Positions 1-37,002 of a DNA stretch of 37,002 nucleotides are shown one piece after another. The notes below the pieces were generated by a model. It was given only the letters and a program-made list of their open reading frames with translations, did not search any database and was not told the DNA's origin. The DNA comes from Bacteroidales bacterium. Its GTDB lineage: Bacteria; Bacteroidota; Bacteroidia; Bacteroidales; GWF2-38-335. Where the stretch lies: positions 1 to 37,002 of the forward strand of contig JAFGXD010000089.1 of assembly GCA_016936815.1 (NCBI GenBank), written 5' to 3'. The translations under genes were made by a program, and so were the position numbers. Every line of letters begins with the position of its first letter. The first letter of the stretch is position 1.

Positions 1-172
1 ATTGCGGATTTACCGAATATTGGAAAGTCCTTTCATTAAAGATGCAGAATTCCTTATTGGATACACTTATTTTACTAAAGGAGACTTCGATACTGCAAAA
101 ACTTGGTTCGATATGGCCAAAGAAAAGGGTTTTGTTATTCCTGAGGGAATTGCAAAGAAGGTTGGGTATTAA
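1..172 (+). CDS. C-terminal end of a TPR-like protein (partial, 5' end outside window)
   Basis: An open frame runs in from the left edge and stops with TAA at 170-172, giving about 56 residues. The segment DAEFLIGYTYFTKGDFDTAK followed by WFDMAKEKG has the helix-turn-helix spacing and the small/aromatic residue pattern of a tetratricopeptide repeat (G-Y-x-Y, then G-D-F-D-x-A). This suggests a scaffold or protein-binding role, but the rest of the protein is outside the window, so no function can be given. The next gene is on the opposite strand and converges with it. Confidence 0.6.
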   Translation, partial: LRIYRILESPFIKDAEFLIGYTYFTKGDFDTAKTWFDMAKEKGFVIPEGIAKKVGY

Positions 173-212
173 TTGTGCCTCAAAACCTGAAGATATTTTT
201 TTATAGAAATCA

Positions 213-491
213 TTAATTAATTGGTGCGAGACACTTTTGACACTTATTACTCGCTTTAGAGCATTCAGGGCAAATTCTCATTTTAGTGTACGAATAAGTT
301 TCTTTACCACAAAATTCACAAGTATAATAGACTACTACTGCGGGTACAATAGTGGGACAATGTTCTTCGCAAACTGTGGCACAACAAGGGTTTGAATTTT
401 TATTATTTTCCGGGTTGTTAGCACTATACGGATAAAAATAGCATGATGATGTTGCCAATAGAATTGAACAGATTATTATTAGTTTTTTCAT
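213..491 (-). CDS. Small Cys-rich lipoprotein with three CxxC knuckles
   Basis: Predicted protein of 92 residues. The start chosen is the ATG at 491 because it gives a proper lipoprotein signal peptide (MKKLIIICSILLATSSC, lipobox Cys17); an ATG 39 nt further upstream would put a charged stretch before it and lies inside a hairpin. After Cys17 there is an Asn/Pro-rich linker with Cys36-Cys37, then Cys41 and Cys45, then three CxxC pairs (58/61, 74/77, 84/87) that resemble a zinc-ribbon or rubredoxin-like metal site. Twelve of 92 residues are Cys. It lies 97 nt downstream of gcvP on the same strand, separated from it by a perfect hairpin. I do not recognise the family; metal binding at the envelope is an inference from the Cys pattern. 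Confidence 0.7.
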   Translation of the reverse strand: MKKLIIICSILLATSSCYFYPYSANNPENNKNSNPCCATVCEEHCPTIVPAVVVYYTCEFCGKETYSYTKMRICPECSKASNKCQKCLAPIN

Positions 492-497
492 GAAAAG

Positions 498-531
498 ATT
501 GTTAGTTTTCTTAAAGAAGAAAACTAACAAT
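498..531 (-). terminator. Perfect 15-bp hairpin between gcvP and the Cys-rich lipoprotein
   Basis: Positions 498-512 are the exact reverse complement of 517-531, with a 4-nt loop (513-516). On the minus strand the stem is followed by CTTTTC and then at once by the ATG of the downstream lipoprotein. It could terminate gcvP transcripts, or act as an attenuator or translation-control element for the lipoprotein. The U-run is short, so termination is less certain than the hairpin itself. A separate 18-nt palindrome sits at 555-572. Confidence 0.6.
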
Positions 532-588
532 AATTATTCCATTTTTTTCTTTAACCTAAAAATATTTTTAGGAATTAAAAATGAGAAA

Positions 589-3483
589 TTATTTTACAAA
601 CTTCACAAAGCTCATTTCTTTTCTGTAAGAATCTATGGGTGCGCAAGAGCAAACAAGATTTCTGTCACCGTATCCATCGTCAATTCTTCCAACAGTTGGC
701 CAGAATTTGTTTTCTGCAACCCATGTTAATGGAAATCCTGCTTTTTGTCTGCTGTAATCATGGTTCCATTCGTCTGCACATATTACTGATGCTGTATGTG
801 GAGCATTTTTTAGAACATTATCGTCTTCTTTTGCAGTTCCGTCTTTTATTTCCATTATCTCATTGTAAATACTCATCATGGCGTCTACAAATCGGTTAAG
901 TTCTTGCAAAGATTCACTTTCTGTTGGTTCTACCATTAATGTTCCATGAACAGGGAATGAAAGTGTAGGAGCATGGAAGCCGTAGTCCATAAGTCTTTTT
1001 GCAATGTCAGCTTCGGTAATGTGACCAATGTCCTTAAATTTTCTGCAGTCTACAATCATTTCGTGAGCAACCATACCTTCTGAACCGGTGTAGAGAATAT
1101 CGTAGTAGCCCATTAATTTAGCTTTTAAGTAGTTGGCATTTAGAATAGCATATTTAGTAGCTTCTGTAAGCCCGTTTCCACCTGCCATTTTTATGTAAGC
1201 ATGAGAAATTGTAAGCACGCTGGCAGAACCCCATGGAGCTGCAGCAACAATATTTCCTTTTTCGCCACCGGTTTTTACAACAGGATGGTTTGGAAGGAAG
1301 TCGATTAGATGTTTTGCTACACCAATGGGTCCCATTCCCGGTCCGCCTCCGCCGTGAGGAATTGCGAATGTTTTGTGAAGGTTAAGGTGACACACGTCTG
1401 CGCCAATTATTGCAGGATTTGTAAGTCCTACCTGGGCATTCATGTTAGCACCATCCATATAAACCTGACCGCCACATTCGTGAATTACCTTATTCATTTC
1501 AATAATTTCGGCTTCAAATACTCCATGTGTTGATGGGTATGTAACCATAAAGCCTGCAAGATTCGCTTTGTTAGCTTCTGCTTTGTTTTTCAGGTCGTTA
1601 AGGTCAATATTTCCTTTTTCATCACATTCTACAATTACAATTTCCATTCCGGCCATTGCAGCAGATGCAGGATTAGTTCCATGAGCCGAGGATGGAATTA
1701 AAAATACATTTCTATGTCCTTCTCCTCTGGAAATGTGATAATTTCTAATTACCATTAAACCGGCATATTCTCCGGAGGCTCCCGAGTTTGGCTGTAATGA
1801 AATAGCATCAAAACCTGTAATTACCTTTAAATCTTCACTTAATTCATTAAACAATTGGTGGTATCCTGCTGCTTGTTCCACAGGTACAAATGGATGAATA
1901 CAACCGAATTCAGGCCAACTCAATGGTAACATTTCCATTGCAGCATTTAGTTTCATAGTACATGAGCCCAAAGAAATCATTGAATGAGTAAGTGAAAAAT
2001 CTTTTCTTTCAAGTTTCTTAATATATCTCATCATTTCGGTTTCCGACCTGTATTGCTTAAACAAATCTAAAGTGAAAAAGTCGCTGGTTCTCTTAAATTT
2101 CGTGTCAAAATATTGTTTTTCAGCAATATAATCAACTTTAATCTCTGCTTTTCCTACAGCTTTAGCAAAAACACTAATTAGCTTTTCTACATTGCATTTT
2201 AAAGTTGTTTCATCAGTGCTTATTCCAATAGTTTGATTATCAATGTACTTTAAGTTTATTTCATTTGCAATTGCTAATTTTTCAATTTGTTGAATGGTTA
2301 TTCCTGAAGGTAATTGTATCCTTAAAGTATCAAAATACTCTTTATTAAGTTGTTTGTATCCCAATTCTTCAAGTTTCACTGAAATAAACCCTGCAGTGGA
2401 ATGAATATGATTTGCTATTCTTTCAATTCCTTCTTTCCCATGATAAACTGCATACATTCCGGCCATTGTAGCCAGTAAAGCTTGGGCAGTGCAAATATTC
2501 GATGTAGCTCTTTCTCTCTTAATGTGTTGTTCTCTGGTCTGAAGAGCCATACGAAGTGCCTGATTTCCTTGTGCATCAATAGAAACTCCAATTATTCTTC
2601 CGGGCATACTTCTTTTAAATTTCTCGTGTGTAGCAAAGAAAGCAGCATGAGGACCGCCGTAACCCATTGGAATTCCAAATCTTTGAGTTGAACCTACAAC
2701 AACATCAGCTCCCCATTCTCCAGGAGGTGTAAGAAGTGCAAGCGACATTAAATCAGCAACAACACCAACCATACAGTCTGTTTGGTGAGATTTTTCAACC
2801 AAACCGGCATAGTCTATAATTTCACCATCGGCATTTGGGTATTGAACTAAGGAACCGAATAGTTTTTCCGAAAAATCAATATTATTGAAAGAACCCTTAA
2901 TAAGCTTTATTCCAAGTGGAACAGCTCTTGTTTCGAGAAGACCCATAGTTTGTGGAAAAATATTTTCATCAACAAAGAAACTTACATAACCTTCTTTTTC
3001 CATTTTTCTTGAACGGGCATTGTACATCATAACCATAGCTTCAGCAGCGGCAGTAGCTTCGTCAAGTAAAGAAGCGTTCGCCATTTCCATTCCTGTTAAG
3101 TCCATTACAACTGTCTGAAAGTTAAGCAGTGCTTCTAGTCTTCCCTGAGAAATTTCTGCCTGATAGGGGGTGTATGATGTATACCAACTTGGATTTTCAA
3201 GAATATTTCTAAGAATTACAGCAGGTGTAATTGTGTCGTAATATCCCATTCCAATGTATGTCTTGTATATTTTGTTCTTTGAAGCAATTGCCTTAATTTT
3301 CTTAAAATATTCGTATTCTGAAATTCCATTAGCCAGTTTCATTGGTGAATTAAGTCTTATAGTTGAAGGAACTGTTTTTTCAATTAGTTCGTCCATTGTT
3401 TTAACACCAATTTTTTCCAACATCAAATTTATTTCATTTTTTCTTGGTCCGTTATGCCTTTCAATAAAAGAATCTGTTGCCAT
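589..3483 (-). CDS. gcvP: Glycine dehydrogenase (aminomethyl-transferring), P-protein of the glycine cleavage system
   Basis: A 964-residue single-chain P-protein, the usual length for the fused (P1+P2) form. It is a cytoplasmic PLP enzyme that decarboxylates glycine and passes the aminomethyl group to lipoyl H-protein. The N-terminus (FIERHNGPRKNEINLML) matches the family, as do the Gly-rich PLP-domain stretches in both halves. The PLP-binding lysine lies in HLNLHKTFAIPHGGGGPG at Lys704, and the C-terminal half carries the SLGSCTMKLN motif. No gcvT or gcvH is adjacent, so its partners must be encoded elsewhere. It faces away from the plus-strand cluster that starts at 3645. The ATG start at 3483 is preceded by an AT-rich leader without a Shine-Dalgarno sequence, typical of Bacteroidota. 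Confidence 0.97.
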   Translation of the reverse strand: MATDSFIERHNGPRKNEINLMLEKIGVKTMDELIEKTVPSTIRLNSPMKLANGISEYEYFKKIKAIASKNKIYKTYIGMGYYDTITPAVILRNILENPSWYTSYTPYQAEISQGRLEALLNFQTVVMDLTGMEMANASLLDEATAAAEAMVMMYNARSRKMEKEGYVSFFVDENIFPQTMGLLETRAVPLGIKLIKGSFNNIDFSEKLFGSLVQYPNADGEIIDYAGLVEKSHQTDCMVGVVADLMSLALLTPPGEWGADVVVGSTQRFGIPMGYGGPHAAFFATHEKFKRSMPGRIIGVSIDAQGNQALRMALQTREQHIKRERATSNICTAQALLATMAGMYAVYHGKEGIERIANHIHSTAGFISVKLEELGYKQLNKEYFDTLRIQLPSGITIQQIEKLAIANEINLKYIDNQTIGISTDETTLKCNVEKLISVFAKAVGKAEIKVDYIAEKQYFDTKFKRTSDFFTLDLFKQYRSETEMMRYIKKLERKDFSLTHSMISLGSCTMKLNAAMEMLPLSWPEFGCIHPFVPVEQAAGYHQLFNELSEDLKVITGFDAISLQPNSGASGEYAGLMVIRNYHISRGEGHRNVFLIPSSAHGTNPASAAMAGMEIVIVECDEKGNIDLNDLKNKAEANKANLAGFMVTYPSTHGVFEAEIIEMNKVIHECGGQVYMDGANMNAQVGLTNPAIIGADVCHLNLHKTFAIPHGGGGPGMGPIGVAKHLIDFLPNHPVVKTGGEKGNIVAAAPWGSASVLTISHAYIKMAGGNGLTEATKYAILNANYLKAKLMGYYDILYTGSEGMVAHEMIVDCRKFKDIGHITEADIAKRLMDYGFHAPTLSFPVHGTLMVEPTESESLQELNRFVDAMMSIYNEIMEIKDGTAKEDDNVLKNAPHTASVICADEWNHDYSRQKAGFPLTWVAENKFWPTVGRIDDGYGDRNLVCSCAPIDSYRKEMSFVKFVK

Positions 3484-3591
3484 AATTTATTATTTTTTAT
3501 TTAAAATTCGTTGAACTTATTTAAAATCAATCTAAGTTGTAAAGTTAATAAGAAGATTAGTTTATTGCTAAAAATCAATCAAAAATTTATG

Positions 3592-3599
3592 TATGTTTG
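3592..3599 (+). promoter_or_regulatory. Candidate Bacteroidota -7 box for the 3645 gene
   Basis: TATGTTTG matches the Bacteroidota sigma-factor -7 consensus TAnnTTTG and lies 45 nt before the ATG at 3645. The nearest upstream TTG (3565-3567) is 24 nt away, longer than the usual 19-21 nt, so only the downstream element is convincing. Confidence 0.4.
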
Positions 3600-3644
3600 T
3601 AAATATAAAATGAATTGAAAACAATTTTTCAAAATTACATAGAA

Positions 3645-4259
3645 ATGAAAATATTATCAGCCTTTTTTGTAGGATTTCTAATGTCAGGATTTCTTTTTTC
3701 ACAAAGCGATTCAAATACAGTTTGGCTAATTAATGGAAAAAAACTTACTATTTCTAGTTACAAGTTTGTTGAAAACGGAAATTATCTTGCTTACGAGAAA
3801 AAGCCCGGAAAAGTAAAAGAACTTGATCGTATGGAAATTTTTTCCATAACCGATTCCAAGGGTAAAGAAGAGGTTTTCTTTAATCCCGATACACTTGACG
3901 ACAGGTATTATACTGTTGAAAATATGAGAAGCTTTGTTACGGGAGGATATGATGGTTATGCAAAGACCAAAGCTCGATTGTCTTTTTTTTCAGGTTTTTT
4001 GCTTGGTCTCGCAGGTTGTTCAGGGTATATTTTTGAAAATCCTTTTTATGGAGTTATAATTCCTGCCGGTGGAATAACTATAGTTGGCCTTACAAGTCCA
4101 TCAATGAAAAAAATCAGGGAACTAAGTAATGATGAATTTTACTTACTTGGTTATCAAGAGTCTGCAAAGCAGGTTCGTGCTGTTCAAGCAATAAAAGGTT
4201 CACTTGTTGGCATTGTTGTTGGTCTTGGTGTAGGTATTATAACAGGTAAAATTAAATAA
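3645..4259 (+). CDS. Exported or membrane-anchored protein of unknown function
   Basis: Predicted 204 residues from the ATG at 3645, chosen because it opens a clean signal peptide (MKILSAFFVGFLMSGFLFSQ); an in-frame TTG 30 nt upstream would disrupt it. The mature N-terminal half is polar, with a short beta-like motif (VWLINGKKLTI, later DRMEIFSITDSKGKEEV) seen in Bacteroidota proteins that read out a property and its default. The second half holds three hydrophobic segments, near residues 113-131, 136-153 and 183-200, which are rich in Gly. The family is not recognised. It lies 17 nt upstream of the EamA transporter and is probably co-transcribed with it. Confidence 0.65.
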   Translation: MKILSAFFVGFLMSGFLFSQSDSNTVWLINGKKLTISSYKFVENGNYLAYEKKPGKVKELDRMEIFSITDSKGKEEVFFNPDTLDDRYYTVENMRSFVTGGYDGYAKTKARLSFFSGFLLGLAGCSGYIFENPFYGVIIPAGGITIVGLTSPSMKKIRELSNDEFYLLGYQESAKQVRAVQAIKGSLVGIVVGLGVGIITGKIK

Positions 4260-4276
4260 TTGCCGTTTTTAAAGAA

Positions 4277-5155
4277 ATGAAGACTCCTGTTTTGGTCTAT
4301 GTTTGCATTTTGCTTGCAATGATATTTTGGGGATTTTCATTTGTTTGGAGTTCCATTGCTCTTGAAACCCTTCAACCATTTTCTGTTCTTGTTGTTAGAT
4401 TGGTAATTGCAACACCTCTTTTGTTTTTATTTGCCTTTTTTTCAGGAAGACTACAAAAAATAGGAAAACAAGATTTTTTACCATTGTTTCTTTTGGCACT
4501 TTTTGAGCCATTTTTATACTTTATTGGTGAAACATATGGATTAAAAGAAACCACACCTACAGTTACTTCTGTAGTTATTGCCACCATACCACTTTTTGTT
4601 CCAGTTGCAGCCTGGATTTTTTTAAGAGATAGAATTTCAATAATGAACTTTATAGGAATTTTTCTTTCTGTTGGGGGTGTTGTTGTAATAAGTGCTGATA
4701 AGGCTTTTATTTTATCATTTTCCGGATTAATGTTGCTTTTGCTTGCCGTCTTTTCTGCTGTTGCATATACAGTAACGCTTAAGAAACTTGCCGATAAATA
4801 TAATGCGTGGACTTTGGTTGCATACCAAAATCTAATTGGAATAATTTTGTTTTTACCTTTGTTTCTGGTTTTCGACCATAATCATATTTCAATTTCAGAT
4901 TTCAAAATAAATACAATTTACAGTTTATTGTTGCTTGCCATTTTTGGTTCATCTCTGGCATTTGTGTTTTTTGCCTATAGTGTTAGGCATTTAGGTGTAA
5001 ATAGGTCTAGTGTTTTCGGGAATTTGATTCCTGTACTAACTGCAGTGTTTGCTTATTTTGTTGTAAGTGAACCAATTTCGTGGCAAAAAATACTTGGAAT
5101 AATTATTGTTGTTTCCGGGGTTTTATTGTCGCAATTAAAGTTAAGGCAAAGTTAA
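4277..5155 (+). CDS. EamA/DMT-superfamily transporter (10-TM drug/metabolite exporter)
   Basis: A 292-residue, highly hydrophobic protein, the standard length for the DMT (EamA) family: two tandem five-helix halves with about ten membrane segments. Family signatures include the N-terminal LLAMIFWGFSFVWS, the mid-protein ETYGLKETTPTVTSV followed by IPLFVPVAAWIFLRDR, and the second repeat FAYSVRHLGVNRSSVFGNL with VLTAVFAYFVVSEPISWQK before the last helix. Members export amino acids, metabolites or drugs; the substrate cannot be read from the sequence. Its TAA (5153-5155) is followed directly by the ATG of the YkgJ-like gene, so the two are almost certainly translated from one message. Confidence 0.92.
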   Translation: MKTPVLVYVCILLAMIFWGFSFVWSSIALETLQPFSVLVVRLVIATPLLFLFAFFSGRLQKIGKQDFLPLFLLALFEPFLYFIGETYGLKETTPTVTSVVIATIPLFVPVAAWIFLRDRISIMNFIGIFLSVGGVVVISADKAFILSFSGLMLLLLAVFSAVAYTVTLKKLADKYNAWTLVAYQNLIGIILFLPLFLVFDHNHISISDFKINTIYSLLLLAIFGSSLAFVFFAYSVRHLGVNRSSVFGNLIPVLTAVFAYFVVSEPISWQKILGIIIVVSGVLLSQLKLRQS

Positions 5156-5644
5156 ATGAAATATAATCCAAAACAGATTAAAGCTGATGCTGAAAAGTTG
5201 CAACCAGCTGCTAAGCAATTATTCAAAAAAATACGAAAATCACCTAAAAATTTGCCTGAGACCTTGTTTCATAAATATCATGAATCGGTATTTATGAGAA
5301 TAGATTGTTTAGAATGTGCAAATTGCTGTAAAAATCTGGGGCCATTAGTTACTTATAATGATTTAGAAAAGATGGCCAGTTTTTTAAAGACAAAACCATC
5401 ATTTTTGTTGGAAAAATATTTTATTACAGATGAGGATGGAGATATTGTTTTCAAATCAATGCCTTGTCCTTTTCTTCTACCTGATAATTATTGCAGTATT
5501 TATGAGGCAAGACCAAAAGCTTGCAAAGAATATCCACATACCAATCATAAAAAAATAGTACAGATTTTAGATATTACATTGAAGAATATGGAGACATGTC
5601 CTGCTGTTCTCGAAATAGTTAAGGGAGTTGTAAAGGAATTCTAA
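5156..5644 (+). CDS. YkgJ-family cysteine cluster protein (putative Zn/Fe-chelating)
   Basis: 162 residues. The diagnostic CLECANCC cluster gives Cys51, 54, 57 and 58, followed by Cys104, Cys113 and Cys123 in the pattern PCPFL-x5-C-x3-EARPxxCxxYP. This is the layout of the YkgJ (UPF0153) family, which is thought to bind zinc or an iron-sulfur cluster; its biochemical role is not established. There is no signal peptide, so it is cytoplasmic. It starts directly after the transporter stop codon with no gap, implying translational coupling. Whether the two work together is unknown. Confidence 0.88.
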   Translation: MKYNPKQIKADAEKLQPAAKQLFKKIRKSPKNLPETLFHKYHESVFMRIDCLECANCCKNLGPLVTYNDLEKMASFLKTKPSFLLEKYFITDEDGDIVFKSMPCPFLLPDNYCSIYEARPKACKEYPHTNHKKIVQILDITLKNMETCPAVLEIVKGVVKEF

Positions 5645-5696
5645 AAAATGGTAAGATATTTGTATAAAATTTATAATAACTTAAAAAAATGACAAG

Positions 5697-6029
5697 ATGA
5701 AGAAATTTATTATTTTGGTATTTTTTGCGTCCATATTTGGACTTGCAAACGCCCAAAAAGTTTATTCAGTAAAGTATGAATCGCAGGCTGATATTAAAGT
5801 TTACGTAGTGAATTATGAATCCCAGGCGGATTTGAAGGTGTACAAAGTGAGCTACGAATCTCAGGCAAGTTCCCACGGCAAATGGTATTTTGTTGATTAC
5901 GAATCACAGGCCGACAAAAAGGTTTATTTTGTAAGCTACGAATCGCAAGCTGATTTAAAAATCTATTTTGTGGATTATGAATCTCAGGCCGGTTGGGTTA
6001 ATAAATCAAAACAGCATTTATTGTATTAA
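5697..6029 (+). CDS. Secreted six-repeat YESQA protein (DUF6150-like)
   Basis: 110 residues: a signal peptide (residues 1-19, ending LANAQ) followed by six imperfect 13-15-residue repeats of the form V-Y-x-V-x-Y-E-S-Q-A-D-x-K. The YESQA core starts at residues 27, 40, 53, 68, 81 and 94. The third repeat has a short insertion (SSHGK) and the last ends in AGW, leading to a basic tail NKSKQHLLY. Alternating hydrophobic/aromatic residues suggest a beta-structured repeat fold. From memory this resembles DUF6150, a Bacteroidota family of unknown function; I could not check this. The gene ends in a strong terminator and converges with fusA2. Confidence 0.85.
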   Translation: MKKFIILVFFASIFGLANAQKVYSVKYESQADIKVYVVNYESQADLKVYKVSYESQASSHGKWYFVDYESQADKKVYFVSYESQADLKIYFVDYESQAGWVNKSKQHLLY

Positions 6030-6032
6030 AAG

Positions 6033-6064
6033 AAAAAGCCGTCATTTTGCTTGACGGCTTTTTT
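6033..6064. terminator. Bidirectional hairpin terminator between the YESQA-repeat gene and fusA2
   Basis: A perfect stem of about 12 bp (6033-6044 with 6052-6063, core AGCCGTCA/TGACGGCT) and a 7-nt loop, flanked by an A-run on the left and a T-run on the right. It therefore reads as an intrinsic terminator on both strands. It lies between two converging genes, 3 nt after one stop codon and 9 nt from the other. Confidence 0.92.
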
Positions 6065-6073
6065 CTTTTTAGC

Positions 6074-8218
6074 TTATTCTTCTTCTTGTTCTGCTTCGTA
6101 TTCTTTAAGAAGTTTATCCTGAACATCAGGCGGAACTTGTGAGTATTCAGAAAATGACATTGTATACATTGCGCGTCCGCCGGTAATTGAACTAAGTGAT
6201 GTGGAGTATTTGCTCATTTCTGCCAAAGGAACTTTAGCCATAAGTTTTTCAAAACCACCTTCGCTGCTCATTCCTTGAACAATAGCTCTTCTTCCTTGCA
6301 GGTCACTCATTACATCTCCCATTCTGTCGCTTGGAACAAAAACTTCAACATTATAAATAGGTTCCATAATTTTAGGTCCTGCGTTTTTAAAAGCAGTTCT
6401 AAAAGCATTTCTACCTGCTAATCTAAAGGAAATTTCATTTGAATCAACCGGGTGCATTTTCCCATCGTATACATAAACTTTAATATCTCTTGCATATGAT
6501 CCGGTAAGTGGACCTTCTTCAATTTTCTCCATAATACCTTTTAGAATTGCAGGCATAAATCTTGAATCAATTGACCCACCAACAATGCAATTGTGATAAA
6601 TAAGTTTTCCACCCCAAGAAAGATTTATTTCTTCTTTATCTCTAATTGAAATTTTAAGTTCTTTACCATTAATCTTAAACATTGCCGGATCAGGAGCACC
6701 TTCAATAAAAGGTTCAATTATCATGTGAACCTCACCAAACTGTCCTGCACCACCTGATTGTTTTTTGTGTCTGTAATCTGCTTGAGCAACTTTTGTGATA
6801 GTTTCTCTATAAGGAATTCTTGGGGCAATAAATTCTGTTGCAACTTTATAAATGTTATCAAGATGCCATTTTAAAATATTCATATGATATTCTCCCTGAC
6901 CGAAAACAAGAATTTGTTTAAGTTCTTTTGAATATTCATAAGTAATTGTTGGATCTTCTTTCGACATTCTCACTAAAGCTTCACCAAGTTTTTCTTCATC
7001 ACCTTCACTTAATGTTCTAATTGCAGTTCTAAATTTTGGCTCCGGATACTTAATAGGAGGGAACTCCATTGAACCTGTTGTAAGTGTATTATTGGTTTTT
7101 GTATTTTTCAATTTTACAGTTGCTCCAAGATCTCCGGCAACAAGTTTACCAACCTTTGTTCTGTTTTTTCCTGCACATACAAAGAGTTGTGATAATCTTT
7201 CTTTACTTCCTGTGTTTTGGTTAAGAAGGTCAATTCCTTCGGTAATTTCACCCGAAATAACTTTAAAGAAGTTGATTTCACCAACATGTTCTTCTACAGA
7301 AGTTTTGAAAACAAAAATTGATGGTTTTCCTGAAACATCGCACTTAACCTCATTTCCTTCTGTGTCAGTTATTGCAGGCATTTCATTTGGAGAAGGTACA
7401 GATTCGGAAATAAAATCCAGTAATCTTGAAATGCCAATATCTTTTTTAGCAGAAATGCAGAAAATAGGAGATATTCCATTTGCAGCTAAGCCACTTCTAA
7501 TACCTTTTTGCATTTCTTCTTGGGTAAGAGTATCATTCTCGAAAAATAATTCCATTAATTTCTCATCACCCTCAGCAGCTTTTTCAATTAATTCCGATTG
7601 CATTTCAAGAGCTTTATCCATTTCGCCTGCAGGAATATCCATTGCTTCTTCTTTTCCGTTTGAGTATTTATACATTTTCATGGAAATAACGTCAATAATG
7701 GAATCAAAAGAACTTCCTGTCGATAGTGGATACTGTGCCGCAATAACTTTCGAACCTAATCTTTCTTTTAACAATTCCAAAGTTTTATCCCAGTTAGCAT
7801 TATCGTGGTCAAGAAAATTTACAGCCAAAAAATATGGAAAATTATTATTGACTGCAAACCTGTTTTGAATTTCTGTTCCAACTTCAACGCCATTTACAGC
7901 GTTAACAAGCATTACGCCGCAATCGGCAGTAAACATTGACGCTACAGCCCCGCCAATAAAATCATCTGCGCCGGGGTTGTCAATAAAATTAATTTTCTTA
8001 TTATTATATAAGGTATATAAAAGAGTAGGAAATACTGAGATTTCATTTTCGTGTTCAATTCTATTATAATCGGAAACAGTGTTGTGGCTTTCAGTATCGC
8101 CTCTTCTGTCAATTACACCTCCCTTAAACAACATTGCTTCAGCAAGCGTTGTTTTTCCAGAACGTGAGTTTCCTATTAAAGCAATGTTTTTAATCTCATT
8201 GGTTTGATAAACTTTCAT
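6074..8218 (-). CDS. fusA2: EF-G paralog (EF-G2-like) with degenerate GTPase motifs
   Basis: 714 residues with the full EF-G domain order: G domain, domain II, domains III-V, and a long acidic C-terminal tip (EYEAEQEEE). The P-loop is intact (GNSRSGKTT, residues 16-24). Other GTPase motifs are changed. G3 reads DNPGAD (residues 80-85) instead of DTPGHV, so the catalytic His is Ala84. G4 reads NFLD (134-137) instead of NKMD. The switch I Thr appears as Ser61. Domain IV still carries a tip-loop region (HKKQSGGAGQFGEV). In Bacteroides thetaiotaomicron an EF-G paralog has been reported to support translocation without GTP hydrolysis; this protein looks like the same class, by inference. It is divergent from the rpsL operon, with its own promoter. 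Confidence 0.9.
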   Translation of the reverse strand: MKVYQTNEIKNIALIGNSRSGKTTLAEAMLFKGGVIDRRGDTESHNTVSDYNRIEHENEISVFPTLLYTLYNNKKINFIDNPGADDFIGGAVASMFTADCGVMLVNAVNGVEVGTEIQNRFAVNNNFPYFLAVNFLDHDNANWDKTLELLKERLGSKVIAAQYPLSTGSSFDSIIDVISMKMYKYSNGKEEAMDIPAGEMDKALEMQSELIEKAAEGDEKLMELFFENDTLTQEEMQKGIRSGLAANGISPIFCISAKKDIGISRLLDFISESVPSPNEMPAITDTEGNEVKCDVSGKPSIFVFKTSVEEHVGEINFFKVISGEITEGIDLLNQNTGSKERLSQLFVCAGKNRTKVGKLVAGDLGATVKLKNTKTNNTLTTGSMEFPPIKYPEPKFRTAIRTLSEGDEEKLGEALVRMSKEDPTITYEYSKELKQILVFGQGEYHMNILKWHLDNIYKVATEFIAPRIPYRETITKVAQADYRHKKQSGGAGQFGEVHMIIEPFIEGAPDPAMFKINGKELKISIRDKEEINLSWGGKLIYHNCIVGGSIDSRFMPAILKGIMEKIEEGPLTGSYARDIKVYVYDGKMHPVDSNEISFRLAGRNAFRTAFKNAGPKIMEPIYNVEVFVPSDRMGDVMSDLQGRRAIVQGMSSEGGFEKLMAKVPLAEMSKYSTSLSSITGGRAMYTMSFSEYSQVPPDVQDKLLKEYEAEQEEE

Positions 8219-8265
8219 TTCTTTTTTTATTAAATTGTTAAAAAATTGATTTCTAAAACGGGGCT

Positions 8266-8295
8266 CAAAAATAGTAAAATTTTACTAACTCTCAA
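8266..8295 (-). promoter_or_regulatory. Promoter of fusA2 (Bacteroidota consensus)
   Basis: Read on the minus strand, TTG (complement of 8293-8295), a 19-nt spacer, then TATTTTTG (complement of 8266-8273). This is an exact match to the Bacteroidota -33/-7 pattern TTG-N19-TAnnTTTG. It predicts a transcription start near 8258-8260 and a leader of about 40 nt before the ATG at 8218. Confidence 0.75.
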
Positions 8296-8431
8296 GTTGA
8301 AATGAATTTTTTACAAATAATTATGCCCAAAAAAGCATAAATTTTAATCTTTTTAAGATTTTTTTTACAGATAAAACTAGTCATACTTTAAAATCAGGTC
8401 ATTAACACAATAAAAAAAAATCAAATAGTTC

Positions 8432-8460
8432 TTGTTTTATAAAAAAAAACTCTATCTTTG
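8432..8460 (+). promoter_or_regulatory. Main promoter of the ribosomal-protein superoperon
   Basis: TTG (8432-8434), an 18-nt A-rich spacer, then TATCTTTG (8453-8460), matching the Bacteroidota consensus. An A-tract upstream (8411-8420) could act as an UP-like element. The predicted start lies within about 30 nt of the rpsL ATG (8494). The 275-nt region 8219-8493 shared with the divergent fusA2 holds the two promoters and no other gene that I can see. Confidence 0.8.
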
Positions 8461-8493
8461 CAGCCCAATTTGTAAAAAATTAAACAAGTTTAT

Positions 8494-8874
8494 ATGCCTA
8501 CAATACAACAGTTAGTAAGGAAAGGGCGGACAAAGCTGGAGGAAAAAAGCAAGTCCAGAGCCTTGGATTCATGCCCACAAAGAAGGGGAGTATGCGTACG
8601 TGTATACACTACTACACCAAAGAAACCTAATTCAGCAATGAGAAAAGTTGCCAGAGTTAGATTAACAAATGGTAAGGAAGTGAATGCCTATATTCCCGGA
8701 GAAGGACATAATTTACAGGAACACTCAATTGTTCTAATTCGTGGAGGAAGGGTGAAAGATTTACCGGGAGTTAGATATCATATTGTTAGAGGAGCTTTGG
8801 ATACATCTGGTGTTGAAGGCAGAAAACAAAGAAGATCAAAATACGGAACAAAAAGACCAAAAGTTAAGAAATAG
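8494..8874 (+). CDS. rpsL: Small-subunit ribosomal protein uS12
   Basis: 126 residues, the normal length. It sits at the decoding centre and helps set translational accuracy. The conserved [13 protein letters not shown] segment carries the Lys whose change gives streptomycin resistance, and [12 protein letters not shown] carries the second such Lys and the Asp that is methylthiolated in some bacteria. Both lysines are wild-type here, so no ribosomal streptomycin resistance is predicted. It is the first gene of the superoperon, about 33 nt after the promoter, and is followed by rpsG after 6 nt. Confidence 0.98.
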
Positions 8875-8880
8875 AAAGTT

Positions 8881-9357
8881 ATGAGGAAGGCGAAACCAAA
8901 GAAACGGATTCTTTTACCTGATCCAAAATACAAAGATGTTTTGGTTACCAGATTTGTAAACGACCTTATGTTGAGTGGCAAAAAGAGTGTTGCTTATGAA
9001 ATATTTTATAATGCAATGGATATTGTAGCCGACAAAACAAAAGATTCAGGTCTTACACCGGTTGAGGTTTGGAAGAAATCACTTGAAAATATTACACCTT
9101 CAGTAGAGGTTAAAAGCCGAAGAATTGGTGGTGCAACATTTCAGGTTCCAATGGAAATCAGACCAGACAGAAAAATTTCTATTGGTAATAAAAACTTAAT
9201 TCTTTTTTCCAGAAAAAGAAGTGGAAGAAGTATGAGTGAAAAATTGGCTGCCGAAATTCTTGCAGGTTATAATCAGGAAGGTGGCGCATATAAGAAGAAA
9301 GAAGATACACATAGAATGGCAGAAGCAAATAAAGCTTTTAGTCATTTCAGGTTCTAA
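8881..9357 (+). CDS. rpsG: Small-subunit ribosomal protein uS7
   Basis: 158 residues. It is the primary 16S rRNA-binding protein that nucleates assembly of the 30S head and lines the E and P sites. The N-terminus ([17 protein letters not shown]) and the internal [16 protein letters not shown] and [20 protein letters not shown] segments are characteristic. Bacterial S7 is about 156 residues, so it is complete. It follows rpsL by 6 nt and precedes fusA by 37 nt, the classic str order. Confidence 0.98.
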
Positions 9358-9394
9358 AATATTTTGAAAACTAGATTGGTTTAGGTGGTTGAGC

Positions 9395-11497
9395 ATGAAT
9401 GATGATTTGACTTATACCAGGAATATTGGGATTATGGCACATATTGATGCCGGGAAAACAACAACAACAGAAAGAATCCTATATTACACAGGTATAAATT
9501 ACAAAATTGGAGAAGTCCACGATGGAGCTGCAACAATGGACTGGATGGTTCAGGAGCAGGAAAGAGGAATCACAATTACATCGGCTGCAACCACAACTTA
9601 TTGGGAATACAATAATATAAAACACAAAATCAATATTATTGATACTCCCGGTCATGTAGATTTCACTGTTGAAGTGGAACGTTCTTTAAGAGTATTGGAT
9701 GGTGCGATTGCAGTTTTCTGCGGTGTAGGTGGGGTTGAACCTCAGTCCGAAACCGTTTGGAGACAAGCTAATAAATACCAAGTTCCCCGACTGGCCTATG
9801 TTAATAAAATGGATAGGTCCGGTGCTGATTTCCTTACGGTAGTTCAGCAGATAAAGGAAAGACTTGGAGCAAACCCTTTGCCGATTCAGTTGCCAATTGG
9901 TAACGAAGAAAATTTTAAAGGGGTTGTGGATTTAATAAGAAATAAAGCAATTGTTTGGAATGATGAAAAGCTGGGTTCCGAGTTTACTTTTACCGATGTG
10001 CCCGAAGATATGGTAGAAATGGTGGAAGAATACAGGGATATTCTGCTTGAAACAATTGCTGAATTCGATGATAAAATTTTAGAAAAGTTCTTTGAAAATA
10101 AGGAGTCAATAACAGTTGACGAAATAAAAGGTATAATCCGAAAGGCTGTACTTAATCGTCAGATTGTTCCGGTTCTATGCGGATCATCGTTTAAGAATAA
10201 AGGTGTACAACCTTTGCTTGACGCTATTACCGCATACTTGCCATGCCCTTTGGATATTGAAGCTGTTACTGGGATAAACCCTAAAACAGAAAAAGAGGTT
10301 ACAAGAAAAGCTGATGTAAATGAACCATTTGCAGCTCTGGCTTTCAAAATAACCAGCGATTCTTTTGTCGGAAAGCTTGCTTTCTTACGAGTTTATTCAG
10401 GTACTCTTCGTTCTGGAGAACAATTGTTTAACCCACGAACAGAGAAGAAAGAAAGAGTTTCAAGAATGTACCAAATGCATGCAAATAAACAAAATCCAAT
10501 TGACCAAATTAGTGCGGGTGATATCTGTGCAATAGTTGGTTTTAAGGATATTGTTACCGGAGATTCACTTTGCGATAGTGCAAATCCAATCGTGCTTGAA
10601 TCAATAGTTTTCCCTGAACCGGTGCTCAGGGCAGCCGTTGAACCCAAAACCCAACAGGAAGTGGACAAGCTTTGGGATGTGCTTAGGAAAGTGGCTGATG
10701 AAGATCCTACATTTAATGTAAGAATCGACGAAGAATCCGGTCAAACCATTATTAGTGGAATGGGCGAGCTTCATTTAGAGATTATTACCGATAGAATCAG
10801 ACGAGAATATAATCTCGAGATGAATCAGGGTAAACCTCAAGTAGCTTACAAAGAATTGTTAAGGTCAACTGTTACACATCGTGAAGTGTTTAAGAAGCAA
10901 TCCGGAGGAAAAGGAAAGTTTGCAGATATTGAAATAAGAGTAGAACCTGCAGAAGAAGGTTTTCGGGGATTGCAGTTTTTTGATGAAACAAAGGGAGGTG
11001 CTATTCCAAAAGAATACATTCCGGCAATTCAAAAAGGATTACAATCATCTTTGCATAATGGTGTGCTTGCAAGTTATCCCGTCATTAACGCAAAGGTTAC
11101 TTTGCTAGATGGGTCTTATCATCAAGTCGACTCCGATAGTTTGGCATTCGAAATAGCAGCAAAATTAGCCTTCAGAGAGGCTTTGAAAAAAGCCAATGTA
11201 ATTTTGTTGGAGCCAATAATGTCAGCCGAAATTGTTACACCCGAAGAATATTTGGGTGACATAGTTGCTGACTTTAACAGACGTAGAGGTCATATTGAAA
11301 ATATGGATACTCGCGCTGGCGCCCGTACTGTGCGCGCCAAGGTTCCCCTCGCTGAAACATTCGGTTACGTTACTGCTTTACGAACAATTACATCAGGTAG
11401 AGCTACTTCATCAATGGAATTTCTCCGTTTCGAAGAAGTACCTCCTCAGATAGCCAAAGAAATTATTGAAAGATCAAAAGGAATATTTATTTTTTAA
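9395..11497 (+). CDS. fusA: Elongation factor G (canonical translocase)
   Basis: 700 residues from the ATG at 9395. The start is supported by a rare recognisable ribosome-binding site, AGGTGG at 9383-9388, 6 nt upstream; the in-frame TTG at 9389 abuts that site and is unlikely. All GTPase motifs are intact: AHIDAGKTT (15-23), RGITITSAA switch I (57-65), DTPGHVDF with catalytic His87, NKMD (137-140). Domain IV and the C-terminal domain ([20 protein letters not shown]) are present. It drives tRNA-mRNA translocation and ribosome recycling. It lies in str order, but rpsJ rather than tuf follows after 13 nt. Compare the degenerate paralog at 6074-8218. Confidence 0.98.
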
Positions 11498-11510
11498 TGC
11501 TAAATATAGT

Positions 11511-11816
11511 ATGGCACAAAAGATTAGAATTAAATTGAAATCGTATGACCACAATCTGGTAGATAAATCTGCCGAGAAAATTGTGAAAACTGTTAAAACT
11601 ACCGGCGCAGTAGTGAGTGGACCAATTCCACTACCTACTCACAAAAGAATTTTTACAGTTAATAGGTCTACTTTCGTTAACAAGAAATCTAGAGAACAAT
11701 TTCAATTGTCTTCTTATAAAAGATTATTGGATATTTATAGTTCTACAGCAAAAACCATTGATGCTCTAATGAAACTTGAGTTGCCAAGTGGTGTTGAGGT
11801 TGAAATAAAAGTGTAA
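11511..11816 (+). CDS. rpsJ: Small-subunit ribosomal protein uS10
   Basis: 101 residues from the ATG at 11511 ([14 protein letters not shown]), the standard S10 N-terminus; a longer in-frame extension would overlap the fusA end and is not needed. Signature stretches are [18 protein letters not shown] and SREQF. It is part of the 30S head and, in other bacteria, partners NusB in transcription antitermination; that second role is family knowledge, not visible here. It links the str and S10 clusters, with 19 nt to rplC. Confidence 0.97.
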
Positions 11817-11835
11817 TTATTTAAGAATAAATAAA

Positions 11836-12453
11836 ATGCCAGGATTAATTGGAAAAAAAATCGGAATGACTTCCGTTTTCAGTGCCGAGGGTAAAAATTT
11901 ACCATGCACTGTTATAGAAATAAAACCAAATGTGGTTACACAGATTAAGACTATTGACAGTGATGGTTACAACGCTGTTCAATTGGCTTATGACGATGTT
12001 AAAGATAAGCACTCAAATAAGCCTATGATTGGTCATTTTAAGAAAGCTAATACCGGACCAAAAAGAAAAGTAATCGAACTTAAAGGCTTTGTTAAAGATT
12101 GGAAAGCTGGTGACGTTATAGGAGTTGATTATTTTGCTAGTGAAACTTGGTTAGATATTTCAGGTATTTCTAAAGGAAAAGGTTTTCAAGGAGTAGTAAA
12201 AAGACACGGATTTAGAGGCGTTGGAGATCAAACACATGGACAGCACAACAGATTAAGGGCACCTGGATCTTTGGGTGCATCATCCTATCCTTCTAGAGTT
12301 TTTAAAGGAATGAGAATGGCAGGAAGAACAGGAAATGATAAGGTAAAAGTCATTAACCTTAAAATTGTGAAAATTATTCCTGAAAATAATTTATTAGTTG
12401 TTAAGGGATCAGTTCCCGGAGCAAAAGGTTCATACTTAATTATTGAAAAGTAA
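11836..12453 (+). CDS. rplC: Large-subunit ribosomal protein uL3
   Basis: 205 residues. It is an early-assembly 23S rRNA-binding protein near the peptidyl-transferase centre. It begins [13 protein letters not shown] and has the long rRNA-penetrating loop [19 protein letters not shown] and [17 protein letters not shown]. At the site where E. coli L3 has the methylated Gln (GSIGQ), this protein reads GSLGASS, so that modification is not expected. Its TAA shares an A with the rplD ATG (TAATG, 12451-12455), a coupling arrangement. Confidence 0.98.
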
Positions 12454-13073
12454 TGGAAATAAAAGTATTAAATAAGAACGGGCAAGAAACCGGACGAGTT
12501 GTTTCGTTAGAAAAAGAGGTTTTTGCTATTGAACCAAACGATCATGCTATCTATTTGGATGTTAAACAATATATGGCTAATAATCGTCAAGGTACTCATA
12601 AATCTAAAGAAAGAGCTGAGATAGCTGGAAGTACAAAAAAGATTAAAAGACAAAAAGGAACTGGTACAGCTAGAGCGGGCAGTGTAAAATCTCCTGTTTT
12701 TGTAGGAGGTGGACGTGTTTTTGGACCAAGACCAAAAGATTATACACAAAAGTTGAATAAAAAACTAAAGCAACTTGCTAGAAAATCTGCATTAGCATAT
12801 AAAGTTCAGAATAATTCAATATTTGTTATGGAAGACTATTCTCCTGAACAACCAAAAACCAAGGAAGTTGCTTCAATAGCAAATAATTTGAAACTTAATG
12901 ATAAGAAACTGCTTTTTGTTTTGTCAGAGAAATCACAAAATTTTGTTTTGTCTGCGCGAAATTTACAGAAAATTGATGTTGTTCAGGCAAATAGTATTAA
13001 TACATACGATATTATGAATGCCTCAGCTTTGGTAATAATGGAAAGTTCAGTTGAGGTTTTAAATAAATTATAA
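12453..13073 (+). CDS. rplD: Large-subunit ribosomal protein uL4
   Basis: 206 residues, full length. The internal loop GTGTARAGSVKSPVFVGGG, which reaches into the peptide exit tunnel, is intact, followed by GPRPKDYTQKLNKK. In E. coli L4 represses its own S10 operon; no obvious L4-type leader is visible here because rpsJ follows fusA by only 13 nt, so such autoregulation would need another site. It overlaps rplC by 1 nt and precedes rplW by 12 nt. Confidence 0.97.
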   Translation: MEIKVLNKNGQETGRVVSLEKEVFAIEPNDHAIYLDVKQYMANNRQGTHKSKERAEIAGSTKKIKRQKGTGTARAGSVKSPVFVGGGRVFGPRPKDYTQKLNKKLKQLARKSALAYKVQNNSIFVMEDYSPEQPKTKEVASIANNLKLNDKKLLFVLSEKSQNFVLSARNLQKIDVVQANSINTYDIMNASALVIMESSVEVLNKL

Positions 13074-13085
13074 AAAGTAATAACA

Positions 13086-13376
13086 ATGGATATTTTAATT
13101 AAGCCCATAATTACAGAAAAAATGACAGCAAATTCTGAGTTGCTGAATCGTTACGGATTTATTGTTGACAAAAGGGCAAATAAAGTTCAGATTAAAAAAG
13201 CCGTTGAGGATTTTTATGGAGTTACTGTTACTTCCGTTAATACTATGCGTTACGGTGGTAAAAGCAGAACTCGTTTTACAAAATCCGGCGTATTATCTGG
13301 CCGAACCGTTTCTTTTAAGAAAGCGGTTGTGACATTAAAAGATGGTGAATTGATTGATTTTTATAGCAATATCTAA
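13086..13376 (+). CDS. rplW: Large-subunit ribosomal protein uL23
   Basis: 96 residues. It starts [13 protein letters not shown], typical of L23, and has the [20 protein letters not shown] core that binds 23S rRNA domain III. It sits at the exit of the peptide tunnel, where trigger factor and SRP dock. It ends 5 nt before rplB. Standard S10 order. Confidence 0.97.
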
Positions 13377-13381
13377 ATAAA

Positions 13382-14203
13382 ATGGCTTTACGAAAAATAA
13401 AACCGACGACCCCGGGTCAAAGAAGAAAATTCATTAGTACATTCGATGAAATAACTTGTACTACACCTGAAAAATCTTTGATGGAACCGATTAAAAGATC
13501 GGGAGGTAGAAATAACCGAGGAAAAATGACCATGCGATATATTGGTGGTGGTCATAAAAAACAATATCGTATTATCGACTTTAAAAGAGATAAAGACGGT
13601 ATGGCGGCTAATGTGGCAACTATTGAGTACGATCCAAATAGATCTGCACGCATTGCACTAGTTGTTTATAAAGATGGTGAAAAAAGGTACATAATTGCTC
13701 CAAATGGACTGCAGGTGGGACAAGAAATTATGTCAGGAAAAGGAGTTGCACCTGAAGTTGGAAATACTCTTCCTCTTGCAGAAATACCTTTGGGAACTGT
13801 AGTACATAATATTGAATTGCGTCCTGGACAAGGTGGAGTGATGGCAAGGTCTGCGGGATCTTACGGGTCACTTACATCTCGTGAAGGAAAATATGCAATT
13901 ATTAAATTGCCTTCCGGAGAAGCGAGAAAGATACTTGTTACTTGTAAGGCAACAATAGGTACTGTTAGCAACTCAGATCATGCTCTTGAGATTTCAGGAA
14001 AAGCAGGTCGTTCAAGATGGCTTGGTAGAAGACCTAGAGTTAGAGGTGTTGCAATGAATCCTGTTGATCACCCAATGGGTGGTGGTGAAGGAAAATCTTC
14101 TGGAGGTCATCCAAGATCCAGAAAAGGCTTGTTGGCAAAAGGATATAAAACTCGCGCCAAGAAGAAAGCATCAAATAAGTATATTGTTGAAAGAAGGAAG
14201 TAA
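13382..14203 (+). CDS. rplB: Large-subunit ribosomal protein uL2
   Basis: 273 residues, the normal length. It is needed for subunit association and peptidyl-transferase activity. The C-terminal segment [20 protein letters not shown] contains the conserved His implicated in activity, and [20 protein letters not shown] is the typical N-terminal RNA-binding stretch. It ends in a basic tail ([16 protein letters not shown]). It follows rplW by 5 nt and precedes rpsS by 18 nt. Confidence 0.98.
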
Positions 14204-14221
14204 TTGATAAATTATTAGTTT

Positions 14222-14491
14222 ATGAGTCGATCATTAAAAAAAGGCCCTTTTATAGATTTCAAACTTGAAAAACGAGTTCTTGAAATGCAGGAATCTACAA
14301 AAAAAACTACCATTAAAACATGGTCCCGACGTTCTGTTATATCTCCTGACTTTGTCGGACTAACCATTGCAGTTCATAATGGCAATAAGTTTATTCCGGT
14401 TTATGTTACCGAAAATATGGTAGGGCACAAGTTAGGAGAGTTTGCACCAACTCGTATTTTTAGAGGTCATGGTGGTAAAAAAAATAAATAA
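14222..14491 (+). CDS. rpsS: Small-subunit ribosomal protein uS19
   Basis: 89 residues, starting [19 protein letters not shown] and ending with [20 protein letters not shown], both invariant S19 features. It lies in the 30S head next to S13 and contacts the A-site tRNA and bridge B1. It lies between rplB (18 nt) and rplV (25 nt), in usual order. Confidence 0.98.
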
Positions 14492-14516
14492 ATCAGGCGA
14501 TATTAAATTATAAGAA

Positions 14517-14933
14517 ATGGGCGCACGTAAAAGAAATACAGCGAATCAGAGAAAAGAAGAAAAGCAAAAACAATTTTTTGCTAGTCTTAACAATTGTCCT
14601 ACCTCTCCCAGAAAAATGAGATTGGTAGCCGACATGATTAGAGGCTCTGAAGTAAATAAGGCTTTAGATATTCTGAAATATTCTTCAAAAGAGGCTTCTA
14701 TTAGAATGGAAAAATTGCTAATGTCGGCTGTGGCTAATTGGCAAGCTAAAAATGAAGGCGTAAGAATGGAAGATAGTAACCTTATTGTAAAAGAGGTATT
14801 TGTAGACTCAGGAAGAGTGCTAAAAAGACTTAGACCTGCTCCACAAGGACGAGGATACAGAATTAGAAAAAGGTCGAACCATGTAACTATTTACCTCGAC
14901 AGTTATAATAACATTGATAATCAAGAAGCATAA
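14517..14933 (+). CDS. rplV: Large-subunit ribosomal protein uL22
   Basis: 138 residues, slightly longer than the 110-residue E. coli form because of a basic N-terminal extension ([18 protein letters not shown]). The core [19 protein letters not shown] and the tunnel-lining beta-hairpin region ([20 protein letters not shown]) are intact. Changes in that hairpin can give macrolide resistance; none is obvious here. Its stop overlaps the rpsC start by 1 nt (TAATG). Confidence 0.97.
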
Positions 14934-15628
14934 TGGGACAAAAAGTAAATCCAATAGGTAATCGTTTAGGAATCATAAAAGGATGGGATTCTAACTGGTA
15001 TGGTGGACGTAACTACGCCGAAAAAATTGGCGAAGACGACCAAATACGTAAATACCTAAATGCCAGATTGGCAAAAGCAAGCGTTTCTCGTATTATTATC
15101 GAGCGCACTTTAAAACTAATCACTATTACTGTTAATACTGCTCGTCCGGGAATAATAATCGGAAAAGCAGGACAGGAAGTTGATAAACTTAAAGAAGAGT
15201 TAAAGAAAATTACTAAGAAAGAAGTTCAAATTAATATCTACGAAATTAAAAGACCGGAACTAGATGCTGTTCTTGTTGCAGCTAATGTAGCTCGTCAAAT
15301 CGAGGGTAAAGTTTCTTATCGTAGAGCATTAAAAATGGCTATTGCATCTTCTATTAGAATGGGCGCAGAAGGGGTCAAAATATTAATTTCCGGACGTGTT
15401 GGTGGTGCTGAAATGGCTAGATCTGAATCGTACAAAGAAGGAAGAATCCCATTGCATACTTTTAGAGCCGATATAGATTATGCCCTTGCGGAAGCCCATA
15501 CAACCTATGGAATTATTGGAGTTAAAGTTTGGATTTGCAAAGGAGAAATATATGGAAAGCGCGACCTATCGCCAAATGTTGGGCAAGCTCAACAAAAAGC
15601 TAAAGGTTTTAAGAAAAGAAGAAAGTAA
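14933..15628 (+). CDS. rpsC: Small-subunit ribosomal protein uS3
   Basis: 231 residues with a type II KH domain; the GxxG loop is GKAG in [19 protein letters not shown]. It begins [20 protein letters not shown], with the C-terminal domain [20 protein letters not shown]. Together with S4 and S5 it forms the mRNA entry tunnel and helicase. It ends in a basic tail (GFKKRRK). The 33-nt gap to rplP is one of the longer ones in the operon, with no terminator visible. Confidence 0.98.
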
Positions 15629-15661
15629 AAAAGAATAAGTATAATTATATAACTAGCAGAA

Positions 15662-16081
15662 ATGTTACAGCCAAAGAAAACGAAATTCAGACGAATGATG
15701 AAGGGCAAAATGAAAGGAAATGCCCAAAGAGGAAGCCAATTGGCATTCGGTTCGTTTGGAATTAAAGCAATGGAAGCAACCTGGTTAACCGGTAGACAGA
15801 TTGAAGCTGCCCGTCAGGCTGTTACCCGTTACATGAAACGTGAAGGTCAAATCTGGATTAGAGTATTTCCTGATAAACCTATCACTAGCAAACCTGCAGA
15901 AGTAAGGATGGGTAAAGGTAAGGGAGCTCCTGATGGATTTGTTGCCCCCGTTACTCCTGGAAGAATAATAATTGAGGCAGAAGGTGTGCCTTTTGAAATT
16001 GCAAAAGAGGCTTTACGTCTTGCGGCTCAAAAGCTACCTATTCCCACAAAATTTGTTGTACGTAGGGATTATTCCGAATAA
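15662..16081 (+). CDS. rplP: Large-subunit ribosomal protein uL16
   Basis: 139 residues. It begins [19 protein letters not shown] and carries the invariant [20 protein letters not shown] with the Arg that is hydroxylated in some bacteria, then [19 protein letters not shown]. It organises the A-site region of the 50S subunit. It lies 11 nt before rpmC, in standard order. Confidence 0.98.
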
Positions 16082-16092
16082 AATTTTGAAAA

Positions 16093-16299
16093 ATGAAAAG
16101 TTCAGAAATTAAAGAATTAGCAACACCTGAATTGGAGGAAAGAATTTCCGAAGAGAAAATTCTGTTGACTAAATTAAAGTTAAATCATGCCGTTTCTCCT
16201 CTGGATAACCCTAATAGGATTGTTGTAACCAGAAAAGTTATTGCAAGGTTAAAAACAGAGTTAAGAAAAAGGCAATTAAGTGAAAAAACAAACAGTTAA
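16093..16299 (+). CDS. rpmC: Large-subunit ribosomal protein uL29
   Basis: 68 residues forming two antiparallel helices (KSSEIKELATPELEERISEE, then NPNRIVVTRKVIARLKTEL). It sits beside L23 at the tunnel exit, where nascent-chain factors bind. 11 nt separate it from the genes on either side. Length and position are normal. Confidence 0.96.
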   Translation: MKSSEIKELATPELEERISEEKILLTKLKLNHAVSPLDNPNRIVVTRKVIARLKTELRKRQLSEKTNS

Positions 16300-16310
16300 G
16301 CTTTAGATAA

Positions 16311-16571
16311 ATGGAAACAAAGCGAAATCTTAGAAAGGAAAGAATAGGTGTTGTAGTTAGCAACAAAATGGAGAAATCCATCATTATTGCAGTGAAAACA
16401 AAAATGAAGCATCCTATTTATAAGAAATTTATTAACAAGACTACAAGATTGGTAGCTCACGATGAGAAAAATGAATGTAGTATTGGAGATACAGTAAAAA
16501 TAATGGAAACCAGACCATTAAGTAAAAATAAAAACTGGAGGTTAGTAGAAATCATTGAAAGAGTTAAATAA
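16311..16571 (+). CDS. rpsQ: Small-subunit ribosomal protein uS17
   Basis: 86 residues with an OB fold: [20 protein letters not shown], then KYKKF-like [19 protein letters not shown], then [20 protein letters not shown]. It is a primary 16S rRNA-binding protein in the 30S body. It precedes rplN by 2 nt and so is tightly coupled to it. Confidence 0.97.
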
Positions 16572-16573
16572 CC

Positions 16574-16942
16574 ATGGTACAAAGAGAAAGTAGATTGAAT
16601 GTTGCCGATAATAGCGGCGCAAAAGAAGTGCTCTGCATTAATGTTCTTGGTGGCTCAGGAAGAAGATATGCTTCCGTGGGTGATATTATTGTAGTTACTG
16701 TGAAAAGTGCCATTCCCTCTGGAGAAGTTAAAAAGGGAACGGTAACAAAAGCTGTAATTGTGAGGACAAAAAAAGAAATTAGAAGACAAGATGGCTCTTA
16801 TATCCGTTTCGACGATAACGCTTGCGTTTTGCTAAAAAACGATGGCGAAATTAGAGGAACTAGGATTTTTGGTCCGGTTGCAAGAGAATTGCGTGAAAAG
16901 CAATATATGAAAATTGTTTCACTTGCGCCCGAAGTAATTTAA
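16574..16942 (+). CDS. rplN: Large-subunit ribosomal protein uL14
   Basis: 122 residues, exactly the usual length. It begins [19 protein letters not shown] and ends [20 protein letters not shown]. It forms intersubunit bridges and is the docking site of the silencing factor RsfS in many bacteria (family knowledge). It follows rpsQ by 2 nt and precedes rplX by 17 nt. Confidence 0.98.
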
Positions 16943-16959
16943 TACAAAATATTTAAGGT

Positions 16960-17283
16960 ATGCGAAAAAAATTGCACATAAAAAAAGGAGATACCGTTGT
17001 GGTGATTGCCGGCGATTCTAAAGGTCAGCAAGGAAAAGTACTGGAGGTACTCGTTGAAAAACAAAAGGCCATAGTTGAAGGCGTAAATATGATGTCTAAA
17101 CATACCAAGCCAAATGCTAAAAGTCCGCAAGGCGGAATAATCAAGAGGGAAGCTCCAATTCAGGTTTCTAATCTTATGCTTATCGACCCGGCTTCCGGAA
17201 AACCTACTAAAGTTGGACGTAAGTTAAACGATAAAAATAAACTAGTTCGTTTTGCGAAAAAATCAGGAGAGGAGATTAAGTAA
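16960..17283 (+). CDS. rplX: Large-subunit ribosomal protein uL24
   Basis: 107 residues. A KOW motif is seen at the N-terminus ([20 protein letters not shown]), followed by [20 protein letters not shown]. It is one of the assembly initiators of the 50S subunit. Its TAA shares one base with the rplE ATG (TAATG at 17281-17285). Confidence 0.97.
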
Positions 17284-17840
17284 TGAAATATACACCGAAT
17301 TTACAAAAGAAATACACTGAGGAAATTGTTCCTAATTTGATGAAGGAATTTAATTATAAAAGTGTTATGCAAGCCCCAAAATTAGAAAAGATTGTTATTA
17401 ATCAGGGGGTTGGTCAGGCTGTTGCCGATAAAAAGCTTATTGATGTAGCTATTGGAGAAATTACAATGATTACCGGTCAGAAAGCTGTTGCCACTCTTTC
17501 AAAAAGAGATGTTTCTAATTTCAAACTTAGAAAGAAAATGCCTATTGGCGTTATGGTTACTCTTAGAAAAGAGAGAATGTATGAATTTTTGGAAAGACTT
17601 GTTTCAGTAGCTTTACCACGAATTCGTGACTTTAAAGGCATTAACTATAAACTTGATGGTAAAGGAAATTATTCCCTTGGTATAACTGAACAAATTATTT
17701 TCCCTGAAATTGATATTGATAAAATCAATAAAATTCTTGGGATGAATATTACATTTGTTACTACCGCAGGTACAGATGAGGAAGGGTATGCTTTACTTAG
17801 AGAATTCGGATTACCATTTAAAAATATTAAAAGAAACTAA
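17283..17840 (+). CDS. rplE: Large-subunit ribosomal protein uL5
   Basis: 185 residues. Typical features are [38 protein letters not shown] and the C-terminal [15 protein letters not shown]. It binds 5S rRNA and contacts the P-site tRNA and the 30S head (bridge B1b). It overlaps rplX by 1 nt, and its stop is 1 nt before the rpsN start. Confidence 0.98.
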
Positions 17841-17841
17841 T

Positions 17842-18111
17842 ATGGCTAAAGAATCAATGAAAGCCCGCGAGGTTAGAAGGGCAAAATTAATTGAAAAATA
17901 TGCTGAAAAAAGAGCAAAACTAAAAGCAGAAGGCGACTTTGTAGGTCTTAGCCGTTTGCCAAAAAACTCTAACCCTAACAGGTTAAGAAACAGATGTCAG
18001 CTTACAGGTAGACCACGTGGCTACATGAGACAATTTGGTCTTAGCCGTATAACTTTCAGAGAAATGGCTTCAACCGGATTAATACCCGGTGTAAAAAAAG
18101 CAAGCTGGTAA
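17842..18111 (+). CDS. rpsN: Small-subunit ribosomal protein uS14 (zinc-free form)
   Basis: 89 residues from the ATG at 17842 ([20 protein letters not shown]). A longer open frame extends upstream inside rplE but does not resemble S14. This is the long, zinc-independent type: only one Cys is present ([13 protein letters not shown]) where the short zinc form has CxxC pairs. It ends with [10 protein letters not shown], the invariant tail. It lies in the 30S head. Gap of 22 nt to rpsH. Confidence 0.97.
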
Positions 18112-18133
18112 TAAATTTAAAGATATCATAGAA

Positions 18134-18529
18134 ATGACAGATCCAATTGCAGATTATCTGACCAGAATCAGAAACGGTATCATGGCAGGACATAGAATAG
18201 TAGAAGTACCTGCTTCGAATTTGAAAAAGGAAATAACTAAATTATTGCACGACAAAGGTTATATCCTTAATTATAAATTTATTGACGATGGTGTTCAAGG
18301 CTCTATTAAAATTGCACTTAAATATCATCCGCAAACAAAACATCCTGCTATTAAAAAACTTAAAAGGGTATCAAGACCTGGTCTGCGACAGTATGCCAAT
18401 GTTAATGAAATTCCAAGAGTACTTAATGGTTTAGGTATTGCTATTGTTTCCACTTCTCAGGGTATTATGACTGATAAGGAAGCCCGAGAAAGAAATATTG
18501 GTGGAGAAGTATTGTGTTACATTTATTAA
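18134..18529 (+). CDS. rpsH: Small-subunit ribosomal protein uS8
   Basis: 131 residues. It begins [15 protein letters not shown] and ends [19 protein letters not shown] with a GGEVLCYIY tail, all typical. It binds the central domain of 16S rRNA, and in E. coli represses spc-operon translation near rplE; a comparable site is not evident by eye here. Follows rpsN by 22 nt and precedes rplF by 14 nt. Confidence 0.98.
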
Positions 18530-18543
18530 TGGAGATTTAGAAA

Positions 18544-19098
18544 ATGTCAAGAATAGGAAAATTACCGATTAATATCCCAAATGGTGTAACTGTAACTGTT
18601 GATAAACTCAACTTAGTTACTGTTAAAGGACCTATTGGTGAATTAACTCAACAAGTTCATCCCGACATTACTGTTAATGTGGAGGAAAACGAAATTAGGG
18701 TAACCAGACCTACCGATCAAAAACAACATAGAGCATGGCATGGTTTGTACCGTTCCTTAATAAATAATATGGTTGTTGGTGTTTCTACAGGTTTTACAAT
18801 TAAACAGGAATTTGTTGGTGTGGGATACAAGGCCGAATCCAACGGACAATTGTTGGAAATGTCTTTGGGTTATTCTCATGATATTATTTTTGAAATACCT
18901 AAGGAGGTTAAAGTTGAAGCTGTTACAGAAAGACGTGCAAACCCTATTGTTACTCTTTCAAGTTGCGATAAACAACTGCTTGGACATGTTGCAGCCAAAA
19001 TTAGGTCGTTCCGTACACCTGAACCTTATAAAGGAAAAGGTATTAAGTTTGTTGGTGAAGAATTAAGAAGAAAAGCAGGAAAATCTGCTAAAGTTTAA
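18544..19098 (+). CDS. rplF: Large-subunit ribosomal protein uL6
   Basis: 184 residues in two related domains. MSRIGKLPINIPNGVTV is at the N-terminus, and the C-terminal rRNA-binding segment is IRSFRTPEPYKGKGIKFVGE. It lies near the sarcin-ricin loop. A GGAG 10-13 nt before the ATG (18531-18534) is a weak ribosome-binding site. Gap of 19 nt to rplR. Confidence 0.98.
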   Translation: MSRIGKLPINIPNGVTVTVDKLNLVTVKGPIGELTQQVHPDITVNVEENEIRVTRPTDQKQHRAWHGLYRSLINNMVVGVSTGFTIKQEFVGVGYKAESNGQLLEMSLGYSHDIIFEIPKEVKVEAVTERRANPIVTLSSCDKQLLGHVAAKIRSFRTPEPYKGKGIKFVGEELRRKAGKSAKV

Positions 19099-19117
19099 CA
19101 AATAAATTTTTAATGTC

Positions 19118-19474
19118 ATGGCTTTATCGAATAAAGATAGAAGGTTAAGGATTAAAATGCGAGTTCGCAAAGATATTGGCGGAACTGCTGAAAGGCCAAG
19201 AATGAGCGTGTTTAGAAGTAATAAACATATTGCTGTTCAAATTATTGACGACGTTGCAGGAAGAACTTTAATTTCAGCCTCTTCCCTAAACAAGGAAATA
19301 GCCTCAAAAAAAGTTAAGAAAACTGAACAGGCTGTTTTGGTTGGAGATGCTATTGCTAAAAAAGCTGTTGAGGCAGGTATTAGTGAAATCGTTTTCGATA
19401 GAAATGGTTTTAGGTATCATGGTAGGGTGAAAGCTTTGGCTGATTCCGCAAGAAAAAATGGTTTAAAATTTTAG
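19118..19474 (+). CDS. rplR: Large-subunit ribosomal protein uL18
   Basis: 118 residues. [20 protein letters not shown] and the C-terminal [20 protein letters not shown] are diagnostic. It brings 5S rRNA into the central protuberance together with L5. The N-terminus is basic ([15 protein letters not shown]), as usual. Gap of 12 nt to rpsE. Confidence 0.97.
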
Positions 19475-19486
19475 AATTACACAGAT

Positions 19487-20002
19487 ATGTCATTAAGTAT
19501 AAGAAAAGTAAAAACCAGCGACCTTGAATTAAAGGACAGATTGGTTGCTATCAAACGTGTTACTAAGGTAACAAAAGGTGGACGTACTTTTAGTTTTTCG
19601 GCTATTGTTGTGGTTGGAAATGAAGATGGTATTGTTGGTTACGGTCTTGGAAAAGCCAATGAGGTAACAACTGCTATTGCTAAAGGAGTTGAAGATGCTA
19701 AGAAAAACCTTATTAAGGTTCCAATTCTTAAAGGAACTATTCCTCATGAACAATTAGGAAAATATGGCGGAGCTTCCGTTTTTATTAAACCTGCTTCAAT
19801 GGGAACTGGTGTTAAGGCCGGTGGTGCTATGCGTGCAGTATTAGAAAGTGTTGGTATTAAGGATGTTTTGGCAAAATCTAAAGGATCTTCTAACCCTCAT
19901 AATGTTGTAAAAGCTACCATCGATGCTCTATTAGAACTTAGAGATGCGAAAACTGTAGCTGTACATAGAGGTGTTGAAATTGAAAAAGTTTTTAAAGGAT
20001 AA
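19487..20002 (+). CDS. rpsE: Small-subunit ribosomal protein uS5
   Basis: 171 residues. The N-terminal double-stranded-RNA-binding-like domain includes [20 protein letters not shown] and [14 protein letters not shown]; the C-terminal domain includes [20 protein letters not shown]. It contributes to mRNA entry and accuracy. A 4-nt gap leads to rpmD. Confidence 0.98.
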
Positions 20003-20006
20003 GAAA

Positions 20007-20186
20007 ATGGCAAAGATTAAAATCACTCAAGTGAAAAGCAAAATTAGAAGCACTGAGAGACAAAAACGTACTCTTGAAGCGCTTGGCATTAGAAAAATGC
20101 ATAACCCTGTCGAAGTTGAAGGTACTCCTCAGGTTTTAGGCATGATTGATAAGGTGAAACACTTGTTAAATGTTGAAGAAATTTAG
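20007..20186 (+). CDS. rpmD: Large-subunit ribosomal protein uL30
   Basis: 59 residues from the ATG at 20007 (MAKIKITQVKSKIRSTERQK), the bacterial L30 length; an earlier in-frame ATG lies inside rpsE and is rejected. Core: ALGIRKMHNPVEVEGTPQVL. It lies on the 50S surface near 23S domain II. 24 nt before rplO. Confidence 0.96.
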   Translation: MAKIKITQVKSKIRSTERQKRTLEALGIRKMHNPVEVEGTPQVLGMIDKVKHLLNVEEI

Positions 20187-20210
20187 TAATAACAATATTA
20201 ATTACCAGAT

Positions 20211-20657
20211 ATGGACTTAAGTAATTTAAAACCGGCAAGCGGAGCTACAAAAAACAGAAAGAGAATTGGAAGGGGTTCCGGTTCAGGAAAAGGTGGTACT
20301 TCAACTCGTGGACATAAAGGTGCAAAATCAAGATCGGGGTATTCTAAGAAAATTGGATTTGAAGGTGGTCAGATGCCTTTGCACAGAAGATTACCAAAAT
20401 TCGGATTTAAGAATATTAACCGTGTAGAATATAAAGCTATTAACCTAAAGAGTTTGCAGGAACTAGCTGATAAAACAAAACTTGAAAAAATTGATCTTCA
20501 GGTTTTAATCGAAAATGGTTTGGTTTCAGGAAACGATAAGGTGAAAATTCTTGCTAATGGTAATTTGACAGCCAAATTAGAAGTTACAGCACATAAGTTT
20601 TCTAAAACTGCCATTCAAGCTATTGAAGCAGCACAAGGTTCAGTTAAAATCATTTAA
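20211..20657 (+). CDS. rplO: Large-subunit ribosomal protein uL15
   Basis: 148 residues. The Gly/Arg/Lys-rich N-terminal extension (GRGSGSGKGGTSTRGHKGAK) and GFEGGQMPLHRRLPKFGF are the L15 hallmarks. It is a late-assembly hub in the 50S subunit. It precedes secY by 12 nt, as in most bacteria. Confidence 0.98.
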   Translation: MDLSNLKPASGATKNRKRIGRGSGSGKGGTSTRGHKGAKSRSGYSKKIGFEGGQMPLHRRLPKFGFKNINRVEYKAINLKSLQELADKTKLEKIDLQVLIENGLVSGNDKVKILANGNLTAKLEVTAHKFSKTAIQAIEAAQGSVKII

Positions 20658-20669
20658 TATAGTTGTTTA

Positions 20670-21998
20670 ATGAAACGTTTTATTGAGACATTAAAAAACA
20701 TTTATAAAATTGAAGATCTTAGAAAAAGAATACTCTTTACTCTAGGTATACTTCTCATTTACCGTTTAGGTGTTCATATAGTTTTACCGGGTGTAGACCC
20801 AGATAAATTAGCAGGTTTGGAACGGCAAACCTCAGAAGGTATTATGGGGCTGTTGGATATGTTTTCCGGTGGAGCCTTTTCTCAAGCATCAATTTTTGCT
20901 TTGGGTATTATGCCTTATATTTCTGCATCTATCGTTATCCAGCTTCTTTCGGTTGCAATTCCTTATTTCCAAAAATTACAAAAGGAAGGCGAAAGTGGAA
21001 GAAGAAAAATTAATCAGATTACCAGGTATTTAACTGTTATTATTACATTATTACAGGCTCCCGGTTTTCTTGCAAATTTAAATTCCACTGCCCCCGGTGC
21101 TATGGCTGAAGGTCAATTTTATTGGATTTTAGCAATTATGATTCTTGTTACAGGTACAATCTTTGTAATGTGGCTTGGAGAAAAAATTACTGATAGAGGA
21201 ATTGGAAACGGTATTTCCTTATTAATAATGATTGGTATTATTGCCAGATTGCCAGAGGCTTTAATTCAGGAGTTTTCACTTAGAATGGAGGGTCAAGGTG
21301 GACTTGTAATGCTATTAATGGAAATCGTAATACTATTGCTCGTAATTATTTTCTGTATTCTATTGGTGCAGGGAACTCGTAGAATACCGGTGCAATATGC
21401 AAAAAGAATCGTTGGGAACAAACAATATGGCGGCGTTCGTCAATATCTGCCTTTGAAAGTTAATATGGCTGGTGTAATGCCAATTATCTTCGCTCAGGCT
21501 CTTATGTTTGTGCCAATTGCTATCGCCGGTTTCGGAGGTTCATCTATGAGCGGTTTTGCTGCTATGTTTCATCCTACCGGTTTTTGGTATAGCTTCATTA
21601 TGGCTATTATGGTTATTCTGTTTACTTATTTCTATACAGCTATTCAGTTTAACCCTACTCAAATGGCAGAGGATATGAAAAGAAATGGTGGGTTTATTCC
21701 GGGAGTCAAACCAGGAAAGAAAACAGTAGAATTTCTCGATACAATAATGTCAAGAATTACACTTCCCGGTTCGTTTTTTCTTGCACTTGTCGCAATTTTA
21801 CCTACCTTTGCGGTTTTGGCCGGAGTGGGACAGGGTTTTTCTCAATTTTTCGGAGGAACTTCCCTACTAATTATGGTTGGAGTTATTTTAGATACTTTAC
21901 AACAAATTGAAAGCCATTTGTTAATGCGTCATTATGATGGATTAATGAAATCGGGCAGAATTAAAGGAAGAGCCGGTGGAGTTGCTTCCGGCATGTAA
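20670..21998 (+). CDS. secY: SecY, channel subunit of the Sec translocon
   Basis: 442 residues and about ten transmembrane helices. Expected features include the N-terminal RKRILFTLGILLIYRLG, the plug-region segment SGGAFSQASIFALGIMPYIS, the cytosolic loop EGESGRRKINQITRYLTV, and the ribosome-binding loop MAEDMKRNGGFIPGVKPGK. It forms the membrane pore through which signal-peptide proteins pass; many exported products in this window depend on it. Cotranscription with ribosomal genes is usual. Gap of 12 nt to map. Confidence 0.98.
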   Translation: MKRFIETLKNIYKIEDLRKRILFTLGILLIYRLGVHIVLPGVDPDKLAGLERQTSEGIMGLLDMFSGGAFSQASIFALGIMPYISASIVIQLLSVAIPYFQKLQKEGESGRRKINQITRYLTVIITLLQAPGFLANLNSTAPGAMAEGQFYWILAIMILVTGTIFVMWLGEKITDRGIGNGISLLIMIGIIARLPEALIQEFSLRMEGQGGLVMLLMEIVILLLVIIFCILLVQGTRRIPVQYAKRIVGNKQYGGVRQYLPLKVNMAGVMPIIFAQALMFVPIAIAGFGGSSMSGFAAMFHPTGFWYSFIMAIMVILFTYFYTAIQFNPTQMAEDMKRNGGFIPGVKPGKKTVEFLDTIMSRITLPGSFFLALVAILPTFAVLAGVGQGFSQFFGGTSLLIMVGVILDTLQQIESHLLMRHYDGLMKSGRIKGRAGGVASGM

Positions 21999-22010
21999 TT
22001 AGGTTCTTTG

Positions 22011-22790
22011 ATGATTTTTTTGAAAACAGATGATCAGATTGAATTGCTGAGGGAAAGCAATTTGCTTGTGGGAAAGACTCTTGCCTGCTTAGTTCCTCTT
22101 ATGCTGCCTGGTGTTACTACCTTGGAGTTGGATAAAAGAGCTGAGGAGTTTATTCGCGACAATGGTGCTATCCCCGGATTTTTAGGATATAACAAATATC
22201 CTAATACACTCTGTGTTTCTGTTAATAGTCAAATTGTGCACGGTATCCCATCCGGTTACGAATTAAAGGATGGTGACATTGTTTCTGTTGATTGCGGTAC
22301 AATAAAAAATGGATTTTATGGCGATTCTGCCTACACTTTTGCAGTAGGTGAGATTAGCATCGAAATTCAGAATCTTTTGAGAGTAACAAAAGAATGTTTG
22401 TATCTGGGAATAAAACAAGCAGTTGCCGGAAATAGAATTGGAGACATAAGTTATGCTATTCAATCTCATGCAGAAGCTAATGGTTTCTCTGTTGTTAGAG
22501 AATTAGTTGGTCATGGAATTGGAAAAGCTTTACACGAAAAACCCGAGGTTCCTAATTATGGAAGAAGAGGAACCGGAATGAAATTGAAAAGTGGTTTAAC
22601 TATAGCGATAGAACCAATGATAAATATGGGAAAGCGTGATGTTAAGCAATCAGATGACGGATGGACTATAAGCACATTAGATAATCTGCCTTCAGCACAT
22701 TTTGAACATACAATTGCTGTGAGGCAAGGAGAGGCAGATATTCTGTCATCCTTTGAATTTATTGAAAAAGAAATTAAAAAGTTAAATTAA
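22011..22790 (+). CDS. map: Methionine aminopeptidase, type I
   Basis: 259 residues from the ATG at 22011; an in-frame TTG 3 nt earlier is less likely. It removes the initiator Met from nascent proteins. Metal ligands are visible in order: Asp in [20 protein letters not shown] (two Asp), His in [20 protein letters not shown], Glu in [12 protein letters not shown], and the last Glu in [10 protein letters not shown]. There is no N-terminal zinc-finger extension. Its place between secY and infA is common in Bacteroidota. Confidence 0.97.
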
Positions 22791-22794
22791 TAAT

Positions 22795-23013
22795 ATGGCA
22801 AAACAACCATCAATAGAACAGGATGGAACTATTATTGAAGCTCTTTCGAACGCTATGTTCAGAGTGGAATTACAAAATGGACATGTGATTACAGCTCACA
22901 TTTCCGGTAAAATGCGTATGCATTATATTAGAATTTTGCCGGGCGATAAGGTTAAGGTAGAAATGTCCCCTTACGATTTAACAAAAGGAAGAATAACATT
23001 CAGATACAAATAA
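22795..23013 (+). CDS. infA: Translation initiation factor IF-1
   Basis: 72 residues, the standard size, a single OB (S1-like) fold: [20 protein letters not shown], then [20 protein letters not shown] and [20 protein letters not shown]. It binds the 30S A site during initiation. It follows map by 4 nt and precedes rpmJ by 11 nt. Confidence 0.98.
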
Positions 23014-23024
23014 AGAAAATTGAA

Positions 23025-23141
23025 ATGAAAGTAAGAGCATCTGTAAAAAAACGATCTGCCGATTGCAAGATTGTTAAACGAAATGGAAGGGTTTATGTAA
23101 TTAATAAGAAAAACCCTAAATTTAAACAAAGACAAGGTTAA
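23025..23141 (+). CDS. rpmJ: Large-subunit ribosomal protein bL36 (zinc-free form)
   Basis: A 38-residue gene, small enough to be missed by length filters. It starts [20 protein letters not shown] and ends [12 protein letters not shown], the signature L36 tail. It lacks the CxxC and downstream Cys/His of the zinc-binding type, keeping a single Cys, so it is the C-minus form. Position between infA and rpsM is canonical (11 nt and 20 nt gaps). Confidence 0.96.
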
Positions 23142-23161
23142 ATTTTAAAATTGATTATTAT

Positions 23162-23539
23162 ATGGCAAGAATCGCAGGAGTTGATATTCCGGATAATAAA
23201 CGTGGCGTTATTAGCCTCACTTACATTTTTGGCATTGGCCAGAGTACTGCAGCCAGAATCCTTAATCAGGCCGGTATTGATGAAAGTATCAAAGTAAAAG
23301 ACTGGACTGATGATCAGGTTTCTAAAATTAGAACCATTATTGGAGAAAGCTGTAAAATTGAAGGTGAATTACGTTCAGAAACTCAACTGAATATCAAAAG
23401 GCTAATGGACATTGGTTGTTACAGAGGCATTCGTCATCGTATTGGATTGCCGGTACGAGGTCAGAAAACTAAAAACAACGCTCGAACAAGAAGGGGCAAA
23501 AGAAAAACTGTTGCTAATAAAAAGAAAGCTACTAAATAA
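23162..23539 (+). CDS. rpsM: Small-subunit ribosomal protein uS13
   Basis: 125 residues. [20 protein letters not shown] is the invariant N-terminus; [20 protein letters not shown] and [19 protein letters not shown] form the basic C-terminal tail that touches the P-site tRNA. It sits in the 30S head beside S19. It begins the alpha-type cluster and precedes rpsK by 10 nt. Confidence 0.98.
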
Positions 23540-23549
23540 GAAGTAAGTT

Positions 23550-23939
23550 ATGGCAAAAAAAACAAAAGTAACCAAGAAAAGGGTAGTTAAGGTTGAACCT
23601 ACCGGGGAAGCGCATATTCATGCATCTTTTAACAATGTTATTATTTCTCTTACAACAAGTAATGGAGAAGTGATTTCTTGGGCATCAGCAGGAAAAATGG
23701 GTTTTCGTGGTTCGAAAAAGAATACTCCTTATGCAGCTCAGGTGGCTGCCGAAGAATGTGCCAAAACAGCGCATGATTTGGGACTTAGGAAAGTGAAAGT
23801 TTATGTGAAAGGACCGGGAGCCGGAAGAGAATCCGCAATTCGTTCAATTCATAATATTGGAATTGAGGTAACTGAAATTGTTGATGTTACTCCAATGCCT
23901 CATAATGGTTGTCGTCCTCCAAAACGACGAAGAGTTTAA
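23550..23939 (+). CDS. rpsK: Small-subunit ribosomal protein uS11
   Basis: 129 residues. Key stretches: [60 protein letters not shown] and the C-terminal [15 protein letters not shown]. It sits on the 30S platform near the anti-Shine-Dalgarno end of 16S rRNA. Gap of 29 nt to rpsD. Confidence 0.98.
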
Positions 23940-23968
23940 TTTTTATAACTATTTAATATTAAAGATAA

Positions 23969-24577
23969 ATGGCTAAGTATATTGGACCAAAATCAAAAAT
24001 TGCAAGAAAGTTTGGAGACCCTATTTTTGGGCCTGATAAATATTTGGATAAGAAAAATTATCCTCCAGGACAGCATGGACTTAACAGAAAAAGGAAAAAA
24101 CAGTCGGAATATGGCGTTCAGCTTAAAGAAAAACAAAAAGCTAAATCCACTTACGGTGTTTTAGAACGACAGTTTAGAAACTTATTCGAAAGAGCTTCTA
24201 GAAGTAAAGGCAAAACAGGTGATGTTTTACTTCAACTCTTGGAATCAAGACTCGATAATGTTGTTTACAGATTAGGAATAGCTCCTACAAGAAGTGGAGC
24301 TCGTCAATTAGTTGGACATAGACATATTACAGTAAATGGCTTGGTAACTAATATCCCATCCTATCTTGTAAAACCTGGCGATACTATTGGAGTTCGTGAG
24401 AAATCTAAAACAATGGAAACTATTACTGATTCTCTTTCTTCAGCAAGACACAATAAGTATTCTTGGCTAGAATGGGATGCTTCAGGAATGGTTGGAAAAT
24501 TTAGCAATATACCCGAAAGGGAAGATATTCCTGAAAATATTAAGGAACAATTAATCGTAGAATTATACTCAAAATAG
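23969..24577 (+). CDS. rpsD: Small-subunit ribosomal protein uS4
   Basis: 202 residues, zinc-free type with no N-terminal Cys cluster ([20 protein letters not shown]). It carries the S4 RNA-binding domain: [40 protein letters not shown]. It is a primary 16S-binding protein and part of the mRNA entry tunnel. It lies 13 nt upstream of rpoA, which it accompanies in the alpha operon. Confidence 0.98.
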
Positions 24578-24590
24578 TAAAATACTTCTT

Positions 24591-25583
24591 ATGGCAATTT
24601 TAGCTTTTCAAAAACCGGATAAAGTAGTTATGCTAGATTCAGACGAAACCCATGGTAAGTTTGAATTTCGCCCACTTGAACCTGGATATGGTCTTACAGT
24701 TGGAAACGCACTCCGTAGAGTGTTACTTTCTTCCTTAGAAGGTCATGCTATTACTCTAATAAAAATTGATGGAGTTGAACATGAGTTCTCAACCATTAAA
24801 GGCGTTGTGGAAGATGTTCCGGAAATAGTTCTAAACTTAAAACAGGTTCGATTTAAAAAACAAATTGAAGATGTTGATAACGAAAAAGTTACGGTTACAA
24901 TAGCCGGTCAGGATGAGTTTAGAGCCGGAGATATAGGAAAATTTCTTACAGGTTTTAAGGTGCTTAATCCTGAATTGATTATTTGCAAAATGGAAACTTC
25001 TGTAAAACTCCAAATCGATTTAACAATTAACAAGGGTAGGGGATATGTTAGCTCCGAAGAAAATAAACCTTTGGAAGCAGAATTTGGGGTTATTCCAATT
25101 TCATCAATCTTTACTCCTATCAGAAATGTTAAATACCTCATTGAAAATATTAGGGTTGAACAAAAAACTGATTTTGAGAAGCTTGTATTTGAGATTGAAA
25201 CAGATGGTTCAATTCATCCCAAAGATGCTCTTAAAGAAGCTGCGAAAATTCTTATCTATCATTTTATGCTGTTTTCAGATGAGAAAATTACTTTAGATTC
25301 AGATGAGAAGTTCGCAAATGAAGAATTCGACGAGGAAGTTTTACACATGCGTCAACTTCTTAAAACAAAATTGGTTGATATGGATCTTTCAGTTAGAGCC
25401 CTTAATTGTTTGAAAGCTGCTGATGTTGAAACTCTTGGCGATTTGGTTCAATACAATAAAAATGATCTATTGAAATTTAGAAATTTTGGTAAGAAATCTT
25501 TAACAGAACTCGATGAATTGCTTTCAAGCATGAATCTTTCGTTCGGAATGGAAATTAGTAAATATAAATTAGATAAGGAATAA
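24591..25583 (+). CDS. rpoA: DNA-directed RNA polymerase alpha subunit
   Basis: 330 residues. The N-terminal domain has [20 protein letters not shown] and [20 protein letters not shown] for dimerisation and core assembly; the C-terminal domain (about residues 250-320) has the helix-hairpin pattern [20 protein letters not shown] and [20 protein letters not shown], used for UP elements and activators. Length is normal. Gap of 29 nt to rplQ. Co-expression with ribosomal genes is general in bacteria. Confidence 0.98.
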
Positions 25584-25612
25584 ATTGTTTTTCCTTTTAA
25601 ATATGTGAAGCG

Positions 25613-26236
25613 ATGAGACACGGAAAAAAAATTAATCATTTAGGCAGAAAAACCGGGCATAGAAGAGCAATGTTAGCAAATATGGCTAATTCGCTTATTC
25701 TGCATAAGAGACTGCAAACTACTGTTGCTAAAGCTAAGGCTCTTAGGGTATATGTAGAACCTCTTATTACTAAATCTAAAGACGATTCTACTCATTCAAG
25801 AAGAGTTGTTTTTAGTTATTTACAAAACAAAGAAACTGTATCTGAACTTTTTAGAGATATTTCTTCAAAGGTTGCAAACCGCCCCGGTGGTTATACTCGT
25901 ATTTTGAAAACCGGAAATAGAATTGGTGATAATGCTGAGATGTGTATTATTGAGTTAGTAGACTATAACGAAACTTATGTGTCTGCTTCTGATTCTAAAG
26001 CTACTGCTAAAAAATCAAGAAGAAGAAGAGGCGGAAAGAAAACAGATGAGGTTGATGAGACTAAACCTCAAACTCAGGCAAAAGCAAAGGCAAAAACTGA
26101 AACTAAATCACAGGAATCTCAAGTAGAAATTGAAGAAACTGTAGTTGATGTTGTTGAGGAAAATGCTGATTTATCTAAAACTGAAGAGTCCGAAGAAATT
26201 GTTGATAATTCTGAGGAACCAACAGAAAAGGAATAG
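25613..26236 (+). CDS. rplQ: Large-subunit ribosomal protein bL17 with long charged tail
   Basis: 207 residues, against about 127 in E. coli. The conserved core fills residues 1 to about 125 ([20 protein letters not shown] to [13 protein letters not shown]). It is followed by a basic patch ([14 protein letters not shown]), a Gln/Lys/Ala/Thr stretch ([15 protein letters not shown]) and a long Glu-rich acidic end ([17 protein letters not shown]). The tail is low-complexity and probably disordered; extended L17 tails are common in Bacteroidota. L17 lies near the tunnel exit. Last gene of the operon, with a hairpin terminator 23 nt after the stop. Confidence 0.96.
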
Positions 26237-26250
26237 GTGTTCAATTTTTT

Positions 26251-26290
26251 TAAAAATATAGGCTATCTAATATTAGGTAGCCTTTTTTTA
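26251..26290. terminator. Bidirectional terminator ending the ribosomal superoperon
   Basis: Stem 26260-26270 pairs with 26273-26283 (AGGCTATCTAA/TTAGGTAGCCT, one G-T pair), in practice with a loop of about 4-6 nt, followed by a T-run at 26283-26289. The mirror A/T runs make it work for the opposing sulfotransferase gene too: its stop codon (26288-26290) lies inside the T-run. Confidence 0.9.
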
Positions 26291-27235
26291 TTTAGTCCAA
26301 GACGATAAATCTTTATTTATTAATACTGATGTTTCTTTTATTTCAGTTTCAAATATTCTTAATAAAAAATCTCGGTCTTCCTTTTTCATTTCCATTTTGC
26401 CTGCATTTTTGTATAGAGCCGATTTTAACTTCTCTTTACTTCCCGATGGTAACATTTTAGTTGAAAGGTTTTTAATACCGCTATGCACAAAAAATTTATT
26501 CAGTGTTCTAAATCTTGGTACTTTTGCGGAATTTTGAACTTCGGAATTCTTTACGGTATAGCCTTTAACATTTAGAAATTCGAAGGTTTTTCCCAAGCTG
26601 CCTTCTAGGTTGTTTTTCAATTCCTCAAACAACAAAACAAGCACATTTTCTTTTCCAAATACTTCATAGTATCTGCTTATTTGTTGGCTATATTGACCAA
26701 GTTCAATAAAAAGCTCAGATATTCCCCATCCTTTTTTTATTGCATTAATATCTTTATTAATTGCTTCATTGAAATTAAGACTTGTATATCCGTATCGTAA
26801 AGCCATTAAGTAGTGCGAATAGGCTCTTTCTATAGGGTTTCTAATGGTTATTAATATTTTTGCCTTTGGATTATATTCGAAAATATTCCCGGCAGCTTCG
26901 TTTGAAAACAAATAGGAAGTGCTACACTCTCCAATAATTTTTTCCTCTTTGGCATCTTCAAATAAGAGATTGTAATATTCCTCCTCTCTTACAAATGATA
27001 ATTGAAGTTTATTTAGAGGCTTAACTGAAAAATATTTCTTATAATCAAGTTGATTGTTTTTACGATAAGTATCAGAAAATAATTCAGGATTAATATCTGT
27101 TGAAAAGAAATTGGGTTCTTTTAATGGACTTAAATATATTTCAGGATGTTGGTTTAAATAGTAATACAATGAGGTAGTTCCTGCCTTTGCAGCTCCAACA
27201 ACAAAAAAATTTGGTTTTCTTATGGCATCTTTCAT
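26288..27235 (-). CDS. PAPS-dependent sulfotransferase family protein
   Basis: 315 residues. The N-terminal 5'-phosphosulfate-binding loop VVGAAKAGTTSLYYYLNQHP (Lys17) and the 3'-phosphate-binding segment ITIRNPIERAYSHYLMALRY (Arg132, Ser140) define the Sulfotransfer_1/heparan-sulfotransferase-like fold. No signal peptide or membrane helix, so it is probably cytoplasmic. It would transfer sulfate from PAPS to a hydroxyl or amine, plausibly on a glycan or lipid; the acceptor is unknown. Its ATG overlaps the stop of a flippase-like remnant by 4 nt (ATGA), so it once followed, or still follows, a flippase gene. This fits a surface-polysaccharide setting, by inference. Confidence 0.9.
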   Translation of the reverse strand: MKDAIRKPNFFVVGAAKAGTTSLYYYLNQHPEIYLSPLKEPNFFSTDINPELFSDTYRKNNQLDYKKYFSVKPLNKLQLSFVREEEYYNLLFEDAKEEKIIGECSTSYLFSNEAAGNIFEYNPKAKILITIRNPIERAYSHYLMALRYGYTSLNFNEAINKDINAIKKGWGISELFIELGQYSQQISRYYEVFGKENVLVLLFEELKNNLEGSLGKTFEFLNVKGYTVKNSEVQNSAKVPRFRTLNKFFVHSGIKNLSTKMLPSGSKEKLKSALYKNAGKMEMKKEDRDFLLRIFETEIKETSVLINKDLSSWTK

Positions 27236-27405
27236 TTACGTATTTTAACCTTAATGGGATAAGTTAAAAAGCCAAATTTACGATAAATGAACCAAACTGC
27301 AAGCATGTAAAATAGAATTGTTGTGAAACCATTGTCTAATGTTGCTTCATATTTCAAGTTTTTGGTTTTGAGCATCTCAAAAATAATATTTGCTTGTAGT
27401 ACCAT
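27232..27405 (-). pseudogene. Short ORF carrying a duplicated flippase C-terminus (remnant)
   Basis: A minus-strand frame of 57 codons opens with ATG at 27405 and ends with TGA at 27234-27232, overlapping the sulfotransferase ATG by 4 nt. Residues 26-57 (GFTTILFYMLAVWFIYRKFG, then FLTYPIKVKIRK) closely match the last residues of the intact flippase at 29779-31134 (GFTTILWNGLAVWFIYLKFG, then FLTYPFNVRLRKGIK). About 32 of 34 bases agree between 27270-27303 and 29827-29860. The first 25 residues (MVLQANIIFEMLKTKNLKYE, then ATLDN) do not match the flippase. Most likely a 3'-end remnant of a second flippase after a deletion; a working short protein is possible. Confidence 0.75.
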
Positions 27406-27408
27406 CGA

Positions 27409-27589
27409 ATGAAAGTTTTTTCTTCTATTGCAAGGGTTTTTGAATAGAGTATGGAAGATGTGTTAGTACAGCCAGAACGTAGGTGCAAGATGTTCAATTT
27501 CAGGAGATTTTTCAAAAAACGATTTGAAGGTTATGCAAGCTTTGCTTAATTCCGATGAATTGCCACTCGATATAGAATTATTGGATTAG
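27409..27589 (+). pseudogene. Decayed small gene of about 60 codons, family unknown
   Basis: On the plus strand, ATG at 27409 opens MKVFSSIARVFE and meets a TAG at 27445. The same frame resumes with SMEDVLVQPERRCKMFNF. From about 27510 a second frame continues SGDFSKNDLKVMQALLNSDE and LPLDIELLD, stopping at TAG 27587-27589, 16 nt before a strong terminator. One in-frame stop plus one frameshift are needed to join the parts. The reading is tentative; I recognise no family. Its start overlaps the 5' end of the minus-strand flippase remnant. The 482-nt stretch 27406-27887 holds only this, the terminator and the broken ORF after it. Confidence 0.4.
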
Positions 27590-27605
27590 ATTTTAAATTA
27601 GTTTG

Positions 27606-27636
27606 AACGCCATACGGATTTTCTGTATGGCGTTTT
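27606..27636 (+). terminator. Orphan plus-strand terminator
   Basis: A perfect 10-bp stem (27606-27615 with 27625-27634, AACGCCATAC/GTATGGCGTT) and 9-nt loop, followed by TTTT. It only works for plus-strand transcripts, yet no intact plus-strand gene precedes it; the decayed gene ending at 27589 is the best owner. Confidence 0.85.
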
Positions 27637-27642
27637 ATTAGG

Positions 27643-27673
27643 TTGCTAATGTCCTAACTTTTGCTCATATTTG
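27643..27673 (+). promoter_or_regulatory. Candidate promoter of the frameshifted ORF and lipoprotein
   Basis: TTG (27643-27645), a 20-nt spacer, then CATATTTG (27666-27673), one mismatch from TAnnTTTG. It lies 17 nt before the ATG at 27690 and just after the orphan terminator. Confidence 0.5.
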
Positions 27674-27689
27674 TATCAAATTCAATACA

Positions 27690-27885
27690 ATGAAGACGAA
27701 AATTATTTTTTTTTACGATACTATTTTTTGGATTTTTAAATTTTTTTGTCCACGCTCAGAACGAAGAAATGAACGGTTTTATTGATATTGGAATAATTTC
27801 AATAAATTATGTAGCAAATGGAGAGGAGGATAGTTTACTCAGCTTTTGCAGAACCTGCGAATTACAAAAAACATATATTGAATAA
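27690..27885 (+). pseudogene. Frameshifted small secreted protein (9-T run in the signal peptide)
   Basis: ATG at 27690 gives MKTKIIFF and then runs into a T9 tract (27706-27714), after which that frame has no plausible sequence. Removing one T joins it to a frame that reads TILFFGFLNFFVHAQ, completing a classic signal peptide, then NEEMNGFIDIGIISINYVAN and GEEDSLLSFCRTCELQKTYI, ending at TAA 27883-27885. The intact product would have 64 residues with a CRTC motif. The downstream frame has no start codon of its own. It could be a pseudogene, a homopolymer phase switch or an assembly error. The lipoprotein ATG follows 2 nt later. Confidence 0.6.
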
Positions 27886-27887
27886 TC

Positions 27888-28601
27888 ATGACAAATACTA
27901 AAATAATTGCTGCGCTATTGGCCTTAAATATGCTTTTTTCCTGTTCAAGTAGTAATAGAGAGAACGGTTCTGAAAAGTCACAAGAGGATACCATTCCTTC
28001 TCAAAAGTTGGAGGCAGATTTTTTGGCTGGAAATAAATTTGATTTCACTGTAAAAGATTTGTTCAAAAATGAAAATAGCGATATTGTGAATCCAATTGCA
28101 GTAGAAGATTTTGAATTGGCACTAAAAAAAATTGACCATTATTGGACAAAAGATTCGACTGCTCTTACCGAAACTCAAAAAGCGAGTATGAGATATATGA
28201 AAATATATGCTTTTGCAGGTCTAGTCTACCAGGGAAAGAAAACCCATGAAGAAATGAAAAACTTGGTTGAGTCTTTTGAAAATCAATTCTTAATAACTCA
28301 GCATCTTGAAATAACTGAGGGCAACGATATGCCGTTTAATCAGATTCAAGTTGAACAGGAAAATGACAGCATTATTGGAATAAGCTGTGCTAATAATGAT
28401 GGAGTGAACATTCATTGCTTTGTAAATGTTAGTATTGGGAATTATGACTTGCTACCAAATGTAGGCAAAAGAGCATATTTGGGTGGTAAGCTAAGTTCCT
28501 TTGAAGTGAGTGATGATGAGGTTTTTAGCTGGATAATTGGTTTAAAACTGACTGAAGGTTTTATTAAGTTTTTGGAAGATGAATTTGAACATGTAGAGTA
28601 A
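27888..28601 (+). CDS. Lipoprotein of unknown function
   Basis: 237 residues. The signal peptide MTNTKIIAALLALNMLFSC ends in a lipobox with Cys19, followed by a Ser/Asn/Glu-rich linker (SSSNRENGSEKSQEDT). The rest is acidic and soluble, with an alpha-helical middle (TALTETQKASMRYMKIYAFA, then GLVYQGKKTHEEMKNLVESF) and a beta-rich end (IGISCANNDGVNIHCFVNVS). No family recognised. It begins 2 nt after the stop of the frameshifted secreted ORF, so its expression may depend on translation through that ORF. It converges with the T9SS-sorted gene. Confidence 0.75.
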   Translation: MTNTKIIAALLALNMLFSCSSSNRENGSEKSQEDTIPSQKLEADFLAGNKFDFTVKDLFKNENSDIVNPIAVEDFELALKKIDHYWTKDSTALTETQKASMRYMKIYAFAGLVYQGKKTHEEMKNLVESFENQFLITQHLEITEGNDMPFNQIQVEQENDSIIGISCANNDGVNIHCFVNVSIGNYDLLPNVGKRAYLGGKLSSFEVSDDEVFSWIIGLKLTEGFIKFLEDEFEHVE

Positions 28602-28639
28602 TTTTTGTTTTTTCTTTGTCTCAATAAAAGATTAGACTA

Positions 28640-29650
28640 TTAGTTGCGGATAAATTTCTTTACAACAAGTTGGGTATTGTTATCAAGAATCCTTAAAAAA
28701 TAAACGCCCTTATTCAAATCTTTAACAAAAATAGGGCTATTGTTTTCGCAAACTCCGGTTCTTAAAATTTCTCCCAATACATTTGTAATATGATAATTAA
28801 ATATATCAAAATTTGTTTCAGGAATAATATATTCGTCAGTAGGGTTGGGGTATAGGTTTATGGCGGATATTTTGTTCATTTGTTTTCTTTCTGTAATCAT
28901 ACAGTTTGTTGGTGGTGGAATTTGGTCGCCACCTGTAATATAGTCTACAGTTCCCCAATATTGTACCGAGCAGTCTTCAAACACCTTAAATTTAAAGGTG
29001 CGTGAGCTTGTGCAACCTGAGGGGCAGTCACCAAAACCTACAACAAAATCATAGTATCTGTCGTTTCCAATTTTTTCATAATTTATTTCATTTCCATCTC
29101 CGTAATAGGGGCTTATTTCAGCATAAACAACTCCCTCAATTTCGCTTATTAACAGGCAAAGTGCTTTAGTGTTAATGTTTTGTTCAGTTTCAAGTGTTAC
29201 AACATCATAAGCGCTCCAATAATTGGTAACGGTAAAACCATATTGTGTTGTAAGGTTGTCAATATCAGGGTTTCCTGTATGCGTTTCTAAACTTGCCCAA
29301 GGACTTGTCCAAGGATATGAAGGATCAACTCTTATAAAGATTGTATTATAAACATGGTAGCAAACATATTGATGTATACAATAAAAATCAAATACGGAAT
29401 CTCTTTCAGGGATGCCTGTAACATTGAAAATAGCAGCTAATCCTTCCCAAATTGTATCTTGATAATTTTGAGGAATCTCAATACTATCTGAATATGGAGA
29501 GTCTTGTGCAAAAATTCTTTTAGATGCAATTTCTTTCACATCCTTGTCGTAGTATGCCTGTAAAACGGATGGAAGTTCGCATGATGAGGAGATTTGGGCT
29601 TGTGTTGTAAGAAATCCAATACAAAAAGAGATTAGTAGAAAAGTCTTCAT
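28640..29650 (-). CDS. Secreted protein with T9SS type-A C-terminal sorting domain
   Basis: 336 residues. Signal peptide MKTFLLISFCIGFLTTQAQ; a central domain of about 220 residues with several Cys and no family I recognise; then a C-terminal domain from about residue 265. INLYPNPTDEYI is the classic start of a Por-secretion-system sorting domain, followed by NYHITNVLGEILRTG and GVYFLRILDNNTQLVVKKFI. The protein should cross the outer membrane by the type IX system and be released or anchored on the surface. No T9SS components are in this window. The 128-nt gap to the upstream flippase holds nothing recognisable. Confidence 0.88.
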   Translation of the reverse strand: MKTFLLISFCIGFLTTQAQISSSCELPSVLQAYYDKDVKEIASKRIFAQDSPYSDSIEIPQNYQDTIWEGLAAIFNVTGIPERDSVFDFYCIHQYVCYHVYNTIFIRVDPSYPWTSPWASLETHTGNPDIDNLTTQYGFTVTNYWSAYDVVTLETEQNINTKALCLLISEIEGVVYAEISPYYGDGNEINYEKIGNDRYYDFVVGFGDCPSGCTSSRTFKFKVFEDCSVQYWGTVDYITGGDQIPPPTNCMITERKQMNKISAINLYPNPTDEYIIPETNFDIFNYHITNVLGEILRTGVCENNSPIFVKDLNKGVYFLRILDNNTQLVVKKFIRN

Positions 29651-29778
29651 TATTTGATGAATTAGGTTAGTAAAATAAAGATTTCAATTTTGGCATAAAG
29701 TATTTATTTCTATTATGACATAAAAATTTTAAATAGGTTGCCTGTGTAATGAAAAATAATTATTTATTTAATTAAGTA

Positions 29779-31134
29779 TTATTTTATTCCTTTTCTCAAC
29801 CTAACATTAAAAGGATATGTCAAGAAGCCAAATTTGAGATAAATGAACCAAACTGCAAGGCCGTTCCATAAAATTGTAGTAAAACCTGTTGCTATTGCTG
29901 CTCCAAGTATTCCATATTCAGGAATTAATATGAAATTTAATACAATGTTTAGTAAGGTGCTGATGGTTAAAATATTTCTGGCGATTATCTCTTTTCCTGC
30001 CATCTTTAAGATATGGATTGTGGAACCGGAGATTGCACTAAAGAATTGTGCTCCTGCTAGTATTAGTAGGGCATCGCGACCGGTTTCGAATTCGCTTCCG
30101 AAAATTCCAAGCATAAATTCCGGAAAAATAAATATTACAAGCAAAATTGGAAGTGAAATAATGAAAATTAGTAAAGTGGTTTGTTTCACAAAATTCTTAA
30201 ACAAGGCACTGTCTTTTCTTTCATAAAGTTCAGCATATTTTGGCATTGCTATGCTGTTAACTGCTACAAGAACAATGGAATTTAGTGCTGCAATTTTTAT
30301 TGCTGTGTTGTAAATTCCTACTTCGGCTTCGGGCTTAAATGCACTTAACATTAATATGTCTGTCCAGCTCATTATTAAAAATAGTGAGTTAGAAAGCAAC
30401 ATTGGCAAGGTTGTTTTAAGAATTTCTCTGTTTGTAAATGGCAATTCTCCAATATAGGCTTTTTGGTTATTTCCCTTTCTCTCAAAGGTTTTCTTTATAA
30501 ATAAAAAACTTATTGGAAGAAGCAAAACTAATCCAATTCCTAAAGAATATACTGAATGGTTAATTGTGGTTTCCGATTTTTCGAAAAGGTAGAAAACACC
30601 TATAATTACTAGTGTTGCTATGTAAACCGTTCCATTCTGAAATATTGAAAACCCCGAAATATTCTTCAATCCCTTTAGTGCTTCGGCATTGTAATTTATT
30701 AACGATAAGGGTATTATGGAAATCGCTACAATTATTATAAGATAGTTGAACTCGGTTGTTTCGAAAAAAAGTTTAGAAAGGGGTTCAGAAAGTAACATTA
30801 GAAGGCCGGTAACAACTATTCCGGTTAATGTTATCCATAAAACTCCTTTTTTGTAAATTTTTGGTATCAGACTAAATTTTTTCTGACTGTAAAAACTGGC
30901 TATATATTTTACTATAGATGTGTCGAACCCCAGCTTTGCTATAACTACGTTTACCATTAATATTGTCCATAAACTCGAGAAAACCCCTACTCCTTGAGCT
31001 CCGTAAAGCATCGCCAAAACCCAGAAAAACAAATATCCTATAAAAACCCCCGATAATTTAAAAATAAGAGCTACAAAACTACCTCTTAGTAATTCAAATA
31101 AATGTCTGTCTCCTATGGCTTTAACAAGATTCAA
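29779..31134 (-). CDS. Polysaccharide flippase, Wzx/MATE-like (MviN/MOP superfamily)
   Basis: 451 residues with about 12-14 transmembrane helices. N-terminal LLRGSFVALIFKLSGVFIGY and FFWVLAMLYGAQGVGVFSSL match polysaccharide-synthesis family proteins; a loop around FASFYSQKKF-like KYIASFYSQKKFSLIPKIYK follows. Such proteins flip lipid-linked sugars across the inner membrane. Ends LRKGIK, with a near-copy of this end at 27232-27335 next to the sulfotransferase. It starts 12 nt after the ubiD stop, so it is probably cotranscribed with it. No glycosyltransferases or Wzy are present, so the sugar substrate is unknown. Confidence 0.9.
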   Translation of the reverse strand: MNLVKAIGDRHLFELLRGSFVALIFKLSGVFIGYLFFWVLAMLYGAQGVGVFSSLWTILMVNVVIAKLGFDTSIVKYIASFYSQKKFSLIPKIYKKGVLWITLTGIVVTGLLMLLSEPLSKLFFETTEFNYLIIIVAISIIPLSLINYNAEALKGLKNISGFSIFQNGTVYIATLVIIGVFYLFEKSETTINHSVYSLGIGLVLLLPISFLFIKKTFERKGNNQKAYIGELPFTNREILKTTLPMLLSNSLFLIMSWTDILMLSAFKPEAEVGIYNTAIKIAALNSIVLVAVNSIAMPKYAELYERKDSALFKNFVKQTTLLIFIISLPILLVIFIFPEFMLGIFGSEFETGRDALLILAGAQFFSAISGSTIHILKMAGKEIIARNILTISTLLNIVLNFILIPEYGILGAAIATGFTTILWNGLAVWFIYLKFGFLTYPFNVRLRKGIK

Positions 31135-31146
31135 AATTTTTAAATT

Positions 31147-33021
31147 TTAGTCAATTATTTCTTTTTTACCTTTAATAAGACTCTTGTATTTTAAAGAAGG
31201 TGAATTAATTTTTTCACCAATTTCATATTTCTCCCATTTTTCATCAACAAGCTCAATTGTTTTTTCATCCATTGCCAAGACATTTGGCCATTGTCTGTTA
31301 AAATTCTTATTTCCTATTTTTCTTCTACCATCTATAACAAGCAGTTCATTATTCAAATCTTTGTAAACAAAACTATCTCTTACAGGGTCGGTATTGCCGG
31401 TCAAAATCCATGTGAAAAGTTTAAAATCACTTATGTCGACTTGCGAGTTGCAGAAAAACAGGAATTTTATAGTGCCATTTGTTCCCTGCATTATTTTTTC
31501 GGTTATTTCTTTCAAATCTTTTTTTGTTTCATCATTAAGCGAAATAATTAAAACGGGAATTCCTTCTTCAACTAAATTGCTGTTTATGGAATTAATTTCC
31601 GGAATGTTTTCTTTTAAGTTTGAAAGGCTGTTTACATCTAAAGGAATTATTTCATTAGTTTTGCTTCCTGTGCCGTCAATTCCCATTTTACCGCCAAAGG
31701 CAAATTCTGAAGATGCATGATCGAGAACATCAAGAGGACCTTCACTTAAGATAATGTCTTTGTTGATGTTTATGCTGTTCGCTAAATGCTTTGCAACTTG
31801 TTTATAATCATTAATATCAATGTTTTCAGGCAGAACCAGTAGAAATTTATTAAACATCATTTGTCCTGCTCCCCAAAGTGTGTTAATTACTTTTCTGGCA
31901 TGGCCGGGGAATTCGGGATTAAGTTTTACTATTGCTATGTTATGGGCCACTCCTTCGAAAGGTAGATTCATATCGAGAAGTTCCGGCAACATTGTAAGTT
32001 GTATTGGAGCCAAAAATATTCTTTCTGTAGCTTTTCCAATCCAAGCATCTTCCTGAGGTGGTATTCCGACAATTGTGGTCGGGTAAACGGCATTTTTTCT
32101 ATGGGTAATGCATGTTACATGAAATTTTGGGTAAAAATCTGCCAGTGAATAAAACCCTGTATGATCTCCAAAAGGACCTTCCAGAATGTAATCTTCAAGA
32201 GTATCTACATAGCCTTCAATTATTATTTCAGCATCTGCAGGAACTTCAATATCCTGACTAATACATTTTACCAATTCAACTTTTTTCTTTCTAAGAAAAC
32301 CTGCCAGTAGGTATTCATCAACCGAATCGGGTAGGGGAGCTGTTGCCGAATAGGTGTAAACAGGATCGCCTCCCAATGATACAGCTACAGGCATTTTTCT
32401 TATTCCTTTTTCTTTGAAAAGTCTAAAGTGTTTTGCTCCTGTTTTGTGCATGTGCCAGTGCATTCCGGTTGTTTGTTTGTCGAGAATTTGCATTCGGTAC
32501 ATTCCAACATTTCTTGAACCTGTTTCAGGGTCTTTTGTATGAACGCTTGGCAAGGTAATAAATGGTCCTCCGTCTAAAGGCCAGCAAGTTAATACAGGCA
32601 AAATTGTTAAATCGGGGTTTAAATTAATAACTTCCTGGCATTTACCTTTTCCATTAATGGTTTTTGGCATCCATGAACCAAATTTAGATAGTGAAGGAAG
32701 TAATTTAAGTTTTTCGAAAAGGCTGTTTTTTGGACTTGTAAGGTTTTTAAAAATCGATTTAATTTCCTTCCCCGGCTCATCAAGATTCTTAACGCCAAGA
32801 GCAATACACATTCTTTTTTGAGAGCCATAAGCATTAATCAAAACCGGAAAATCTGTTCCATTATTTTCGAAAAGCAATGCTTTGTTTTGATTTTCTGATT
32901 TGCTAATTCTGTCGGTTATTTCAGTAATTTCCAGATTTGTGCTTACCTTTTCCTTAATTCTGATTAACTCGTTTTCCTTTTCAAGAGTATTTATAAAATC
33001 TCCAAGTCCTTTATGGGCCAT
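31147..33021 (-). CDS. UbiD-family decarboxylase (prFMN-dependent)
   Basis: 624 residues from the ATG at 33021 (MAHKGLGDFINTLEKENELI), which matches the UbiD N-terminus; a start 12 nt further upstream would lie in the leader before it. Visible motifs: SRNVGMYRMQILDKQTTGMH with its Arg, EGPFGDHTGFYSLADFYPKF for metal and prenylated-FMN binding, and IVGIPPQEDAWIGKATERIF. UbiD enzymes reversibly decarboxylate aromatic acids; in Bacteroidota a likely role is menaquinone synthesis, possibly by the futalosine route, but no other mqn or ubiX gene is here. It follows eno across a long hairpin and precedes the flippase by 12 nt. Confidence 0.9.
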   Translation of the reverse strand: MAHKGLGDFINTLEKENELIRIKEKVSTNLEITEITDRISKSENQNKALLFENNGTDFPVLINAYGSQKRMCIALGVKNLDEPGKEIKSIFKNLTSPKNSLFEKLKLLPSLSKFGSWMPKTINGKGKCQEVINLNPDLTILPVLTCWPLDGGPFITLPSVHTKDPETGSRNVGMYRMQILDKQTTGMHWHMHKTGAKHFRLFKEKGIRKMPVAVSLGGDPVYTYSATAPLPDSVDEYLLAGFLRKKKVELVKCISQDIEVPADAEIIIEGYVDTLEDYILEGPFGDHTGFYSLADFYPKFHVTCITHRKNAVYPTTIVGIPPQEDAWIGKATERIFLAPIQLTMLPELLDMNLPFEGVAHNIAIVKLNPEFPGHARKVINTLWGAGQMMFNKFLLVLPENIDINDYKQVAKHLANSININKDIILSEGPLDVLDHASSEFAFGGKMGIDGTGSKTNEIIPLDVNSLSNLKENIPEINSINSNLVEEGIPVLIISLNDETKKDLKEITEKIMQGTNGTIKFLFFCNSQVDISDFKLFTWILTGNTDPVRDSFVYKDLNNELLVIDGRRKIGNKNFNRQWPNVLAMDEKTIELVDEKWEKYEIGEKINSPSLKYKSLIKGKKEIID

Positions 33022-33034
33022 AGTAATAAACATT

Positions 33035-33072
33035 AATGCTCTCGTCTTAAATCCACTTAAGACGAGAGCATT
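33035..33072 (-). terminator. Perfect 16-bp hairpin between eno and ubiD
   Basis: Positions 33035-33050 are the exact reverse complement of 33057-33072, with a 6-nt loop (33051-33056). On the minus strand it starts 10 nt after the eno stop and ends 13 nt before the ubiD ATG. The following sequence is AT-rich (AATGTTTATTAC) but not a clean U-run; the cleaner T-run is on the plus strand. It may terminate eno transcripts, attenuate ubiD or stabilise a processed mRNA end. Confidence 0.7.
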
Positions 33073-33082
33073 TTATTGTGAA

Positions 33083-34633
<1,551 letters not shown>

Positions 34634-36508
34634 ATGAAAAGAACTAATAATTTTGCATTGTTTACTTTGCTATTTGTTTCCTGTTCCTTAATTCAGGCTC
34701 AAAATTCAGGCTTAATTATTCCGGTTAATCATCAAAGGGCTATTAAGGAAGGTACAAGAACCAATACCGGAATTCCGGGTGAAAAATATTTTCAAAACAG
34801 GGCTGATTATAAAATATCGGCTGAATTCGACCCGTTTTCAGCCAAGCTTAAAGGAAGTGAAATTGTAGCGTATAAAAACAATAGTCCCGATACTATTAAG
34901 TATCTTGTAATAAGGCTGTATCAGAACATTTTTAAGGACGATGCTGCTCGTCAGGTTCAGGTTAATGCTGAAGATTTACATTCAGGAGTAAAAATAAAAA
35001 AACTGAGTATTGGTGAAAATGTAATTCCTGAGAGCAATTTTAGGTTTTATGGCACAAATCTTATTGTTCCAATTCCGGGAAAATTGTTTCCGGCTTCTAC
35101 AATTAAATTAAATGTTGAATGGGAATCGGATTTGCCCAACAAAACAAACTTACGAATGGGTAGATACGATACAGCATCTTATTTTGTGGCATATTGGTAT
35201 CCGCAAATTTCTGTTTACGACGATATTTCGGGGTGGTGTGTGGAAAGCTACAATGGTGTTCAGGAATTTTATAACGATTATGGAAGTTTTGATGTGGAAA
35301 TTACTGCTCCTAAAGGCTTTGTAGTTTGGGCTACGGGAGAATTGCAAAATGCCGGCAAAATTTTTTCGGAGCAGGTTTTGGAGAGAATAGAAAAGTCGAA
35401 AAAGACTGATAATCTTGTAAGAATAATAACCGCAGAGGATTTCAAAAACAAGACAATATTTGCTGAAAATCAGGAAAATAAATGGCATTTCTCAGCCGAT
35501 TTTGTTTCAGATTTTGCTTTTGGACTTAGCGACAAATACGTATGGGATGCCGCAGGAACTGTGGTTGATAAGAAGTCGGGAAGAAGAGCAGTTGTAAATT
35601 CTGTGTATAAGACAGGCTCTAAAGATGGTGAAGGAATTGCTGAAATTGGAGCAAAAACAATTAAGAAATTATCTGAAGAACTAATTGGAATTCCTTATCC
35701 TTATTCGCATAACACTGTGTGGGAAGGTCATGGTGGCATGGAGTTTCCAATGATGTGTAACGACGGCCCAGTGGATGATTTTTACGATAAAGTATTTGTT
35801 ACTGCACATGAAATTTCTCACTCATATTTTCCATTTTTGGTTGGCACTAATGAAACTCATTTTGCATGGATGGACGAAGGTTTAATTACTTTTATTCCGA
35901 AGGCGATAGAATTGGAATATGGAAACAAAAATGCTCATTATTATGTTTCAGCTTATGGCAGAGCAGCCATGGGAACCATAAACGATTTGCCTTTAATAAT
36001 ACCTTCAACCCAAATGACAGGCTCTACATATATGATGCAAAACTACGGAAGAGCAGCAACGGGTTTTTATTTTGTTCACGATATTATTGGTGCCGAGATG
36101 TTTAAAAAGGTACTAAAGGAATTTGTTACAAGGTGGGAAGGAAAGCATCCTTTGCCAACCGATTTTGTAAATACATTAAATTTTGTAACCGGTGAAGATT
36201 GGGCATGGTTCTGGAATCCATGGTTTTATGAATTTGGTTATGCCGATTTATCGCTGGATAATGTTGTAATTGAAAATGGCAGTATTAAATTGAAAGTAAA
36301 AAAATCAGGTATATTTCCTGTTCCCGTTAAATTAACAATTAATTTTGAAGACGGTTCAACTGATATAATAAGGGAAACTGCCAAAATATGGAAAAATTCG
36401 GAGGTTTGGAGTTTCGAAAAGACATATAAAAAGACCGTTGTTTCAATTGAACTAGGCGATAAGGATATTCCGGATGCTTTTCTAGATGATAATAGTTTTA
36501 CTTATTAA
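34634..36508 (+). CDS. M1-family metallopeptidase (aminopeptidase N-like), exported
   Basis: 624 residues. Signal peptide MKRTNNFALFTLLFVSCSLI ending near QAQ; a beta-sandwich N-terminal domain follows. The gluzincin catalytic site is complete: TAHEISHSYFP (His392, Glu393, His396) and Glu415 in FAWMDEG, the HExxH-x18-E spacing of M1. The substrate-binding motif HGGMEFPMM (Glu370) replaces the usual GAMEN. A C-terminal region from about residue 560 forms another beta domain. It would cleave peptides in the periplasm or outside. No T9SS domain is seen at the C-terminus. Confidence 0.93.
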   Translation: MKRTNNFALFTLLFVSCSLIQAQNSGLIIPVNHQRAIKEGTRTNTGIPGEKYFQNRADYKISAEFDPFSAKLKGSEIVAYKNNSPDTIKYLVIRLYQNIFKDDAARQVQVNAEDLHSGVKIKKLSIGENVIPESNFRFYGTNLIVPIPGKLFPASTIKLNVEWESDLPNKTNLRMGRYDTASYFVAYWYPQISVYDDISGWCVESYNGVQEFYNDYGSFDVEITAPKGFVVWATGELQNAGKIFSEQVLERIEKSKKTDNLVRIITAEDFKNKTIFAENQENKWHFSADFVSDFAFGLSDKYVWDAAGTVVDKKSGRRAVVNSVYKTGSKDGEGIAEIGAKTIKKLSEELIGIPYPYSHNTVWEGHGGMEFPMMCNDGPVDDFYDKVFVTAHEISHSYFPFLVGTNETHFAWMDEGLITFIPKAIELEYGNKNAHYYVSAYGRAAMGTINDLPLIIPSTQMTGSTYMMQNYGRAATGFYFVHDIIGAEMFKKVLKEFVTRWEGKHPLPTDFVNTLNFVTGEDWAWFWNPWFYEFGYADLSLDNVVIENGSIKLKVKKSGIFPVPVKLTINFEDGSTDIIRETAKIWKNSEVWSFEKTYKKTVVSIELGDKDIPDAFLDDNSFTY

Positions 36509-36573
36509 TACCACATCAATCCCACATAACATCACCTAAATCAATAAACCTGCTGCATAACATACGGGGGGGG

Positions 36574-36581
36574 TAAATTTG
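36574..36581 (+). promoter_or_regulatory. Candidate -7 box directly after a G8 tract
   Basis: TAAATTTG fits TAnnTTTG and lies 95 nt before the ATG at 36677. A run of eight G (36566-36573) abuts it and fills the promoter spacer; no TTG is found at the usual -33 distance (only CTG at 36553-36555). No other feature is seen in the 168-nt gap 36509-36676. Confidence 0.35.
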
Positions 36582-36676
36582 TTATTTCATCTCACTATTT
36601 TTATTGCCTGAATGAAAATCCATTTTTTTGGATTCGGGAGATTGAAATAATAATAATCAACATAAAACAAATAGCT

Positions 36677-37002
36677 ATGAAAAAATTCCTTTTTCTGTTT
36701 GCAGCAGTTTTTCTAACCTGCAGCCTAACAAAGTCGCAAACCACATTGGACGACTTTTCCTTTCAGGTTTATTATCAAACCACAAGCGAAGACCCCTTGG
36801 TTTTCGATTCGCTTTGCACAAGAGTGTGTAAAGTTGAAATTCCCGACACAGCAAATCTTGCAAAGATTTATGTAAATGTTGGAACAGCAGAAAACACAGC
36901 AGATATAATAAATACTGTTTTTGAGTTTGATGTAGAAGAAAGTCTGCCTGCCGGCTTAACCTACCGAAGAGAAGGTAATAATGTTTATCTGGGGTTATTA
37001 CA
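36677..37002 (+). CDS. Start of a secreted protein (partial, runs off the right edge)
   Basis: At least 108 residues, open to the end of the window. Signal peptide MKKFLFLFAAVFLTCSLTKSQ (a typical Bacteroidota ...SQ cleavage end). The mature part (TTLDDFSFQVYYQTTSEDPL, then VCKVEIPDTANLAKIYVNVG) looks like a beta-rich extracellular domain. Too little is present to assign a family; a C-terminal sorting domain may lie beyond the edge. It sits 168 nt after the M1 peptidase. Confidence 0.8.
   Translation, partial: MKKFLFLFAAVFLTCSLTKSQTTLDDFSFQVYYQTTSEDPLVFDSLCTRVCKVEIPDTANLAKIYVNVGTAENTADIINTVFEFDVEESLPAGLTYRREGNNVYLGLL

Follow-up and report, generated by a model that had tools for sequence, protein, structure and literature searches.

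A flippase gene end joined to a sulfotransferase gene in a Bacteroidales genome: relic of a split operon and candidate promoter

The window (the whole stretch of DNA that was analysed, 37,002 nucleotides, from a Bacteroidales bacterium) carries, in this order, rplQ, a sulfotransferase gene, an insert of approximately 2.4 kb, a flippase gene, a UbiD-like gene and enolase. The outermost two, here as well as in the matching neighbourhood of a relative, are what we take to be rplQ and enolase, having named them by eye from sequence. That relative, Bacteroidetes bacterium GWF2_38_335 (G001; MEOH01000022.1; L041, L046), is the sole other genome of the family that was compared. Directly ahead of the sulfotransferase lies a piece of flippase coding sequence, referred to below as the scar. 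The features on which the argument rests are as follows.

26288-27235, minus strand: sulfotransferase, 315 aa
27232-27235, minus strand: ATGA, in which the stop of the flippase-end ORF overlaps the sulfotransferase start
27232-27405, minus strand: ORF of 57 residues, flippase-like in its 3' part only
27235-27351, minus strand: the scar, corresponding to the last 39 codons of the flippase
27273-27302, minus strand: promoter-like TTG-N19-TAAATTTG (from motif and genome control), with a predicted start near 27268 and a predicted leader of 33 nt
27467-27586, plus strand: 3' scrap of a SecDF-P1-head-like gene, 41% to a GWF2_38_335 protein carrying PF22599 (E 1.2e-4)
27606-27634, plus strand: strong hairpin after this scrap, terminator-like by eye, not among the terminator-scan predictions
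about 27690-27885, plus strand: broken ORF with a signal-peptide-like start, its frame lost near a T run (by eye)
27888-28601, plus strand: lipoprotein-like gene (by eye), 237 aa, no Pfam family, with a 48% relative on another GWF2_38_335 contig
28640-29650, minus strand: T9SS-sorted secreted protein, 336 aa (PF18962, TIGR04183)
29779-31134, minus strand: complete flippase, 451 aa, whose end (29791-29907) is the other copy of the scar sequence
31147-33033, minus strand: UbiD-like decarboxylase (Pfam), syntenic neighbour of the flippase

The sulfotransferase scores above the cut-offs of both PF13469 (53.2 bits, cut-off 27) and PF00685 (50.9 bits, cut-off 22), which assigns it to this family; by sequence match it is akin to the bacterial sulfotransferase 3rnl, its PDB relative (E 3.7e-49 over residues 5-314), and to heparan-sulfate sulfotransferases, with heparan sulfate 3-O-sulfotransferase 3A1 matching over part of its length (E 3.6e-9). 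The complete flippase likewise exceeds the cut-offs of PF01554 (63.7 bits, cut-off 24.9) and PF01943 (49.5 bits, cut-off 28.2), the families of the Wzx/MATE-type polysaccharide flippases, and thus classifies as a flippase of the MATE/PST type; those NCBIfam equivalog models for the superfamily which match it all score far below cut-off. The scar by itself has no match to any Pfam family, nor has the 57-residue ORF as a whole, and domain models do not class the scar as a MATE/PST-type flippase; it is only the end of this ORF that aligns with the flippase HMM (positions 394-446).

What identifies the scar is its likeness to the flippase nearby. A protein search of the whole own genome aligned it with flippase residues 410-448 at 64% amino acid identity (E 4.2e-10), and at the nucleotide level the scar and the flippase end make up a 119-nt direct repeat (27231-27349 versus 29787-29905) that is 74% identical and encloses an exact run of 22 nt, the longest that they share. 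A first-pass annotation had described the last 32 codons as a copy of the intact flippase end 2.5 kb away, and this description holds, with 24 of 32 residues and 73 of 96 bases identical; the 32 matching bases in 34 that it gave for the best stretch come close to the 33 of 35 counted on the alignment around the 22-nt run, and the 4-nt overlap of the stop with the sulfotransferase start is present just as it was reported. The left edge of the similarity is abrupt: in ungapped blocks of 60 nt, 45 and 43 bases match inside the scar, falling to 20 and again 20 upstream of approximately 27350. When the 44 codons ahead of GFTT were aligned locally with four flippases, no protein similarity was detected (589 to 1818 of 2000 shuffles scored at least as high).

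What did this locus look like before? In GWF2_38_335 the order rplQ, sulfotransferase, flippase, UbiD and enolase is uninterrupted, and the flippase and the sulfotransferase overlap by 4 nt at an ATGA. Its unit thus shares with the window the two families, their order, the ATGA overlap and the neighbours, the flippases being 58% and the sulfotransferases 54% identical; unlike the window, it has no insert, no second flippase end and no TAAATTTG box. The position held by the 57-residue ORF in the window is occupied in this one other family genome by a full flippase, i.e. the short ORF is not what the relative keeps. Looking for a full flippase directly upstream, as the annotation had recommended, was also informative beyond the family, since this arrangement occurs in 22 of 80 sulfotransferase loci (79 among the best 80 of 170 matches, plus L129), with gaps of -14 to +204 nt and adjacency defined as a flippase match ending no more than about 400 nt upstream of the sulfotransferase; the 58 loci without an adjacent flippase include distant sulfotransferases and loci with a contig end close upstream. 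Among the best 80 of 170 matches, the nine relatives with the best E-values (L046-L054, three of which are GWF2_38_335, G014 and G040 again) all have a flippase directly upstream. G014 shows a 4-nt overlap with a GTG start, or 1 nt with a later ATG, and in G040 the two genes are 4 nt apart. A second flippase match, sought among ORFs of at least 60 aa between stops, was found in the window only, when compared with the 79 sulfotransferase loci among the best 80 of 170 matches and seven flippase loci. We therefore regard it as almost certain that the scar is a flippase 3' end still joined to the sulfotransferase, the relic of a conserved two-gene operon that was split. The lost flippase-sulfotransferase operon postulated at first was thus a real operon, intact in GWF2_38_335; it has not been lost, as was claimed, but split, the full flippase still standing next to UbiD. 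As a whole, the arrangement of the window can be put down to ordinary genome evolution, in which the splitting of an operon left a gene-end scar.

The insert looks like ordinary chromosomal DNA devoid of a recognisable mobile element, judging from its gene content and composition. Its GC content (32%) is similar to that of the flippase (33%) and the sulfotransferase (30%), and neither of its two ORFs matches a recombinase or integrase family in Pfam or NCBIfam. Elsewhere in the own genome, its DNA has a single match of 38 nt, ruling it out as multicopy DNA there. The relatives of its genes in GWF2_38_335 are scattered (C13:99285, C11:156857, C11:81682), which rules out that the insert exists in that genome as one block. 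For the T9SS-sorted protein, the nearest relative among 60 genomes belongs to another family (G047, 47%) and the genus-mate follows with 40%, a hint that transfer or paralogy may have shaped this gene.

The ancestry of the sulfotransferase was considered separately. In trees, the flippase of the window groups with that of GWF2_38_335 (support 99/97), and the sulfotransferase with L047, a MAG labelled Chlorobiota (96/96, and 96/92 after four long rows, L060, L069, L076 and L097, had been dropped). The data do not reject a tree joining the sulfotransferases of the window and GWF2_38_335 (p-AU 0.257). For the remnant, the score is 60 against the L047 flippase, 98 against that of GWF2_38_335 and 132 against that of the window. 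With the joint clade not rejected and the remnant closer to GWF2_38_335 than to L047, a separate origin of the sulfotransferase was discarded.

The two flippase ends of the window differ at 23 bases over the 32 codons, 13 of them at third positions, which translates into a dN of 0.18, a dS of 0.94 and a dN/dS of 0.19 (NG86), bearing in mind that these codons were picked for their similarity, a choice that biases towards apparent constraint. In simulations with 293-360 retained cases per setting, eight or fewer amino acid differences were seen in 0.3-1.3% of cases when the remnant drifted freely and in 10% when it evolved at an omega of 0.5, versus 72%, 25% and 10% when both copies were held at omega 0.1, 0.2 and 0.3, respectively. 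With the remnant at 0.5 or both copies at 0.3, the observed count would thus be nothing out of the ordinary. The third-position count was reached in 6-9% of the free-drift simulations and is thus weaker evidence against free decay. Most of the divergence between the scar and the flippase end thus probably arose while both were coding. Because of this, and because the left edge of the scar is so abrupt, the two ends most likely go back to two forms of the gene, through either a related allele acquired by recombination or a tandem copy of older date; one of the two forms would have been cut at the junction. The closeness of the two ends in the codon resamples given below fits this as well.

How might the sulfotransferase be transcribed today? 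The scar contains the box TAAATTTG, which fits the -7 consensus TAHHTTTG and lies close upstream of the sulfotransferase, 37 nt before its ATG. In PMC6847099, promoters of F. johnsoniae are described as carrying TAHHTTTG 4-5 nt ahead of the start site, followed by a leader of 33 nt on average, and PMC9723704 likewise has flavobacterial start sites sharing the -7 consensus. The candidate site resembles these primary-sigma promoters of Bacteroidota in its box and its predicted 33-nt leader, and differs from them in sitting inside a former coding end. As PMC6847099 credits F. johnsoniae promoters with only a weak -33 motif, the TTG of the scar adds less than is apparent. The motif was spotted after the fact and was then set against a control of 591,140 bases of the own genome (41 stretches, the window included), genes being ORFs of at least 150 aa with an ATG start. 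TTG-N19-20-TAnnTTTG occurs at -120 to -10 of 20 of 318 genes, as against 0.4% expected from 16 gene-body matches, an approximately 16-fold enrichment upstream of genes; among the 196 genes with non-coding upstream DNA, 18 carry it, the sulfotransferase being one of them. Thirteen of these 20 upstream sites lie 10-40 nt from the gene start, the scar site falling at 37. At the corresponding positions, the intact flippase reads CAAATTTG and GWF2_38_335 GAAATTTG, both without the first T of TAAATTTG, and only one of the 22 adjacent pairs (L069) has the motif near its flippase end. A second -7-like box at 27385-27378 lacks a -33 TTG. A scan for E. coli-type promoters was uninformative (15 versus 24.1 expected in shuffles), and the RNA around the sulfotransferase start showed no unusual structure (z -0.02). 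We put the odds slightly above even that the scar now supplies the sulfotransferase with a promoter and leader of its own, the ATGA overlap being a fossil of coupling. The more specific proposal, that a base change in the flippase-end remnant completed TTG-N19-TAAATTTG, which would now drive the orphaned sulfotransferase so that sulfation is controlled apart from export, is offered tentatively, as somewhat short of even odds.

The main rival to this promoter reading is that the 57-residue ORF serves as a working leader ORF, transcribed from further upstream, with ribosomes re-initiating on the sulfotransferase at the ATGA. The overlap is intact, as such coupling would demand, and in two E. coli gene pairs, according to PMC10666635, the terminal 15 nt of the gene ahead were enough for coupling. 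Then again, a promoter would have to lie upstream of 27405, where the minus strand has no TAHHTTTG box between 27405 and 27900, the first part of the ORF bears no similarity to flippases, and the sole other family genome compared has a full flippase in its place; we thus deem the leader ORF unlikely. If the predicted promoter is used, transcription would begin downstream of the start of the 57-residue ORF.

Other rivals concern the origin of the second flippase end. An element, circular or integrative, that brought along a flippase 3' end could have entered the end of the flippase gene, restoring the gene and leaving the old end behind, and the geometry would suit it (one side has a complete gene with its new end, the other the truncated remainder of the old one, and the copies share an exact core of 22 nt), were it not that neither insert ORF resembles a recombinase, that the insert is single-copy apart from its 38-nt match and that it contains gene scraps, which together make such an element improbable. 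Comparably poor prospects attach to the idea that the flippase end was duplicated locally not long ago and that the copy beside the sulfotransferase then decayed freely, the duplication being one that the first-pass annotation had entertained: even though the scar and the window flippase end proved closest to each other in 4860 of 5000 codon resamples that include GWF2_38_335, a dN/dS of 0.19 and the rarity of so few amino acid changes under free decay disfavour it. The genome is a draft of 192 contigs, and both junctions come from one assembly, so that the insert or one junction might be false. A chimera of this kind is nevertheless very improbable, given that the GC contents are alike and the genus contains relatives of the insert genes; moreover, the scar and the flippase end are two distinct sequences, because they share just 22 exact bases and differ at 23 of 96.

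The account that we prefer, to which as a whole we assign a probability of roughly 60%, is that of an operon split leaving a scar that serves as the predicted promoter. Since the intact unit is found in the same neighbourhood in GWF2_38_335, the ancestor would have possessed the flippase and the sulfotransferase as a unit of two genes overlapping by 4 nt at an ATGA. Approximately 2.4 kb of ordinary-looking chromosomal DNA would then have come between the complete flippase and a flippase end of 39 codons, with one of the two flippase versions cut at the junction and its end staying on the sulfotransferase. The UbiD-flippase transcript probably no longer reaches the sulfotransferase, as the opposite-strand gene at 27888-28601 lies between them; since the terminator scan found no minus-strand terminator in that interval, read-through from the flippase is still conceivable. 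The scar, whose -7 box is complete where the aligned sites lack a base, would now serve as promoter and leader of the sulfotransferase, with the ATGA overlap persisting only as a trace of the former coupling.

What is the significance of such a scar? It records the split of an operon and connects a sulfotransferase that would otherwise have no assigned place with a polysaccharide flippase, and this tie supports, at the level of gene association, a sulfated surface polysaccharide as the product to which the enzyme would contribute. The link of the sulfotransferase to polysaccharide export proposed at the outset is supported by the flippase adjacency in relatives and by the G040 pair (L042 7990-13968), which lies beside divergent Wzz-like genes (two, one just above the Pfam cut-off, one below) and a Wzy_C gene, with two glycosyltransferase genes nearby, and thereby favours a connection of flippase-sulfotransferase pairs with polysaccharide assembly; the neighbours of the G014 and GWF2_38_335 pairs are housekeeping-like or unrelated (by eye, with two G014 neighbours scanned). 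If the promoter reading is true, the locus would be a modest but clean example of regulatory DNA derived from the leftover of a coding gene, the Bacteroidota promoter consensus being simple enough to arise from a coding remnant, and this possibility is the one aspect likely to interest specialists. A literature search restricted to narrow terms for flippase or Wzx with sulfotransferase retrieved no account of such a case. Among the relatives, L059, L064, L066, L067, L089, L101 and others have at least two sulfotransferases near one flippase, which suggests that the enzyme has multiplied next to the exporter.
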